Source: Alkalibacterium sp. (GTDB lineage: Bacteria; Bacillota; Bacilli; Lactobacillales; Carnobacteriaceae_A). Taken from it: 64,000 nucleotides of DNA. How positions within the stretch are numbered: position 1 is the first letter of the stretch; each line of letters begins with the position of its first letter. Both the position numbers and the translations under genes were made by a program. The notes below the pieces were generated by a model. That model saw only the letters and a list, made by a program, of their open reading frames with translations, searched no databases and was not told the DNA's origin. Below are positions 1-64,000 of the stretch, piece after piece. Location: the NCBI GenBank assembly GCA_020832185.1, contig JAFIFE010000018.1, positions 1 through 64,000 of the forward strand, in the 5' to 3' direction.

Positions 1-628
<628 letters not shown>

Positions 629-760
629 AGTTTGACTTGCTCATTGTATTAATTGTGAGTTAACCATGTTAACTCGTTTGTTGCCTTCGACCCTAAAAGA
701 ATCGAAGACCCCTGCACATTTGGTTGTTTCTACTTTGTTCAGTTTTCAAAGATCTATCTC
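629..760 (-). other. rRNA operon leader with boxA-like antitermination sequence
   Basis: Transcribed spacer between the rRNA promoter and mature 16S. Reading the minus strand, the segment around 728-750 gives GATCTTTGAAAACTGAAC, the boxA-type element common in Firmicutes rRNA leaders, where Nus factors bind to prevent premature termination. Known of the family; here recognised by sequence only. Confidence 0.7.
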
Positions 761-809
761 GTTCAACACCCTGTTTAATTAGGTTGTTTCGTACGAGCTG
801 ACTTTTATA

Positions 810-838
810 ATATTACATTGTTTGCAATCATATGTCAA
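810..838 (-). promoter_or_regulatory. rRNA operon promoter (sigma-A type)
   Basis: On the minus strand, TTGACA (838-833), a 17-bp spacer and TAATAT (815-810). The bases just upstream (about 840-862) are A/T tracts like an UP element. This is the expected strong housekeeping promoter for the 16S gene; transcription should start near 803. Confidence 0.9.
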
Positions 839-1018
839 CAACTTTTTTAAAAAGTTTTTCGTCTGCTTTATTCAAGCATTAGGTCGACTTAAAGGAAAAC
901 ATTGGTTGCTGTTAATCAACAACGAATATAACTATACCAAGGTTTCCTTTACACGTCAACACTTTTTTCGAACTTTCTTTATCATATATGCAAGATTGCT
1001 TTTGTTCCGCTATTTACG

Positions 1019-1735
1019 CTATTTTTTTATCTCATTCTTCATGAATTCAAAATCGGCGTCATCTTTTTTCGTAATTAAAAGGAGTCCGTCTCCTAAAGGG
1101 ACAATAGTGGAATCCAGAGCCGGATGATCGAGTACGACTTCCAGGAACTCCTTCAACTTGCGATGTATCTTCCTTACCCTTTTCGGCACATCCTTTTCAT
1201 CATCTAATATCGTTCCGCCTTGTAAAACATCATCCACCGCCAACACTCCACCCATTTTCAGAACTCTAAAACAATCAGGGAAGAAGCTGTAGTACTTCGC
1301 TTTTGCACTATCCATGAATATAAAATCTATGGAGTCAGAGTCTATCTTCGCCAGCCATTCATCCGCTTGTCCTTCCAGCAAAGTGACTCTATCTTCTATT
1401 CCAAGCCCTTTGAAATTAGCTTTTGCTTTCGTGATCATATCCGGATTACGCTCTATAGTAGTAACGTGACCCTGAGGATGGATAACGTCGATCATTAACG
1501 CTGCAGAAAACCCAATAGCTGTTCCAACTTCCAATACTTGTCTCGGCTTCATTATAGGTAACAGCCAGTTAAAGTAGGATACTGTTTCATGCGGGATAAT
1601 CGGGACTCTATTTTCATTTGCCCATTTCTCGATTTCACCAAGCTTTCCAGTTAACTGCTTCTGATTCGTTCTTAAAAAATCTCTTACCCCTTCATTGATG
1701 ACAGGTCTATCCATCATTTCATTTAGTTTATGCAA
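1019..1735 (-). CDS. trmR: tRNA 5-hydroxyuridine O-methyltransferase (TrmR/YrrM family)
   Basis: Class I SAM-dependent O-methyltransferase of 238 residues. Visible: the SAM-binding motif VLEVGTAIGFSA (about 67-78), the acidic end of strand 2 (TTIERN, 92-97), DFIFMDSAKAKY (137-148), which carries a metal-binding aspartate, and DDVLQGG (168-174). Family members of this length next to RNA-modification genes are TrmR, which methylates 5-hydroxyuridine at the tRNA wobble position to 5-methoxyuridine. The start is a TTG preceded by GAGGGATGG; the first in-frame ATGs are 6-7 codons later. It is transcribed toward the rRNA operon. A generic catechol-type O-methyltransferase is the alternative. Confidence 0.85.
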   Translation of the reverse strand: MHKLNEMMDRPVINEGVRDFLRTNQKQLTGKLGEIEKWANENRVPIIPHETVSYFNWLLPIMKPRQVLEVGTAIGFSAALMIDVIHPQGHVTTIERNPDMITKAKANFKGLGIEDRVTLLEGQADEWLAKIDSDSIDFIFMDSAKAKYYSFFPDCFRVLKMGGVLAVDDVLQGGTILDDEKDVPKRVRKIHRKLKEFLEVVLDHPALDSTIVPLGDGLLLITKKDDADFEFMKNEIKK

Positions 1736-1859
1736 AATCCATCCCTCATTTCTGGTATTTTCTTTATTTTACACTGATTTACCTACTTAACCAACTGTGA
1801 TTCTGTTATAATAACTATGTGAATTGCCGAAAAAACAGATGAGAAGGAGCCAATAATTC

Positions 1860-2498
1860 ATGTTGATCAAACAATTATCCGTACCTAAAGATAACGTCAC
1901 TACTATATCTGAAGCCGCTACATTACAGGAAGCTATTACACTATTAGAAGAAACTGGGTTCCGATGTGTTCCTGTATTAGATAAAAGCGGGAAAATATTC
2001 CGTGGAAATATTTACAAAATGCATGTCTACCGCCATAAAGCAAACGGAGGAGATATGGATCTGCCTGTTACACACCTACTTAAGAATGCGACAAAATATG
2101 TGCATCTCAATTCTTCATTCTTCAAGATTTTCTTTATGATTAAAGATTTGCCCTACATTACGGTCTTAGATGAGAACAATCACTTCTATGGTATTTTAAC
2201 ACACAGTACATTGATCGATTTACTTCAGCAGTCATGGAGTCTTGATCAGGGTAGTTTCGTGTTGACTATTGCCTCTCCTGGAGACAAGGGTGATCTGGCT
2301 AACATTGCCAAGATCATTAACCGTCATTGTTCTATTATGAGTTGTATCACTCTTGATGTTGCCAGAGAAAATATGGTTCGTCGTATGATTATGACTCTAG
2401 AACCAGGCATTTCAAGAAAAACAGTTGACGAAGTATCTCGCTCTCTGGATAAAAAAGGATTTAAAGTAGTACAAGTGGAAGATTTACACAACGATTAA
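1860..2498 (+). CDS. CBS-ACT domain protein, c-di-AMP receptor CbpA-like
   Basis: Protein of 212 residues: a tandem CBS pair (roughly 1-135, with the repeated pattern TLQEAITLLEETGFRCVPVLD) followed by a C-terminal ACT domain (about 140-212, beginning SFVLTIASPGDKGDLANIAK). This architecture and length match Listeria CbpA, a cyclic-di-AMP-binding protein of unsettled downstream function; the ligand here is inferred. The start is supported by AAGGAG ten bases upstream, and a TATAAT lies at 1807-1812 with only a weak -35. It is a single-gene unit ending in the strong terminator that follows, convergent with queT. Confidence 0.75.
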   Translation: MLIKQLSVPKDNVTTISEAATLQEAITLLEETGFRCVPVLDKSGKIFRGNIYKMHVYRHKANGGDMDLPVTHLLKNATKYVHLNSSFFKIFFMIKDLPYITVLDENNHFYGILTHSTLIDLLQQSWSLDQGSFVLTIASPGDKGDLANIAKIINRHCSIMSCITLDVARENMVRRMIMTLEPGISRKTVDEVSRSLDKKGFKVVQVEDLHND

Positions 2499-2505
2499 GA
2501 TCAAA

Positions 2506-2573
2506 TAAAAAAAACAGTGCGGAATGATTCAGACTCTCTAAAGAGTCTGGCTGGATTCCGCACTGTTTTTTTG
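2506..2573. terminator. bidirectional terminator between the CBS-ACT gene and queT
   Basis: Long hairpin: AACAGTGCGGAAT pairs with ATTCCGCACTGTT, with an inner AGACTCT/AGAGTCT arm. It is flanked by an A-tract on the left and a T-tract on the right, so it works for both convergent genes. Confidence 0.92.
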
Positions 2574-2586
2574 CGCCGTTATTTTT

Positions 2587-3081
2587 TTAAGCTTCCATTC
2601 GTTTGTTGAAATTGAGTTTTTTATCTAATGACTGGATTATAGGAATACCTATTCCCATCGTGACAAACTGCCCTAAGAATACTGTCAGATATGTGATCCA
2701 GAATACTTCTTCTGCTCCTATAAGCAAAAGCATTAAGGCAATCATAAAACTGAAGACTGAGAACACCACTGTGTTGATCATCATTTTTTTTACTGGCGAC
2801 TCTATGTGTTTAGTGACAATGAAGAATACTATAAATGAAACGATTGTATGCCCTACTCCAAGTATCCAGTCGTAAACCCCGAAAGGTGAGAATACGAGAT
2901 TAGTCAATACAACTCCAGCAGCTACTCCAATTGCATACTTTTTATTGAATACAGCCAAGTGATTCAGCATCTCTGAGAGTCTGAACTGAATGGCTCCAAA
3001 TCCAAAAGGTGCAATCAGCATGGTAATGGCAAAATAAAGCGATCCTATAATTGCATTTAATACCCATTGTTTAGTTTTCAT
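2587..3081 (-). CDS. queT: queuosine-precursor ECF transporter S component, QueT family
   Basis: Integral membrane protein of 164 residues, about five or six hydrophobic segments. The N-terminal stretch (IGSLYFAITMLIAPFGFGAIQFRLSEML) is typical of QueT, the substrate-binding subunit of an energy-coupling-factor importer for queuosine precursors. The ATG at 3081 has a perfect AGGAGG eight bases upstream. A longer in-frame start at 3171 would lie upstream of the transcription start and read through the riboswitch, so I reject it. The preQ1 riboswitch before the gene independently supports the substrate class. The ECF module subunits are not in this window. Confidence 0.9.
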   Translation of the reverse strand: MKTKQWVLNAIIGSLYFAITMLIAPFGFGAIQFRLSEMLNHLAVFNKKYAIGVAAGVVLTNLVFSPFGVYDWILGVGHTIVSFIVFFIVTKHIESPVKKMMINTVVFSVFSFMIALMLLLIGAEEVFWITYLTVFLGQFVTMGIGIPIIQSLDKKLNFNKRMEA

Positions 3082-3090
3082 TATAAGTTT

Positions 3091-3132
3091 CCTCCTAGTT
3101 TTTATATCGTGGGTTGGCGCTTTCGAACCACG
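3091..3132 (-). ncRNA. preQ1-I riboswitch
   Basis: Minus strand: stem CGTGG (3132-3128) with CCACG (3112-3108), a C/G/A loop, then an A-rich tail ATATAAAAACTAGGAGG that runs into the ribosome binding site. This is the compact H-type pseudoknot layout of class I preQ1 riboswitches. Because the tail contains the Shine-Dalgarno of queT, translational control is the simplest reading. Confidence 0.85.
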
Positions 3133-3153
3133 GTTGAAAAGACAACGAGAATA

Positions 3154-3182
3154 AGTGTAGCATGTCATCAAGTAATTTTCAA
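3154..3182 (-). promoter_or_regulatory. queT promoter
   Basis: TTGAAA (3182-3177), 17-bp spacer, TACACT (3159-3154) on the minus strand. Predicted transcription start about 3147, some 15 bases before the preQ1 stem. Confidence 0.7.
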
Positions 3183-3183
3183 T

Positions 3184-3222
3184 ATAAAAAAAGACACCCT
3201 CAAGACCCGCGATCTCAAGGCT
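3184..3222 (-). terminator. terminator of the mazEF transcript
   Basis: In minus-strand RNA CCUUGAGA pairs with UCUUGAGG (two G-U pairs) around a 7-base loop, then GUGUC and a U-tract. The wobble pairs mean it forms only in this orientation. Confidence 0.55.
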
Positions 3223-3246
3223 GCCTCCTACTAAGTATAAGTAAGA

Positions 3247-3603
3247 TTAAATATGTCTGTATTTATTGGACAGGCCCACACTAATAGCTAATGCATCATC
3301 AACTAGATTCATTGTTTCGGCATTCAACTGTGTAACCTGGTCTCTTAAACGCTGTTTATCTATTGTACGGATCTGTTCCAGCAAAATAACTGAATTCTTT
3401 TCTAATCCCTGCTTTGCGCTCACTTCAACGTGAGTCGGCATCTTCCCTTTTTCAATCTTAGTTGTGATAGCCGCAACAATAACTGTAGGGCTGTATTTGT
3501 TCCCTACATTATTTTGAACGATCAAAACCGGACGCATGCCACCTTGTTCTGACCCAACTACAGGGGATAAATCTGCATAGAATATATCTCCACGTTTAAC
3601 CAT
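3247..3603 (-). CDS. mazF: type II toxin, endoribonuclease MazF/EndoA
   Basis: 118 residues, full length for PemK/MazF. It opens with [31 protein letters not shown], the conserved RGD/RPV core of the sequence-specific mRNA interferase; T/S in the AAITTK strand complete the active-site region. GAGGAGGAAAG precedes the ATG. It is the second gene after the antitoxin, the normal order for the chromosomal ndoAI-ndoA module of Firmicutes. Confidence 0.95.
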
Positions 3604-3675
3604 AGGCTTTCCTCCTCGAAGGAGCCTTTCAGATCAGGCAAATGTCTCGCTCATAACGAGCCGAAACAATAATTA

Positions 3676-3927
3676 TCAGATATGAGTATGTGCTTCACTC
3701 TCGCACCCATCAAATTCAGAACAAATTTCTAAATTGATGTGACCCATCTCTGTATATCCTTTCTTCATGGCATCCATTTTATTCATTGTTTCTCGAATAA
3801 AGCACTGAAAAATGTCAGACATTAGTTCAGACTGTTCAATATCTGCATCAACACAATATTCTTCGATTTCTTCGTAGACTGATTGATCAAGTTCAATAAT
3901 CATTCTCTTGTTATTCTGCTCTTCCAT
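3676..3927 (-). CDS. mazE: antitoxin, ribbon-helix-helix EndoAI/MazE type
   Basis: 83 residues from the ATG with GGAGGGCG upstream; an ATG 13 codons earlier lacks such a site. The N-terminal RMIIELDQSVYEEIEEYC is the ribbon-helix-helix dimerisation and DNA-binding unit. The C-terminal MKKGYTEMGHINLEICSEFDGCE matches the toxin-neutralising tail of Bacillus EndoAI. It sits 72 bp upstream of mazF in one unit, and such pairs normally autoregulate. In Bacillus an alanine racemase gene precedes this pair; here acpS does. Confidence 0.88.
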   Translation of the reverse strand: MEEQNNKRMIIELDQSVYEEIEEYCVDADIEQSELMSDIFQCFIRETMNKMDAMKKGYTEMGHINLEICSEFDGCESEAHTHI

Positions 3928-4130
3928 GAATACGCCCTCCAAAAGATTACTGCTATTTAAAGCCACTAAGTTAGCTTCCTTACCAACATAGTCAGAAGCT
4001 TATATGAATAAATTAACCACAAGAAATAATTTTACTTCCTTGTCTGTTAGTTTATCATGAAAGGCGAACCAATTGAACTACTCTTTGTGACAATTCTTTG
4101 ACTCAAAAAACACTCTAAGTAGAACAAATG

Positions 4131-4484
4131 TTATTTTTCTTCTAAAATCACTTGAGCTATAGCGATAGAACCGGTGTGGGAAATCGATACCCACGCACTC
4201 CCGGCATGCGGACTATTCGTTATAACCGGTTTCCCTAATGTATCTGGAAGAATCTCAACATCTAAAAAAGTCACTTTTCCAATGCCAGTTCCAAGTGCTT
4301 TGGAGAATGCCTCCTTAGCTGAGAAACGACCAGCTAAAAATTCGATTTGTCTCGACCCACTGAGCGTATTGAATAGCTCCAGTTCTTTGTAAGTCAATAC
4401 TCGCTCCGCAAAGGAGGGCTTTTTTATGTAAGCTTTACTAATACGTTCAATATCGACAACGTCTAATCCGACGCCAACAATCAT
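4131..4484 (-). CDS. acpS: holo-[acyl-carrier-protein] synthase
   Basis: 117 residues, full length. It transfers 4'-phosphopantetheine from CoA to acyl carrier protein. MIVGVGLDVVDIERI carries the Mg-binding aspartate (D8-D10 region), and GRFSAKEAFSKALGTGIG carries the second conserved acidic residue and the CoA-site lysine. It lies upstream of the mazEF pair on the same strand, with 203 bp between, and next to the cshA terminator on the other side. Confidence 0.96.
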   Translation of the reverse strand: MIVGVGLDVVDIERISKAYIKKPSFAERVLTYKELELFNTLSGSRQIEFLAGRFSAKEAFSKALGTGIGKVTFLDVEILPDTLGKPVITNSPHAGSAWVSISHTGSIAIAQVILEEK

Positions 4485-4589
4485 CTCTATACCTCAATTC
4501 TTTACAGCAATAATCTAATCAATCAGCTACTGTATAATGTTACCAGAATAGCCAAGGAAAGTCATTTAATATTAATTATCCCGCATATA

Positions 4590-4651
4590 AAAAGAGCTGA
4601 CCCGGCTTTCTCATCAAGTGGTTACACTTATACAAGAAAGCCTGATCAGCT
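4590..4651 (-). terminator. terminator downstream of cshA
   Basis: Minus-strand GCTGAtcAGGCTTTCT pairs with AGAAAGCCgggTCAGC, followed by TCTTTTT. Long two-part stem placed directly after the cshA stop. Confidence 0.85.
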
Positions 4652-4676
4652 TATTTATAATTATAATTAAACAGAA

Positions 4677-6161
4677 TTAGCTATTGCTTGAACGACGGCT
4701 GTTTGTTGAACGTTTGCCTTTGTTATCGCCAGCACGGCCTTTTCCTTTATAGTTACTGCGGTTTCCACCTTTGCCTTTGTTACCAGCATAGTTACGGTTT
4801 CCGCCTTTACCTTTACCTCCGCCGCCACGACGTTTATCTTTGCTTGGCAATGGACGTTGAGGTGTGATTTTAACAGGTACTTCTGCTGCATCTTTAACGA
4901 TTGTCTTGATTAAAGCAGCCGCTAAATCTTCAGCCGAATAAGAGCTTAACAGCTTTTCAGCCGCATTCTCATATTTATCCAGCCCATTTTCATCAACCAT
5001 TTTCTGAATGTCTGCCATTGCAGTCTGCAGTTGGCTTTCTAGAGCTTCATCATTTGTTGGCGGACGCAGTGAAGTCATTGGCTGTTTAGTCAAGCTTTCA
5101 ACTGTACGTAAATAGCCCATTTCGTGTGGCGTTACAAATGTAACAGCTACACCTTTTTCACCTGCACGACCAGTACGGCCAATACGGTGAATATAGCTTT
5201 CTGGGTCTTGAGGAATATCATAGTTATAAACGTGTGATAGTCCAGTCACATCTAATCCTCGTGCAGCTACATCTGTTGCAACAAGAATATCAATGTTTCC
5301 TTTTTTAAAGTCTTTTAAGACACTCATACGTTTGCTCTGTGAAAGGTCTCCGTGGATTCCTTCTGCCTGATATCCGCGCATTTCCAACCCTTTTGCCAAT
5401 TCGTCTACACGACGTTTTGTACGGGCAAACAAGATGGTTGATTTAGGATTTTGTACATCAAGCAAGCGAGTCATGATATCGAATTTCTCGTTATCTCTAG
5501 CTTTTGTATAGAACTGTTCGATAGTAGAAGCTGATAAAGTTTTCGTTTTAATGCTGACCATTTCAGGGTTTGTCATGAAACGTTCTCCGATACGTTTGAT
5601 CGGTGCTGGCATTGTAGCCGAGAACAATAGTGTTTGACGTTCAGCTGGTACTTCTTTAATAATGGTTTCGATGTCTTCGATGAATCCCATGTTAAGCATT
5701 TCATCCGCTTCATCTAAAACAAGTGTTTCTACTTGATTCAATTTCAATGCTTTACGGCGAATAAGGTCCAACATACGTCCAGGTGTTCCGACAACGATCT
5801 GTGCTCCACCTTTGATTTGTTTGATCTGACGGCTGATATCTGCTCCACCATAAACACATGTTACTTTCACGCGTTTGTCTTTACTCAAACGGAAAATTTC
5901 TTCCTGTGTCTGGATAGCCAGTTCACGAGTAGGTGCGATGACCAACCCTTGAACATTGTGGTTTCTAACGTCGATTTTCTGTAACATCGGCAAACCAAAA
6001 GCAGCTGTTTTACCTGTACCTGTCTGCGCTTGTCCAATCACGTCTCTTCCTTCTAAAGCTAGAGGGATTGTCTGTTCCTGGATGGGTGTTGTTTCTTCAA
6101 ATCCCATAGCCTGTATGGATTTGAGTAGTTCTGGTAGTAAATCTAATTCATTAAATTTCAA
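4677..6161 (-). CDS. cshA: DEAD-box ATP-dependent RNA helicase CshA
   Basis: 494 residues from a TTG start with AGGAGG eight bases upstream; an in-frame ATG 21 codons earlier would translate through that ribosome binding site. All helicase motifs are present: Q motif (TPIQEQTIP), [54 protein letters not shown] and [10 protein letters not shown]. The last 60 residues are a Gly/Lys/Arg/Asn tail ([13 protein letters not shown] and similar), as in CshA, which aids RNA binding. It remodels RNA for ribosome assembly and the degradosome. The order ddl-murF-cshA is the Bacillus one. Confidence 0.95.
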
Positions 6162-6484
6162 AAAATGTTTCCTCCTATTATTTTCCTTAGCGTTCATTCG
6201 TTTACGAGCCAAGGTATATTTCACTCATTAAGAGAAAAACATCGAAATTAATGAACAGATTAACTTGCCTTTCTGTTCAAACAAAGACCCTAGTATAGTC
6301 ACTCATTTTAAGATGCGAGACACCAGGGCTGTTAATTAACTTGACTCAGTATTTAATTTTTAATTGTATACGGATAATTCGGTTTATCCCTTAAACGAAC
6401 TGTTCGCTTCATTCCAAAAGCAATCTTAACACAAGAACGACTTGTTTTCAACTCATTTTCACTATTGGGAATAATGAATACGTT
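6162..6484 (-). other. cshA upstream region, possible long 5' leader
   Basis: 323 bp without a gene between murF and cshA. I see a small perfect hairpin (GGATAA/TTATCC near 6370-6388) and several A/T-rich -10-like hexamers, but no convincing -35/-10 pair and no clear murF terminator. Read-through from murF or a structured cold-responsive leader are both possible. Confidence 0.4.
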
Positions 6485-7879
6485 TTAGCTGTTTTCTCCA
6501 AGACTCAACTTTGTCACAACTTCCAGCATGCCTGTGCTTAGACTTGATTTCATTAAAACGGTGTCCTCAGGCTTAAGTGTTTCTTTCAGGAAATCGACCA
6601 GCTCCTGCTTTTCTCCTGAAAAATGGCTGATTGGTGTGTCCGATGATTCTTTTAGGAGCTTATTATACAACGCGTTCATTTCATCCCCATATAATACGAG
6701 TTGATCGATTTTACTTAAATCGATTGCCTCACTCAATTCCTCATGCATCTGTTTAGAGTGCTCGCCAAGTTCCAGAATATCTCCAAGCACGACGATTTTT
6801 CGTGACGGCACTTTGATCTCCTGGAAATAACGAAGAACAGCTTTCATTGATGACGGGCTTGCGTTATATGCGTCATTCAATAATGTTGAGCCATTGACTC
6901 CATCGATCCATTCCAGTCGGCTTTTAGTCAGCTCAAATTTTTCCAGCTGTACGTATGCTTCAGAAATAGGGATGCCTATTTCTTCTCCTACTAGAATAGC
7001 AGATAATGCGTTCTGAACGTTATAGACACCAGGCACAGGCAACGTACACACGAGTTCGGGTGCTTTGTTTGTTCTGAATAACGTCTGTTTCAGTCTGGAT
7101 TCTATTTCAATAGGGTAGATATCCATGTCTTCATTTTTCCCGAATGTCACTTTTTTATTCACTGTTCCGTCGACATACCCGCTCGTCACTTTATCATTGA
7201 GTAACGGTTCTTCTCCCGGATAGATAAGCGTGCCTTCTGTCATTCCCTTGACGATTTCAAGCTTAGCTTTTGAAATAGCATCTCTTGAACCAAGGAATTC
7301 AATATGCGATTCACCGATCATCGTGATAACTGCGACCGAGGGGTGCGCCAGATTTGAAAGGACTTCTATTTCGCCCTGCTCGCTCATTCCCATCTCCAGA
7401 ACCAGTACTTCAGTATCTGCCTCCATATTAAGGATCGTATAAGGAAGCCCTAGATGATTATTAAAGTTTCCGACTGTTTTATGAGTCTTGTATCTACCTG
7501 AAGCGACCGCAGCGACCATATCTTTTGTCGTCGTCTTTCCGTTGCTTCCTGTTATGCCGATCACTTTAGGACCGACTTTATTTAAATGATACTGAGCCAG
7601 TGCCTGAAACGCCTTTTCAGTATCCTCCACTTTGATTATCGGGAAGTTTTTCGGAGCGTCTTCTACATTATCACTCCATAAACTAGCGACGGCGCCTTTT
7701 TCCATTGCTGCTCCGATGAAATCATGTCCATTTCGTTCTGCAGTTAAAGGGATAAACAGATCGTTCTGTTTAAGTGAGCGTGTATCGAATGATACGCCCT
7801 CTACTACAAGAGTATTGTCGCCGACGATCAATTGACCGTTTGTGGCGGCTGCAATTTCACTAAGTGTCCAATTAGCCAT
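6485..7879 (-). CDS. murF: UDP-N-acetylmuramoyl-tripeptide--D-alanyl-D-alanine ligase
   Basis: 464 residues. It adds D-Ala-D-Ala to UDP-MurNAc-tripeptide, the last cytoplasmic step of peptidoglycan precursor synthesis. The Mur-ligase ATP loop GITGSNGKTTTKD is at 108-120, EMGMSEQGEI (Mg-binding Glu) follows, and the C-terminal region contains LLNDAYNASPSSM. GGAGAG precedes the ATG. It follows ddl by 36 bp, so the maker of D-Ala-D-Ala and its consumer are co-transcribed. Confidence 0.97.
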   Translation of the reverse strand: MANWTLSEIAAATNGQLIVGDNTLVVEGVSFDTRSLKQNDLFIPLTAERNGHDFIGAAMEKGAVASLWSDNVEDAPKNFPIIKVEDTEKAFQALAQYHLNKVGPKVIGITGSNGKTTTKDMVAAVASGRYKTHKTVGNFNNHLGLPYTILNMEADTEVLVLEMGMSEQGEIEVLSNLAHPSVAVITMIGESHIEFLGSRDAISKAKLEIVKGMTEGTLIYPGEEPLLNDKVTSGYVDGTVNKKVTFGKNEDMDIYPIEIESRLKQTLFRTNKAPELVCTLPVPGVYNVQNALSAILVGEEIGIPISEAYVQLEKFELTKSRLEWIDGVNGSTLLNDAYNASPSSMKAVLRYFQEIKVPSRKIVVLGDILELGEHSKQMHEELSEAIDLSKIDQLVLYGDEMNALYNKLLKESSDTPISHFSGEKQELVDFLKETLKPEDTVLMKSSLSTGMLEVVTKLSLGENS

Positions 7880-7915
7880 TCGTTCTCTCCATTTCTATTG
7901 CGTCAATGCGTTTGA

Positions 7916-8971
7916 TTATTTATTTCGTCTGGTATTTCGTACTAACCGATCCTTGTGGCGTCTAATGCCTAACTGAATCACTTCTTCGATCAGGTCTTCA
8001 TACGGCAGTCCAGTTTTCGCCCACACTCTAGGATACATACTATTATTAGTAAACCCTGGGAATGTATTGACTTCGTTGATATAAACCTTATCATCTTCAG
8101 TCAGGAAGAAATCGACTCTGGATATGCCACTCCCATCGATTGCGTGGAAGGCTTTAGCAGCCAGTTCTCTTAATTCTTTAGTCAGCTCATCTGAAATTTC
8201 AGAAGGCACCTGTCTGATGACTTCCTGATTTAAGTATTTATCTTCATAATCATAAAACGGCTTATGTTTAATGAGCTCGCCCGGTACAGATGTGTGAATA
8301 TCTTCGTTTCCTAACACAGCTACTTCGATCTCTCTCGCTTTAACGCCTTTTTCAACGACGACGCGATAATCATATTCAAAAGCCATTTCAATTGCCTCTC
8401 TCAGCTTGTCTTTATCCAGAACGCGTGAGATCCCTACACTGGACCCCAGGTTTGCAGGTTTAACAAACATCGGGAATCCAAGAATGTTTTCAAGCTCATC
8501 CATAACGACATCTGAGTGGACTTTCCAGTCCGTCAATTTCACTTCCTGATAAGGGAGGACGGGCAATCCCGTATCTTTAAAAATACTCTTGCTGATGATT
8601 TTGTCCATACCCACTGCACTTGCTAACACTCCAGCTCCTACATACGGGATGTCAAACACTTCAAACAACCCCTGTACGGTGCCGTCTTCTCCATTCGGCC
8701 CGTGAAGAACTGGAAAAGCCACCGATTCGCCTTCCATCATTTCAATAAAATTAAAGGCTTCCTTATTATCGATCTGATTCATTTCTTCAAATGAAGGGAT
8801 TTCTGTCAGTTCCTCTACAATAGACCCTTTTAACCAATTACCTTCTCTAGTAATGTAAACCGGAATAACCGTGTAATACTCATAGTATAATTTTTGTAAA
8901 ATAGAGTGAGCAGATTTAATCGATACTTCGTGCTCTGCGCTTTTTCCTCCATAGATTAGATATAGTTTCAT
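7916..8971 (-). CDS. ddl: D-alanine--D-alanine ligase
   Basis: 351 residues, ATP-grasp fold. Visible: LIYGGKSAEHEVSIKSA at the N-terminus, FVKPANLGSSVGISRV (ATP/D-Ala binding), and the metal-binding end VDFFLTEDDKVYINEVNTFPGFT. It ligates two D-alanines for murF, the next gene. AGGAGG six bases before the ATG. The D-alanine source (alanine racemase) is not in this window. Confidence 0.97.
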   Translation of the reverse strand: MKLYLIYGGKSAEHEVSIKSAHSILQKLYYEYYTVIPVYITREGNWLKGSIVEELTEIPSFEEMNQIDNKEAFNFIEMMEGESVAFPVLHGPNGEDGTVQGLFEVFDIPYVGAGVLASAVGMDKIISKSIFKDTGLPVLPYQEVKLTDWKVHSDVVMDELENILGFPMFVKPANLGSSVGISRVLDKDKLREAIEMAFEYDYRVVVEKGVKAREIEVAVLGNEDIHTSVPGELIKHKPFYDYEDKYLNQEVIRQVPSEISDELTKELRELAAKAFHAIDGSGISRVDFFLTEDDKVYINEVNTFPGFTNNSMYPRVWAKTGLPYEDLIEEVIQLGIRRHKDRLVRNTRRNK

Positions 8972-9098
8972 TCGTTTCCTCCTATTGTTAAACTGATGAT
9001 GATAAAAAAGGGTAAAACAGAATCTAATCTTATTTTAGCATACTTTCAACCGCTCACAATACTATTCTCCACTGACATCAGCAAGAAAAAAGAGCCAA

Positions 9099-9125
9099 AG
9101 AAAAAAGCCCTGGAAATCCAGAGCT
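9099..9125 (-). terminator. rpmE2 terminator
   Basis: Minus-strand AGCTCTGG, ATTT loop, CCAGGGCT then a T-tract. It sits just after the L31 stop codon and separates it from ddl. Confidence 0.85.
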
Positions 9126-9140
9126 TTAATGCTGTATTTA

Positions 9141-9389
9141 TTAGTCTTCCAATTGGTATTTCTTGTTGAAACGGTCGATACGTCCATCTGCCTGAGCAAA
9201 TTTTTGACGTCCTGTATAAAACGGGTGAGAATCTGAAGAGATTTCCATACGGATAAGCGGATACTCGTTTCCATCTTCCCATTCTACTGTTTCTTTTGAT
9301 GTTTTAGTTGAACCTGACATAAATTTAAATCCTGTCGTTGTGTCCATAAACACCACTTGGCGATATTCTGGATGAATTCCTTGTTTCAT
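9141..9389 (-). CDS. rpmE2: 50S ribosomal protein L31 type B
   Basis: 82 residues with the L31 signature [16 protein letters not shown] and [28 protein letters not shown]. It lacks the CxxC zinc ligands of the standard L31, so it is the zinc-independent type B form. In Firmicutes L31 follows rho, as here (206 bp downstream of it). It has its own terminator. Confidence 0.97.
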
Positions 9390-9595
9390 ATCTTTTTCAC
9401 TCCTTCATGCCATAAAGCCTCTGCGACTTTATAGTTATCTTACTTCTATAGTCAATAGATAGTCCAACCGGCACTTGATGCACGCTTTTTCTATCTGCTT
9501 CTTTGTATATGCAACATTACATATAGTAGCATGTTTCCTTCTTTAATGCAATGATTTCTGCGAAAAAATTCAGATCAAATAGCATGAGTCATGCG

Positions 9596-10852
9596 CTATT
9601 GTTTCAGTACTTTTTCAACAAAGGCTGCATTTTTACCGTAACGTTTCAGCGTTTTAATAAACTGATCTGTATATTCAAGCGAATCGTTGCGCATCCCTCT
9701 GCGCAATTTATAGACAGCTTCATATTCTTCTTTTGATAAAAGCATTTCTTCTTTACGTGTGCTCGATTTTCTAATATCGATAGCAGGATAGATACGACGT
9801 TCAGCTAATTCACGAGACAAATGAACTTCCATGTTCCCGGTTCCTTTGAATTCTTCGTAAATAACGTCATCCATACGGCTTCCCGTATCCACTAACGCTG
9901 TAGCTATAATAGTCATGCTTCCGCCTTCTTCAACATTTCGAGCTGAACCGAAGAAGCGTTTAGGTCTGTATAACGCTGCAGGATCGATCCCTCCACTTAA
10001 TGTACGGCCACTAGGCTGTTCCACCAAGTTGAATGCGCGAGCCAGACGAGTGATACTGTCCATTAAAATGACGACATCCTGTTTGTCTTCGACGAGTCGT
10101 CTTGCCCTTTCAAGAACCAGTTCACTGACTTTCACATGGTTTTGAGGCTGCTGATCAAACGTTGAGTGTACCACTTCTCCATCGATGCTTCGCTCAAGAT
10201 CCGTTACTTCTTCCGGACGCTCATCTATAAGCAGAACAATCAGTTCAACTTCCGGGTGGTTTGTTTTGATCCCATTTGCAATCTCTTTTAAGAGTGTGGT
10301 TTTACCCACTTTCGGAGGCGCAACAATTAGCCCCCTCTGACCAAAGCCAATAGGCGCAATTAAATCGATCATGCGTGCTGACAGTTCTTTTTCAGATGAT
10401 TCAAGATTGATGCGGCGATCTGGATACAGAGGCGTTAAAGCTGGAAAATGGGGGCGCTCTCTCGCTTCTTCCGGATTTTTCCCGTTGACTAATTTCACAT
10501 TCATCAACCCGTTGTAACGCTCCCCATCTTTAGGAGGGCGTGCTGTACCGGTTACTTTATCTCCATTACGCAAACCAAAACGTGTCATCTGAGAGGCAGA
10601 AATGTAAATATCTTCATTACTGTGAGAGTAGTTTATTGGTCGTAAAAACCCAAAATCCTGATTACTGATTTTGTCCAGTACACCTTCGACCTGGAAATAC
10701 CCTTGCTTCTCTTCCTGCACACGAATAATAGCCATCGACAACTCTTTCTTGTTCATCTGGCTATAGTACGGGATTTTCAGTCTTTTTGCATGTTCATATA
10801 TGTCTTTCAGCGTCATGCCTTGTAAATCGTTATACGTTAAAAAATTTGCCAC
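9596..10852 (-). CDS. rho: transcription termination factor Rho
   Basis: 418 residues: N-terminal SAP-like helix bundle, cold-shock-type RNA-binding domain (about 52-120, GFLRP and YISASQ visible), RecA-type ATPase with P-loop APPKVGKTT (178-186), Walker [15 protein letters not shown], and the R-loop/Q-loop region [20 protein letters not shown]. The start is a GTG preceded by AGGGG. It starts 12 bp after murA, so the two are one operon, the same order as in Bacillus. Confidence 0.97.
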
Positions 10853-10864
10853 TTATCATAGCCC

Positions 10865-12142
10865 CTATTCTGAATCGTCTCTCTCTTCCATATAAATATC
10901 TGCACCGAGAGCGGTTAATTTTTCGACAATGTGGTCGTATCCTCTAAGGATGTTGTCCACACCGCCTATTTCTGTCTGACCTTCTGAAATCAATCCTGCA
11001 ACGACTAAACATGCACCTGCCCGCAGGTCACTTGCCACGACTTCTGCTCCTTCAAGATGTGTGCCACCTTCAATTAAAATAACATCACTCTCTACACGTG
11101 CTCTAGCGCCCATTCGGTTCAGTTCAGGGATATGCTTCACACGTTTAGGATAAATAGTATCCACGATCATCGATTCTCCTTGAGCCATCATGAGCAATGG
11201 GGTAAAAGGCTGCTGTAAATCTGTAGCAAATCCTGGGTAAGGAAGTGTTTTGATCGAAACACCTTTCAAGCGACCTTCTGGTTTGGTTATTCGCACGTAA
11301 TCTTCGCCAATTTCCAGCGGGACACCCATTTCTTCCATTTTAGCTATCATGCTCTCCAGATGCTCCACAATCACGTTACGAATAACAACGTCTTTCCCTT
11401 TCGCCGCTGCCATAATCAGGTACGTTCCAGCTTCGATACGGTCAGGTATCACTGTATGACGGCATCCGTGCATTTCTTCAACACCATCGATTCGGATAAC
11501 GTCCGTTCCTGCACCACGGACTTTTGCGCCCATATTGTTAAGGAGTGTCGCTACATCGATGATTTCAGGTTCGCGAGCGGCATTCTCAATAATTGTTCTG
11601 CCTTTTGCTTTCACTGCTGCCAGCATCACGTTAATCGTCGCTCCGATAGACACGACATCACAATACACACGAGCTGCCTGAAGACCTTCTTCACCTGTTG
11701 TTAAGTACATCGCACCCATTTCATTTTCAACCGTTGCTCCAAGCGCTCTGAAGCCCTTTAAATGCTGATCGATCGGACGTGGGCCTAAGAAACAGCCTCC
11801 TGGTAAGCCTACGACACCTTGGCCGAATTTAGTCAATAACGCACCCATGAAGTAATAAGAAGCTCTCAGGCTTTTGATTTTACCTGTCGGCATTGGGATA
11901 GAGACCATTTCTGTTGGGTCGATGGTTAATGTTGTGCCTTCAAAATGAGTTTTTACATTCATATCGTTCAGTATTTCAATCAGAGAGTGTACGTCTGCAA
12001 TATTTGGTACACCTTCCAGAGTAACAGGTGAATCGGCTAGTATAGACGCCGGGATCAACGCAACCGTACTGTTTTTAGCACCTGAAATCGTTACTTCTCC
12101 TGTTAAATCATTTCCACCATTTATAATCAGTTTTTGTGTCAT
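10865..12142 (-). CDS. murA: UDP-N-acetylglucosamine 1-carboxyvinyltransferase (MurZ-type paralogue)
   Basis: 425 residues. It transfers enolpyruvate from PEP to UDP-GlcNAc, the first committed step of peptidoglycan synthesis. The PEP-binding K23-N24 (SGAKNS) and catalytic Cys117 in [13 protein letters not shown] are present, so it should be fosfomycin-sensitive. The position immediately upstream of rho is that of the second Firmicutes copy (MurZ/MurAB); the other copy, usually near the ATP synthase genes, would lie elsewhere. A usable ribosome site precedes the ATG. Confidence 0.95.
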
Positions 12143-12212
12143 TTTTAATCCTCACTTTTGTCTGTACGTTCTCGGTTTTAGTTGTCTGCTTTTGTATTAG
12201 TTTCAATTAAGT

Positions 12213-12773
12213 TTATAGTTTATCGATACGTCTGGTGAATGGCAACTTATACAGTCTGTCATATAATCCAACCGCCAGTACCATTTTCAATAGGTCTATC
12301 GGTAAAAAGACGGAAAAATTCACACTCAAAATACTCATAAAAGAAATAGGCGTATCCAAAAAAACAGTCATTATCACATATTGATAACTCATGCCGATTG
12401 CATATAACGCAGCCAATCCAATACTCATGATTCCTAGTGTCTGCAACTTATTTCTATGCTTTAATAATCCTTTCCCAACAATCAACGCCACAATAAGCGC
12501 GCCAATAATATAGCCGAACGACGGAGACATAATGCTCCCGATTCCTCCGCTACCTCCTGCAAATACAGGTAATCCAATCAATCCCATGATGATATACAAA
12601 ATAATCGTCATTAATCCTTTTAAAGGACCTAGTAATGCCGGGATAAATAGAAAGAAGAACACTTGTAAAGTAATTGGGATAACTCCAATCGGTAAGACAA
12701 CGATCGAAGAGACAGCGAGGAGTGCTGTCGACAAGGCTATTTGAGTGAGATCATAGGCAGATGGCTTTTTCAA
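12213..12773 (-). CDS. bioY: biotin transporter BioY (ECF S component)
   Basis: 186 residues, six hydrophobic segments, with the BioY hallmarks PITLQVFFFLFIPALLGPLKG and GLPVFAGGSGGIGSIMSPSFGYIIG. It binds biotin for uptake, alone or with a shared ECF module not seen here. It lies upstream of murA on the same strand with only 70 bp and no obvious terminator between. A TATAAT precedes it (about 12791-12800, minus strand). The upstream half-sites that resemble a BirA operator have unusual spacing, so biotin control is not asserted. Confidence 0.92.
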   Translation of the reverse strand: MKKPSAYDLTQIALSTALLAVSSIVVLPIGVIPITLQVFFFLFIPALLGPLKGLMTIILYIIMGLIGLPVFAGGSGGIGSIMSPSFGYIIGALIVALIVGKGLLKHRNKLQTLGIMSIGLAALYAIGMSYQYVIMTVFLDTPISFMSILSVNFSVFLPIDLLKMVLAVGLYDRLYKLPFTRRIDKL

Positions 12774-12953
12774 TACATTAAACCCTCTATCATATTATAG
12801 TTTATCATGAACCCTAATTAATATAAACAACTCATCAGAAGTTTACAATACTTTTAATTAGAATGATTATTTAAAGAGAATGCACATGACCCTACACTGA
12901 AATCATTATCTCTATGCTTATAATCATACATTGTTTAGTGAAATTATCAACAT

Positions 12954-12991
12954 AAAAATACAGAACACTAATAAACTTCAGTGTTCTGTAA
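12954..12991 (-). terminator. terminator of the LLM oxygenase/flavin reductase unit
   Basis: Perfect 10-bp stem ACAGAACACT / AGTGTTCTGT, then ATTTTTATG on the minus strand, directly after the reductase stop codon. Confidence 0.85.
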
Positions 12992-13006
12992 TAAAATATT
13001 CACTTA

Positions 13007-13573
13007 TTAAAACCCATACTGCTCTTCTTTGGCTGCTTTAGCTTTACTATAAGTCTCAACTAGTATCATCGTATCCTCAATTAGTCTTTCGATTCTAAAC
13101 AGCGCATCTTCGTTTACGATTTCTTTCCTGTGAAAATCTCTTTCTTCCATAAACGTGTAGGTCTGAACGATCTGTGCTCTCATATAAGATAAAATAGGCT
13201 TGAGCTGAGTTTCGGCAATCAGGTAATGCTTGGCAGAACCCGCGGTCACTAATATGCCTGCTACTTTATCCCTTAGCCCGTCTTGTGGAAGCAAATCGAA
13301 TACATTTTTCAATGAACCTGGTATCGATGCCTGAAAGATCGGAGTCCCTACTATAATGACATCTGATGCCATCAGTGTCTCCGTGACTATTTTCGTGTCC
13401 CCTTTATATTCTCTAAAGTCCCGGCCATCACTGAAGACCATGTCGTATTCTGCCAGATCAAGTAAAGTGACGTCTGCGTCCGGATAGTTCTCTTCAATAG
13501 AGGTCTTAATGTATGTCATCGCTGTGCGTGTTTTTGATCCGATCGTCGAACCGGAAAGTAATGTAATGTTCAT
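13007..13573 (-). CDS. NAD(P)H-dependent FMN reductase
   Basis: 188 residues, flavodoxin-like fold: LLSGSTIGSKTRTAMTYI is the FMN phosphate-binding loop, and VIIVGTPIFQASIPGSLKNVFDLLP is the second flavin loop of the SsuE/NADPH-FMN reductase family. It supplies reduced FMN to a partner oxygenase. The partner is almost certainly the luciferase-like protein encoded 14 bp upstream, making this a two-component monooxygenase. The substrate cannot be told from sequence. Confidence 0.88.
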   Translation of the reverse strand: MNITLLSGSTIGSKTRTAMTYIKTSIEENYPDADVTLLDLAEYDMVFSDGRDFREYKGDTKIVTETLMASDVIIVGTPIFQASIPGSLKNVFDLLPQDGLRDKVAGILVTAGSAKHYLIAETQLKPILSYMRAQIVQTYTFMEERDFHRKEIVNEDALFRIERLIEDTMILVETYSKAKAAKEEQYGF

Positions 13574-13587
13574 CGGTTATATTCTCC

Positions 13588-14652
13588 TTACTTTTTGGCG
13601 GTATATTTTTTGACTGCCGGTAAAATCTCGTTCCCGATCAATTCAATATTCTTCATGATTTTATCAAACGGTACTCCACCAAAATCCATTTGGGCAATAT
13701 AGCGCTGGTGATTGAACGTCTCGTGCTGGTACAGGATTTTCTCAATGATTTCCTGGGGACTTCCGACATTCATGACATTTTGTGGATGAGCCCCTTGAGC
13801 GAACTGCTGCTTAGGAAATCCACGTCCATTGGTCAACTTCATGCCTTCATTGATATGCGGATAGTATTCCTTTAATGCCTGCTGAGTGGTGTCAGCAGCA
13901 TAGAAGAATCCAGCGGTTGCTACCGGGAACTCTTCCGGATCATGACCTAGACCATCTAAAGTTTCTCTATATGCATCTATAGAACGCTTAAAGACTGAGG
14001 TTGGTCCACCTAACATTGCCTGATACATCGGCACTCCCTGGTAAGCTGCTTTCACTGCACTGGCTGGCGTTCCCCCAACTGCGCGCCAAATCGGCAAGTG
14101 TCCATTCGCTGGACGCGGCAGAACATGAGCGTCTCTTAGTGGTTTACGGTACTCGCCTTCCCAATTGACCACTTCTTCCTTGTTCAGCTTTAAAAGCAGG
14201 TCAAATTTTTCTTCAAATAGTTCTTCGTAGTCATGCAGATCGTATCCTAAAAGCTCAAACAAGCCAACCCTGGAAGCCCGGCCTGCGACTATTTCTGCAC
14301 GTCCTCCTGATATCAAATCGATTGTTGAAAAGTCTTCGAAGACTCTGACTGGGTCCGATGTGCTTATGATAGTAGACGAACTGCTGACCTTGATCTTTTT
14401 AGTGGCTTGAGCAATTGCAGAAAGCACAACGGAATGCGCTTGAGTAGTGAAGTGGTCCTGATGACTTTCGCCTACACTGATCACGTCGATGCCCGCCTCA
14501 TCTGCCAGTTTTGCCATTTCTATGATTTCCTTCAAGCGCTGCTGAGCTGAAATACGTGTCTGTGTATGTGGATTTTCAAGATGGTCTCCTAATGTATATA
14601 GCCCAAACTCTAATCCTCTGCTGTCGTCAATTCGGTAATCCTGGAAACTCAT
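13588..14652 (-). CDS. luciferase-like (LLM class) flavin-dependent oxidoreductase
   Basis: 354 residues, TIM-barrel bacterial-luciferase family. Visible: LEFGLYTLGDH, ISVGESHQDHFTTQAHSVVL, ISTSDPVRVFEDFSTIDLISGGRAEIVAGRA and LPIWRAVGGTPASAVKAA. It uses FMNH2 and O2 to oxidise an unknown substrate, with the reductase of the next gene. A TATACT -10 (about 14729-14734, minus strand) has a poor -35, and an ACTATT/AATAGT dyad overlaps the spacer, possibly an operator. This pair is inserted within the otherwise conserved fba-murA-rho neighbourhood. Confidence 0.85.
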   Translation of the reverse strand: MSFQDYRIDDSRGLEFGLYTLGDHLENPHTQTRISAQQRLKEIIEMAKLADEAGIDVISVGESHQDHFTTQAHSVVLSAIAQATKKIKVSSSSTIISTSDPVRVFEDFSTIDLISGGRAEIVAGRASRVGLFELLGYDLHDYEELFEEKFDLLLKLNKEEVVNWEGEYRKPLRDAHVLPRPANGHLPIWRAVGGTPASAVKAAYQGVPMYQAMLGGPTSVFKRSIDAYRETLDGLGHDPEEFPVATAGFFYAADTTQQALKEYYPHINEGMKLTNGRGFPKQQFAQGAHPQNVMNVGSPQEIIEKILYQHETFNHQRYIAQMDFGGVPFDKIMKNIELIGNEILPAVKKYTAKK

Positions 14653-14834
14653 GTCATCCCTCTTTCGTTAAGTTGTTTTTTAGGTTGAGTTAAAATCTTA
14701 TCTTTTGTATTAAGTGGTGTCTCAGTTTTCAAGTATACACTATTCGCTAACTAATAGTAAGTGTTTTATCTCGAATTCTACATATTTTCTATTTTATTAT
14801 GTACTCATACGCTTTTCAAGGCCTTTAAAGTGGA

Positions 14835-14857
14835 AAGTGGTCGGATTTCCGACCACT
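14835..14857. repeat. perfect inverted repeat before the 51-bp array
   Basis: AAGTGGTCGG, ATTT, CCGACCACTT: a 10-bp stem with a 4-base loop. No T-tract on either side, so a terminator is unlikely. It lies about 45 bp from the start of the tandem repeats. Confidence 0.7.
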
Positions 14858-14903
14858 TCATTATCGAAAAGATCTTTTGGTTTAGTGCTTTGGTCGATTC
14901 AGC

Positions 14904-15158
14904 GCTGGTTTGCTTTTGACTGGGCGCTATATCGCTCTATTGCCTCCACTCAGTGCTGGTTTGCTTTCGACTGGGAGCTATATCGCCCTATTGATCCCAC
15001 TCAGTCCTGTTTTGCTTTTGACTGGGCACTATATCGCCCTATTGATCCCACTCAGTCCTGCTTTGCTTTTGACTGGGCGCTATATCGCCCTATTAATCCC
15101 ACTCAGTCCTGCTTTGCTTTCGACTGGGCGATATATCGCCCTATTGATCCCACTCAGT
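14904..15158. repeat. tandem repeat, five copies of a 51-bp unit
   Basis: Five adjoining 51-bp units starting at 14904, 14955, 15006, 15057 and 15108, differing by a few bases each. Each unit holds a near-palindromic core GGGCGnTATATCGCCC, perfect in the last copy (GGGCGATATATCGCCC), and the string CCCACTCAGT. Because 51 is a multiple of three, several frames stay open across the array, but none has a ribosome site or a recognisable product; I treat it as non-coding. It ends 77 bp from the stop of the NERD gene. Confidence 0.95.
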
Positions 15159-15235
15159 TACATATAATCAACTGACTAGGCGTTTCGCAATCGCCTGCCG
15201 GTGATTGCTTCCATATTAATTTTTTCGCACTTGAT

Positions 15236-16168
15236 TTAATCGTAGAATGTTCCTATTGTCTGGCCTTTTTTTCTGTAATACTTGTTTAATATCTGCTGAA
15301 TTCTTTTTTTCGTTACTGACTTCGCGCACCACTCATAAATTAAGTTAGTGGTCACTTTTTCCTGTGGAAAAAGTAATTTGTATTCTTTAATGTGGCATAG
15401 AATAACTTCATCCAGCGTTTCTTTGTATCCGCACCTTTCACATCGACACGAGCGCTGTGTAACCTCCACTTCAAAAGAACCACACTGCCTGCATAGCAGT
15501 CCTTTTCTCAATCCATCATAGTTATAGTCGGGAAGCTGTTTTTGAAAGGGGACTTCCTTTTGGTGCTTTTCGGATAGGCGTTCTGCTAACTGAGTTACTT
15601 TTTTAGGAAGACCTGATCGAAAGGCCTGCTGCTGACTTATTTGGAAAAAGTGACGTTTAATCTGATTCAAGAAAATAATTGGGTCATCCGGATTGGCCTG
15701 ATACAACATAAACGATGGATTGACAAATACAATGTTGGCTTCAATCGTCATGTTGATCGACCAGCTTTGAAATAATTGTCTCAAAAGCGATGACGTCCGG
15801 TTCAACTGAGTCAACGGGTTAGATATTTCTTGACTCAACACGGTATAGAGTTGTCCTGATTTCATTACATACTCTCCGTCATAATTTTTTATTTCATATA
15901 AATAAACAACATCCTGCGTTAACATCAAGGCATCGACTTGTACAGAATTCCCTTTAATTCTCAGCAGCAAATCCTGCAGGACCACTGCCTCGCTTTCAGC
16001 AGATTCAGTCATTAATTGATCAAACTGCATTTCTCCAATGAATCCTTTTTCCATATTGATTTTCGATTGCTTTTCTTCATAAGATAATGTCATTCGCTTA
16101 CTCAGAGCATTTAATATAGCAAGCAGTATCGGCTCTTCACGCATTTTCATGACTTCCAAATCATCCAC
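15236..16168 (-). CDS. NERD domain nuclease-related protein with zinc ribbon, copy 1
   Basis: 310 residues. The NERD domain (about 40-150) carries the PD-(D/E)xK-like core: KGFIGE, then VDALML and YLYEIKNYDG (Asp and E-x-K). A zinc ribbon follows (CRQCG ... CRCERCG, about 225-250), then a basic C-terminal domain. A DNA-related role is inferred; the family has no firm function. GAGGAG lies just before the chosen ATG; a start six codons later would give 304 residues, the same as the paralogue at 37.7 kb, to which it is clearly related throughout. It sits between fba and the 51-bp array, breaking conserved synteny. Confidence 0.85.
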   Translation of the reverse strand: MDDLEVMKMREEPILLAILNALSKRMTLSYEEKQSKINMEKGFIGEMQFDQLMTESAESEAVVLQDLLLRIKGNSVQVDALMLTQDVVYLYEIKNYDGEYVMKSGQLYTVLSQEISNPLTQLNRTSSLLRQLFQSWSINMTIEANIVFVNPSFMLYQANPDDPIIFLNQIKRHFFQISQQQAFRSGLPKKVTQLAERLSEKHQKEVPFQKQLPDYNYDGLRKGLLCRQCGSFEVEVTQRSCRCERCGYKETLDEVILCHIKEYKLLFPQEKVTTNLIYEWCAKSVTKKRIQQILNKYYRKKGQTIGTFYD

Positions 16169-16251
16169 TCCTCTATCTAAACTATAATCTTTCTACTAGT
16201 TATATTGATAAACAAGCGGAAATATCATTAAAATTGACTTCTTTTTTTTAG

Positions 16252-16304
16252 GCACAAAAAAAGCACCTCTTAAGAACTAGAATACGTTCAGAAGAGGTGC
16301 TTTG
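16252..16304 (-). terminator. fba terminator
   Basis: AAAGCACCTCTT / AAGAGGTGCTTT, perfect 12-bp stem; an A-tract on the plus strand gives the U-tract in the minus-strand transcript. Confidence 0.9.
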
Positions 16305-16317
16305 ATGATAATTTTAA

Positions 16318-17175
16318 TTAGGCTTTGTTTGAAGAACCGAATTCTTTCATTTTAGCTTTAGTTGTAGCTGTGATGTTTTCTTTACCTGGTCCAACGATTT
16401 TACGAGGATCGTAAACTTTGTCGTTGTTGGCAATAACTTCACGTGTACGTTTTGTCCATACTTGCTGCAACTCAGTGTTAACGTTGATTTTAGTATGACC
16501 AAAGTTGATTGCTTTTTCGATTTGGTGAGTTGGAATTCCAGATCCACCGTGTAATACAAGTGGAGCACCTGTCAATTCAGAAATTTCTTTCATTTCGTCA
16601 AATCCAAGTACAGGCTCGCCTTCGTAGTCGCCGTGAACTGATCCTAAAGCAGCTGCTAAAGCGTCAACGCCAGCTTCGTCTACCATACGTTTACATTCGT
16701 CTTTATCAGCATACATTACGCCACCGATTACGCCGTCTTCTTCTCCGCCGACAGTACCGATTTCTGCTTCTACAGATGCACCTTTAGAGTGAGCATATTC
16801 AACCACTTTTTTAGTGTTTGTAATGTTGTCATCGATTGGGTCATGAGAATGGTCGATCATTACTGAAGAGAATCCAGCATCGATCGCTTCTTTACATTTG
16901 TCAAAAGAAGAACCATGGTCTAAGTGTAATGCTACAGGAACAGTAATGTCCATTTCTTCTAATAAAGCATTAACCATAGCAGAAACGACTTTAAATCCGC
17001 CCATGTATTTAGCTGCTCCTTCAGAAACACCTAAAATTACTGGAGATTTTTCTTCTTGTGCTGCTTGTAAAATGGCTTGTGTCCATTCCAAGTTGTTGAT
17101 GTTGAATTGCCCAACTGCATACTTTTCAGCTAAAGCTTTGTTCAACATATCTGTCATACTTACTAAACGAGTCAT
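16318..17175 (-). CDS. fba: fructose-bisphosphate aldolase, class II
   Basis: 285 residues. Zinc-dependent cleavage of fructose-1,6-bisphosphate to dihydroxyacetone phosphate and glyceraldehyde-3-phosphate (glycolysis). N-terminal [22 protein letters not shown], the catalytic/zinc motif ALHLDHGSS (about 80-88), [15 protein letters not shown] and LHGGSGIP are all in place. It lies downstream of pyrG on the same strand, as in Bacillus, but has its own strong terminator. Confidence 0.97.
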
Positions 17176-17330
17176 ACATATAGCCTCCTAAGATTTTTGC
17201 GCACTTTTTAAACCGATATACGCACTCGGTCTCATCTATAATTATATACAAAACTTCACAATAAAACTAGTCATAATCATTATCTTTATCTCTATTTTCA
17301 AAAAATTTCATAACTGGTTTCTGCTTTCAG

Positions 17331-18938
17331 TTATTTCAACTTGTTTTCCAATGACTTCTCGATGAATGATTTGAATAACGGTTGTGGACGATTTGGTCTT
17401 GAGATAAATTCCGGATGGAACTGGCAGCCTACGAAAAACGGGTGATCGCTCACTTCGATAATTTCAACCAGACGATTATCTGGAGACACCCCAGAGAAGA
17501 CAAGTCCTTTTTCCTCCAGTAACTCACGGTAGTTGTTATTGAATTCATAACGGTGACGATGACGTTCCTGAACCACTTCCTGGTTGCTGTAAGCCTCTGC
17601 CGTGACTGTTCCCGGCTGCAGCTGGCAAGGGTACAATCCTAATCTCAGCGTTCCACCCATGTCTGTGACATTTTTCTGATCCGGCATCAAGTCAATAATA
17701 TTATGCTCAATATCCGGGTTCACTTCTGCAGATCCCGCCTGTTTCAAATGCGCCACGTTCCGTGCAAACTCTACAGCTGCAAGCTGCATGCCTAGGCAGA
17801 TACCGAAGAACGGCACTTTATTTTCTCTGGCATATTGAATGGCCAGCATCTTCCCTTCAAGTCCACGTTCACCAAATCCACCTGGAACTAAGATACCATC
17901 TGAATCATCCAGCTCTTTTACCACTTCTTCAGGGGAGAGTTTTTCCGCATTGACCCATTTAATGTCGATTTCAGAATCAGCAGCGTACCCTGCATGTTTC
18001 AATGCTTCCACAACAGATAAATAGGCATCTGGAAGTTCAACATATTTCCCTACGATTGCGATACGTGTCGTTTCTTTAAGGTTTAACACTTTTTCTTCCA
18101 GCGCTTTCCACTCAGTCATATCTGCTTCAGGTACATCCAGTTTCAGATGATCCACGACGATTTGATCAAGTCCCTGTTTCTGCAGGTTCAATGGAATAGT
18201 GTACAGCGTATCCACATCTAACGATTCGATAACTGCTTTTGAATCGACGTCTGTAAATGACGCCAGCTTGTCTTTAGTATGCTGCTCGACCGGGTATTCG
18301 GAACGGACGATCAGAACATTTGGCTGAATTCCCAAGCTGCGCAGCTCTTTCACACTATGCTGTGTCGGTTTGGTTTTCATTTCGCCAGCTGCTTTTAAAT
18401 ACGGAATCAAAGTCGTGTGCAGGTACATCACATTGTCAGAACCCACGTCACTCTTCATTTGACGGAGTGCTTCCAGGAACGGCAGCGACTCAATGTCTCC
18501 AACAGTTCCTCCTACTTCAGTGATGATGATATCTGAATCAGTCGTTTGTGCTGCTCGCATGATCTGCTTTTTGATTTCGTCAGTAATATGAGGAATGACT
18601 TGGACCGTCGCTCCCAGGTAATCCCCTCGTCGTTCTTTGTTGATGACTTCAGAGTAAACCTTCCCTGTTGTCACATTTGAATACTGATTCAAGTTGATGT
18701 CGATAAAGCGTTCATAGTGTCCAAGATCGAGATCTGTTTCTGCCCCATCGTCCGTTACAAATACTTCTCCGTGCTGATACGGACTCATTGTTCCTGGATC
18801 CACGTTAATGTAGGGATCAAACTTCTGGATAGTCACTTTCAGTCCTCTATTTTTCAAAAGTCTTCCAAGCGACGCAGCTGCGATCCCTTTTCCAATTGAT
18901 GAGACTACTCCACCTGTTACAAATATATATTTTGTCAT
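17331..18938 (-). CDS. pyrG: CTP synthase
   Basis: 535 residues. It converts UTP to CTP with glutamine. The N-terminal synthetase domain has [25 protein letters not shown]; the C-terminal class I glutamine amidotransferase has the nucleophile in FFGICLGMQ and the His/Glu pair in GCQFHPEF. I start at the ATG with GGAGGGA seven bases upstream; an earlier GTG overlaps that site. Upstream lies a CTP-sensing attenuator of the pyrG type (listed separately). Downstream is fba. Confidence 0.97.
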
Positions 18939-18986
18939 CTTTATTCCCTCCACTTTTTATTATCCGGGAAGGCAAAATGTCTCATA

Positions 18987-19024
18987 AAACAGAAAACTCC
19001 CTATTCTTTTAAAAGAATAGGGAG
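18987..19024 (-). terminator. pyrG leader attenuator hairpin
   Basis: Minus strand: perfect stem CTCCCTATTCTTTT / AAAAGAATAGGGAG followed by TTTTCTGTTTT, located in the 5' leader about 50 bases before the pyrG start codon. The ascending strand holds the C/U-rich run GCUCCCU expected to pair with added G residues in CTP-starved cells. Confidence 0.85.
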
Positions 19025-19087
19025 CAGTGAATTGTTTTACATTCTGACCTGTTGACCCCACTGTATTTTTAAAAATATACGTAGGGT

Positions 19088-19127
19088 GCCCAATAAATAG
19101 TTTAAACACCTCTCACCTTTAAGTCAA
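19088..19127 (-). promoter_or_regulatory. pyrG promoter with GGGC initiation site
   Basis: TTGACT (19127-19122), 17-bp spacer, TAAACT (19104-19099), then seven bases and GGGC (19091-19088) on the minus strand. In Bacillus and Lactococcus, pyrG transcripts starting GGGC gain extra G residues when CTP is low, and these block the terminator. The same elements are present here. Confidence 0.85.
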
Positions 19128-19171
19128 GGATGAGTTTCAGAAATATAGCCAGTGTCTGTTTTTCTGACAAC

Positions 19172-19209
19172 AAAAAAGGTGCCCATACCCTTATACGTAT
19201 GGACACCCT
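19172..19209 (-). terminator. rpoE terminator
   Basis: Minus-strand GGTGTCCATAC pairs with GTATGGGCACC, then TTTTTT. It isolates rpoE from the pyrG promoter. Confidence 0.9.
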
Positions 19210-19243
19210 ATTTAAATTGACTCGCTGCTTATTTATTTTCTAT

Positions 19244-19840
19244 TTACTCTTCTTCTTCCTCTTCGGAATCATCAAGCACGCCTTCATCATCAACGATATT
19301 CAGGCCTTTTAATTCCTCGCTGTCTTCTTCGTCCTCATCACCAAGGTCATCTAAATCAGCTTTGTATTCACCTAAATCTTCTTCATCTTCGTCATCCACC
19401 ATAACGCCGTGTTCATCAACTTCAACGGGCGCACCGTATTTGACGACTGCTTCGTCATCATCATCTTCTTCTATTTCTTCTTCATCGGCTTCTTCATCAT
19501 CATACGCATCAAAGCCTTTATGTTTCTTACGACGCGGTCTTTCATCTTCTTCGTCGTTATCGTGTGTGATTTCTTCATCGATTGAATCGATTGGGTACCA
19601 CGCACGAAGACCCCAGCGGTTATCTCCTAATGAAATATAACGGCCATCTACATTTAAATCTGTATAGAACTGGATCATTTCCTGTTCTAATACACTATCA
19701 TCTAATTCTAAATAATCAGCTACTTCTGCCAGTAAGTCATTAAACTCTGAGACTTCTCCTGTTGTTTCAAGGATTGCATGGGCAACGTCTACCATAGCTA
19801 GTTCGTTTTTGGATTGACCTTTAAATTGACTTAATTCCAC
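19244..19840 (-). CDS. rpoE: DNA-directed RNA polymerase delta subunit
   Basis: 198 residues. The folded N-terminal HARE-HTH domain (about 1-90; VDVAHAILETTGEVSEFNDLLAEVADYL) is followed by a long disordered tail made almost wholly of Asp and Glu, the hallmark of delta. It binds RNA polymerase of Gram-positive bacteria, promotes recycling and lowers non-specific initiation. Gene order rpoE-pyrG-fba is as in Bacillus without spo0F. Confidence 0.97.
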   Translation of the reverse strand: MELSQFKGQSKNELAMVDVAHAILETTGEVSEFNDLLAEVADYLELDDSVLEQEMIQFYTDLNVDGRYISLGDNRWGLRAWYPIDSIDEEITHDNDEEDERPRRKKHKGFDAYDDEEADEEEIEEDDDDEAVVKYGAPVEVDEHGVMVDDEDEEDLGEYKADLDDLGDEDEEDSEELKGLNIVDDEGVLDDSEEEEEE

Positions 19841-19906
19841 GACTGTAACGCCCTTTCTATCTTCGTTTTCACCTTACTCTTACCTCAACTAATTTATACT
19901 ACATGA

Positions 19907-20347
19907 TTACGTTGTGAAACGCAATCTAATTTGGTATTCTCCCAATTTTTGTTCGTTGGCATGAAGCTCATAATCTACCCATACGCGTCCTGAAAATGGC
20001 CGGTCATAATAACTGACCCTCAAATCCCCAGTTGTCACGTCAAGCGGGATGATTCCAGCAGGAGAATTGTAATTTGACTGTGTTCGTTTGTTACTGTTGA
20101 ATGTCAGGCGCATCGTCTGCTCGCCGTTTCTTATCAGATGGACCACACCGTCCGGATTGATTTTAACTGTGACGGGAACTGTTGACCCTTCGTGTGTTTC
20201 TTCAAAACGAATATAGTAGCTGTTATTCATGTAGACGACTCGTCCTTTTTCTTCAAACGAATGCTGATGTGTTTCTCCGTTTTGTATATATGATGTTTCC
20301 ATTTGTACTTCGGCAGGTAGCCCGTTCTTTAGCTCTTTTGAAGGCAA
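19907..20347 (-). CDS. DUF1934 beta-barrel protein (YwiB-like)
   Basis: 146 residues, alternating beta strands with no membrane segment (VQMETSYIQNGETHQHSFEEKGRVVYMNNSYYIRF...). The length and strand pattern match the YwiB/DUF1934 family, a calycin-like small barrel of unknown function, often near rpoE as here. The start is a TTG with AAGGAAGGAG seven bases upstream; no ATG serves better. It is the first gene of the minus-strand run ahead of rpoE. Confidence 0.75.
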   Translation of the reverse strand: MPSKELKNGLPAEVQMETSYIQNGETHQHSFEEKGRVVYMNNSYYIRFEETHEGSTVPVTVKINPDGVVHLIRNGEQTMRLTFNSNKRTQSNYNSPAGIIPLDVTTGDLRVSYYDRPFSGRVWVDYELHANEQKLGEYQIRLRFTT

Positions 20348-20461
20348 AATCGCTACTCCTTCCTTTACATATCTTTAAAATTGTCTGTCACTCATAGTTT
20401 ATCATAAATTATCAGACACGTCTCATTGTATATTTGACATCAAGGCCCCAAACCCTTTAAT

Positions 20462-20473
20462 TTTTGGTATACT
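20462..20473 (+). promoter_or_regulatory. lipL promoter, extended -10
   Basis: TTTTTGGTATACT contains TG-N-TATACT, an extended -10 that can act without a good -35. Predicted start about 20480, which favours the lipL start codon at 20514 over the ATG at 20481. Confidence 0.5.
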
Positions 20474-20513
20474 GAAGAAAATGACGACTAAATCAGACGA
20501 AGGACGGAGAGTC

Positions 20514-21347
20514 ATGACTACAGCACTTTCTTTTTTAACCGAGTATAATACCCCCTTTTTACTGTATGACGAATTGCCTTCTTTCTATATGGATCATCCC
20601 TACGCCCCTTTTGCATTAACAGATGCGTTTATAAAGGAAGCAGGAGACACAAGTCAGCCCATTTTACATTTCTGGCAGACACCTCCCCTGATCATTCTGG
20701 GAATGATGGATACAAAACTGCCTTTTTTAAACGAGGCGCTCCCTTCTTTTGCAACGTATAGCTACCCATATATCGTTAGAAATTCAGGTGGACTTGCTGT
20801 CGTAGGGGATGAAGGCGTACTTAATTTCTCCATGGTTTTTCCGGAAGGCGATCACCGTCTGCCCATCGATGAAGCCTATTCACGAATGCATCAGGTTATT
20901 CAGTTAGCCTTTTCTTCCTTTAAGACATCGATTGATGCTTATGAAATTAAAGACTCTTACTGCCCAGGCGATTTCGATTTAAGTATCGACGGTAGAAAAA
21001 TTGCCGGCATTTCTCAGCGCCGGATCAGAGGAGGCATCGCCATTATGATTTATTTAAGCGTCTCGGGCGACCAGCACAAACGCGCTCAAATGATTCGTGA
21101 ATTTTATGATAAAGGGCTGAAAGGGACAGAAACCAAATGGACTTTTCCAGTGGTCGATCCTGAAGTCATGACTACGCTGGAAGAAGCATTCGATACACCG
21201 ATGACGATAGATAACGTCAAGCAGCGGATATTAGCTGCGTTTGACCCAGTGCCCATTCAAAAAGGAGACATCACGCCTTCTATTACGGAGTCATACAAAG
21301 AAGGATTCGAAAAAATGACCACTAGAAATGATAAACTACTGCCCTAA
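20514..21347 (+). CDS. lipL: octanoyl-[GcvH]:protein N-octanoyltransferase (LipL-like)
   Basis: 277 residues from the ATG with GGAGAG upstream. It belongs to the lipoate/biotin ligase fold: IVRNSGGLAVVGDEGVLNFSMV, then SYCPGDFDLSIDGRKIAGISQRR. With this start the cysteine of SYCPG is residue 150, the position of the catalytic Cys150 of Bacillus LipL, which moves octanoyl groups from GcvH to 2-oxoacid dehydrogenase E2 subunits. A lipoate-protein ligase A is the alternative, but the cysteine and spacing favour LipL. The next gene is the YwfO-like HD protein, also a neighbour of the LipL gene (ywfL) in Bacillus. Confidence 0.82.
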   Translation: MTTALSFLTEYNTPFLLYDELPSFYMDHPYAPFALTDAFIKEAGDTSQPILHFWQTPPLIILGMMDTKLPFLNEALPSFATYSYPYIVRNSGGLAVVGDEGVLNFSMVFPEGDHRLPIDEAYSRMHQVIQLAFSSFKTSIDAYEIKDSYCPGDFDLSIDGRKIAGISQRRIRGGIAIMIYLSVSGDQHKRAQMIREFYDKGLKGTETKWTFPVVDPEVMTTLEEAFDTPMTIDNVKQRILAAFDPVPIQKGDITPSITESYKEGFEKMTTRNDKLLP

Positions 21348-21351
21348 TTAG

Positions 21352-21388
21352 TCCTCAGTGCTTGAGGTTCAAGAGAGGAGCCTTTTTT
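21352..21388 (+). terminator. lipL terminator
   Basis: Two-part stem TCCTC/GAGGA and CTTGA/TCAAG with a small internal loop, then GCC and six T. Confidence 0.7.
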
Positions 21389-21446
21389 ACTTTTAACAGC
21401 ACCTTCTTATGTGTGATGATGTGAGAAGTCAGAGTAAAAAAGAACG

Positions 21447-22808
21447 ATGATGTGTATTGAAACATTTGAAAAATCAGACCGTCTGCCTATTGAAAAAGTA
21501 TTCAAAGACCCGGTACATGATTATATTCATGTGCGCCACAGATTGATTTTAGACTTGATCGACACGAAAGAATTCCAGCGGCTGCGACGCATCAAACAGC
21601 TCGGGACTGCCCAGTTCACTTTTCATGGAGCGGAACATTCGCGGTTTTCACATTCCTTAGGGGTGTACGAACTGACACGCCGCATCGTAGATATGTTTGA
21701 ACGCAATTATCCGGATGACTGGGACTGCAACATGCGTTTAGTGACTTTATGCGCCGCCTTGCTCCATGATGTCGGACATGGCCCATTTTCTCACACCTTT
21801 GAGAAAATATTTAATACGGATCATGAATCGCTGACCACTGAAATCATCTTATCTGATGAAACTGAAGTCAATAAAGTCCTGAAACGCGTTTCTCATGATT
21901 TTCCAAACCAAGTGGCAAGTGTCATTACAAAACAGCACCCTAATCCCCAGGTGGTGCAACTGATTTCCAGCCAAATCGACGCCGATCGTATGGACTATCT
22001 TCAAAGAGATGCCTTTTTTACCGGTGCAACCTATGGCGCCTTTGATCTGTCACGCATCCTGCGGGTGATTCGTCCGTATAAAGACGGAATCGCCTTTCAG
22101 TATCAGGGCATGCATGCGGTAGAAGACTATATCGTCAGCCGCTTCCAGATGTATATGCAAGTCTATTTTCACCCGGCCTCTCGAGGGATGGAAGTCACCC
22201 TTGACCGGTTACTTTTCCGTGCAAAACAATTGTATAAAGAAGACACTTTATACCCTGCCTTCGGACTGCTGGATCCCTTTTTCGAGGAAAACCCGACACT
22301 GGACGACTACCTTAAACTTGATGACGGTGTTTTACAGACCGCTATCACTTTATGGACTGACAGTGAAGATGCTTATCTGAGCGAGTTATCGAAAATGTTC
22401 CTGCACCGAAAACCTCTGAAATCCGTCACGTATATCGACGGAAAAGACGATGACATTGTGGAAACCCTGCGTGACATCGTCGGCAGCTTGACATATGACA
22501 AGAACCTGTATACCATGACCAATAGCAGTTCAGATTTACCTTACGACTACAAACTTAAAAATAAAACACCTATCCACCTCATGCAGTCAGACGGCACATT
22601 GGTCGAGCTGAGTAAAGTCAGTCCGATCGTTAAAACCCTGAGTGGCAATTTGCATGGCGATCACCGCTTATATGTCCCTAAAGAATTTTTAGAACACCAA
22701 AGCGCCAATATAAATATGTTTCAGGAAGAATATGATGCTTTCCAGCGCTACATTGTGAATGGGGCTATAATCAATCCTTATGAAACGAAGAATGGAGAAA
22801 ATGAATGA
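21447..22808 (+). CDS. HD-domain phosphohydrolase / dNTP triphosphohydrolase (YwfO, EF1143-like)
   Basis: 453 residues. The HD metal site is clear: HGAEHSRFSHSLGVYELTRR, LLHDVGHGPFSHTFE and a downstream SSQIDADRMDYLQRD. The same layout is found in Enterococcus EF1143, a dNTP triphosphohydrolase that controls nucleotide pools; that activity here is inferred. The ribosome site before the two consecutive ATGs is weak. The stop codon overlaps the next ATG (ATGA), so translation of the HAD phosphatase is probably coupled. Confidence 0.85.
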   Translation: MMCIETFEKSDRLPIEKVFKDPVHDYIHVRHRLILDLIDTKEFQRLRRIKQLGTAQFTFHGAEHSRFSHSLGVYELTRRIVDMFERNYPDDWDCNMRLVTLCAALLHDVGHGPFSHTFEKIFNTDHESLTTEIILSDETEVNKVLKRVSHDFPNQVASVITKQHPNPQVVQLISSQIDADRMDYLQRDAFFTGATYGAFDLSRILRVIRPYKDGIAFQYQGMHAVEDYIVSRFQMYMQVYFHPASRGMEVTLDRLLFRAKQLYKEDTLYPAFGLLDPFFEENPTLDDYLKLDDGVLQTAITLWTDSEDAYLSELSKMFLHRKPLKSVTYIDGKDDDIVETLRDIVGSLTYDKNLYTMTNSSSDLPYDYKLKNKTPIHLMQSDGTLVELSKVSPIVKTLSGNLHGDHRLYVPKEFLEHQSANINMFQEEYDAFQRYIVNGAIINPYETKNGENE

Positions 22809-23614
22809 CGATCGAACTAGTAGCAATTGATTTAGACGGAACTTTATTAAACGAAGAACACAAAATAAACCCGGAAGTTAAAGCAGCGATACAATCGGCC
22901 AAGCAGGCAGGCGTTAAAATCGTTATTTGTACGGGTCGACCGTTTCCTGGAGCGACTGACTTCTTAGATGAACTGGATTTAAGAGATGATGATGATTATG
23001 TCATCACTTATAATGGGGGTCTGGTTCAGGAAGTAAAATCTGGAAAGGCTGTCGTTAAACATATGATGGATCACCAGGATTACGTTACGTTACAGGAAGC
23101 GGCTTTAAATGCCGGTTCTCACTTCCATGCGATTCATAACGAAGGGATTTTCACACCTAATAGTGACATCAGTGAATACTCTGTTCGTGAAGCGTATATG
23201 ATTGGTCTTCCCCTCTTTCACCGTAAACCGGATGAGATGGATCCAGCTGTCATTTATAACAAAATGATGATGATCGATGAAGAGTCTATTCTGGAAAAAG
23301 CCATCTCGCGCTTACCAAAATCATTGTGGGAAAAGTACACTATTTTACGCAGTGAACCGTTCTTTCTGGAACTACTGAATAAAAAAGCAAGTAAAGGTAC
23401 AGCCGTCAAAGAACTGGCTGAACTCCTATCTATTCCCCAAAAATCGGTCATGGCTATCGGTGATGGTGGCAACGACCTCGATATGATCGAATGGGCCGGC
23501 ATTGGTGTGGCGATGGAAAATGCACGTGATGAAGTCAAAGCAGTGGCGGATCACATTACTGTTTCGAATAAAGAAAATGGCGTCGCCAAAGCGCTGGAAA
23601 AGTTTGTATTGTAA
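22805..23614 (+). CDS. Cof-type HAD-superfamily sugar phosphatase
   Basis: 269 residues. Motif I DLDGTLL (9-15) with the nucleophilic aspartate, a C2-type cap (YNGGLVQ and LEKAISRLPK region), motif III lysine, and motif IV GDGGNDLDMIEWAGIGVAM. Typical YidA/Cof phosphatase acting on sugar phosphates or flavin-type phosphomonoesters; the substrate is unknown. It overlaps the preceding HD gene by 4 bp and has GGAG seven bases upstream of its ATG. Confidence 0.9.
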   Translation: MTIELVAIDLDGTLLNEEHKINPEVKAAIQSAKQAGVKIVICTGRPFPGATDFLDELDLRDDDDYVITYNGGLVQEVKSGKAVVKHMMDHQDYVTLQEAALNAGSHFHAIHNEGIFTPNSDISEYSVREAYMIGLPLFHRKPDEMDPAVIYNKMMMIDEESILEKAISRLPKSLWEKYTILRSEPFFLELLNKKASKGTAVKELAELLSIPQKSVMAIGDGGNDLDMIEWAGIGVAMENARDEVKAVADHITVSNKENGVAKALEKFVL

Positions 23615-23644
23615 TAAATTCCTCACCCTAATTAATCAATTCGA

Positions 23645-23677
23645 AGGAAAGGCTATTATTTAGCCTTTCCTTTTTTT
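23645..23677 (+). terminator. terminator after the HD/HAD operon
   Basis: GGAAAGGCTA, TTAT loop, TAGCCTTTCC, then seven T. Confidence 0.93.
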
Positions 23678-23721
23678 AGTGCTATACTGATAATAGACTA
23701 AAGAAAAGGAGCGCGATCAGT

Positions 23722-24162
23722 ATGCCAGACAAAGTTGTTTATACTACTTCCGCAGTCAACATAGGAGCTAGAGAAGGTGGCAATAGTCATACACCTGACC
23801 ATTCATATGAAGTGAAAATCGATACACCTAAAAAAATGGGTGGTGAAGAAAACGGAACTAACCCGGAACAGCTCTTTGCTCTAGGGTACAGTGCCTGCTT
23901 CCACTCAGCATTGAATCATTATAAAAAAGAAGAGAATATCGACAATCGCTCTCAAGTGACCTTAACCGTACACTTGCTGAAAGATCCTGAAGATGGCGGA
24001 TTTAAATTGAGTGCCGAAATTGAAGTCGGGGTTGAAGATATGCCCGAAGAACAGGCTCAGAAACTCGCAGAGAAAGCTCACGCATTCTGTCCTTACTCAA
24101 AAGCGACAAAAGGAAACATTGAATCTACAGTCAAAGCTGTTCCTTACGTCGAAGGCAAATAA
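23722..24162 (+). CDS. ohr: organic hydroperoxide resistance protein, Ohr/OsmC family
   Basis: 146 residues. Two redox cysteines at expected sites: Cys59 in GYSACFHSAL and Cys123 in AFCPYSKAT. Thiol peroxidase reducing organic hydroperoxides, with lipoylated proteins as the electron donor in studied members; the nearby lipL is therefore a plausible functional link but not proof. AAAGGAG lies 11 bases before the ATG and TATACT at 23683-23688. It has its own terminator; no OhrR gene is adjacent. Confidence 0.93.
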   Translation: MPDKVVYTTSAVNIGAREGGNSHTPDHSYEVKIDTPKKMGGEENGTNPEQLFALGYSACFHSALNHYKKEENIDNRSQVTLTVHLLKDPEDGGFKLSAEIEVGVEDMPEEQAQKLAEKAHAFCPYSKATKGNIESTVKAVPYVEGK

Positions 24163-24205
24163 TTTACTATTTAACTGAATAGGCTGCAGGTTTGCAGCTT
24201 TAACA

Positions 24206-24252
24206 CATACGGGAATCCCATTGGAAACGATGGCGGTTCCCGTATTTTTTTG
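24206..24252 (+). terminator. ohr terminator
   Basis: ATACGGGAA / TTCCCGTAT with an inner CCAT/ATGG arm, then seven T. Confidence 0.92.
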
Positions 24253-24489
24253 TATTCAGAGTATGTTTCAGCATCCCCTTTTTGACTTTCCCGAACACAC
24301 ACCCGTTACGGCGTACTCGCTACTCCTTTCTGCCTCACCTTACCGGAAGCGTCTGCCACTTTTGACTTTTATTTTTTAAAGAGTAATGGTCAGGAATAAA
24401 GTCCTATTCCTAGCCCTTTGCGCGCCCTTAGTCCAGTCGATGGAAGGAGCCGGTCATCGCTCGATTGCACTTTTACAGTTGCGTTCCCC
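24253..24489. other. intergenic region before uvrX
   Basis: About 240 bp with no gene I can support. It holds a small hairpin (AGGAATA/TATTCCT near 24392-24411) and two copies of TTTTGACTTT 80 bp apart; nothing else recognisable. Confidence 0.5.
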
Positions 24490-24538
24490 TTGACGAACCG
24501 AATATATGTTCCTATAATTAAGACAAACATATATTCCC
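24490..24538 (+). promoter_or_regulatory. uvrX promoter with two LexA/SOS-type boxes
   Basis: TTGACG (24490-24495), 17-bp spacer, TATAAT (24513-24518). CGAATATATGTTCC (24499-24512) fills the spacer and matches the Gram-positive LexA pattern CGAAC-N4-GTTCG with C to T at the fifth base and G to C in the right arm. AAACATATATTC (24525-24536) just after the -10 is the same element inverted. A repressor bound to both would cover the whole promoter. Confidence 0.8.
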
Positions 24539-24558
24539 ATTAAGAAGGAGGGCCTATC

Positions 24559-25854
24559 ATGTTACAGATAATGGATTACTCTAATGAGCCGTACAGAGAT
24601 ATTCTATGTATTGACGTGAAATCTTTTTTCGCGTCCGTGGAAGCTGTTGAAAGGAGAGAGCATCCTCTCAAAGCGAAAGTGGCGGTCGTGAGTAAACCGG
24701 ATAATAATGGTGGGCTGGTGTTGGCTTCCTCTCCTTTAGTCAAACAATTATACGGCATAAAAACGGGTACCCGTGTGTACGAAATTCCAAAAGATGCATC
24801 GATCGATGTGGTTGAACCGCGCATGGCTTTATACTTAGAAAAGAATATAGAAATCGTCAATATCTTCAAACGTTTCGTGGCGGAAGAAGATCTTCATGTC
24901 TACAGTATCGATGAGTCTTTTCTCGACGTGACCCGCTCTCACCGCCTGTTTGGCAGTACAGAAGACATAGCAAAAGAAATCCAGTACCTTATCTGGAAAG
25001 AAATGAAGCTCGTCGTAACGATTGGCATCGGAGATAATCCGCTTCTGGCCAAGCTGGCACTGGACCATTCGGCCAAACATGATCAACGCAGTAATTTCAT
25101 AGCGACCTGGCACTATGAAGATGTCCAGAAAACCGTGTGGGAAATTGCACCCCTGAGAGATTTCTGGGGTATCGGATCAAAGACAGAAAAGCACCTTCAG
25201 CGTATCGGCATTCATTCTATTTACGAGTTATCTCAAGCTGATGTGACCAAGCTGAAAAAACGGTTTGGTGTAATAGGTGAGCAACTCTTCTTCCATGCAC
25301 ACGGCATCGACCGGACGCGCTTATCGGAAACCTTTACGCCCAAAGCAACCTCATTCAGTAAAAACCAGATTCTGAACAGAGATTATGTGGATAAACATGA
25401 AGTAGAAATCGTTATCCGCGAAATGGCAGAAGAAAATGCGACGCGGCTCCGTAAGCATCACTTGACGACCGGAATGGTCAAACTCAGTATTGGATTTTCT
25501 AAAGAGATTGACGAACGCGGATTCAGTCACCAGCTGCCTATTGAAAAGACAGATTCATCCCGAAAAATCATTGAAGGACTGCTCATTATATTTAATCGTC
25601 ACTACAAGCGTGTCCCAATCCGCGTTGTGAATGTCACCTTTGGAAAAATCGAGCCCAAGTCCGCCCTGCAGCTGTCGCTGTTCGATTCCGCAGAAAAACT
25701 GATTAATCAGGAAGATTTAGATCAGACCATTGATTCGATCAGACATAAGTACGGCTACACCTCACTGCTTCATGCCAGCAGCTTGTCCAGTGGAGGAACA
25801 GCCCTTTACCGTTCCAAATTATTAGGAGGCCACAGATCCGGAGAGTCTAAATGA
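24559..25854 (+). CDS. uvrX: Y-family DNA polymerase, UvrX/UmuC-like
   Basis: 431 residues. Catalytic acids: CIDVKSFFASVE (Asp19) and YSIDESFLDV (Asp118-Glu119). Palm, fingers, an HhH thumb (FWGIGSKTEKHLQRIGI) and a little-finger domain follow, and QLSLFD near the C-terminus looks like a beta-clamp-binding motif. Error-prone translesion polymerase of the SOS response, matching the UvrX branch rather than housekeeping DinB. AAGGAGGG precedes the ATG. It forms a unit with the YolD-like gene 70 bp downstream. This pair is often carried by mobile elements, but no integrase or repeats are seen here. Confidence 0.93.
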   Translation: MLQIMDYSNEPYRDILCIDVKSFFASVEAVERREHPLKAKVAVVSKPDNNGGLVLASSPLVKQLYGIKTGTRVYEIPKDASIDVVEPRMALYLEKNIEIVNIFKRFVAEEDLHVYSIDESFLDVTRSHRLFGSTEDIAKEIQYLIWKEMKLVVTIGIGDNPLLAKLALDHSAKHDQRSNFIATWHYEDVQKTVWEIAPLRDFWGIGSKTEKHLQRIGIHSIYELSQADVTKLKKRFGVIGEQLFFHAHGIDRTRLSETFTPKATSFSKNQILNRDYVDKHEVEIVIREMAEENATRLRKHHLTTGMVKLSIGFSKEIDERGFSHQLPIEKTDSSRKIIEGLLIIFNRHYKRVPIRVVNVTFGKIEPKSALQLSLFDSAEKLINQEDLDQTIDSIRHKYGYTSLLHASSLSSGGTALYRSKLLGGHRSGESK

Positions 25855-25923
25855 CCTTACAGGAAAAACCCTCTGTCCTATTACTTACTTTTTTTACACC
25901 ACACAAGAAGGAGGCTGATTCAA

Positions 25924-26343
25924 ATGGCACAGGACGTCATCAAGCTTTCCCCGGATGCTTTAGGATACAAAGACCGCGGGAAAATGAAATGGATGGGCAT
26001 GATGCTATCCGATCACGCTGAAGCATTGAAACAACAGAAGAAAGCGACACAGTCAGCTATTATTATGCCTAAAGAGAAACTGTCTCTTGAAGAAATCAGT
26101 ACATTTTTATATAAAAGCTACACTCTGAAAAAACCACTGGCCATCCAATTGGACATCATCAAGGATGGAAGCTATCTCTCAGATATAGAAGGGTTGGCGA
26201 AAGGGTTCAGAGAAGATGAGGTCTATATAAAACTACGCAACCACCAGCTTAAGCAAATACGTCTGGAGGATATCCGCCACATTCATTGGATCGATTCTAC
26301 TCAATGGTTTGAAAAATATCAGCGTCAGTCTATTTCTACCTAA
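25924..26343 (+). CDS. YolD-like protein, UvrX partner
   Basis: 139 residues, no membrane segment. The YolD domain is about 70-135 (AIQLDIIKDGSYLSDIEGLAKGF ... VYIKLRNHQLKQIRLEDIRHIHWI). YolD proteins are encoded beside UvrX-type polymerases in Bacillus and on plasmids and are thought to act as their accessory, by analogy with UmuD. AAGGAGG before the ATG. Co-transcribed with uvrX and closed by a long bidirectional terminator. Confidence 0.85.
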   Translation: MAQDVIKLSPDALGYKDRGKMKWMGMMLSDHAEALKQQKKATQSAIIMPKEKLSLEEISTFLYKSYTLKKPLAIQLDIIKDGSYLSDIEGLAKGFREDEVYIKLRNHQLKQIRLEDIRHIHWIDSTQWFEKYQRQSIST

Positions 26344-26354
26344 CTGTCTTTTTC

Positions 26355-26421
26355 GCACAAAAACACCCTGCATAGGCAGGAAGACTAGCTGTCTTCTTTC
26401 CTATGCAGGGTGTTTTTGTGC
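26355..26421. terminator. bidirectional terminator between yolD-like gene and folT
   Basis: Perfect 22-bp stem (GCACAAAAACACCCTGCATA...) with an inner AAGAC/GTCTT arm. T-tracts are embedded at both ends, so it serves both convergent units. Confidence 0.92.
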
Positions 26422-26432
26422 GTCCTCACTTT

Positions 26433-27392
26433 CTAAGAACGGGCAGTCGAATATTTCATGTATACTCTTCTTAATTGTTTGTTATTTGCAATGAAACGAA
26501 CCGTGAAGATTCGAACAACGATCATGACGGCATTTTGAATCAGTCTTGGCGGCAGGAGGACTGCAACCGGATTTTGAGTTAAAATACGAAGCCATATAGT
26601 GTTCAATGTCAGGTTAATAAACAGAGCAATAACAGCCTCTGCCATTATGATGCGTTTTAGTGATACATTTTTCTTATGCAGAAACAGACCATATACCAGC
26701 CCTGTCAGGAAAGCTGAAAGGGTGAATCCAGGGAAAAACCCTCCCACACCTCCACCAATGATAAATCCCAGCAGATCGGCTAAAACGGCAGCTACTCCTC
26801 CGACCCATGGACCAAAAAGCATCCCTATCAAAGCAGTCGGCAGGAAGGCAAACGTGATACGGACGACGGGTGTCGTAATACCGATTCGGCCAAGTGTAAT
26901 GTTCATCGCTACAAGCAGCCCAACAATCGCAATCCCTTTTGTCCGGTTCCCTAGACGCCACTGTGACAGGCGCACAGCACGGTAAATCAGAAGCCATGTG
27001 TAGAATAAAAAGGCGATGCCGTAAATCACTCCACTTCCTTCATAAATCAAATCGATTTGAAGGATTTCTCGCTGAAGAAACAAGACATACGCTGCTCCTG
27101 TGATTAAAAAACCAAGCAGCAGACTGATCAGGATACTTTCTTCATGCAGTTTTTTCGATACATACAGTCCTAGAAAGAACAAAATGCCTGTAAAGAAAAA
27201 CAGGAAAATGCTATCCGTTAAAATCATCTGCCAATTCCCTGTCTGCCCAGTGAAATAAGCCACTGCATCCGTTCCGATCTGTGTCCTGAAATAAGGAATC
27301 ACAAATGAAACTAAAAGAGGCGCGAATACCCCTATAGAAAGGTACTGTAAAAAAACATTCTGACGGTCGTCAGTATGAGGTGTTGCTGTCAT
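26433..27392 (-). CDS. folT: folate ECF transporter S component FolT with N-terminal membrane extension
   Basis: 319 residues. The C-terminal part (about 152-319) is the FolT fold: LLVAMNITLGRIGITTPVVRITFAFLPTALIGMLFGPWVGG ... GGFFPGFTLSAFLTGLVYG. Plain FolT is about 170-180 residues; here about 150 extra residues with four predicted membrane helices (near 15-35, 56-78, 87-107, 120-141) precede it without a stop or second ribosome site. AAAGGAG lies 10 bases before the ATG. A tetrahydrofolate riboswitch sits upstream and the folate one-carbon genes are next door, supporting folate as substrate. The role of the extension is unknown. Confidence 0.85.
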   Translation of the reverse strand: MTATPHTDDRQNVFLQYLSIGVFAPLLVSFVIPYFRTQIGTDAVAYFTGQTGNWQMILTDSIFLFFFTGILFFLGLYVSKKLHEESILISLLLGFLITGAAYVLFLQREILQIDLIYEGSGVIYGIAFLFYTWLLIYRAVRLSQWRLGNRTKGIAIVGLLVAMNITLGRIGITTPVVRITFAFLPTALIGMLFGPWVGGVAAVLADLLGFIIGGGVGGFFPGFTLSAFLTGLVYGLFLHKKNVSLKRIIMAEAVIALFINLTLNTIWLRILTQNPVAVLLPPRLIQNAVMIVVRIFTVRFIANNKQLRRVYMKYSTARS

Positions 27393-27511
27393 AATCGAAG
27401 ATCTCCTTTAATTTTAATTCTTATCCAGCAGTGAGCTGGGTAAGTGCATTAAACTGAGTACGGTAGCCTCAGAAAAATTAAAGAGTCCTCGCCAAAAAAC
27501 TAGTTCAGTTT

Positions 27512-27608
27512 TCAAGCGGATGCAGAGAGAAATCGCAAAACCACCGTTTTTTCGTCTAGAGGCAACATCCCATCCACCTAGCACTTAACGTTTCTCTCTT
27601 ACTCTTTT
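27512..27608 (-). ncRNA. tetrahydrofolate (THF) riboswitch
   Basis: Minus strand shows the conserved blocks in order: GAGTA, CGTTAAGTGC, GGATGGGATGTTGCC, GACGA, CGGTGG and TGCATCCGCTT. AGAGAGAAA pairs with TTTCTCTCT to form the long arm. This matches the folT-type THF riboswitch. Downstream are an A/U-rich hairpin (AAAACT/AGTTTT followed by TT) and CTGAG/CTCAG and CCAGC/GCTGG stems before the folT ribosome site; whether control is at transcription or translation is not decided by sequence. Confidence 0.93.
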
Positions 27609-27617
27609 TCCTTCTTT

Positions 27618-27646
27618 ATTATAAGTTAGTCTGTGCCTATCCTCAA
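27618..27646 (-). promoter_or_regulatory. folT promoter
   Basis: TTGAGG (27646-27641), 17-bp spacer, TATAAT (27623-27618) on the minus strand; start near 27611, at the first base of the riboswitch. It lies directly behind the stop codon of the cyclo-ligase gene. Confidence 0.85.
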
Positions 27647-27660
27647 TAGGGCAGGAACAT

Positions 27661-28236
27661 TTAATTAGGTAAGGTTGCTTTTTGGATGCCTTCTTCAGTA
27701 ATTAGAAACTTTACTGGGACATCATGGGGCTCAATAGGAAACGACTCAACTAACTGATTAGAATGCAGCAGTGAAATCGTCGGTTTTTTAAAATCAGATA
27801 GGAACCGATCAAAGTACCCGCCTCCATAACCGATACGGTAGCCGGAAGGTGTAAAGATCAGTCCTGGAACGATCAGCAAGTCTATGTCATCAGCCTCACA
27901 GCGTGTTGTTTTATCCGGTACAGGTTCTTCGATTCCAAAGTAGCCTTTTTCCAGCTGATTAAACGATGTAATCTCATAGAAGTCCAGGCCTCTCGTGTCA
28001 TGATCAGACTTAGGAACACAGACTCGCTTCCCATCTTCCCACGCTTTTTCAATGATCGTGCGGGTATCCCACTCCCGTTCGCTGGATACAGTTACCCCCA
28101 CGCACTCTGCTTCATTCCATAATAGAGAGTCAAATAGGTGATCTTGAAGATCATTCTCGGTCTGATTTCGTTTGATCCATCCAATTTCTTCCAGTGAAAG
28201 CAGCATACCTTTTCTTAATTCTTCTTTCCCCATCAT
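27661..28236 (-). CDS. fthC: 5-formyltetrahydrofolate cyclo-ligase
   Basis: 191 residues. ATP-dependent conversion of 5-formyl-THF to 5,10-methenyl-THF. The N-terminal basic ATP-site region is short, and the signature LIVPGLIFTPSGYRIGYGGGYFDRFL (near 120-146) is intact. AAGGGGGAAGAG precedes the ATG. It begins 11 bp after folD, so they are one transcript. It returns a storage folate to the methenyl pool shared with folD and fchA. Confidence 0.93.
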   Translation of the reverse strand: MMGKEELRKGMLLSLEEIGWIKRNQTENDLQDHLFDSLLWNEAECVGVTVSSEREWDTRTIIEKAWEDGKRVCVPKSDHDTRGLDFYEITSFNQLEKGYFGIEEPVPDKTTRCEADDIDLLIVPGLIFTPSGYRIGYGGGYFDRFLSDFKKPTISLLHSNQLVESFPIEPHDVPVKFLITEEGIQKATLPN

Positions 28237-28247
28237 CTCTTCCCCCT

Positions 28248-29099
28248 TTAGTTAGAGCGCTGATTCCATGCGGCCTGAGCCACCTGTTCAGCCAAAATTG
28301 CTGTAGTGATCGACCCGACTCCCCCAGGGACGGGGGTAACAGCGGATGCTTTTGCAAAGACTTCGTCGTATTTGACATCTCCGACTGGTTTGCCGTCTTT
28401 GTATCCAAATCCGACATCCACTACGACAGCCCCTTCTTTAATGTAGTCAGCCGTGACCAGTTCGACAGCCCCCGTTGCTGAAATGACGATATCAGCCTGA
28501 CGCGTGTACTGTTTAACATCTTTCGTTTTAATGTGCACATTCGCAACACTTGCTTCCCGGTTCAACAGCATGATTGTCAATGGTTTCCCCACCACAGGAC
28601 TACTGCCGATTACACACACATCTTTTCCTTCTACTTCTATATCATAAAAATCAAGGAGAGCCATGACGGCTTTAGGTGTACTCGGAAAAAGAGCGATCGG
28701 ATCATTCTCAACTAACCGTCCCAGATTTTCAGGTGTCAGCCCGTCAATATCCTTGTTTGAGTCTAAACAGCGGGCAACGTCATTACGTGAAAGAGTCCCC
28801 GGAAGAGGCTGCATCACTAACACCCCATGAATATCAGTATTCTTGTTTAATGAGTCGAGAGCCTGAAGAATTTCTTCAGAGCTTGTTTCCTCTTTAAAGA
28901 TAACGGGTTCTACTGCTATTCCCGCACGCTGCATCGTTTTGATCGCTGCGTTCTCATAGGAAACAGAGGATTCGTCATCCCCCACTCTTACAATAGCCAG
29001 AGTCGGGTAACAGTCAATCTTTTTCAAATCCTCAATCGTCTTTTCTGTCTGCTGAAGTAATGCTTTTGCTACAGGTTTGCCTCGTAATTCCTTAGTCAT
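28248..29099 (-). CDS. folD: FolD-family methylene-THF dehydrogenase, altered cyclohydrolase site
   Basis: 283 residues with the FolD fold: DIDGLTPENLGRL (Asp119), GSSPVVGKPL (dinucleotide loop) and TPVPGGVGSITTAIL. In the E. coli enzyme Tyr50 and Lys54 lie in YVASK; here the segment is Tyr48-Glu-Asn-Ala-Ala52, so the catalytic lysine is an alanine. The Gln98 equivalent is Met96 (GVLVMQPLP). In the human enzyme the matching Lys56 and Gln100 are needed for cyclohydrolase action. I infer a protein that is mainly a dehydrogenase, with FchA of the same island doing the cyclohydrolase step. Co-transcribed with fthC. Confidence 0.88.
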   Translation of the reverse strand: MTKELRGKPVAKALLQQTEKTIEDLKKIDCYPTLAIVRVGDDESSVSYENAAIKTMQRAGIAVEPVIFKEETSSEEILQALDSLNKNTDIHGVLVMQPLPGTLSRNDVARCLDSNKDIDGLTPENLGRLVENDPIALFPSTPKAVMALLDFYDIEVEGKDVCVIGSSPVVGKPLTIMLLNREASVANVHIKTKDVKQYTRQADIVISATGAVELVTADYIKEGAVVVDVGFGYKDGKPVGDVKYDEVFAKASAVTPVPGGVGSITTAILAEQVAQAAWNQRSN

Positions 29100-29136
29100 A
29101 AAGTCCCTCCATCTTAAGTAACTGATCGATTAACAA

Positions 29137-29171
29137 ATGAGCAGTACTTATTCACCCTAAGTACTGCTCAT
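29137..29171. repeat. perfect hairpin between fchA and folD
   Basis: ATGAGCAGTACTTA / TAAGTACTGCTCAT, 14-bp perfect stem, 7-base loop. On the minus strand only TTTGTTAAT follows, on the plus strand CTTTAAAAA; a weak terminator, attenuator or RNA-processing/stability element. Confidence 0.8.
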
Positions 29172-29180
29172 CTTTAAAAA

Positions 29181-29831
29181 CTATAGTGAATCCGGCCACT
29201 CATTTTTCTCAAGAAAATAATTGATTGTTTCACGCAGCTCCTGCACTTTCTTTTTCCCGCTGGCGACGCGCTCAAAAGCTTTATCTTCTATAACGACTCG
29301 TTCGGCTTCATCGGATAATAGCTTTGTGTTAATTGTAACGTTTAATACAGCCGTTTCCAATACCGTTTCGATAAATAAAGCAGCAACCATTAAATCGTTG
29401 ATGATTGTTCCGCTCATTTTCATTCGTGTCAGCTGTTCAAGCAAACCAATTAGTTCGTGGCTTTTATCCAGCATCGTGAGAGGCGGCTGAGCTGCTCCCC
29501 GGATCGCTTTTTCAACTGCTTCCTGTCTAATTTCTTTTTCTCCAGGTGTTTCTTTGGGCAATTTATAGGCCATCAGCACCGGTTCGAAGGCAACGGCATC
29601 ATCTTTTGCCAGTTGTTCAAAAAACGATCGCGCGCTCTGTGCCTGATCCAGTACCTGTTTTATGTCATCAGCGTGCTCTGTGTATTTCTTTTTATCTTTT
29701 TGAATATCAGCGACCATTCGGATAAGAGCAGCACTCATAGAACCAATGTAAGCTGCTGCGCTTCCTCCACCTGGTGTGCCCTCTTTTTTTCCTAATTCCG
29801 TTAAATAATGCTCGATCGTCAATTCGTTCAT
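29181..29831 (-). CDS. fchA: methenyl-THF cyclohydrolase / formimino-THF cyclodeaminase FchA
   Basis: 216 residues from the ATG with AAAGGGGGAAAG upstream; an ATG 15 codons earlier overlaps the end of fhs. The FTCD_C-type fold is seen in LGKKEGTPGGGSAAAYIGSMSAALIRMV and AVLNVTINTKLL. Homologues in acetogenic and purine-fermenting clostridia are cyclodeaminases or methenyl-THF cyclohydrolases. No formiminotransferase domain and no histidine-degradation genes are near; the neighbours are fhs and folD, so the cyclohydrolase role is the better guess. It follows fhs by 13 bp. Confidence 0.87.
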   Translation of the reverse strand: MNELTIEHYLTELGKKEGTPGGGSAAAYIGSMSAALIRMVADIQKDKKKYTEHADDIKQVLDQAQSARSFFEQLAKDDAVAFEPVLMAYKLPKETPGEKEIRQEAVEKAIRGAAQPPLTMLDKSHELIGLLEQLTRMKMSGTIINDLMVAALFIETVLETAVLNVTINTKLLSDEAERVVIEDKAFERVASGKKKVQELRETINYFLEKNEWPDSL

Positions 29832-29844
29832 ATTCTTTCCCCCT

Positions 29845-31515
29845 TTAAAACAATCCGGAGATTTTACCTTCATCATTTACATCCACCTGGACAGCAGACG
29901 GCACTTTAGGTAAACCCGGCATCCGCATGATGTTGCCTGTGAGTACAACAATAAAGCCCGCACCGGCTGAGACAGTCAGATCTCTTATATTAACTTTGAA
30001 TCCAGTCGGCCGTCCAAGAGCCGTTGCATTGTCTGACAATGAATACTGAGTTTTAGCCATACAGATCGGCAAGTCGCCATAACCTAATTTTTCCAGTCGT
30101 CTGGCCATTGTTCTTGCTTTTTTAGTCCATTCTGTTCCTTCACCACCATAGACGGACTGGACGATTTTTTCTACTTTTTCTTCTATTGGATCACTTAATT
30201 CATACGCATAACTCAGCGTTGATTCGCTTTCAGTCAATTTAACGACTTCTTCAGCTAATTCAATACCGCCTTCTCCACCTTCTGCCCAGACATTTGACTG
30301 GACCACTTTGCTGCCGGTGTCTTCGATGGCTTTTTTCAGTACATCCAATTCTTCCTGTGTATCACCAGGGAATGCATTGATTGCTACGATAGCCGGTAAA
30401 GAGAAAGTGCCCTGGATGTTTTCAATGTGTTTCAACAGGTTAGGCATTCCTTTTCTAAGGGCTTCAGTGTTTTCTTCAGCCAAATCAGTCTTTTTAACCC
30501 CACCATGCATTTTAAGCGCACGAATCGTTGCAACAATAACGACGGCATCCGGTTTGATGCCACCCATACGGCATTTGATATCGATAAATTTTTCGGCACC
30601 CAGATCGGCTCCGAATCCAGCCTCAGTGACCACATAATCCGCGTGCGCCAAAGCCATTTTAGTCGCCAGCAGACTATTACATCCGTGAGCGATATTGGCG
30701 AATGGTCCGCCATGGATAAATACAGGCGTATGTTCAAGCGTTTGAACCAAATTCGGTTTAAGAGCGTCTTTCAGTAAAGCGGCAACTGCGCCTTGAGCAT
30801 TCAGCTCACCTAGTCTGACAGGTTCATTGTCAAACGTATAGCCGATCAGGCAGTCTTTCAACTTCCCTTTCATTTCAGCCATTGAGCTGGACAGGCAGAG
30901 GACGGCCATTATTTCTGATGCAACTGTAATGTCGAATCCATCTTCTCTAGGCATCCCATTTGTGCGAGCACCGATTCCACTGATGATCGAGCGCAGCTGA
31001 CGGTCATTCATATCGATTGCACGTCTCCATGTGACTCGACGCGGATCGATATTCAGCTCGTTTCCTTGATAAATATGGTTATCGATCATGGCCGCTACTA
31101 AATTATTGGCGGCTCCAATGGCATGAATATCGCCCGTGAAGTGCAGATTAATATCCTCCATTGGAATAACCTGCGCATACCCGCCTCCAGCTGCGCCCCC
31201 TTTTATGCCAAAAACTGGTCCAAGTGACGGTTCACGTAATGCAATAGCTGTTTTTTTACCTATTTTTTGGAGGGCATCTCCCAAACCGACAGAAGTCGTG
31301 GTTTTACCTTCTCCAGCAGGAGTAGGATTGATAGCTGTAACAAGAATCAGCTTTCCGTTTTTTCCTGTAGTATTATGTAGTGCGCTGTAATCAACTTTTG
31401 CTTTATATTTCCCATAATGCTCTAAGGCATCCTCTTCGATCCCTAACCTCTGCGCGATTTCTCCAATTTGGAAAATGTCTGTTGCCTGAGCTATTTCAAT
31501 GTCACTTTTTACCAT
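29845..31515 (-). CDS. fhs: formate--tetrahydrofolate ligase
   Basis: 556 residues from the ATG with AGGAGGGG five bases ahead; a start 17 codons earlier reads through that site. The ATP loop [18 protein letters not shown] is near 57-74, and [24 protein letters not shown] and the C-terminal [10 protein letters not shown] are conserved. It makes 10-formyl-THF from formate, ATP and THF. First gene of the one-carbon run fhs-fchA-(hairpin)-folD-fthC. Several -10-like hexamers precede it (for example TATACT near 31611-31616, minus strand), none with a convincing -35. Confidence 0.97.
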
Positions 31516-31765
31516 TCTTACCCCTCCTGTATAATATAATAGACTAGTCCCTTTAAGGACAACCACCCTTTTGTAAATGGTTACATACTGAATTCATTTT
31601 TACTTTTTCAGTATAACATAGAGTTAACCCTTGCCCAGTCAATTTTCTTTTTTCTATTCGTTTTCACCTTTTCATAAATAATCTCCAGCACTTGATGAGA
31701 AACAATCGACTTTTATTCATAAATTTCGTATCATAAGGATATAAGAACATAGAGGAGGACCTAGT

Positions 31766-31987
31766 TTGAAAATAATTGACCGCGCGGCGTTGACCATTCT
31801 CATTATCGGTGGGATCCATTTATTACTTATCGGTTTAATTGGTTTTAATGTAGTAGAAACAGCATTTGGCGATCCAGAGCAGTGGGGTGTTCGCATTGTT
31901 TATATCCTTATCGGCTTAAGTGCGTTATGGTGCTTTAAATATTATTCATTTACCCCAAGAGGCGGGAGTCGTTTGAAAGACCGTTAA
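31766..31987 (+). CDS. DUF378 small membrane protein (YuzA-like)
   Basis: 73 residues, two hydrophobic helices (ALTILIIGGIHLLLIGLIGF and VRIVYILIGLSALWCFKYY) with a short polar C-terminus. Matches the DUF378/YuzA family of unknown function. The start is a TTG with GGAGG seven bases upstream. It stands alone between divergent fhs and convergent ald and ends in a strong terminator. Confidence 0.8.
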   Translation: MKIIDRAALTILIIGGIHLLLIGLIGFNVVETAFGDPEQWGVRIVYILIGLSALWCFKYYSFTPRGGSRLKDR

Positions 31988-31998
31988 TTGACTACAGT

Positions 31999-32029
31999 AA
32001 AAAAGCTCATCCCCGCGGATGAGCTTTTT
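31999..32029. terminator. bidirectional terminator between DUF378 gene and ald
   Basis: AAAAAGCTCATCC, loop CCGC, GGATGAGCTTTTT; perfect 13-bp stem with A- and T-tracts on either side. Confidence 0.92.
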
Positions 32030-32087
32030 ATGTGGAAGGGGCGAAACAGAATCACCCAATCGTTCTATTCCGTTTATCTATCTATGA

Positions 32088-33203
32088 TCAATTAAGCAAT
32101 GTCCCTAACTCAACGTAGTCATAGTTCAACTCGTTTGCCACAGCTTCATTGGTTATTTTCCCTTTATAGCTATTGATACCTGTCGCAAGTACCGGATTTT
32201 TAGTTACGGCCTTTTCGACGCCCAAATCGGCGAGCTGGAGTGCGTAGAGGATCGTATCGTTTGTCAGTGCGATAGTCGACGTCTTGGGTACAGCACCAGG
32301 GATATTAGCAACTGCATAATGAAGGACTCCGTGCTTTTCGACGGTTGGCTGATCATGTGTAGTCGGCTCATCCATCGTCTCAAAATTCCCACCCTGATCG
32401 ATTGCTATATCCACAACAACTGTTCCTTTTTTCATTGACTTGATCATCTCTTCAGTCACCAGTTTAGGTGCTTTCCGTCCTGGTATCAGCACAGCACCAA
32501 TAACTAAATCAGAGTTTTTAACCGCTTTTGCGATATTTGAAGGGGTAGAGGCGAGTGTTTGGATGTCTCTGCCGAACAGACGAGTCAATTCTCTCATCCG
32601 TTCCGGGTTCAATTCGATAATGTTGACTTTTGCCCGCATGCCGATTGCCATTCGAGCAGCATTTTCACCGGCAACGCCTCCACCTAAAATCGTGACTGTC
32701 CCGCTTTCGACACCTGGCACACCGCCTAAAAGCATGCCGATACCACCCGCATGTTTTTCCAGATAGTGCGCCCCTATTTGAACAGACATTCTGCCTGCAA
32801 CTTCACTCATCGGTGTCAACAATGGCAGCTTGCCATTCTTCTCAACTGTCTCGTATCCGATGGCTGTCACTTCGTTCTCGACTAAAGCCTTCGCCAGTTC
32901 CGGAGCAGCTGACAGATGTAGGTACGTGAATAGAATAAGGCCTTTTCTAAAATACGTATACTCTTCTTTTAACGGCTCTTTGACCTTCATGATCATATCT
33001 GACTGATTCCATACCGCGCTGGCTGACTCAGACAGTTCTGCTCCACTATTAGTGTAAAGGTCATCTTCAAATCCACTGCCGACTCCGGCATTTTTTTCAA
33101 TAAATACACGATGACCATTATCGATCAGTCGTTTAACATTAAAAGGTGTAAGTGCAACACGGAATTCATTATTTTTAATTTCTTTTGGAACGCCAATTAT
33201 CAT
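32088..33203 (-). CDS. ald: alanine dehydrogenase
   Basis: 371 residues, full length. [26 protein letters not shown] (substrate Lys), [10 protein letters not shown] (catalytic His) and the NAD-binding [13 protein letters not shown] are visible. NAD-dependent interconversion of L-alanine and pyruvate plus ammonia. AAAGGA precedes the ATG. The upstream minus-strand genes mgsA and a small membrane protein could be on the same transcript (24-bp gap), which would join pyruvate-side enzymes, but this is not certain. Confidence 0.97.
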
Positions 33204-33227
33204 AGGGACAATCCTTTCATAAATAAG

Positions 33228-33425
33228 TTATATAATAAAGTATGTCAAACACAGTAAGAGCCCCATGATGATAAACAGTAACCCGCCTACCTTCTGAAGC
33301 TTTGGAAACCACTCAGGGAATTGACTATCTGTTCCTGCCCGGTGATGACCGGTTTTCTTTTTATCTGAGTACTTAAATGAAATATAGCCGTAAACGATCA
33401 GAGCCAATCCAACTAATAACAGCAT
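33228..33425 (-). CDS. small two-helix membrane protein, unknown
   Basis: 65 residues. The N-terminal helix LLLVGLALIVYGYISF and C-terminal helix VGGLLFIIMGLLLCLTYFII flank a basic, histidine-containing loop (SDKKKTGHHRAGTDSQ). I do not recognise a family. AAGGGGCGG lies four bases before the ATG. It starts 12 bp after mgsA and is followed by ald, so it is the middle gene of a likely three-gene unit. Confidence 0.7.
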   Translation of the reverse strand: MLLLVGLALIVYGYISFKYSDKKKTGHHRAGTDSQFPEWFPKLQKVGGLLFIIMGLLLCLTYFII

Positions 33426-33437
33426 ATTACCGCCCCT

Positions 33438-33860
33438 TTAAAAATGTAGAGAATCACGGTCTTGTCCTCTGGAAACGTCACGCCAGTCATAAAATCCAGC
33501 GTCCAGTCCTCTAAGCAGGACTTCTGCCGATCCCATATTCGTTGCCAGTGGAATTTCATACACATCGCATAGACGTAAAAGTGCTGAAATGTCCGGTTCA
33601 TGCGCTTGTGAGGTCAATGGGTCACGGATAAAAATCACCAGATCCATTTTATTATCAGATATATAAGCACCGATCTGCTGATCACCACCAAGTGGGCCTG
33701 ATTTGAACCGGTGTATATCCAACCCGGTTTCTTCTGCAATACGAGAACCTGTCGTGCCCGTTGCAAACAAGTTGTGTTTCTCAAGAATGAGCTTGTACGC
33801 CTCTGTGATTTTCACTATATCGTCTTTCTTCTTATCATGTGCAATCAACGCAATATTCAT
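33438..33860 (-). CDS. mgsA: methylglyoxal synthase
   Basis: 140 residues. It converts dihydroxyacetone phosphate to methylglyoxal, a bypass of lower glycolysis. [37 protein letters not shown] (catalytic Asp) and [26 protein letters not shown] are all conserved. In Bacillus mgsA follows dapB; here it does not. It is divergent from the DJ-1-family gene, which may remove its toxic product. Confidence 0.96.
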
Positions 33861-33969
33861 TTACTGTTTTCCTCCTTTAAAAAGGATCTATTTTTCACAT
33901 CATAACATAAACTGGAGGGTTTTATCGTACAAAAAAGTTGACTGAACAAGGGGCTTCAAATCGTTTCAC

Positions 33970-33998
33970 TTGCCCGAATAATTTTGAGTCGATACACT
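33970..33998 (+). promoter_or_regulatory. promoter of the DJ-1-family gene
   Basis: TTGCCC (33970-33975), 17-bp spacer, TACACT (33993-33998). Moderate match to the sigma-A consensus. Confidence 0.5.
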
Positions 33999-34029
33999 AT
34001 AAATAGATCAAACAAGGAGGAATTTGAAT

Positions 34030-34548
34030 ATGAGCAAAAAAGTAGCTGTCGTTATAACTAAGTTATTTGAAGATGTGGAATTCACTTCGCCTAAAGAAGA
34101 ATTGGAAGGTGGCGGACACACGATCACCACTATCGGTTTCGAGGCTGGTGAAACAGTAGAAGGTAAAAAAGGGGAAGCATCAGTGACCATCGATAAAGGG
34201 ATTGATGACGTTTCTCCAGAAGACTTTGATGCTTTACTGATTCCAGGTGGCTTTTCACCCGATCAGTTGCGTAAAGATGACCGTTTCCTGGCATTTACCA
34301 AAGCATTCTCCGATGACAGAAAGCCCATCTTCTCAATCTGTCACGGCCCTCAATTACTGATTAATGCGGAAGTTGTAAAAGGCAAAGATATTACTGCCGT
34401 TAAACAAGTAGCGGTTGATTTAAAAAATGCCGGCGCAAACTTTTATGACAAGGAAGTCGTTATTGATGAGTCCGGACTGATCTCAAGTCGTACACCAGAT
34501 GATTTACCTGCATTCAATAAAGCTATGCTCGATGCACTTAGTGAGTAA
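34030..34548 (+). CDS. DJ-1/PfpI family protein (possible glyoxalase III or deglycase)
   Basis: 172 residues from the ATG nine bases after GGAGG. Type I DJ-1/PfpI fold: VAVVITKLFEDVEFTSP (site Glu), DALLIPGGFSPDQLR, and the nucleophile elbow IFSICHGPQLL. Members of this family have been described as methylglyoxal glyoxalases, deglycases or proteases; the divergent mgsA neighbour makes methylglyoxal detoxification a fair inference. Transcribed alone. Confidence 0.87.
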   Translation: MSKKVAVVITKLFEDVEFTSPKEELEGGGHTITTIGFEAGETVEGKKGEASVTIDKGIDDVSPEDFDALLIPGGFSPDQLRKDDRFLAFTKAFSDDRKPIFSICHGPQLLINAEVVKGKDITAVKQVAVDLKNAGANFYDKEVVIDESGLISSRTPDDLPAFNKAMLDALSE

Positions 34549-34605
34549 ATTATTATTTTCAAGGGCTAAATGCTTAGACAATTTTAAGGATTTAACTTGA
34601 CCAAT

Positions 34606-34821
34606 TTGATACACTATCAATGTGGAAATAAAGTACACCTTTCTTTTCTCCCCAAAAGAAGTTTAACTGGATCCCCCGAAACAGTTAAGCAGTCTTTGAA
34701 AAGAAAACTCATTTGATACCACAATTCTTTCTCCCCGGATTGAATAGTTTATACTCAAATGAAATAGAGACTTTACGTCTTATCCCCAACCGTCTTTTCT
34801 AGAGGAAAAGGCGGTTTTTTT
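34606..34821 (+). ncRNA. candidate small RNA with own promoter and terminator
   Basis: TTGATA (34606-34611), 17-bp spacer, TAAAGT (34629-34634), then about 180 bases without a frame, then the terminator CCGTCTTTTC / GAAAAGGCGG plus seven T. The palindrome TTGATA-CAC-TATCAA spans the -35. TCATTTGA and TCAAATGA inside could pair. No known RNA family recognised; it could also be a terminated leader fragment or chance. Confidence 0.3.
34790..34821 (+). terminator. intrinsic terminator in the DJ-1/metN intergenic region
   Basis: CCGTCTTTTC, TAGAG loop area, GAAAAGGCGG and seven T. It lies 240 bp after the DJ-1-family stop; it may end that gene or a separate short RNA. Confidence 0.85.
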
Positions 34822-35282
34822 ATTTGCCGTAGTGCTTCGCATCTGCTAGAACATAAACCTATGATTTATCATGAATTGGTCATAATTAATTCAAATTTTA
34901 ATACTATACTTTACTCATACCCACAACAACCAACTTATTTTTTGGTAACAACACTCCTCCAAGTGTTTGTTACCACTCCTTTTTTACCACTTGTCGATTT
35001 GTCGGCAGGTGGTTTTTTCTGTCTAAAACTCCTTTTAAAAACAATATTGTTTATAATAATCTTTTATAGCACCCTCTTATCCCATTGCCCAAAACAGGCT
35101 GTTCTTCTTATTCTAACAGTCTTCAGAGACCTTTTGTGTTTTTTCAGCGTACTCAATTTAATAATGACCGGGTATTCATTAAAAGGAATAAGCTCTGTTT
35201 TTATTGCTTACCTTTTATTTACTCCCTATAATTAGCTGTGTTGTTTAAACAGCGACGTGCTAAAAGGAGGTCTATAGACACT
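34822..35282 (+). other. leader region of the methionine ABC operon with two hairpins
   Basis: About 460 bp before metN. TTGGTC with a 17-bp spacer to TAATAC near 34875-34903 is a possible promoter. Then come GGTAACAACACT / AGTGTTTGTTACC (34945-34975) and ACCACTTG / CAGGTGGT followed by six T (34986-35021), a clear terminator inside the leader. I find neither a T-box GGTGGNACC motif nor S-box blocks. An open frame across this region (34861-35235) has no ribosome site and is low-complexity; I do not call it a gene. Confidence 0.5.
34986..35021 (+). terminator. terminator/attenuator in the metNIQ leader
   Basis: ACCACUUG pairs with CAGGUGGU (one wobble), followed by TTTTTT; an upstream hairpin of 12 pairs precedes it by 10 bases. 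Confidence 0.75.
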
Positions 35283-36020
35283 TTGATCAAACTCCAACAC
35301 ATCGAAAAAACTTTTTATAGTAAACAAACTGAATTCACAGCTTTGAGTAATATAAACTTATCGATTGAAAGCGGGGAATCTTTCGGGGTCATTGGAGAAA
35401 GTGGTGCAGGAAAGTCTACTTTACTTCGAATGATCAATGCACTTGAATCTCCAGATAAAGGATCGGTAAGTGTGGATGATGTCAATTTGACTCAGCTGTC
35501 AAAGAAAAAACTCAGACTGCAGCAGAAACAGATCGGTATGATTTTTCAGCAGTTCAATCTGCTTAACAATAAAACAGTAGCCGACAATGTACGCTTGCCA
35601 CTTACCCTGCATAAGTACCCTAATGCTTTAACAGTTGATGAGGTGCTGGACTTTGTTGGATTAGCCGACAAGAAAAACAATTACCCTCAGGAACTAAGCG
35701 GTGGTCAGAAACAGCGAGTAGGTATTGCCAGGGCACTTATCACACGTCCAAAATTATTATTATGTGATGAACCCACTTCTGCCCTTGATCAGAATACGAC
35801 TGAAGAAATTGTCGAGGTGCTTAAAAAGGCTCATGAGGAATTTAAAATGACGATCGTAGTCGTGACACATGAACTACTTGTCATTAAAGCTTTGTGTCAG
35901 CGTGCCGCCTTGATGGAGCAAGGTCAAATCAGGCAGATCGTACAGGTCAACCGTTGTGAGAGCAAAGAAATCGTTGTTCCCTATCTGGAACGGGCAATCG
36001 AGGTGCTGACACATGACTGA
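35283..36020 (+). CDS. metN: methionine ABC transporter ATP-binding protein, short form
   Basis: 245 residues from a TTG with AAGGAGG 12 bases ahead; an earlier GTG lacks a ribosome site. Walker A GESGAGKSTLLRM, Q-loop, signature LSGGQKQRVGIARAL, Walker B LLLCDEPTSALD and switch THE are complete. Its partners are metI and metQ, so the substrate is D/L-methionine or a related amino acid. The usual C-terminal NIL domain (about 90 residues) that gives feedback by methionine is absent. The stop codon lies inside the metI start region. Confidence 0.88.
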   Translation: MIKLQHIEKTFYSKQTEFTALSNINLSIESGESFGVIGESGAGKSTLLRMINALESPDKGSVSVDDVNLTQLSKKKLRLQQKQIGMIFQQFNLLNNKTVADNVRLPLTLHKYPNALTVDEVLDFVGLADKKNNYPQELSGGQKQRVGIARALITRPKLLLCDEPTSALDQNTTEEIVEVLKKAHEEFKMTIVVVTHELLVIKALCQRAALMEQGQIRQIVQVNRCESKEIVVPYLERAIEVLTHD

Positions 36021-36699
36021 GTCCATTTCGCTATACATTGAACGTGTCATTGAATTTTCGCCACGGTTGATTGAAAGTTTATGGGAAACAGGAATCATGC
36101 TGTTTTTTGCCATGATTGCTGCCATACTGCTTGGGATTCCTGTGGGAACACTGCTTTATCTAACAGCCGACACCCGACCGATGGCCAATCGTTTCCTGAA
36201 TCGCCTACTAAATATACTGGTCAATATTATTCGTTCATTCCCGTTTCTTCTATTAGTGGTCGCCATGCAGCCCTTTATCAGGCAAGTGTATGGTCGAGCA
36301 ACAGGAGACCCTATTGCCGCATCATTTCCAATGGTTGTTATTGCTATTGCTCTGTATGCCCGTTTTGTTGAACAATCTCTGATGGAAGTACCACGGGGCA
36401 TTACAGAGACCGCACAATCAATGGGCGCGACGAACTGGCAGCTAGTCTGGAAATTCCTGTACGTCGAAGCAAGGAGCAGCCTGGTTATCGGCTTTACCAC
36501 TGCCGTCATCAGTTTTGTCTCCTACTCCACTATCATGGGTGTGGTCGGAGGCGGCGGAATCGGGGACTTCGCTATACGGTACGGTTACCAGCGTTACGAA
36601 ACAGATATTATGTACACCGCTATTGTGCTGATTATCATATTAGTTGAGATCTTCCAGTGGCTGGGATTGAAATTGGCAAAAAGAATAGATAAAAGATAG
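36013..36699 (+). CDS. metI: methionine ABC transporter permease
   Basis: 228 residues, five membrane helices, with the permease coupling motif ETAQSMGATNWQLVWKFLYVEA (EAA-like loop). The start overlaps the end of metN by 8 bp, giving translational coupling. Highly similar in layout to MetI (NIRSFPFLLLVVAMQPFIRQVYG; GGGIGDFAIRYGY). Confidence 0.93.
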   Translation: MTESISLYIERVIEFSPRLIESLWETGIMLFFAMIAAILLGIPVGTLLYLTADTRPMANRFLNRLLNILVNIIRSFPFLLLVVAMQPFIRQVYGRATGDPIAASFPMVVIAIALYARFVEQSLMEVPRGITETAQSMGATNWQLVWKFLYVEARSSLVIGFTTAVISFVSYSTIMGVVGGGGIGDFAIRYGYQRYETDIMYTAIVLIIILVEIFQWLGLKLAKRIDKR

Positions 36700-36720
36700 T
36701 AAATATAAAGGAGAAAAAAG

Positions 36721-37599
36721 ATGATGATTAGAAAAAGTTTATTACTAGGAAGTACTGCCCTACTGCTGGCAGCCTGTGGAGATGCAGCAGATGATACCGC
36801 TGAAGAAAACACTGGAAATGAAGTGGAAGACACTACTGAAGAAACGGCAGAAGATACGGGTGAAGACGTTGTTATCGAAGTGGCCTCACACTTGCCTCCA
36901 ATGACTGACATCGTCGAAATCGCTGGAGAAGTGATTGCAGACGGTTATCGTGTTGAATTAGTCGAAGTCTCTGACAACATTCAATTCAACGAAGCGTTAC
37001 TCAATGAAGAAGTAGATGCAAGTTTTGCCCAGCACGAACCCTTTATGAAAATGTTCAACAGCGAGCGTGATGGAAATCTGGTAGCGATGCAGCCTATTTA
37101 CAATGCCATCGTTGGTTTTTATTCTCCTGTTTATGATTCGATCGATGATATTGAAGAAGGGGCTGAAGTCGCACTGCCAAGTGACCCGTCAAACGAAGCA
37201 CGTGCCCTGATGATTTTAGATCACTATGAGTTGATTACATTAAGTGAGGATGTCACATTTGATGCGACTGTTGATGACATTGAAGACAATCCGTATGACT
37301 TTACCTTTACAAGCATCGACTTGCTCAACTTGTCTTCCGCTTATCAGGATGGCGTAGAACTTGTTTTCAACTATCCGACTTACATTGAATCAGTGGACTT
37401 AACACCAGAAGATGCTTTATTCCTTGAAGAGGATGATGACTTTACCTTCTCTATTCAATTAGTTGCCCGAGAAGATAACCAGGATTCAGATGCGATTCAG
37501 GCCCTACACGACGCATTCACCAGTCAGGAAGTCTACGATTTCCTAGACGACCTTGCAGATAATGGTCATTTAGAACCTGCCTTTGAAGTAAATGAGTAA
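36721..37599 (+). CDS. metQ: methionine-binding lipoprotein MetQ (NlpA family)
   Basis: 292 residues. Signal peptide with lipobox LLAAC (lipidated Cys19), then a strongly acidic, low-complexity linker (about 20-50) and the NlpA domain starting IEVASHLPPMTDIVEIAGEVI; AQHEPFM and PSDPSNEARALMIL are typical binding-site segments. It delivers methionine to MetNI at the outer face of the membrane. AAGGAG lies seven bases before the ATG. The acid-rich mature protein suggests a salt- or alkali-adapted cell. Confidence 0.93.
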   Translation: MMIRKSLLLGSTALLLAACGDAADDTAEENTGNEVEDTTEETAEDTGEDVVIEVASHLPPMTDIVEIAGEVIADGYRVELVEVSDNIQFNEALLNEEVDASFAQHEPFMKMFNSERDGNLVAMQPIYNAIVGFYSPVYDSIDDIEEGAEVALPSDPSNEARALMILDHYELITLSEDVTFDATVDDIEDNPYDFTFTSIDLLNLSSAYQDGVELVFNYPTYIESVDLTPEDALFLEEDDDFTFSIQLVAREDNQDSDAIQALHDAFTSQEVYDFLDDLADNGHLEPAFEVNE

Positions 37600-37624
37600 C
37601 TGAATAAGTAACGGATCAAGGGTC

Positions 37625-37657
37625 AGACTGCTTAGCAACTTAAGCAGTCTTTTTTTA
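37625..37657 (+). terminator. metNIQ terminator
   Basis: AGACTGCTTA, GCAACT loop area, TAAGCAGTCT, then seven T. Confidence 0.93.
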
Positions 37658-37676
37658 TACACGATACTCCCTATGG

Positions 37677-38591
37677 TCATTCGTAAACTCTACCACTCGT
37701 TTCCCCGGCAGCAATATAATGATCCTTCAGAATTTTTCTTATCTTTCTAAAATGAACAACTTCACCACACCAGTTGTTTACATTTGTCGTAGTCAATTTA
37801 AGTTCTGGAAACAGGAACTGCATTTCTTCAATATTATTAAGAATCACTTCTCCTACAGAACTTTTAAAGAAACAGGATTTACAGTAACAAGATCTTTGAG
37901 TAATCAGCAATTCAAAAGAACCACAATTCTTACACGAGAGCCCTTTTTTCAATTCTTCATAATTGTAGTAAGGGAGCTGCTTCTGCATTGGCATTCCACT
38001 GTTTTCAAGTTTTCTGAACCTGTTGGCGAGGTAATGTTGCTCTTTCGTGAGCATTCTACTTCTGCTGTTGATCTTTAGAAGGTACTCCTCGATTTGATTC
38101 GGCATTAAAATAGGATCATCGATTTTAGCATTATACAAGCTGAATAGTGGGTTGACGAACACCACATTGGCTTCCACTTTGCTCGTGCTGTTCCACTCTT
38201 TCAGCAGCTGATTGATAAACGACTCCATTCTGCTCAGCTGAATCATTGGATTCGCCACATCCTGTCCTTGAATAGTGCTTAATCCATCTGAGTTCCTAAT
38301 GTATTTCCCAGAATAATTTTTGATCTCAAAAAGATAGAGTGTGTTTGACGTGATGATGATTGAATCCACCTGAAATGTTGTACCGTTACTGACCAGCAGC
38401 AGATCATTTAATACAACCATCTCTTTATCAAGTATGGTTTTAACAATGTCATCAAAACAGCGTTCGCCTTTGAATCCTTTTTGCAGGTTAACAAGGTATC
38501 GTTTATCGGTTTCATTCAGATCAATGCGTTTATCTAAATAAATCAAGCCCTTCAGCAGATGAGATTGTTCTCTTTCCTTCAAAATTTCCAT
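37677..38591 (-). CDS. NERD domain nuclease-related protein with zinc ribbon, copy 2
   Basis: 304 residues from the ATG with GGAGG seven bases upstream (an ATG two codons earlier is too close). Paralogue of the protein at 15.2-16.2 kb along its whole length: KGFKGE, VDSIIITSNTLYLFEIKNYSGKY (nuclease-like D...ExK), VEANVVFVNPLFSLYNA, QLPYYNYEELKKGLSCKNCGSFE with the zinc ribbon C..C...CYCKSC, and a similar C-terminus. Function unknown, possibly DNA processing. The upstream intergenic region holds degenerate 51-bp-spaced repeats. Confidence 0.85.
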   Translation of the reverse strand: MEILKEREQSHLLKGLIYLDKRIDLNETDKRYLVNLQKGFKGERCFDDIVKTILDKEMVVLNDLLLVSNGTTFQVDSIIITSNTLYLFEIKNYSGKYIRNSDGLSTIQGQDVANPMIQLSRMESFINQLLKEWNSTSKVEANVVFVNPLFSLYNAKIDDPILMPNQIEEYLLKINSRSRMLTKEQHYLANRFRKLENSGMPMQKQLPYYNYEELKKGLSCKNCGSFELLITQRSCYCKSCFFKSSVGEVILNNIEEMQFLFPELKLTTTNVNNWCGEVVHFRKIRKILKDHYIAAGETSGRVYE

Positions 38592-39118
38592 TGTCATCCC
38601 TCCTTGTTATAAATATTGTCTATTTAATCAAAAACTGATTTTTTTCATACCCTTTTTTTCCTTTTTTCTTTATTTGTGTGTGACTTAAGTATACTCTGGG
38701 AAAGCTTCATTTCAGTGAACCGAACTAAGCAGTGGTATGGCTAACTAGAACGTGCCTCTTACTGGAGTTGATCGAATTTGCTGTCTGCTGAGTAAACTCC
38801 ACTAACTTAAATCCCCCACTTTGCTTAACTAAGTTCAACTTGGGTTTGCTCAATCCAAAATTTTCTCCACTTTACCTAACTAATAACCTCTTCGACAAAC
38901 CTGTCAAAAAGATGACCTCCACTTAGCTAAAAGGAACTCCACTTCGGTCTACTCTCCTCAGGATTATCTTTGAGTGTCCTGAACTTGATTACGACTCAGT
39001 TCACCCAGTGTGAAACCAAGTTGGAGTAAGCCTAAGACAGGTTAAGCATTCTTTGAAATACCGCCTATCAAGTTCGAACTGAAGTGAAGCAAGTACTCAC
39101 AATTTTTTAATGCAGTAC
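38592..39118. other. long intergenic region with degenerate repeats
   Basis: No gene supported. It starts with T-rich promoter-like sequence for the NERD gene, then the degenerate CCACT repeats listed separately, and a 10-bp palindrome AGTTCGAACT (39070-39079). Confidence 0.5.
38799..38943. repeat. degenerate repeat region, about 51-bp spacing
   Basis: CCACT occurs at 38799, 38816, 38867, 38919 and 38939; the 38816-38867-38919 steps are 51 and 52 bp, and following bases resemble one another (CCACTTTGCTTAACTAA, CCACTTTACCTAACTAA). CCACTTCGGTCTACTC at 38939 is nearly identical to part of the 51-bp unit at 53.4 kb. Looks like a decayed array of that family. Confidence 0.55.
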
Positions 39119-39140
39119 ATACTCGTCAGCTGACGAGTAT
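39119..39140. repeat. 22-bp perfect palindrome
   Basis: Self-complementary sequence with arms ATACTCGTCAG / CTGACGAGTAT, no loop. No T-tract follows. Possible protein-binding dyad or cruciform. Confidence 0.85.
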
Positions 39141-39169
39141 GTTCCTCTCAAAACGCTCTATATAGTGAA

Positions 39170-39194
39170 CAGACTCGTTCAGGAAACGAGTCTG
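39170..39194. repeat. perfect 10-bp stem hairpin
   Basis: CAGACTCGTT / AACGAGTCTG around CAGGA. No T-tract; lies between the 22-bp palindrome and the amidohydrolase terminator, making three hairpins in 125 bp. Confidence 0.8.
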
Positions 39195-39209
39195 GACCTT
39201 CCTGAACGG

Positions 39210-39243
39210 CAAAAAAAATCAGCCGGATGATCCGGCTGATTTC
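39210..39243. terminator. amidohydrolase terminator
   Basis: AATCAGCCGGAT-G-ATCCGGCTGATT, perfect 12-bp stem with eight A on the left (U-tract in the minus-strand transcript). Confidence 0.92.
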
Positions 39244-39254
39244 CTTATTTCACT

Positions 39255-40502
39255 TTACTTAGTCAAGTGGTTCTTTTCGATTTTTCCGTCTTTGATAACG
39301 AGCTGAATCGTGTCGTTAGTTGATAAGCTGGCAATGTCTTCCAGCGGGTTTCCTTTAACAACAACGATATCTGCCAATTTCCCTTTTTCCAAAGTCCCCA
39401 CTTTATCCTGCCAGCCTAAACATTCAGCAGCTGTTTTTGTAGTGGCCACGATTGCTTCCATCGGGCTCAAACCGACTTCAGTCATCAATTCCAGCTCGCG
39501 AAGATTAAGTCCATGTGGCATAACACCGGCATCAGTTCCCATTGCAATTTTAACGCCCGCTTTGTGAGCTTTAGCCACACTTTCCTTGTGCGCTTCGATA
39601 GCATCTCTAGCTTTTTCAACAGCTGAATCGGGCATACCTGACTCTTTTGCCAGTTCCAGTACAGAAACAGGTGCAAGCAACGTCGGCACCAGAAATGTTC
39701 CATGTTCTTTCATTAAATCTATCGCTTCGTCGTCAAGGAAAATACCGTGCTCAATCGAGTGAATGCCTGCTCTGACGGCCTGCTTAATGCCTTCTGCACC
39801 CTGCGCATGTGCCATGACCCGAATCCCTTTTCTAAAACGGGCTTCTTCAACGATAACTTTTAGTTCGTCTAAGGTAAACTGAGTGAATTCTGGGTGATCC
39901 GTTGGACTTAGTACACCACCCGTTGCGTGTACTTTAATGACTTCAGCTCCTGCACGAAGCATTTCACGCACCTTTTTGCGGACTTCTTCTACTCCATCTG
40001 CTCGCCCATCCGGCATGCCAGGGTAATTAGCCTGCAGCAGTTCTACAGTTTGTCCTGAAGTCGTGTACCCATCTCCATGTCCGCCGGTAATCGTCAAAGC
40101 ATTGATACTTAACTGCAGACGTGGTCCGGAAATCAGGCCCTCTTCAACTGCTTTTTTGACTCCCAGATCTGCCCCCAAAGCATCTCTGACAGAAGTGATG
40201 CCGGCATCCAGTGTTTTTTGCATATAGTGTGCAGCCTGGTAAAATCTGAAAGAAAATGGCGTCTCCAGTCGTTTCTGAACGGCTTCATATTCCATCATAA
40301 CGTGCACATGCGTATCAATAAAGCCCGGCAAAATCGATCCACCCTGTGCGTCAATGACCTGTTCCTCACCGGATAGCGAGTAATCACTTTCTTCTCCTAC
40401 AAAGATCAGTGTATTTCCTTCAAATACAACGATGCCTTTGTCAAGTGGCTGATTTCCATGACCATCAATAAGACGTCCGTTTTTGACAACTGTTTTTCCC
40501 AT
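39255..40502 (-). CDS. metal-dependent amidohydrolase, imidazolonepropionase/Xaa-Pro dipeptidase-like
   Basis: 415 residues, TIM-barrel amidohydrolase. Metal ligands in order: FIDTHVHVMM, IKVHATGG (bridging Lys), MAHAQG, SIEHGIF and GTDAGVMPHG. This set matches the group of binuclear Zn hydrolases that includes prolidase-type and N-acyl or carboxypeptidase members; the substrate is uncertain. GGGGAG lies before the ATG. The amidase gene upstream on the same strand (93-bp gap) suggests joint use on amide or peptide substrates. Confidence 0.82.
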   Translation of the reverse strand: MGKTVVKNGRLIDGHGNQPLDKGIVVFEGNTLIFVGEESDYSLSGEEQVIDAQGGSILPGFIDTHVHVMMEYEAVQKRLETPFSFRFYQAAHYMQKTLDAGITSVRDALGADLGVKKAVEEGLISGPRLQLSINALTITGGHGDGYTTSGQTVELLQANYPGMPDGRADGVEEVRKKVREMLRAGAEVIKVHATGGVLSPTDHPEFTQFTLDELKVIVEEARFRKGIRVMAHAQGAEGIKQAVRAGIHSIEHGIFLDDEAIDLMKEHGTFLVPTLLAPVSVLELAKESGMPDSAVEKARDAIEAHKESVAKAHKAGVKIAMGTDAGVMPHGLNLRELELMTEVGLSPMEAIVATTKTAAECLGWQDKVGTLEKGKLADIVVVKGNPLEDIASLSTNDTIQLVIKDGKIEKNHLTK

Positions 40503-40595
40503 ACTATCTCCCCTAGCTCTGACTATTTTCTTTATTGTAACGGAATAATAGGACGAATACTATAAAAAGATTAAGAATAAATGGCATTATTCTAA

Positions 40596-42032
40596 TTATT
40601 TAATCAGTTGTTCTACTGCATAAGCGATCTCCAGCAGCTCAACATCTTTGCCTCTCTTTCCAATAACTGTCACACCGATCGGTTCACCCGTCAATCGAGT
40701 ATAGCCCGGTATAGTGACAGCTGGATAACCTGATGCGGAATACAAAACGGTCCCGTAATTACTTAAGGTAATCAAAACATTCACTGTTTCAAATGCTTTA
40801 TCTAAGGCTTTACGTGACAGGCTCTGATTAGACGAGATCATCTCATTGATGTCTTTACTTCCCAGGCCATTCTCTGCCGACTGTTTTAACAGTTCCTGAT
40901 TGTAGGGTGCCGTATTCTCCAAGTCTTCTTCATTGAATGACATGATTGTTTCCAGAGTCAACTTATTCTGAGAATCAGCAAAAAACGCACGAATACCTTC
41001 ATTCATTTCGAATTTAAAAACAGGTAGATAATCAATATTAAAGGCTGCATCGTCCACTATTACTTCTACACATTCTGCTCCAGCTTTTTTCAGTTTCTCC
41101 TGGACAGACTGCATGATGGTCTCATCTTCATCACGGTAGACCATTTTGGCTCCATCGTTATCTAAGATCCCTGCTTTTATATCTTTCAACTGGACATGCC
41201 ATGTTGCTTCCTCTTTTACAGATGACATTCCCTTAAACAGGCTGTATGTATCCTGAACCGTTCTAGCAATCGGTCCGGCCGTATCGTGAGTTTTAGATAT
41301 AGGAATAATGCCGTCCTGCGATACTAAACCAAGTGTGGGCTTCAGACCGACTACTCCATTTTGACTTGCCGGATAGATGATGGATCCAGACGTTTCACTT
41401 CCAACAGTCAAAGGGGCGATTCCAAGAGCGGCTGCAACAGCACTTCCCGCACTTGACCCTCCCACATCAAACTGTCCAAACGCATTTTTCGTCTGTCCGC
41501 CAATCGCTGAGTATCCGTTTGAGCTTTCTGTAGACATAAAATTTGCCCACTCAGATAAATTAGTTTTGCCTAAAATCAGAGCCCCTTTTTCTTTGAGTCG
41601 TGTAATCAATTCCGCATCGGCATCAGCCATATGCTCTTTCAAAACGGCAGCACCTGCTGTTGTCGGCAGTCCGGTCATGTTGACATTGTCTTTAACCAGA
41701 ACAGGTAAGCCGTAAAGCAGATCATGTGTTTCATCATAGCTCATTTTCTCAGCCTGTTCGATTGCCTCTGGATTTAACGAAATAACAGCATTATACTCTT
41801 TCATCCTGACGACTTGATTCCAGAAACACTTCACTAGTTCAGAATAGGTCAGCTCATTGTCTCGAACCATTTTCTGCAGTGACTGGACATCACTTTGAAT
41901 CACTTTCTCCATTAAGGTTTCATCTATATCATACTCCTTGTAGGTGTCGACCTTTTTGTATGATGATTCTTTTGGGTGTATGTACTGCTTGTTGATTTGT
42001 CCCTTGATGTAGTCGTCATTATTGAACCCCAT
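40596..42032 (-). CDS. amidase, amidase-signature family
   Basis: 478 residues. Ser-cisSer-Lys triad: Lys in VLVKDNVNMTG, first Ser in VGGSSAGSAVAAALG, nucleophilic Ser in VGSETSGSIIYPAS. The N-terminal extension (about 50 residues) and the absence of gatC/gatB nearby argue against GatA; it resembles stand-alone aliphatic amidases. AAGGGGAG lies before the ATG. The substrate is unknown. Confidence 0.87.
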   Translation of the reverse strand: MGFNNDDYIKGQINKQYIHPKESSYKKVDTYKEYDIDETLMEKVIQSDVQSLQKMVRDNELTYSELVKCFWNQVVRMKEYNAVISLNPEAIEQAEKMSYDETHDLLYGLPVLVKDNVNMTGLPTTAGAAVLKEHMADADAELITRLKEKGALILGKTNLSEWANFMSTESSNGYSAIGGQTKNAFGQFDVGGSSAGSAVAAALGIAPLTVGSETSGSIIYPASQNGVVGLKPTLGLVSQDGIIPISKTHDTAGPIARTVQDTYSLFKGMSSVKEEATWHVQLKDIKAGILDNDGAKMVYRDEDETIMQSVQEKLKKAGAECVEVIVDDAAFNIDYLPVFKFEMNEGIRAFFADSQNKLTLETIMSFNEEDLENTAPYNQELLKQSAENGLGSKDINEMISSNQSLSRKALDKAFETVNVLITLSNYGTVLYSASGYPAVTIPGYTRLTGEPIGVTVIGKRGKDVELLEIAYAVEQLIK

Positions 42033-42185
42033 TAAAAATCTCCCCTTGTATTCAATTTAATATATAGCTCACTCTTTTTATTATACACAAAAACTGAGTT
42101 GCCTCTCCTGATCATGTTTCAGGAAAGGCACTTCAGTCTCTGTAAACTATCCATTACCTCTTCTTAGATGTCCCCCCAAAAACCC

Positions 42186-42968
42186 TTAAATGCCTGGCGA
42201 CACCTGCTCTTCTTCAAAAAGAACGAAGAGATCTTCCAAAGTCAGTTTTGCTTTTTCTTCTTTGTTAAGATCCAGTTTAATTTTCCCGTTTTCCATAACA
42301 ATGAGTCGGTTGCCGTAAACCAGCGCATCTTCCATCCGGTGAGTGATCATCAGACAGGTCAATTGGTTTTCTTCGATCACCTGATCTGTCAGTGCCATCA
42401 GTTTTTTAGATGTTTTTGGATCCAAGGCAGCCGTGTGCTCATCAAGAAGCAGCAGATCGGGCTGTGTCAAAGTCGCCATCAGCAAACTAAGCGACTGTCT
42501 CTGCCCACCTGACAAGTGTCCAGTAGGGGTGTCCAAATGTTTTTCCAGTCCGTTTCCGATCGATTCGCATATCTTTTCAAATCGCGTTCTTTGTTCTTTC
42601 AATTTTCGTGGAAGAATGTACCGTTTTTTCCCTCTCTTCAATGCCAGCAGCAGATTTTCTGCGACAGTCATCCGTGGAGCAGTGCCCATTTTTGGATCCT
42701 GAAAAACACGAGATATATACTTGGCTCTTTTTTCTTCCTGCCAGTTGGTTACCTCCTGCCCACTTAATGTCACTGTTCCACTGGTCAACAGACTTGTCCC
42801 TGTAATACTGTTGAATAGAGTGGATTTACCGGCTCCATTTCCGCCGAGTACTGTTACAAAATCTCCTTTGCGTATCGTCAAGTCTAAGTGATCTAAAATC
42901 GTATTGTCTAGATCTGACTCATTTTGGATGGTTTTCGTTGCCTGATGCAGTTTTAGTAATGTATCCAT
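42186..42968 (-). CDS. ABC transporter ATP-binding protein, TrpZ-like
   Basis: 260 residues. Walker A LGGNGAGKSTLFN, signature LSGGQRQSLSLLMATL, Walker B LLLLDEHTAALD and switch ITHRM. It starts 1 bp after the permease stop. The three-gene set (TrpX-type binding protein, branched-chain-type permease, ATPase) matches the predicted tryptophan importer of streptococci and lactobacilli; Trp-containing leader peptides upstream support that substrate. Last gene of the operon; no strong terminator seen just downstream. Confidence 0.82.
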   Translation of the reverse strand: MDTLLKLHQATKTIQNESDLDNTILDHLDLTIRKGDFVTVLGGNGAGKSTLFNSITGTSLLTSGTVTLSGQEVTNWQEEKRAKYISRVFQDPKMGTAPRMTVAENLLLALKRGKKRYILPRKLKEQRTRFEKICESIGNGLEKHLDTPTGHLSGGQRQSLSLLMATLTQPDLLLLDEHTAALDPKTSKKLMALTDQVIEENQLTCLMITHRMEDALVYGNRLIVMENGKIKLDLNKEEKAKLTLEDLFVLFEEEQVSPGI

Positions 42969-42969
42969 G

Positions 42970-43845
42970 TCACGCCTCTTTTCCTATCAGTGTTCCAAGT
43001 CTTAATCCTTTTCTCAATTGAGGAATCATCAAACAAATCGCCAGGATCGATGCACTGTAGATGCGAATATATGTTGTGTCGAATCCCAGACGGATCACGC
43101 CCAGAAGCAGCAGCTGGTAGGCTATGCTTCCGATAACAACGGACAGCAGCCGTTCACCTAACGTGACATCTTTGAAGACAACTTCTCCAATAATCAGTGA
43201 TGCCAGCCCAATAACGATAACGCCTGCTCCGCCATTCACATCAGCATAGCCATTGTTTTGAGCAATCAAAGCACCTGCCAGCGCAATGATTCCATTTGAA
43301 AAAATGAGTCCAATGATTTTCATGCGATCAGTCTTGATCCCGAATGAACGAGCCATTGTCTCATTATCACCCGTTGCGATATAAGCCTGCCCCAAACTGG
43401 TATAGAAGAAGAACAGGAGCAGACTGATGACAGCGATCAGAACGATCACTCCAACAACCACTCTGTCGAAATAAGCCGGGAGGAAATCAAACACGTCGTA
43501 TACACGCGGGAAATTAAGCAAGCTTAAATTGGGACGCTGCATCACGTAAAGAATGACTGAATGCAGGCCGGTCATCACCAGTATCCCTGATAGTATGACT
43601 GGGACCTTTCCTTTTGTATAGAGGAGACCCGTTATAAGCCCCGCCCCCATCCCGGCCAGAAAAGCCAGCACCATTGCCAGTAGCGGGTGTAACCCATTGA
43701 CAATTGCAGTCACCGCTACAGCAGCGCCGAGCGGGAAAGACCCTTCTGCAGTCAGATCCGGAAAGTTTAAAATCCGGTATGTTGTGAATATACCAATACC
43801 TAATACAGCCCATAACAGCCCTTGTGCAATTGCGGATATCAACAT
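42970..43845 (-). CDS. ABC transporter permease, TrpY-like
   Basis: 291 residues, about eight to nine membrane helices, of the BPD_transp_2 (branched-chain amino acid/ribose) permease type: NFPDLTAEGSFPLGAAVAV, GQAYIATGDNETMARSFGIKTDRMKIIGL (coupling helix) and GLASLIIGEVVF. It begins 16 bp after the binding-protein gene and abuts the ATPase gene. Confidence 0.85.
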   Translation of the reverse strand: MLISAIAQGLLWAVLGIGIFTTYRILNFPDLTAEGSFPLGAAVAVTAIVNGLHPLLAMVLAFLAGMGAGLITGLLYTKGKVPVILSGILVMTGLHSVILYVMQRPNLSLLNFPRVYDVFDFLPAYFDRVVVGVIVLIAVISLLLFFFYTSLGQAYIATGDNETMARSFGIKTDRMKIIGLIFSNGIIALAGALIAQNNGYADVNGGAGVIVIGLASLIIGEVVFKDVTLGERLLSVVIGSIAYQLLLLGVIRLGFDTTYIRIYSASILAICLMIPQLRKGLRLGTLIGKEA

Positions 43846-43861
43846 GTCTCAAATTCCTCTC

Positions 43862-44902
43862 TTATTCTCTAACCTCTATAATAGTCGCTTGTTCTAATAT
43901 CGATTCTGGAATAGTAATATTTAGTCGATCTGCTTTTTCCTGATTGACTAAGATGTCTCCTTCACTTAACACAAAGACTGGGAACTCGCTTGGATCCTGA
44001 CCGTCCAGTACTTCAGCAGCCATTCGTCCGGCTTCCTCGCCCATCTCCGTCTGATTGATTCCCACTGTGATCAGCCCACCTTGAGCAATCATCAGATCGA
44101 CTGTCGGGATCAGCGGCATATCATACAGGTCAGCCTCGCTGACGACTGTGTCAAAGGCACTTGCGATAGTGTTGTCTGTTGGAAGGTAAATCGCGTCAAC
44201 TTCCTGTGACATGGATGCGACCATCTGCTGGATTTCGTTTGTGCTTGAAACAGTATAGGTCACTGCTTCCAGTCCCATTTCTTCCAGTACTTCTGCTGCG
44301 CGTTCTCCTTCAGCTCTGGAATTATCTTCTCCCGAGCTGTAAAGCAATCCGACTGTTTCGGCATCCGGTAAAACCTCGATCATTAATTCAAGTTGAGCTT
44401 CGACTGGCGCCTGATTTTTTACACCCGTAACATTTGTTCCCGGCACCTCCTCGGATTCGACGAGTCCGGCACCGACAGGATCGGATACAGCTCCCATGAT
44501 AATGGGAATCTCACTAGTTGCATTGGCAAAAGCCTGACTGGCTGGGGTACCGATACCGATTAGCAATTCTGCCCCTTCTTCAACTAATGACTGAGCCATC
44601 GTGTTCATCAGGTTCTGATCTCCCTGAGCATTCTGGAAAACCACTTCGATGTTTTCACCGTCGATATACCCATGTTCCGCCAATCCCTCGATCGAGCCGG
44701 CGGTTATTTCATCAAGTGAAGGGTGACTGGTTGTCTGTAAAATTCCAACTTTGATCTGTTCCTGTTCACCGGCATCTCCGCTCGCCTGTTCTGTCTCACC
44801 TTCTGTTCCCATATTGTCCGCGCTGGTCAATGACGAAACAAATACCCCAATCAATATAACTAAAATAATGCCTATTGTGATAATCATGCCTTTTCTTTTC
44901 AT
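43862..44902 (-). CDS. ABC transporter substrate-binding protein, TrpX family
   Basis: 346 residues. An uncleaved or signal-anchor N-terminal helix (MIITIGIILVILIGVFVSSL) with no lipobox Cys, an acidic linker, then the PF04392-type binding domain: KVGILQTTSHPSLDEITAGSIEGLAEHGY, IGIGTPASQAF, GAVSDPVGAGLVES, GLLYSSGEDNS and YLPTDNTIASAF. This family includes TrpX, the predicted tryptophan-binding protein. GAGAGGAAAA lies before the ATG. The 480-base leader with Trp-rich short frames and two terminators is described separately. Confidence 0.83.
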   Translation of the reverse strand: MKRKGMIITIGIILVILIGVFVSSLTSADNMGTEGETEQASGDAGEQEQIKVGILQTTSHPSLDEITAGSIEGLAEHGYIDGENIEVVFQNAQGDQNLMNTMAQSLVEEGAELLIGIGTPASQAFANATSEIPIIMGAVSDPVGAGLVESEEVPGTNVTGVKNQAPVEAQLELMIEVLPDAETVGLLYSSGEDNSRAEGERAAEVLEEMGLEAVTYTVSSTNEIQQMVASMSQEVDAIYLPTDNTIASAFDTVVSEADLYDMPLIPTVDLMIAQGGLITVGINQTEMGEEAGRMAAEVLDGQDPSEFPVFVLSEGDILVNQEKADRLNITIPESILEQATIIEVRE

Positions 44903-44923
44903 TTTTAATTTTCCTCTCTGATT

Positions 44924-44989
44924 TTAAGTAATTGATTTGATTGTTCTTACCCTATTCCCTTGCCAGTCCCAGTCAGATTGCATCTGCAT
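44924..44989 (-). CDS. candidate leader peptide 2 with Trp-Asp-Trp, upstream of trpX-like gene
   Basis: Short frame of 21 codons (19 if the second ATG is used) ending 21 bp before the binding-protein start. AAAAGGAG lies 3 bases before the first ATG and 9 before the second. It reads MQMQSDWDWQGN and then a basic stretch. Two Trp codons in a row of seven before a Trp-type transporter gene is unlikely by chance. Probably a translated sensor frame rather than a functional protein; not proven. Confidence 0.5.
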   Translation of the reverse strand: MQMQSDWDWQGNRVRTIKSIT

Positions 44990-45077
44990 CCACTCCTTTT
45001 ATGTAAGCTTAATTGTCGACTCGAGAATGTATTGTTTACTGTCTGACCTGTTAGCCAATACGCTTTATGATTTCAGA

Positions 45078-45130
45078 TAAAACAAAAAGGCAATTCCCAC
45101 GAATGTAACTTAGTCGTGGAAATTGCCTTT
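45078..45130 (-). terminator. second terminator in the trp transporter leader
   Basis: Minus strand: AAAGGCAATT-T-CCACG pairs with CGTGG-G-AATTGCCTTT, followed by TTTTTGTTTT. It lies directly after the first leader terminator. Confidence 0.9.
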
Positions 45131-45172
45131 AAAACAGCAAAAACCACATAGATGGATTGATCATCTATGTGG
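45130..45172 (-). terminator. first terminator in the trp transporter leader
   Basis: Minus strand: CCACATAGATG, 7-base loop, CATCTATGTGG, then TTTTTGCTGTTTT. The 5' arm contains CATAGAT, which is complementary to ATCTATG 35 bases upstream (45207-45213), a possible anti-terminator. Confidence 0.9.
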
Positions 45173-45210
45173 CATTAACTGAAAAATTCTCGTTAAAATA
45201 AGCCGGCATA

Positions 45211-45244
45211 GATACAAAGTTTAGTTTGTCCTAAACGTTGTATC
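45211..45244 (-). promoter_or_regulatory. leader hairpin with alternative pairing partner
   Basis: Minus strand: GATACAA-C-GTTTAG pairs with CTAAAC-T-TTGTATC. Its 5' arm ATACAACG (45243-45236) is also exactly complementary to CGTTGTAT, the last sense codons of leader peptide 1 (45273-45266). The two pairings exclude each other, as in transcription attenuators. Confidence 0.7.
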
Positions 45245-45262
45245 CATGAAAGAAAGTCTTCA

Positions 45263-45352
45263 TCAATACAACGATTTGCGCCAGCTGTTCCAAGCAGTAT
45301 TCAGTTGGTTAAGTTGGTTAAGTTGGTTAAGTTGGTCAAATCGTTTCATCAT
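45263..45352 (-). CDS. candidate leader peptide 1 with QLN repeats and two Trp codons
   Basis: 29 codons from the first of two adjacent ATGs. AAGGAG lies eight bases upstream and a near-perfect promoter precedes it. After MMKRFD it has four Gln-Leu-Asn triplets (from a 9-bp DNA repeat), then TAWNSWRKSLY and stop. Trp codons at 21 and 24, close to the stop and next to an RNA segment with two alternative partners, resemble an attenuator leader peptide for the Trp-type importer genes downstream. It could instead be a small independent peptide gene ended by the two terminators. No homologue recognised. Confidence 0.6.
   Translation of the reverse strand: MMKRFDQLNQLNQLNQLNTAWNSWRKSLY
45302..45337. 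repeat. 9-bp tandem repeat, four copies
   Basis: Plus strand (AGTTGGTTA)n; on the minus strand CAACTTAAC, read as Gln-Leu-Asn inside leader peptide 1. Confidence 0.9.
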
Positions 45353-45388
45353 GCTGAGCTCTCCTTCATGTCTTTTAATGTGATTCTC

Positions 45389-45417
45389 ATATTACACCTC
45401 TTATTTTGATTCGTCAA
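45389..45417 (-). promoter_or_regulatory. promoter of the trp transporter leader
   Basis: TTGACG (45417-45412), 17-bp spacer, TAATAT (45394-45389) on the minus strand; start near 45382, about 30 bases before the ATG of leader peptide 1. Confidence 0.85.
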
Positions 45418-45457
45418 CCGTTATGCTGATTTTTTTTGATTGCTCTCTTTTAATACT

Positions 45458-45847
45458 TTAATTACGTGAAGATTCTCTCACAGCTTTATTTATCTGCCAG
45501 TCTGTAATAAAATCATTGACAAATTTGAAAATAAGTAAAGGAAATATTAAAGACAATATATTGTTTGAATAAAACAGCCCATCGCTACGGAGACTGATCG
45601 TCACGAAAAAATAGATCAAAACAGCAAATATATACACTAAATCAAGTATGCTATTGATTATGATCGCTTTTTTGACTTTATCTGTTTTGATTTCTTTTTC
45701 TTTTAATAGTGCACTCACGTTAAACCCACGAAATATAGTAATATAAATTGAACTATATTCTTTCTGAGTAGCTTTGTAAATAGCTACCCCTTTCAAAACA
45801 GCTAAGACAATCGATACACCAACTATAATACTATACATGATTATCAT
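45458..45847 (-). CDS. small membrane protein, unknown
   Basis: 129 residues with three predicted helices (about 4-24, 64-88 and 100-120) and a basic middle loop (LLKEKEIKTDKVKKA). No family recognised. AAAGGAG seven bases before the ATG supports translation. It lies upstream of the Trp leader on the same strand; the leader has its own promoter, so the two are probably separate units. Confidence 0.6.
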   Translation of the reverse strand: MIIMYSIIVGVSIVLAVLKGVAIYKATQKEYSSIYITIFRGFNVSALLKEKEIKTDKVKKAIIINSILDLVYIFAVLIYFFVTISLRSDGLFYSNNILSLIFPLLIFKFVNDFITDWQINKAVRESSRN

Positions 45848-46026
45848 AAGATTGCTCCTTTATATTTGTTGCTATAAGCATACATATAAAGGCGATTCAT
45901 TACAAGAAGTGTTCCGCCAAAGTCTCAAGCGGATAATTATCTCATAAAAAGATAGAAAGATTCCAAATCACACTGACAGTCATGTTACACTAATTAAGAA
46001 CTCGAACAAGAAAGGTATGACTACAC

Positions 46027-47169
46027 ATGACTAAAAAAGTTGCAATTATAGGAGCAGGCGTTATCGGAGCTTCTACTGCCTACTTTTTAAGCAAAGAGGA
46101 ATCGATCAATCTGACCATTTACGATGAAGGAACTGGTCAAGGGACATCGGCAGCTGCCGGTATCATCAGCCCCTGGTTATCCAGAAGGCGGAATAAAAAA
46201 TGGTATCACATGGTCAAGGAAGGCGCCGCTTTTTATCCGACTTTTCTTTCTGAAGTAATGGAAGGTGAAGAAATTCCTTCATCCGTTTATAAACAAGTGG
46301 GAACCCTGCTTTTTAAAAAGAAAGAAGAGTATATACATGAAATGTTCGCCATTGGAAAAAAAAGGAAAGTAGATGCGCCTGAAATAGGAGATCTGGCAAT
46401 TTTATCTCCTGAAGAAATCAGAGAGAAAATGCCTCTTTATACTGGAGCCAATTCCGCGGTCTGGGCATCCGGAGGCGCACGAGTGGATGGTGGACGTTTA
46501 GTAGATCTGCTGTTGTCCAAAGCTCAAGCAAACGGTGCTCACGTGGTTAGACAGCACGTGACGTTTGAAAAAAATACAGATTCTAATGATTCAACCTATA
46601 TTGTCAAAACGAAACAGTCCTCTAAACAATTTGACTCAGTTATTTTATCCGCCTCGGCTTGGCTTCCGAATCTACTGATGCCGATGAATTACACTGTCGA
46701 TATCCGCCCGCAAAAAGGCCAGCTCGTAGAACTGCAGTTGACTAATTGGGTTACAGATGACTGGCCCGTCATTATGCCTGAGGGAGAATCGGATATTATC
46801 CCATTTGAAAATGGAAAAATCATTATTGGAGCCACTCATGAGAATGAGAAAGGATTCAATCTCACTATTGATAAAGATATGCTGAATAACATGGTTCTAG
46901 AGGGCACCACACAGTTCTCCAATGAGCTGCACCAGGCTGAAATATCTACTTACCGTTCAGGTACCCGGGCATACACCTCCGATTTCGCACCGTTTTTCGG
47001 TGAAGTACCTGACCTCCCGAATGTATTTGCTGCAAGTGGCTTTGGATCGACTGGATTAACAGCAGGACCACTTGTAGGCCAGTGTCTGGCTCAGATGGTA
47101 ACAAGTGAACCGACCACTCTCCCTGTAGAGGATTACCCTATCGAAGACTACATTAAAAAGGTGAATTAG
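46027..47169 (+). CDS. FAD-dependent oxidoreductase, DAO family (glycine oxidase/D-amino-acid dehydrogenase-like)
   Basis: 380 residues. N-terminal dinucleotide motif VAIIGAGVIGASTAYFL with the Glu/Asp at the end of strand 2 (LTIYDEG), GTSAAAGIISPW (FAD contact), DIRPQKGQLVELQL, and C-terminal FAASGFGSTGLTAGPLVGQ. Oxidises an amine or imino acid; substrate unknown. AAAGG lies before the ATG. It stands alone, divergent from the small membrane protein gene. Confidence 0.87.
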   Translation: MTKKVAIIGAGVIGASTAYFLSKEESINLTIYDEGTGQGTSAAAGIISPWLSRRRNKKWYHMVKEGAAFYPTFLSEVMEGEEIPSSVYKQVGTLLFKKKEEYIHEMFAIGKKRKVDAPEIGDLAILSPEEIREKMPLYTGANSAVWASGGARVDGGRLVDLLLSKAQANGAHVVRQHVTFEKNTDSNDSTYIVKTKQSSKQFDSVILSASAWLPNLLMPMNYTVDIRPQKGQLVELQLTNWVTDDWPVIMPEGESDIIPFENGKIIIGATHENEKGFNLTIDKDMLNNMVLEGTTQFSNELHQAEISTYRSGTRAYTSDFAPFFGEVPDLPNVFAASGFGSTGLTAGPLVGQCLAQMVTSEPTTLPVEDYPIEDYIKKVN

Positions 47170-47244
47170 ATAATTGTTTAGCTTCCCAATGTAAGGTATA
47201 CTTTTAAAATAAACAATAGCACGGATAGACAAGGAGATAAAATT

Positions 47245-47442
47245 ATGGGATCAGACAGAGTTGGTAAATTAATCGGATGGGTCGCAATGGCCTTAGCACT
47301 AATAGGATTTTTCATCTGGAATATTCCTCTGGGATTAGCTGCTATCGCCTTAGGTGGTATTGGCCTAGCCAGTCCTGAAAAAGGATTGAACTGGACAGCT
47401 ATCGCATTTGGCGCAATTGCTATGATCATAGGTATCATATAA
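47245..47442 (+). CDS. small two-helix membrane protein, unknown
   Basis: 65 residues; helices LIGWVAMALALIGFFIWNIPLGLAAIALGGIGLA and WTAIAFGAIAMIIGII joined by a short polar SPEKGLN loop. Gly/Ala-rich, similar in style to small DUF4190-type proteins, but I do not assign a family. AAGGAG eight bases before the ATG. Confidence 0.7.
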   Translation: MGSDRVGKLIGWVAMALALIGFFIWNIPLGLAAIALGGIGLASPEKGLNWTAIAFGAIAMIIGII

Positions 47443-47455
47443 AAAACAGCAAATG

Positions 47456-47496
47456 AAAAGACAGCGGAGTCTAATGACTCACCGCTGTCCTTTTTT
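47456..47496. terminator. bidirectional terminator overlapping the PAP2 gene end
   Basis: GACAGCGG-AGT / ACT-CACCGCTGTC with six T on the right and an A-rich left flank. The right half encodes the last residues of the PAP2 protein on the minus strand. Confidence 0.85.
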
Positions 47497-48171
47497 GTAT
47501 CCTTTGTCTTTAAGTGACACACTGTATAACCCTATACTTAATGATAACACTGCTAGACCGAGTGAGTACCCGCCGATGACATCAGATGGGTAGTGTACAC
47601 CGAGATAAATGCGACTCATCCCTATTAAAGCAATCAAGGGAAGCAATGTGACCGATCCGATCAGAACGGGGAGCCACGTTTTGCTGGCTCTGATAATCAG
47701 AAATAATAAAGCCCCATACGTAATAATCGACCCCATTGCATGACCACTCGGGAAAGAATAACCGCCCTGAACAATCAGATGTTCAACATGAGTGGGTCTT
47801 GGTCGTCTGAATAAAATTTTAACCAGCTGATTCACTCCACCGGCCCCTACACTGACCGTCAGGAAGTACCAGACTGCCAGCCGGGTATTTTTACGGAACC
47901 GCCAGATATAAAGTGACAATACAATAGTGAATAAGGCAATAAACCAGCCATCACCTAATCTCGTGATAAATATGAAGGCCCAAGTCAGTAACGAGCCTCT
48001 TTCTTCATAAAATTCATTCCCTATGAGTTCATCAAGAAGCCCGATGAATCCCCAGTCATAAAAACTCATCCAGACCAGAAACAGGAATGGGATCGTCAGT
48101 ATCATCGCTAGTATGAATAAATTTTTGGGTCGACCAAACTTGTCTACAATATAATCTTTTACTTCTTCCAT
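47479..48171 (-). CDS. PAP2-family membrane phosphatase
   Basis: 230 residues from the ATG with AAAGGG upstream; an ATG 11 codons earlier is less well supported. Six helices and the three-part active site: KILFRRPRP, YSFPSGHAMGS and SRIYLGVHYPSDVIGGY. Acts on lipid phosphates such as undecaprenyl pyrophosphate or phosphatidate at the outer membrane face; which one is not shown. The coding end lies within a terminator hairpin shared with the convergent small gene. Confidence 0.92.
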   Translation of the reverse strand: MEEVKDYIVDKFGRPKNLFILAMILTIPFLFLVWMSFYDWGFIGLLDELIGNEFYEERGSLLTWAFIFITRLGDGWFIALFTIVLSLYIWRFRKNTRLAVWYFLTVSVGAGGVNQLVKILFRRPRPTHVEHLIVQGGYSFPSGHAMGSIITYGALLFLIIRASKTWLPVLIGSVTLLPLIALIGMSRIYLGVHYPSDVIGGYSLGLAVLSLSIGLYSVSLKDKGYKKGQR

Positions 48172-48287
48172 GTTAAAACCCTTTCGTCTTTTGATAGCCC
48201 TCAATTGACCATTTTAGCTTAAACCTGCAAGTCTTTCAACATTATTTGCTTTGTTGGAAATCAGACATATCTGATCCTCTATTGGCT

Positions 48288-48316
48288 TTGACATCGAGCG
48301 CATCTTTCGGTAAAGT
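48288..48316 (+). promoter_or_regulatory. guaC promoter
   Basis: TTGACA (48288-48293), 17-bp spacer, TAAAGT (48311-48316). A dyad ATCAG-ACATAT-CTGAT (48260-48275) lies just upstream. No purine riboswitch core seen. Confidence 0.8.
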
Positions 48317-48396
48317 AGTTTAGGGAAACTCGATTGTAAATGCACGATTTTCTCCCCAAAATATGTCTTAACAGACGGCAAAAAGAGGAGTACACC

Positions 48397-49428
48397 ATGA
48401 AAGTTTTTGATTATGAAGATATACAATTGATTCCGGCAAAATCAATCGTCAAAAGTCGTTCTGAATGTGATACATCAGTGACTTTAGGCAACCGCAGATT
48501 TGCTTTGCCAGTTGTTCCTGCAAATATGCAGACCGTCGTTGATGAAGAATTATCCGTATGGCTTGCTGAAAATGATTATTTTTACGTTATGCACCGCTTC
48601 GAAGAAGAGGCACGTAAAGCGTTTGTTAAAATGATGCACGAGCGTGATTTGTATGCTTCAATCAGTCTTGGCGTTAAAACAGATGAGTATACGTTTGTAG
48701 AAGAACTCGCACAGGAAAATCTGGTGCCTGAATATATCACGATAGATGTGGCACATGGCCATTCCGAACAGGTTATTGATATGATCAAACAGGTCAAGAC
48801 ATTTTTACCTGAAACCTTCCTCATTGCAGGGAATGTCGGGACACCTGAAGCTGTGCGTGAACTTGAAAACGCAGGTGCTGATGCTACTAAAGTGGGTATT
48901 GGTCCAGGTAAAGTCTGTACCACTAAACTGAAGACCGGTTTTGGTACTGGCGGATGGCAGCTGGCTGCTTTATCTCATTGTTCAAAAGCGGCACGTAAAC
49001 CATTAATTGCTGATGGCGGCATTCGTACACATGGCGATATTGCCAAATCGATTCGCTTTGGCGCAACAATTGTCATGATCGGTTCACTTTTTGCCGGACA
49101 TGATCAGTCACCCGGTAAAATGGTCAGAATCAATGACAAGCCTTATAAAGAGTATTTCGGCAGTGCCTCTTCACATCAAAAAGGTGAACGTAAAAATGTT
49201 GAAGGCAAAAAAATGCTGACGCCTTATAAAGGTGATATTGCAGATACTCTGCTTGAAATGAAACAGGATTTACAATCTTCTATCTCATATGCAGGTGGAA
49301 ATGATATCGAATCCTTACGTAAAGTCGATTATGTTATTGTTAAAAATTCCATCATGAATGGTGAAAACTATAATGCGAGCGGCATCGATGTACCGGATAG
49401 TTACGCATCCAGCAACTTTAATGTCTAA
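48397..49428 (+). CDS. guaC: GMP reductase
   Basis: 343 residues from the ATG with AGAGGAG six bases ahead (a start 19 codons earlier has none). IMP dehydrogenase/GMP reductase barrel without CBS domains: [56 protein letters not shown] (catalytic Cys), and [42 protein letters not shown]-dependent deamination of GMP to IMP in purine salvage. Convergent with a guanylate-kinase-like gene, so two GMP-handling enzymes are neighbours. Confidence 0.95.
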
Positions 49429-49462
49429 ATAATCAGATAAAAAAGACACATCAACTAACAGT

Positions 49463-49503
49463 AAGACGGTAGGCTGAATACCATCAGCTTACCGTCTTTT
49501 TTT
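49463..49503 (+). terminator. guaC terminator
   Basis: AAGACGGTAGGCTGA pairs with TCAGCTTACCGTCTT (one mismatch), loop ATACCA, then a run of T. Confidence 0.9.
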
Positions 49504-49515
49504 GTGAGTGTGCCT

Positions 49516-49680
49516 TTATTTTTTCAGTTCGATAATAATAATGACAACAATGTACAGAAAAACAAGGAACAGTACCAGAAACAGCGTCCAGAACGGCAAG
49601 TCAAAAAACAGACTTAATATAAAGTATATCAGTAATGTATAAAGGGGATACCATACAATCGTTTTTGGATCAATCTCCAT
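49516..49680 (-). CDS. very small membrane protein, 54 residues
   Basis: Starts MEIDPKTIVWYPLY, then two hydrophobic stretches (LLIYFILSLFF and the longer FWTLFLVLFLVFLYIVVIII) and ends IELKK. AGAGG lies nine bases before the ATG, which begins 2 bases after the gmk-like stop codon, so it is translationally linked to that gene. No family recognised; the tight coupling and codon-level integrity make it a likely real gene. Confidence 0.65.
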   Translation of the reverse strand: MEIDPKTIVWYPLYTLLIYFILSLFFDLPFWTLFLVLFLVFLYIVVIIIIELKK

Positions 49681-49682
49681 AA

Positions 49683-50246
49683 CTACGCCTCTTTTTTGGA
49701 TGCAGCAGTTTCAGCTCTGACAACCTCCAGAATTTTAGTAACGGTTTCTTCAACTGATCTGTTCTCCAGAATCAGATCTGCCTCGGGAATCGGCTTTAAC
49801 TCATCTGTCTCTTCACTGAAGGCCACTCGTTCTGAGATTTTCTGTTGAGAATCGCCACGCCGACTCATCCGTTTCTTCATTTCCTCAGTCGATACATAAA
49901 TGAAGACGACCAGCGTCTCTTCAGGATACACTTCCTTCATAGCCTTTGCCCCATTTTTATCGAGCGACACATGAACTAAAGGGTGTTTATTTAAAGCTTT
50001 AGAGACTTCCGCCTTTGTCAGCCCATAGAGTTTCTGATTATAGATTGTCTGCTCAATAAAATCATCCGGGTCTAACTCTTCCACTTTTTTGAAATAGTAA
50101 TCCACTTCGTCTTGTTCACCCTCGCGCGGAAGCCGCGTGGTCGTCGTAATTAATTTAGGAATACCCTTCTGGCTCAAGAGTTCACCTATCGTTGTCTTTC
50201 CACTGCCACTTGGACCCACTAAGACAATGATACGTTTGTTACCCAT
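49683..50246 (-). CDS. guanylate kinase-like nucleoside monophosphate kinase
   Basis: 187 residues. P-loop VLVGPSGSGKTTIGE (8-22), the GMP-binding segment TTTTRLPREGEQDEVDYYF (about 35-53), and a lid-type Arg region MKKRMSRRGDS. The GMP site residues (R in TRLPR, E, and Y of DYYF) are kept, so GMP phosphorylation is plausible. It is shorter than, and distinct from, the usual housekeeping Gmk (about 205 residues near rpoZ), so probably a second copy. Followed at once by a 54-residue membrane protein gene; the cis-prenyltransferase-like gene is 77 bp upstream. Confidence 0.8.
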   Translation of the reverse strand: MGNKRIIVLVGPSGSGKTTIGELLSQKGIPKLITTTTRLPREGEQDEVDYYFKKVEELDPDDFIEQTIYNQKLYGLTKAEVSKALNKHPLVHVSLDKNGAKAMKEVYPEETLVVFIYVSTEEMKKRMSRRGDSQQKISERVAFSEETDELKPIPEADLILENRSVEETVTKILEVVRAETAASKKEA

Positions 50247-50323
50247 TCATCTACCTACTTTCTCCTTTTTAAGTGAAAAGAGACTAAACAGATCGTTTTC
50301 TGCTTACCCTCTCCTTTTACCCA

Positions 50324-50986
50324 TTAACCGCCTAATGTAACATCTGTTTCCTGATACCACTCGAGCGCTTCGTGCAGGTGTTCGTCTTTATAATTTGGCC
50401 AGTACTCGTCGATGACATATATGTCAGAATAGATAGACTGGATCGGTAAAAAGCCGCTTAGACGACGGCGTCCACCCCATCTTAACACCATATCCATTCT
50501 CGAAATATCTTTAGATGCAATATAGTCAATCAGATTTTTATTGTCCACTACCTGATCATTTTCCAGTGCATGATTCAGATCCCAGTTCCATCCATAATTC
50601 ACCAGGAAATTGACTTTCATTTTTCCTTCTCCAAATTTAGTTCGCTTCATAGCGTAAGGCAATAATTCTTTAGGAAAAACTTTAGAGTCCGTATTCCCAA
50701 TAACCAGTAAATCAGCATCCCGTTTTTTCAGTTCATTCACTGAATCAACACAGGCTTTCTGAAAAGCTTTTGTCTGAAGAGAGGGGCGTTTAACATTATC
50801 CATGGTAAATCCATAGTACGTCATCTCTTCGATGCCAAGTTCAAGACACGCTTCATATAATTTTAGTCCAGGACCTATTCCATGATTATATCCTTCTTGT
50901 TTATTGAGTCCTGCATTGACAGCCCATCTTCTATTGCCGTCGGGAATCACTCCAATATGTTTTGGTAACCGTTTATACTTTTTCAT
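50324..50986 (-). CDS. divergent cis-prenyltransferase (UppS family)
   Basis: 220 residues. The family core is recognisable: HIGVIPDGNRRWA (canonical MDGNGRWA; the catalytic Asp is kept), YYGFTMDNVKRPSLQTKAF, and the isopentenyl-diphosphate site RWGGRRRLSGFLPIQSIYSDIYVIDEYWP (canonical RTSGExRLSNFLLWQ). Normal UppS is about 250 residues and lies with cdsA; this one is shorter and differs in each motif, so it may make a shorter prenyl chain or have another role. AAGGGG is 12 bases upstream. Transcribed toward the gmk-like gene. Confidence 0.8.
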   Translation of the reverse strand: MKKYKRLPKHIGVIPDGNRRWAVNAGLNKQEGYNHGIGPGLKLYEACLELGIEEMTYYGFTMDNVKRPSLQTKAFQKACVDSVNELKKRDADLLVIGNTDSKVFPKELLPYAMKRTKFGEGKMKVNFLVNYGWNWDLNHALENDQVVDNKNLIDYIASKDISRMDMVLRWGGRRRLSGFLPIQSIYSDIYVIDEYWPNYKDEHLHEALEWYQETDVTLGG

Positions 50987-51290
50987 TTATCTAACATTCC
51001 CCTTAATTCGTTTTGCACAACACTCCAGTATTATGGATAAATGCTTAAGTCTATCATACCGTTTTTATAGGACCTTCATCAACTAAGAGAGTGAAAATCA
51101 GGAAAAATAATCTCTTTGTAATATTAGCTGAAACTTATAAAGCTGTTTAGTCTTTATCAGTAAATCAAAATTCACAATTCATTACTAATTTTTCACCTCT
51201 AGATCAACAGATAAGAACTCACCTCTACTATATTGTGATTAAAAGAACAAGTAAGAGTCTTCAGACTATATGTATCAAAAAATAATGAAA
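50987..51290 (-). other. intergenic region upstream of the cis-prenyltransferase gene
   Basis: About 300 bp, A/T-rich, no gene. It contains the promoter listed next; otherwise nothing recognised. Confidence 0.5.
51053..51082 (-). promoter_or_regulatory. promoter of the cis-prenyltransferase-like gene
   Basis: TTGATG (51082-51077), 18-bp spacer, TATGAT (51058-51053), minus strand. Confidence 0.6.
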
Positions 51291-51291
51291 T

Positions 51292-51325
51292 AAAAAAGGA
51301 TATCATTTATCATGATATCCTTTTT
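51292..51325. terminator. dsdA terminator
   Basis: AAAAAAGGATATCAT / ATGATATCCTTTTT with a 5-base loop; A-tract and T-tract on the two sides. Confidence 0.9.
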
Positions 51326-51337
51326 CCTTATTCAGTT

Positions 51338-52687
51338 TTAAAGGGCGTAAGCTTTGCTTTCCTCAAGAAAGACGTTACGATCTTTTTCAGGTACCATAGA
51401 TCCACCAGTCGCCCACGCAATATGCGTTGCCTGATGCATTTTGTCAGAGAGACCTTTAGACTTGATGTAATCATTACCTTCCTCAGTAGTGGCCATACGG
51501 TAAGGGCCAATCATGCCAGCTACAGCAGCCGGTTCAAGGAAAATTGACTCTTTCTCATACAGGCTCGATAGTAACGCTTTGAACACATCGTCCTGGACGG
51601 AATAACCGCCACTGAAGAATGTTCTCATTAGTTTTGCAACTAATCCGGAGGTACGCGGAACAGCTAATCCATCCGCTATCGTCAGACCACCTAACCCCAG
51701 GTCAAAGACAGACACTTCATCGTATTTTTCTGTCAGTAAGCCGACCAGCATGCTTGGCATTTTAGTCGGTTCTGCAAAGAAGCAGTGTACGTGTTCACCA
51801 AAAGCTTGTTTCAGTCCAAAGGTGATGCCACCAGGTGATCCACCAATGCCACATGGCAGGTAGACAAACAGCGGGTGATCAGCATCTACTACGACGCCTT
51901 CATTTTCCAATTGTTTTTTCATACGATAGCCACCAACTGTGTACCCAAGGAATAATTCCTCCGAGTGCTCATCATCTACAAAGTAACTTTGCGGGTTGGC
52001 GTCCGATTCAGCGCGTCCGTTTTCAACGGCTCTTGAGAAGTCAGTATCGTGCTCGATAACTTCTACACCTTTACTTCTTAAATAGTCTTTTTTCCATTGT
52101 TTCGCTTCTACTGACATATGAACTGTCACGTTAAAGCCCAGTTTGCGGGCCATAGTTCCGACACTGATGCCTAAATTCCCAGTCGTTCCCACTGCAATAT
52201 GGAACTGAGAGAAAAACTGCTCGAATTCTTCACTGGCAAATACTGAATAGTCTTCTTCCATACTATTCAACATGCCGTGTTCAAGAGCCAGATTTTCTGC
52301 ATGCTTCAATACTTCATAGATCGCGCCTCTTGCTTTGATGGTTCCTGAGATAGGCAGGAGATCATCACGTTTCAGCCATAACTTCCCTTCGATAGGGGTC
52401 ATGAATGTTTCGTTTAAGTGTGCCTGCATCTCTTTGATTTGTGACAGGGGGGATTCGATGATGCCTTCTGTTTCTTCAGTCTCGGGAAAGGCGATTCGAA
52501 TAAAGGATGCAAAGCGCTGCAGACGCGCTTCTGAATCTTCAATATTTATCATTGAGTAATTAGTTTTAGGTGTCGCTTCTTTTACAAGTAAATACATTGG
52601 ATTCTGCCAGAAAACTTCTTGTGAGTGTTTGATGTTGTTCAATACAGGGTTAGAATTAATTAGTTGATCCATTGTGATAGTTGACAT
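51338..52687 (-). CDS. dsdA: D-serine ammonia-lyase (D-serine dehydratase)
   Basis: 449 residues from the ATG with AAAGGAAG six bases ahead; an earlier in-frame start has no site. PLP-dependent fold type II: WLKRDDLLPISGTIKARGAIYEVL (PLP lysine), SVFASEEF, IAVGTTGNLGISVGTMARKLGF (phosphate-binding region), YLPCGIGGSPGGITFGL, and IAWATGGSMVPE at the C-terminus. Converts D-serine to pyruvate and ammonia. No dsdC or dsdX gene beside it. Confidence 0.95.
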   Translation of the reverse strand: MSTITMDQLINSNPVLNNIKHSQEVFWQNPMYLLVKEATPKTNYSMINIEDSEARLQRFASFIRIAFPETEETEGIIESPLSQIKEMQAHLNETFMTPIEGKLWLKRDDLLPISGTIKARGAIYEVLKHAENLALEHGMLNSMEEDYSVFASEEFEQFFSQFHIAVGTTGNLGISVGTMARKLGFNVTVHMSVEAKQWKKDYLRSKGVEVIEHDTDFSRAVENGRAESDANPQSYFVDDEHSEELFLGYTVGGYRMKKQLENEGVVVDADHPLFVYLPCGIGGSPGGITFGLKQAFGEHVHCFFAEPTKMPSMLVGLLTEKYDEVSVFDLGLGGLTIADGLAVPRTSGLVAKLMRTFFSGGYSVQDDVFKALLSSLYEKESIFLEPAAVAGMIGPYRMATTEEGNDYIKSKGLSDKMHQATHIAWATGGSMVPEKDRNVFLEESKAYAL

Positions 52688-52783
52688 TAAATACTTCCTT
52701 TCGGGTTCATGTTCTCGTTCATCTTCCAATCCATTTCAGCCACCTCATTGTAGCATAATCGGTCCAGAAATAAAGCATAAGAA

Positions 52784-52814
52784 GAGGCTTCTCATCATAA
52801 GATAAGAAACCTTT
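52784..52814 (-). terminator. possible terminator of the DUF1801 gene
   Basis: GGUUUCU / AGAAGCC (one wobble) in minus-strand RNA with a 12-base loop; only a short T-rich tail. Confidence 0.4.
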
Positions 52815-52853
52815 TATCTAATTATAACAAGTTCTATTTATCTTATTCAATAC

Positions 52854-53273
52854 TTAATTATTATACAGCTTATTCAAATAATCAACTGACTTTGTAATCA
52901 TATCCTTCAGCACATCACTATCGATATCATCTACCTTGTTGATGTAGACACACCCTTTTCCAGCCGTGTGTTTGCCCAGTTTTGACAGCAGCTCTTCTCT
53001 TTCCGGTAAAGCCTGATAGAGATACAAACTGATCTTGGCTTTTCGTGGAGAAAATCCGACAAGCATGGAATCTCCCTCATGTCCCGATTCGTATTTATAA
53101 TGATACGAGCCAAAGCCGATTATACTTGGCCCCCACATCTTCGCCGTCAACCCTGTGGCTTCTTCAAAAATAGACAACAACCTGTAGGCATCTTCTTTTT
53201 TTGACGGGCGTTCCACTGTTTCAATAAAGGCAGTCACACTTCGGTCAGTTTCGGTTGTTTTAGCTTTATACAT
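52854..53273 (-). CDS. DUF1801 (YdhG-like) protein
   Basis: 139 residues from the ATG with AGAGGAG eight bases ahead; a GTG three codons earlier overlaps that site. The DUF1801 pattern is present: MWGPSIIGFGSYHYKYESGHEGDSMLVGFSPRKAKISLYLY and GKGCVYINKVDDID. A small soluble fold found in many bacteria, function unknown. Single gene between dsdA and the 51-bp array. Confidence 0.83.
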   Translation of the reverse strand: MYKAKTTETDRSVTAFIETVERPSKKEDAYRLLSIFEEATGLTAKMWGPSIIGFGSYHYKYESGHEGDSMLVGFSPRKAKISLYLYQALPEREELLSKLGKHTAGKGCVYINKVDDIDSDVLKDMITKSVDYLNKLYNN

Positions 53274-53381
53274 TGCTGTCACTCCTCTTTAAAATTAGTC
53301 AAGAATTGTACGGAATTGTCAAGGATTGCCCAGTTCGGTAAAGTCAGTAGGCCCATTAAGCAGAGTTTGCTCATATTCTGC

Positions 53382-53650
53382 AGTTTCGGCCTACTCGGTT
53401 ATGGTCAATGTCTGACTTTGCTGAAGCTGCTACCACTTCGGCTCACTCGGTGACTAATCTGATCGACTCTGCTGAAGCTGTTGCCACTTCGGCTTACTCG
53501 GTGACTAATCTGCTCGACTCTGCTGAAGCTGCTGCCACTTCGGTTCACTCGGTGACTAGGCTGCTCGACTCTGCTAAATCTGCGGCCACTTCGGTTTACT
53601 CGATGACTAATCTGCTCGACTCTGCTGAAGCTGCTGCCACTTCTACTCAT
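53382..53650. repeat. tandem repeat, 51-bp unit, four to five copies
   Basis: CCACTTCGG... recurs at 53433, 53484, 53535, 53586 and 53637, exactly 51 bp apart; a degenerate copy (CAGTTTCGGCCTACTCGG) lies one unit earlier. The unit has CCACTTCGGTTCACTCGGTG and GACTCTGCTGAAGCTGCTG. Frames are open on both strands because 51 is a multiple of three, but codon content simply mirrors the repeat and the frames run into recQ in antisense. Non-coding array between the DUF1801 gene and the end of recQ. Confidence 0.95.
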
Positions 53651-53686
53651 CTATTCTCAAAATGGAAGCTACACTTACAGTATAGC

Positions 53687-55468
53687 TTAAACTGTTTCCT
53701 TTTCTTCTGTATAGGCTTTAATGACTTCTATAAATTCATTTCCGTATTTTTCCAATTTTGCTTCTCCAACCCCGTGTACGGAAAGGAAATCCTCGGGTGT
53801 AAGCGGAAAGACTGAGGCCATACTCATTAACGCTTTATCAGTGAATACGACAAATGGCGGCTTGCCGATTTCTGTAGCGATTTCTTTTCGCAAAGCCCTC
53901 AATTGTTCAAACAGATCCTCTTCATATTCTTCGGTAAATGGCTGTTTAGCCTTAACTGTTTCTTTCTGATGTTTGGTCATAAACAACTGGTGACGTGCGT
54001 GAAGCAGGTCGACTGACTTTTCAGTGAATTTCAGTATCGGGTACTGATCTCCTCCTACGTGCAGGAATTGTTCGCTGACCATTAAAGCAATGATGTCTTT
54101 GATCTCTTCATCAGTTGAATCTTTCATAATTCCGTGAGTCGACAATTCATTAAAGCCCTGGCTCTTTATCCGTGCATTCTCTTTTCCTCTTAGTACATCG
54201 GTAATCAAGCCCATTCCGTACTGCTGGTCCATGCGAAAAATACACGACAGTATTTTCTGACAGGACTGAGTGACTTCAACCAGCTCAGTCTCCCCATTGC
54301 AGTTTGAGCAATTGGCACAGGAATCAAATGAAGGATTTTCATCAAAGTAGTCAAGAATCGTTTTGCGCAGACACCGACCCGTTTTACAATATGAAATAAT
54401 CGTATTTAAATTCTTTTTTGCGTGCGGATGGTTTCCCTGTTCAATCAGCAGATTGTTAGTAATAATGTCCTGACTGGAGTAAAATAGGATCGCTTCAGCT
54501 GGAGCCCCATCCCTTCCAGCACGTCCTGCTTCCTGATAGTAACTTTCCATATCTAAAGGCATGTTATAGTGAATGACCCGCCTGACATTGGATTTGTCGA
54601 TTCCCATTCCAAATGCATTAGTTGCTACAATGATCGGTGATTTATCGTATAAAAAATCTTCCTGATATTGTGTCCGTTCAGCTGAAGTTAATCCCGCATG
54701 ATAATACCCGACGTCATAGCCTTTTTTCTTTAATAACGAATGGACGCGTTCAACATTTTTGCGTGTATTACAATAAATAATACTCGATTCCTTGTCTTTT
54801 AACAAATCCAGTAGTTTGACCTGCTTTTTCTTAGGGTGTACGATTGAAAATGTTAAATTCGGACGGTCAAAACTAGCAGTAAATTCATAAGGATTACTCA
54901 ATTCCAGTTTCGCTACGATATCTTCTCTGACTTTTTGAGTGGCCGTTGCCGTAAATGCGGCAAATGGAGGATTCGTTGAACAGTGATCTCTGACTGCTGG
55001 AATCGCCTGGTAACTTGGTCTGAAGTCGTGTCCCCATTGAGAAATACAATGGGCCTCATCAACCGCTATCAAGTTAACCTGCATCTGTCTTAACCGACTT
55101 AAAAAGTACGTATTTTCCAGACGTTCGGGCGAAACATATAGCAGATCAATCTCATTATTCATCGCCTGACGAAGTGTTTCGTTCTGTTCATCTAAAGTCA
55201 GCTGACTAGTTAAAAAACCAGCCTTTACGCCCATTGCCACTAATCCATCTACCTGATCTTTCATTAAAGAAATAAGAGGAGAAATGACTAGAGTGATCCC
55301 TTCCATCTCTATGGCCGGAATCTGATAACAAATCGATTTCCCTCCACCTGTCGGCATGATGCCCATAGCGTCTCGTCCCTTTAAAATGGCTTCGATGATG
55401 GTTTGCTGCCCTGGTCTAAATGACGTATAGCCATAATACTGTTTAAGTGTTTGATTGATTGTGTTCAC
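53687..55468 (-). CDS. recQ: ATP-dependent DNA helicase RecQ
   Basis: 593 residues. Helicase motifs: motif 0 YGYTSFRPGQQTII, GIMPTGGGKSICYQIPA, VDEAHCISQWGHDFRPSY, FTATAT, IVATNAFGMGIDKSNVRRVIHY and QEAGRAGRDGAPAEAI. The RQC zinc site is C...C/CANCSNC (about 380-405), and a C-terminal HRDC domain (about 515-590) follows. 3'-5' helicase for recombination and repair. Its 3' end is about 37 bp from the 51-bp repeat array. Confidence 0.97.
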   Translation of the reverse strand: MNTINQTLKQYYGYTSFRPGQQTIIEAILKGRDAMGIMPTGGGKSICYQIPAIEMEGITLVISPLISLMKDQVDGLVAMGVKAGFLTSQLTLDEQNETLRQAMNNEIDLLYVSPERLENTYFLSRLRQMQVNLIAVDEAHCISQWGHDFRPSYQAIPAVRDHCSTNPPFAAFTATATQKVREDIVAKLELSNPYEFTASFDRPNLTFSIVHPKKKQVKLLDLLKDKESSIIYCNTRKNVERVHSLLKKKGYDVGYYHAGLTSAERTQYQEDFLYDKSPIIVATNAFGMGIDKSNVRRVIHYNMPLDMESYYQEAGRAGRDGAPAEAILFYSSQDIITNNLLIEQGNHPHAKKNLNTIISYCKTGRCLRKTILDYFDENPSFDSCANCSNCNGETELVEVTQSCQKILSCIFRMDQQYGMGLITDVLRGKENARIKSQGFNELSTHGIMKDSTDEEIKDIIALMVSEQFLHVGGDQYPILKFTEKSVDLLHARHQLFMTKHQKETVKAKQPFTEEYEEDLFEQLRALRKEIATEIGKPPFVVFTDKALMSMASVFPLTPEDFLSVHGVGEAKLEKYGNEFIEVIKAYTEEKETV

Positions 55469-55691
55469 TATATCGCTCCTAAATTCTTTCGGGTATGTAC
55501 AGATGTTTTTATTCAGACTGACTCATTTTACCATATTAGAGTTTTCACTAATAGGATGGTTCATCTATTATACTTATTATCCATCTACATATAATCTCAC
55601 GTATAAATAGTCTGAAATGTTATTTTCTATTCGCATAACCTGGTCATAATGGTTATAATTAGCATAATGAAAACGTTCAGGAGGAGTCACA

Positions 55692-56450
55692 ATGCAGAAG
55701 TACCCAGTAGCGGATATTTTAGATGTCTGTGTCGAAGCCGGTAGAGTGATGCTTGAGAACGGCGCAGAAACCTACCGTGTTGAGGATACATTATACCGTA
55801 TCGCCAAAAGTTATAACCTAATTTACATTAATGTATTTGTTGTGCCTACCGCCCTGATTTTAACTGTGCAGGGATCAGACGGTCAGGACCATACGGAGCT
55901 CCTTCGAATGACAGACCGGCAGACGAATCTTGAAAAAGTATCAATGGTGAACGATCTATCGAGACAACTTGCTCAGCGAGCGCTCCCCCCTGCAAAAGTA
56001 AAGGTAAAGTTATTAAATATAAAAAATACGCCCCGTAATTTCAGTCGCTGGCAGAGTAATCTAGCGATTGCATTGGCTTGTGGCGGTTTCCCGTTGCTGT
56101 TCGGTGGAACTTATACTGATATCATCCCGGCAGTAGTAGCCGGTGGACTGGGTCATATAGTATATGAAGCAGTCAATGCCTGGACAAATGTCAGTTTTTT
56201 TGCTGAGATGGTCGCTTCTTTTTTCATAGGATTATTGGCTGTTTTGTTCATTTCATTGGGGTTTGGTCAAGATATCAACATCATTATTATCGCCAGTGTC
56301 ATGTCTCTTGTTCCGGGTATGGCTATTACGAATAGTTTCAGGGACCTGATGGCTGGGCATTTACTAGCAGGCGTCGCTGTACTGGCAAAAGCCTTACTCA
56401 CAGCTGGTGCAATTGGAATCGGCATTGCGATGGTCCTGACTTTTCTATAA
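55692..56450 (+). CDS. threonine/serine exporter ThrE, N-terminal subunit (DUF1212)
   Basis: 252 residues. A cytosolic N-terminal domain (EAGRVMLENGAETYRVEDTLYRIA, TALILTVQGSDG) is followed by five membrane helices from about residue 115, typical of the ThrE N-terminal half. In Firmicutes the exporter is split; the second half is the next gene 21 bp on. Exports threonine or serine by family; the precise substrate is inferred. AGGAGG precedes the ATG, and a TATAAT lies at 55654-55659. Confidence 0.88.
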   Translation: MQKYPVADILDVCVEAGRVMLENGAETYRVEDTLYRIAKSYNLIYINVFVVPTALILTVQGSDGQDHTELLRMTDRQTNLEKVSMVNDLSRQLAQRALPPAKVKVKLLNIKNTPRNFSRWQSNLAIALACGGFPLLFGGTYTDIIPAVVAGGLGHIVYEAVNAWTNVSFFAEMVASFFIGLLAVLFISLGFGQDINIIIIASVMSLVPGMAITNSFRDLMAGHLLAGVAVLAKALLTAGAIGIGIAMVLTFL

Positions 56451-56471
56451 AGATATTAAGGAGACGTCTAT

Positions 56472-56939
56472 ATGAATTTAAACTACTTATCTTATTTTGC
56501 TGCTGCTCTTATCGCTACTTTCGGATTCGGTGTGTTGTATAACGTCCCTACTCGAACCTTGTTTGCCTCCAGTATTTCCGGGGCAGTTGGATGGATTGTC
56601 TATTACTTTTTGGCTTTTGAAATCGAATTGGATCTCTTTGTCGGTGTTGGTGTCGCAGCCTTTTTAGTCGCTTTCTTCAGTCAATGGTACGCTCGTCACT
56701 TCAAGATGCCTGTGATCGTCTTTGCAATCCCCGGTATTATTCCTCTAGTACCTGGTGGTTCAGCCTATAACATGATGCGGGCATTTATTGAAGGCAATCC
56801 GGAGATGGCCTTGATGTTTGCAACCGAAACGTTTCTGATTTCAGGAGCCATTGCAGTCGGGCTTTCAGTTAACAGTGGACTGTTCCAAGTGTTTTCAAAC
56901 CGTGCATTTGGTAAACGGGAGAAACGTTATCTCCCATAG
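56472..56939 (+). CDS. threonine/serine exporter ThrE, C-terminal subunit (DUF3815)
   Basis: 155 residues, four to five helices, with the ThrE_2 motif FKMPVIVFAIPGIIPLVPGGSAYNMMRAFIEGN. Partner of the preceding gene; together they equal one full ThrE. AAGGAG lies before the ATG. Confidence 0.88.
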   Translation: MNLNYLSYFAAALIATFGFGVLYNVPTRTLFASSISGAVGWIVYYFLAFEIELDLFVGVGVAAFLVAFFSQWYARHFKMPVIVFAIPGIIPLVPGGSAYNMMRAFIEGNPEMALMFATETFLISGAIAVGLSVNSGLFQVFSNRAFGKREKRYLP

Positions 56940-57000
56940 TACACTGAAGTTTTAGCCTTTGCGACTAACCCCCTTAGGCACCTGCAGACATGTTCACTAT

Positions 57001-57043
57001 AAAAAACGGAAGTCTCTCTGTTAAGGAGAAACTTCCGTTTTTT
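57001..57043. terminator. bidirectional terminator between thrE pair and M23 hydrolase gene
   Basis: AAAAAACGGAAGT / ACTTCCGTTTTTT with an inner CTC/GAG arm; A- and T-tracts serve both convergent units. Confidence 0.92.
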
Positions 57044-57072
57044 GTTTTCTTCATATTTGTATACTGAATGTC

Positions 57073-58770
57073 TTAATAGCCACTCACATAATTTAATGGG
57101 TTAACTGGTGAACCATTTCGGTGAATCTCAAAGTGTAAGTGTACACCCGTAGAATCTCCTGTTGTTCCCATTGTCCCGATACGCTGTCCTTGAGATACTG
57201 ATTGTCCTCTGGAAACGAGTAGGTTAGGTGTCATGTGAAAATATCTGCTGGAGTATCCTCCACCATGATTAATGTCCACGTAATACCCTAAAGCATTATT
57301 GTATCCGGCAGCTGTTACAGTTCCTGAACGAGTGGCATTGATTGCACCACTGCCTGCAATATCGATTCCACTGTGTAATCTGCGTGTTCTGAATATTGGA
57401 TGTATTCTATAACCAAATGGTGATGTTAAACGACCACTAGCCGGTCTGCTCCATCCAGCATTTGTCTGAGCACCACTATTATTTGAACTTGAGTTATTGC
57501 TTGAAGACGTTTGAGATTCTTGAGCTCTCTTCTCTGCTTCTGCTCTTTGAGCTGCAGCTCTATCTGCCGCTGCTCTTTCTTCGGCCTGACGACGCGCTGC
57601 TGCTTCTGATTCCGCCTGACGTCTGGCTGCTTCACGCTGCTGTGCTGCTGCCTGCTGACGTTGCTCTTCTTCACGCTGACGTGCTGCCGCCTGCTGACGC
57701 TGCTCTTCTTCACGCTGCTGAGCTGCTGATTGTTCTTCATTACGTCGCTGAGACGCTGCTTGTGCTTCAGCTTCTTCGGCCTCTGCTGCTGCACGCTGAC
57801 GCTGTTCGTTTTCGCGATGCTCTGCTGCTGCCTGCTGACGTTCTTCCTCTTCACGACGTTCCTGTGCTTCTATTTCAGCTTGAACTCTTGCTGCTTCAGC
57901 AATTGCCTGACGTTCAGCTTCTTCTTCTGCACGACGACGTTCCTCTTCTTCGCGAATACGCTGTTCTTCCAAACGACGTTCTTCTTCGATTCGTTCTTCT
58001 TCTGTTTCGATTTCAGATGATAATGTCATAGCCTTCTGTGATAAAGCGTATTGTTCACTAATGAAGTTTTCTTTTTCATTTTCGTTCATTTCATACAATT
58101 CAGCTACATGCATGATCTGATCATCCAGATCAACTTGCTGATCAGTTAATTCTTCACGAGTAGCCTGCATTTGCGCCAGGACATTTTCTACTTCTACACG
58201 TTCAACCTGAACTTGTTCTTCAGATTCTTTAACCTGTTTCTGATCACGGATCTGGTCTTCAATAATTGAGCGGTTAGCCGAAACTAACTGGCTGACAACT
58301 CCCACACGGCTGATTAGATCAGAAAGATCTTCAGATGACAGAATAATATGTATGATATTCGTCGGATTCCATTGGGTTTGTGTAGCGCGAGCCTGCTGCA
58401 TTAATTTTTCATCACGTTGTGCGATCAGAACATTTAAATGCTCGATTTCTTCGTTCAAACGTTCGATTTCTTCGTTAGTTCTATCAAGACGGTCACTTTG
58501 CTCGATTAAATCTTCAGTTAACTCGGAAATTCTAATCTGTAATGCCTGGATACTGCTTTCCAGTTCTTGTCTTTCTTCTGCAAGCTGCTGCAATTCTTCA
58601 TCAGTTTCTTTAATGACAGATCCTAATTCACCTGAGCGACTTTCAACTTCCTGTTTTTCCTTTTGCAATTCTTCCAAAACACTCTCAGCTTGTACAGGTG
58701 ATCCTGCAATTGGGAACGATCCTGCTAAAAGGATTGATGTTAAAAATCCAACTGTAAATTTCTTCTTCAA
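57073..58770 (-). CDS. PcsB-like secreted peptidoglycan hydrolase, coiled coil plus M23 peptidase
   Basis: 565 residues. Signal peptide (about 1-28, ending SPVQAES), a long coiled coil (30-255) like the N-terminal domain of PcsB/CwlO-type hydrolases, a low-complexity Glu/Arg/Gln/Ala linker (about 255-420), a Ser/Asn linker, then an M23 (LytM) domain with RLHSGIDIA and HLHFEIHR zinc motifs. An endopeptidase needed for growth and division, usually activated by FtsEX, which is not in view. TTG start with GGAGG eight bases ahead. A perfect WalR box lies upstream. The linker is long for the family. Confidence 0.92.
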   Translation of the reverse strand: MKKKFTVGFLTSILLAGSFPIAGSPVQAESVLEELQKEKQEVESRSGELGSVIKETDEELQQLAEERQELESSIQALQIRISELTEDLIEQSDRLDRTNEEIERLNEEIEHLNVLIAQRDEKLMQQARATQTQWNPTNIIHIILSSEDLSDLISRVGVVSQLVSANRSIIEDQIRDQKQVKESEEQVQVERVEVENVLAQMQATREELTDQQVDLDDQIMHVAELYEMNENEKENFISEQYALSQKAMTLSSEIETEEERIEEERRLEEQRIREEEERRRAEEEAERQAIAEAARVQAEIEAQERREEEERQQAAAEHRENEQRQRAAAEAEEAEAQAASQRRNEEQSAAQQREEEQRQQAAARQREEEQRQQAAAQQREAARRQAESEAAARRQAEERAAADRAAAQRAEAEKRAQESQTSSSNNSSSNNSGAQTNAGWSRPASGRLTSPFGYRIHPIFRTRRLHSGIDIAGSGAINATRSGTVTAAGYNNALGYYVDINHGGGYSSRYFHMTPNLLVSRGQSVSQGQRIGTMGTTGDSTGVHLHFEIHRNGSPVNPLNYVSGY

Positions 58771-58913
58771 AATTCATTCCTCCAAAATTCTCTCTAGTCC
58801 ACAACTTTGTCTGCAGATTATCTTATGCGTTAGATTTTAAGTTTAAATAGTTTCTGTTTAATTGGTGTAAACTTATAATAGCATCTAAAGTATTTTTATT
58901 AAGCTTTTAGGTC
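58771..58913 (-). promoter_or_regulatory. upstream region of the M23 hydrolase gene
   Basis: Minus-strand TATTAT (58880-58875) with a weak CTTAAT -35 at 17 bp, and an about 95-base 5' untranslated stretch ending in GGAGG. Consistent with an activator-dependent promoter. Confidence 0.4.
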
Positions 58914-58930
58914 ATTACAGTTGTATTACA
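58914..58930 (-). promoter_or_regulatory. WalR (YycF) binding site
   Basis: Minus strand TGTAAT-ACAAC-TGTAAT, an exact match to the WalR direct-repeat consensus TGTWAH-N5-TGTWAH, placed upstream of the predicted -35 of the M23 hydrolase gene. Confidence 0.75.
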
Positions 58931-59189
58931 CTTGATTTTAGTCAAATTTTAGACAAATAATCACTTAAATTAGACACAATCTGAACAGTTATAGCTTGCT
59001 TTTTTAGATTTAGATAGGAAAGACGCTCCTAGAGCGCTCTAAAAGGCATGTTGAATAAACTAATGTTGCTTATATTTTTTAATGAATATAAATGCACCCT
59101 GTCCATTATTATTGTCCTCCCCTATTCACAATCTCTCTGTCATCCCGTCCCTTTTCTAAGAGAGATTATTTCATATGGAAACACTAAGT
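58931..59189. other. intergenic region before ndk terminator
   Basis: About 260 bp. It holds the palindrome TAGAGCGCTCTA (59029-59040) and a long-loop inverted repeat AATCTCTCT/AGAGAGATT (about 59129-59168). No gene supported; a 68-codon frame here lacks a proper ribosome site and runs into the ndk terminator. Confidence 0.5.
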
Positions 59190-59240
59190 TAAAAAAACTA
59201 CAGGCAGCCATGACTGAATCATGGCGATCTGCAGTTTTTA
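59190..59240 (-). terminator. ndk terminator
   Basis: Minus-strand ACTGCAG...GCCATGA pairs with TCATGGC...CTGTAGT, then seven T. Confidence 0.9.
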
Positions 59241-59248
59241 TGCGTTTC

Positions 59249-59677
59249 TTATGATACTTGGCACCCATCGGTGACTCCATCAAACCAGAGCGCTATTTCT
59301 CTTTCAGCGCTTTGAGGTGAATCTGATGCATGAACCGTGTTCTGGGTTTTACTGATCCCATATTTTCCTCTGATCGAACATTTATCCGCATTCCTGGGGT
59401 CAGTTGATCCATTTAAATCCCTGACAATTTCTATGCAGTTATCTCCTTCAAGTATCACTGCCACCAGCGGACCACTTGACAGGTAGGAGACTACCTCATC
59501 AAAAAACGGTTTGCCCAACAAACTTTCATAATGCTTTTCCGCTCTATTTCTGGAGCTTGTCATCATCTTCAAATCTATAATAGTCAGCTCTCGCTTTTCA
59601 AACTCCGACAGAATCAAACCAGTCAGTCTGCGCCTCACAGCATCCGGTTTGATCAGGACGAGTACGGATTGAGACAT
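59249..59677 (-). CDS. ndk: nucleoside-diphosphate kinase
   Basis: 142 residues. VLVLIKPDAVRRRLTG, the catalytic histidine in NTVHASDS (His116), and SAEREIALWF are conserved. Transfers the terminal phosphate of ATP to other NDPs. Many Lactobacillales lack ndk, so its presence is of note. It is slightly divergent (for example CSIRGKYGISKTQN in place of GTIRGDFG...GRN). GAGG lies before the ATG. It follows the merR gene by 70 bp on the same strand. Confidence 0.92.
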   Translation of the reverse strand: MSQSVLVLIKPDAVRRRLTGLILSEFEKRELTIIDLKMMTSSRNRAEKHYESLLGKPFFDEVVSYLSSGPLVAVILEGDNCIEIVRDLNGSTDPRNADKCSIRGKYGISKTQNTVHASDSPQSAEREIALWFDGVTDGCQVS

Positions 59678-59747
59678 ATGCGATTCCTCCTTGTGATCGA
59701 CCTTTCAACATATCGGTCTTCTTCTGGAAAACTGTCAGTCCTGTTTC

Positions 59748-60122
59748 TCAAATCATTTTCTGCTCTTTAGCCAGCAACTTCCCTTCGTAATCTTCAATTT
59801 TGTAGTTCAATCTATTTATAACCTGTTCTATTTCTTCTTTTTTCTTTTTCAGCTGTTCTTTTTCTTCTATTAATATCTGTTTTCTTTCTTCGAGCGTCTC
59901 ATCCCCTGATCGAACCAGATCAGCATAGCGTTTCAGAATCTCCAGAGGCAGTCCAGCTGACCTCATACAGGCTATAAAGTCCACCCATTTGAGATCTTCT
60001 TCACTGAACGTTCTAACGCCTGATTCATTTCTAGTGATAGGCGGAAGCAGGTTGATGCTTTCATAATAACGAATCGTCGAAGGACTGATACTCATTTCTT
60101 TTGCGACAGCAGATATATTCAT
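59748..60122 (-). CDS. MerR-family transcriptional regulator
   Basis: 124 residues from the ATG with AAGGAGGAG upstream; an earlier start 14 codons ahead lacks a site. The winged-helix domain ISAVAKEMSISPSTIRYYESINLLPPITRNESGVRTF is followed by a long Lys/Glu coiled coil (about 75-115) for dimerisation. No cysteine pattern for metals; resembles AdhR/aldehyde-type regulators. Last gene of the aldo/keto reductase operon, whose promoter has the 19-bp spacer and dyad typical of MerR control, so it probably regulates this operon and itself. Confidence 0.88.
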   Translation of the reverse strand: MNISAVAKEMSISPSTIRYYESINLLPPITRNESGVRTFSEEDLKWVDFIACMRSAGLPLEILKRYADLVRSGDETLEERKQILIEEKEQLKKKKEEIEQVINRLNYKIEDYEGKLLAKEQKMI

Positions 60123-60189
60123 GTTCTCCTCCTTGATCAGTACTCGATGGCTATGCAGCAGCATAATTTAAATCGTCTGATTCTGTCAG

Positions 60190-61035
60190 TTACCGATCCA
60201 AATTTGAGAATCGTTCGACTATTTCATGTGAGCGATGATCGATGAACAACGTGCTGTTTCTGTCTAAATCAGCTATCCTTTTCAGATCTTCTTGTGACAA
60301 GGTGAAGTCCTGACTGTTGAAATTCTGTTGGATTCGGTCTTTGTGTACAGATTTTGGAATCGCAACGATGTTGTTCTGAGTCAGCCAGCGCAGGATGACC
60401 TGAGCAGCTGTTTTTTTATATTTCTTGCCTATCTCAACTAATAATCCATTATTGAAGATATCCTCTTTTCCTTCAGCAAAAGGAGCCCATGACTCGTGTA
60501 CCACTCCGTACTTTTCCATTATGGCATGGTCTTCCATGCGCTGATTGAACGGATGTGTTTCGATCTGATTGACAGAGGGTACTATTTCATTGTGGATTAT
60601 CAGATCAACCAGTCGGTCCATATGAAAATTACTTACACCGATGGATTTAAGTTTTCCTTTTTTAACCATCTCCTCCATCGCTCTCCAAGACCCGTAGACA
60701 TCTCCGAAAGGCTGGTGGATCAGATAAAGATCAATATAATCCACTTGAAGTTTTTCCAAAGCTTTTTCAATAGCCGCAAGTGTTCTATCATAACCTGTAT
60801 CGTCTATCCAAAGTTTAGTGGTCAGAAAAATATCTTCTCTGGGTATCCCACTTTTTTTGATCGCTCTACCCACTGCTTCTTCATTATTATAAGAACGGGC
60901 TGTATCAATCAGGCGATACCCCGTTTCTAAAGCATCCAGAACTGCCTGTTCACATTCCTTGTCGTCAGGAATTTGGAATACTCCGAAGCCAAGTAAAGGC
61001 ATCTCCAGTCCATTATTCAGTGTGATAGTCTTCAT
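60190..61035 (-). CDS. aldo/keto reductase, 2,5-diketo-gluconate reductase type
   Basis: 281 residues. Catalytic tetrad in LIDTARSYNNEEAVGRA (Asp, Tyr), FLTTKLW (Lys) and DLYLIHQPF (His); IPKSVHKDRIQQNF is the NADPH phosphate site. Reduces small aldehydes and ketones. 27 bp after the other aldo/keto reductase and 67 bp before merR; likely induced by a reactive carbonyl through the MerR protein. Confidence 0.92.
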   Translation of the reverse strand: MKTITLNNGLEMPLLGFGVFQIPDDKECEQAVLDALETGYRLIDTARSYNNEEAVGRAIKKSGIPREDIFLTTKLWIDDTGYDRTLAAIEKALEKLQVDYIDLYLIHQPFGDVYGSWRAMEEMVKKGKLKSIGVSNFHMDRLVDLIIHNEIVPSVNQIETHPFNQRMEDHAIMEKYGVVHESWAPFAEGKEDIFNNGLLVEIGKKYKKTAAQVILRWLTQNNIVAIPKSVHKDRIQQNFNSQDFTLSQEDLKRIADLDRNSTLFIDHRSHEIVERFSNLDR

Positions 61036-61062
61036 TTAATTACTCCTCCTGTTGATTTAATA

Positions 61063-62058
61063 TTAGTTAGACGGTTTGGGTGAAGCCCCTACCACTTCAT
61101 GAGGCACATAGGCTGCTTCAAGGTATTCCATCTCTTCCTGAGATAACCTGATATCAAGAGCAGCGACTGCATCATCCAGATACTTTTCTTTAGTTGCGCC
61201 AATAATCGGTGAGACGACTTGAGGTTTATGCAGCAGCCAGGCCAAAGCAATCTGAGAGCGAGACACGCCCTTTTTCTCAGCGATTTCAGCTGCTCTGTCC
61301 GCAATGATTTTGTCCTGCTCTTCGGTTTTACCGTATTTCATATCCTGGACTTTATCCATCTTAGACCGTTTCGTTTCAACTGACCAGTCACGAGCCAGTC
61401 GCCCGGATGCCAGTGGACTGTATGGTGTGACGGCAATAGTCTGATCTTCACACAATGGCATCATTTCCCGTTCCTCTTCACGGTACAACAGATTATAATG
61501 ATTCTGCATGGAGACGAATTTAGTCCAGCCATTTTTCTCAGCTACATGCTGCGCTTTCTGGAATTGCCACGCATACATTGCTGATGCCCCTATATATCTG
61601 ACCTTCCCGGATTTAACGACATCATGAAGGGCCTCCATCGTTTCTTCTATAGGCGTATTGTAGTCCCATCGGTGAATAATGTACAGATCGACATAATCCA
61701 TTTCCAGACGTTCAAGCGACTGCTCGATTTCATGCATGATTGCTTTTCTGGATAATCCCCCGCTGTTCGGTCTGTCTTTCATTGTTCCGTGGACTTTGGT
61801 TGCCACTACGATATCTTCGCGTTCCGCAAACTCATTCAGCGCCTTCCCCAAGATGCGTTCACTTTCTCCTTTTGAGTAGATATTCGCTGTATCAAAGAAA
61901 TTGATACCCAAATCGAGCGCTTTTCTGATAATTCTGCGACTGTCTTCTTCCCTCAGTACCCAATCGTGTATCCAGTTATCCGGGTGCCCAAAACTCATTG
62001 CGCCCAGACAAATCGGTGTCACGTCCATACCGGTATTGCCGAATTTAACTGTTTTCAT
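61063..62058 (-). CDS. aldo/keto reductase, YhdN/Tas-like
   Basis: 331 residues. NFFDTANIYSKGESERILG (Asp, Tyr), VVATKVHG (Lys), LYIIHRWD (His), and the cofactor end SPIIGATKEKYLDDAV. NADPH-dependent reduction of aldehydes such as methylglyoxal by family. First gene of the MerR-controlled operon; GGAG lies ahead of the ATG. Confidence 0.92.
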   Translation of the reverse strand: MKTVKFGNTGMDVTPICLGAMSFGHPDNWIHDWVLREEDSRRIIRKALDLGINFFDTANIYSKGESERILGKALNEFAEREDIVVATKVHGTMKDRPNSGGLSRKAIMHEIEQSLERLEMDYVDLYIIHRWDYNTPIEETMEALHDVVKSGKVRYIGASAMYAWQFQKAQHVAEKNGWTKFVSMQNHYNLLYREEEREMMPLCEDQTIAVTPYSPLASGRLARDWSVETKRSKMDKVQDMKYGKTEEQDKIIADRAAEIAEKKGVSRSQIALAWLLHKPQVVSPIIGATKEKYLDDAVAALDIRLSQEEMEYLEAAYVPHEVVGASPKPSN

Positions 62059-62092
62059 ATAGTGTACTCTCCTTCTTTGATTTGATACGTTA

Positions 62093-62123
62093 ACTTTACC
62101 ACTTAAAGTCAGGTTTAAGTCAA
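62093..62123 (-). promoter_or_regulatory. MerR-type promoter of the aldo/keto reductase operon
   Basis: TTGACT (62123-62118) and TAAAGT (62098-62093) are 19 bp apart, too long for normal recognition, and the dyad CTTAAA-N6-TTTAAG (62102-62119) fills the spacer. This is the classic architecture where a MerR protein twists the DNA to activate. Confidence 0.88.
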
Positions 62124-62159
62124 AGGAAACTTTATCTATTTAGATTTATTTAACTTTTT

Positions 62160-62340
62160 AAAATGAAAATGCATAATCTTAAGGAGTTAGTGATTTCTTT
62201 TGTGTAACTACTGAAAATAGTGCCTGATCTTAAAGAGTTTCTCCTCAACATAGTTAAACTTCTTAAGAGTGTCCGTTTATCTTCAGAAGTTTGCTTCATA
62301 TCTTACTGTAACTTCTTAAGTTTCAGACCTCTGCGGGTAA
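62160..62340. repeat. weak repeats of TCTTAAGAGTT, partly 51 bp apart
   Basis: TCTTAAGGAGTT at 62177 and TCTTAAAGAGTT at 62228 are 51 bp apart; AACTTCTTAAG recurs at 62257 and 62310 (53 bp). Short, degenerate; no gene in this stretch. Confidence 0.4.
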
Positions 62341-62349
62341 TCATTTATA

Positions 62350-62396
62350 AAAAGCACTGATAAAACTGGCTTAAAAGTCAGATTCATCAGTGCTTT
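62350..62396 (-). terminator. 6-phospho-beta-glucosidase gene terminator
   Basis: AAAGCACTGAT / ATCAGTGCTTT, 11-bp perfect stem; TTTTTAT follows on the minus strand. Confidence 0.88.
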
Positions 62397-62427
62397 ACTT
62401 AACTACTATTTCAAATGATCTTTTTTA

Positions 62428-63891
<1,464 letters not shown>

Positions 63892-63899
63892 TTATAACA

Positions 63900-63926
63900 A
63901 AGAGGCAGTTTCTATTTCTGCCTCTT
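63900..63926 (-). terminator. terminator of the gene at the right edge
   Basis: AAGAGGCAG / CTGCCTCTT, 10-base loop, followed by TTTGTTAT on the minus strand; between the partial gene and the GH1 gene, so partial read-through is possible. Confidence 0.65.
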
Positions 63927-63938
63927 CTATTCGTCTTC

Positions 63939-64000
63939 TTATATGACAACGGTCATCAGGTAACCAGATGCATCGATAGCCGATTCGTCAGTTGTCAGGA
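63939..64000 (-). CDS. 3' end of a gene cut by the window edge
   Basis: The last 19 codons of a minus-strand frame ending LTTDESAIDASGYLMTVVI and a TAA stop, followed by a terminator and the GH1 gene. A beta-glucoside PTS permease would be the usual neighbour, but the fragment is too short to identify. Confidence 0.5.
   Translation of the reverse strand, partial: LTTDESAIDASGYLMTVVI

Follow-up and report, generated by a model that had tools for sequence, protein, structure and literature searches.

A putative tryptophan leader-peptide attenuator with two tandem terminators upstream of a trpXYZ importer operon in Alkalibacterium and related Lactobacillales

The switch that precedes the tryptophan importer genes of an Alkalibacterium genome is very probably a ribosome-mediated (leader-peptide) transcription attenuator that senses charged tRNA-Trp. 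This reading of the sequence, which concerns part of a 64,000-nucleotide stretch of DNA analyzed as a whole (the window), is supported by computation: a conserved leader, a match between leader codons and downstream genes, covarying and exclusive pairings, and the geometry of the ribosome. From these we infer stalling, antitermination, and termination in the cell, their kinetics, the role of a pairing termed L:3, and the control of a second terminator by a pairing termed 5:6. A Trp leader-peptide attenuator before a TrpXYZ importer had been proposed for this locus from its letters alone (the original prediction), and the leader, the exclusive pairings, and the identity of TrpX described below uphold that proposal. 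Beyond it lie the Rfam identity of the element, the L:3 pairing, the complementarity between terminators 1 and 2, and the direction of the switch. What is new about this attenuator is its pair of terminators, which look interlocked.

All features of the locus are on the minus strand. The promoter-like site TTGACG-17-TAATAT, part of the original prediction, lies at 45389..45417 (9/12) and has counterparts in relatives' loci, 85 of 143 of which carry a site of at least 10/12 about 62 nt 5' of the leader ATG. A Shine-Dalgarno (SD) sequence, AAGGAG (45361..45366), is followed by the leader peptide frame of 29 codons (45263..45352), which reads MMKRFDQLNQLNQLNQLNTAWNSWRKSLY up to its stop and has Trp codons at 45292-45290 and 45283-45281. 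Segment L, AGCUGGCG (45279..45286), spans Ser-Trp codons of this frame and is complementary to UGCCGGCU at 45208-45201. Segment 1, CGUUGUAUUGAUGA (45260..45273), is complementary to segment 2, CAUGGAUACAACG (45236..45248), which is the 5' arm of hairpin P1. Segment 3, GUAUCUAUGCCGGCU (45201..45215), comprises the 3' arm of P1 plus CCGGCU, and its possible partners are L, 2, or 4. Terminator 1 is made of segments 4 (5' arm, 45162..45173) and 5 (3' arm, 45143..45154, then a U run), both recognized by sequence and covariation, while terminator 2 is made of segments 6 (5' arm, 45114..45130), a partial complement of segment 5 and its tail, and 7 (3' arm, 45086..45102, then a U-rich run), identified by a terminator search. 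The genes downstream are trpX (43862..44902), for a tryptophan ABC transporter substrate-binding protein (NF041285, 402.3 bits with a cut-off of 390; PF04392), trpY (42970..43845), for a permease (PF02653), and trpZ (42186..42968), for an ATPase (PF00005), in agreement with the TrpX/Y/Z-like genes first proposed. Between terminator 2 and trpX lies a second small frame, MQMQSDWDWQGNRVRTIKSIT (44924..44989), with an SD sequence and two Trp codons of its own; similar SDW-containing frames occur in many loci of family f1, and some f2 loci have other Trp-bearing small frames at this place. The second frame is possibly a second, translational layer of control.

The sole above-threshold Rfam match in the leader region is RF04312, the "trpB motif" (45132..45250, 61.2 bits with a gathering score of 59), of which P1 and terminator 1 of the window are a member by score; matches to DapZ and LPR17 in the same region are below threshold and are taken as chance. 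Narunsky et al. (2024, PMC11109978) described the motif as a candidate riboswitch with no assigned ligand and reported more than 900 copies from Firmicutes and Fusobacteria, mostly 5' of an uncharacterized ABC transporter. As published it consists of P1 and a terminator, and the leader frame, segment 1, segment L, and a second terminator are not mentioned in the part of that text drawn on here. At an E value of 0.001 or below, RF04312 was found in 36 of 60 relatives, in 211 of 395 genomes of the order, in 15 of 299 genomes of the class (12 of them of the window's order, its own genome included), and in 5 of 299 genomes of the phylum, three of these being judged false. As the searches score few candidates per genome, absence of the motif from a genome has little meaning. 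A set of 152 loci was made up of the matches listed, which were the better-scoring ones, the search of the order having more. Weak matches rejected as false were L153 to L155, where leader and fitting gene are both missing, and L059 and L138, with no leader and no fitting gene.

Since the Rfam model starts at P1, the motif loci were chosen independently of the leader. Leader frames were picked blind, by start codon and SD alone and ignoring Trp, in 150 loci (152 minus L059 and L138). An SD-preceded frame ending near the motif is present in 146 of them, compared to a mean of 26.5 in 20 rounds of dinucleotide shuffles; Trp falls within the last ten leader codons in 136 loci versus 2 in shuffles and makes up 16% of the last-ten residues versus 0.9%. 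Conservation of the frame and of its Trp codons in related genomes, proposed as a check at the outset, lies far above the shuffles for both. The leader typically ends in WQ[SN]WRR, families f2, f5, and f9 often having the first Trp alone. By class, 101 leaders are WxxW, 41 are single-W, 6 are Phe/Tyr, 1 is His (HHHH), and 1 (L024) is left unclassed by the script but has one Trp by eye. With R1, an extended attenuator model, a W leader accompanies 55 of 55 matches, a count that is not independent because R1 includes the Trp codons. R1 also matches the window's other strand at 22.7 bits, which is taken as a palindrome echo.

To compare true with false partners, a swap test took the RNA duplex energy between a segment and its partner at the same locus and set it against the energies with partners of other genera, one locus per genus being drawn 20 times. 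For each of 1:2, P1 (2:3), 3:4, and terminator 1 (4:5), none of 10,000 permutations over 42 genera reached the real value; the same is true of 5:6 over 39 genera. Among seven control pairings, six are at chance (1638 or more of 10,000) and one, 1:5, is not clean (19 of 10,000), in our reading because segment L resembles the 5' arm of terminator 1. Segment L pairs with the 3' arm of P1 and the conserved CCGGCU after it, and here again 0 of 10,000 permutations reached the real value, with two controls near half (148 rows; L143 is without a recognizable P1). Covariation was measured in alignment A1, whose 63 rows are 66 loci picked with a limit of two per genus, minus the near-copies L005, L029, L044, and L057, removed by hand, plus the window. 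In the three counted structures 88 to 93% of cells are paired, and for each structure all five measures of covariation beat all 500 shuffles, which ignore relatedness, and all slid versions. Examples are column pairs 54-101 (GC 26, AU 25, CG 6), 36-144 (GC 21, AU 13), and 188-223 (GC 29, AU 23). L:3 is the least uniform helix, with 80.7% of cells paired, and a conserved bulge after GAUAC in P1 pairs with segment 1 and covaries. Two complementarities of the original prediction, that of the leader's last codons to the 5' arm of P1 and that of a stretch after the P1 hairpin to the 5' arm of terminator 1, hold across genera by these tests, and the compensatory base changes that it proposed to look for are present. 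Swap tests and covariation over about 40 genera support a putative set of exclusive pairings: leader end with P1 5' arm, P1, P1 3' arm with terminator 1, terminator 1, terminator 1 with terminator 2, and control codons with P1 3' arm.

The spacing of codons and segments bears on the direction of the switch. Across 147 loci (L119 and L135 skipped), the first control codon lies 18 to 20 nt 5' of segment 1 (5th to 75th percentile), and the stop codon lies 1 nt 5' of it at the median (11 nt after to 8 nt before, 5th to 95th percentile). If the footprint reaches 12 to 14 nt past the A site, more than 2 nt of segment 1 would be hidden in about half to 70% of loci once the ribosome has come to the last control codon. 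The RNA that we folded starts at the leading edge of the ribosome (A site plus 13) and stops at the loop of terminator 1, at a point where the 3' arm is still unmade; equilibrium folding serves as a stand-in for kinetics. Over 142 loci, the mean antiterminator probability of segment 3 is 0.78 with the ribosome at the first control codon (>0.5 in 89% of loci), 0.70 at the last control codon (79%), 0.10 at the stop codon (3.5%), and 0.17 without a ribosome (12.7%), in which last state segment 3 is held on average by P1 at 0.56 and by L:3 at 0.16. The folding set, like the promoter set of 143, excludes L084, L109, L126, and L135 (where a wrong GTG frame was picked blind, a W leader being apparent by eye), L119 (for which no frame was picked), and L024 (unclassed); the folding set also excludes L143. 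The corresponding values for the window are 0.99 at the first codon, 0.91 at the last, 0.01 at the stop codon, and 0.76 without a ribosome, so the default state of the window may be on. Two loci depart from the general behavior: the His locus L054, at 0.02 for the first control codon, shows no switch in folding, and L147, a Phe/Tyr locus, is still antiterminated (0.64) when the ribosome has reached the stop codon.

In most loci, then, the model predicts with good confidence that stalling at the control codons turns the operon on and completed translation turns it off. In the folding, the antiterminator is freed by a stalled ribosome but not by one that has come to the stop codon, so the importer would be on when charged tRNA-Trp is scarce. 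The converse, a stalled ribosome that covers segment 1 and leaves the operon off at low Trp, is opposed by the codon-to-segment 1 spacing. The original prediction held that charged-Trp or translation status of the short frame decides terminator formation, and the modeled folding supports this; its further statement that hand folding could not fix the direction, stalling logic being in conflict, gives way to a direction predicted by footprint-removed folding, the conflict being answered by the same spacing.

In the mechanism that we propose, the leader peptide would be translated while polymerase makes the downstream RNA. A ribosome waiting at a Trp codon would cover L and leave segment 1 free to pair with segment 2, blocking P1; segment 3 could then pair with segment 4 and block terminator 1, and the freed segment 5 could pair with segment 6, holding off terminator 2 and allowing the importer to be transcribed. 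With plentiful Trp, a ribosome at the stop codon would cover both L and segment 1, P1 and both terminators would form, and the operon would be off. When the leader carries no ribosome, segment 3 would be held by P1 and, in some loci, by L:3, and most loci would be off by default.

The second terminator, also part of the original prediction, was found in 130 of 149 loci (L059, L138, and L031 are left out of the terminator analyses), compared to 36 to 61 in five shuffles, and has an energy below -12 kcal in 114 loci, compared to 15 to 20. It was not found in 19 of the 149, among them four of five f4 loci and five of six trpB loci. Segment 6 is a better partner for segment 5 and its tail than are arms swapped in from other genera. 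Relative to shuffled arms, the real 5:6 pairing has 9.6 versus 7.3 expected pairs and is higher in 117 of 130 loci, while at least five pairs form in 122 real versus 115 shuffled cases; part of the pairing consists of U runs against A-rich arms. Coupling of terminator 2 to the switch via 5:6 is fairly likely on this sequence evidence; of all the steps it is the weakest. A limited search of the open-access literature found no description of two terminators set by one decision.

A downstream frame is present in 150 of the 152 loci, and BLAST links 138 of these frames to a TrpX cluster and 6 to a trpB cluster, trpB being confirmed by TIGR00263 in five of five tested; Trp leaders precede both trpX and trpB. 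R1 gave two to four matches in each of eight Enterococcaceae genomes, one being an opposite-strand echo. Among 13 loci read there, two have Trp leaders 5' of trpX; in the others the leader is of the [FY]YFSYF type and the next gene is aroE-like (seven loci), a DHQ synthase gene (PF01761, one locus), or a TrpX paralogue (three loci). The two aroE-like genes tested match TIGR00507 with 214.5 and 202.1 bits (cut-off, 200.2), and at L255 a DAHP synthase fragment follows the aroE-like gene. The His leader (L054) lies 5' of a hisZ-like gene (TIGR00443, 218 bits, under the cut-off of 271.65), and no further His copies were found in four other genomes of its family that were searched. Two genes do not fit: at L099 a single-W leader precedes an Opp4A-like oligopeptide binding protein, and at L031 a motif copy precedes a frame that by eye resembles a group II intron reverse transcriptase.

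A tree was made from 67 TrpX proteins (129 thinned so that no genus kept more than two of a class, with four from Enterococcaceae added). In it the seven Phe/Tyr-leader proteins make up a single clade (100/99); two changes suffice for the three leader classes, and none of 200 shuffles needed as few. Two further Phe/Tyr loci, L058 and L152, are outside the tree. Four of five W-leader TrpX proteins score above the TrpX cut-off (402, 468, 425, and 446 bits; L085, at 373, is below), whereas the six Phe/Tyr-leader proteins scored are all below it, at 384, 269, 319, 289, 333, and 335, the 289-bit protein (L151) being cut at the locus end. Leader codon content offers a sequence-based handle on the substrate of uncharacterized TrpX-like importers such as the Phe/Tyr clade.

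Two features sit less well with an attenuator: the single Trp codon of 41 of 150 leaders and of L024 is little for a sensor, and the Gln and Ser residues next to the Trp codons show more conservation than stalling requires. Both would suit nascent-peptide arrest, in which the leader is read as W-Q-S-W-R-R and the ribosome is halted by free Trp or another small molecule, the same hairpins responding to its position. TnaC is a leader peptide with such arrest. Gln and Ser/Asn between the Trp codons recur in most alignment rows, and the trpE leader of the window's own genome has the same SWQSW. We nevertheless regard arrest as improbable: Phe/Tyr and His leaders share the architecture, with matching genes, despite quite different peptides, and pairing with segment 3 accounts for part of the residue conservation. 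Off would also be the outcome if arrest occurred near the stop codon at high Trp, and the two readings differ only in the signal.

Highly unlikely, in our estimate, is the 2024 proposal of a riboswitch, with P1 binding an amino-acid-related ligand and the upstream frame incidental. The conserved unpaired bases of P1 in the Rfam model fit a ligand, and the authors class the motif as a strong riboswitch candidate, although passages of the same paper leave a protein factor or a classic attenuator possible (PMC11109978). The leader frame, SD, and Trp codons are conserved far above chance, however; leader codons track downstream gene function, which a riboswitch can hardly explain; and the conserved bulge after GAUAC is accounted for by its covarying pairing with segment 1. 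Least credible are plain terminators with trpX transcribed from a promoter 3' of terminator 2 and the leader merely fine-tuning, for although the window has about 180 nt from terminator 2 to trpX, with the second Trp-codon frame there and the nearest promoter-like site on the strand (44881-44853) inside trpX, many relatives have trpX 40 to 100 nt after the motif, with little room for such a promoter, and the alternative pairings are conserved.

A T-box reading of the trpX leader was rejected for want of a match to RF00230, none being over threshold in the window or at an E value of 1 or below in 44880-45480; the absence of a T-box here had been noted at the start, and the same genome has 15 T-boxes at an E value of 0.001 or below, 10 of them over the cut-off. 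We also examined 80 TrpX loci chosen by protein from named genomes, the best 80 of a longer list. Among these best 80, R1 lies upstream in 53 at an E value of 1e-3 or below and more weakly in 2 more, a T-box over threshold is present in 18 (Streptococcus), both together occur in none, and neither occurs in 7. The refuting pattern named at the outset, a retained transporter without conserved Trp codons or pairings, is not what these 80 loci show. In Streptococcus suis, trpX is described as being under T-box control (PMC9382623). The T-box before trpXYZ in Streptococcus shares operon, signal (uncharged tRNA-Trp), and output with the attenuator but works without a ribosome or a leader peptide.

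Several loci outside the main set deserve mention. Two of the seven TrpX loci with neither element are from Bifidobacterium (L187 and L238) and have, by eye, W-R-C-W-R-R and W-R-G-W-R leaders; R1 gives no match at either, though a P1-like hairpin can be seen by eye at L187. Judged by eye, these W..W leaders would represent transfer or convergence across phyla. At trpX of Streptococcus acidominimus (L221), a T-box-like remnant is followed, by eye, by the leader MKKRWRIWFL. The trpE-like gene of the window's own genome has a T-box, preceded by a conserved 33-codon frame, MANNSFIQLTVHYSWQSWGVDVRAGYWRCAKIE (L160, 1233-1334), ending in a stop, and then a terminator-like hairpin. This apparent tandem of Trp leader and T-box occurs at the trpE-like gene in 6 of 12 same-genus genomes searched, its own included (L160, L265 to L270); R1 gave no match to the trpE leader, which lends no support to counting it in the present class.

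The leader attenuators of E. coli trp and Salmonella his are characterized by control codons, stalling at low charged tRNA, and exclusive hairpins. The window's leader shares the codons and the hairpins and is predicted to share the stalling, and its pairing chain is nearer to his, whose logic is described in PMC9413887, than to trp. It differs from both in lacking an Rfam match to such leaders, in the pairing of its control codon region with the 3' arm of P1, in having two terminators linked by 5:6 complementarity, and in its codons, which are WxxW or single W rather than tandem. The His leader attenuators of Firmicutes (PMC2965389, PMC9413887) are likewise Gram-positive leader-peptide attenuators but, in the portions of those papers used here, concern His only and carry no link to RF04312; L054 may be one of the Erysipelotrichales His attenuator cases.

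A second Rfam family falls in with the Phe/Tyr leaders. In the TrpX locus searches, all nine hits to RF02863 coincide with [FY]YFSYF copies found with R1. This family, sRNA_2410 of Enterococcus, was described as a small RNA, with two transcripts in Northern blots of E. faecium and no mention of amino acids in the sections of the paper cited here (PMC5593968); here it reads instead as the terminated leader of an aro operon. Two transcripts are as expected from two terminators, and processing fits as well.

On balance we lean toward a wider reading, in which "domino" attenuators are widespread in Lactobacillales (and, by eye, in Bifidobacterium), with one ribosome position setting seven competing pairings and two tandem terminators and with interchangeable Trp, Phe/Tyr, and His codon cassettes; such a class would unite two orphan Rfam families, and its codons would predict the substrates of TrpX-like importers. 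On the attenuator reading itself, RF04312 would pass from an orphan riboswitch candidate to a testable mechanism, and RF02863 with the Enterococcus sRNA_2410 would be explained as a terminated leader. In these bacteria, where T-boxes are the main known control of such genes, the analysis indicates ribosome attenuators for Trp and Phe/Tyr. Elsewhere in the window, also on the minus strand, are a THF riboswitch (RF01831, 27512-27608, 69.6 bits) and, at its edge (1-628), part of a 16S rRNA gene.
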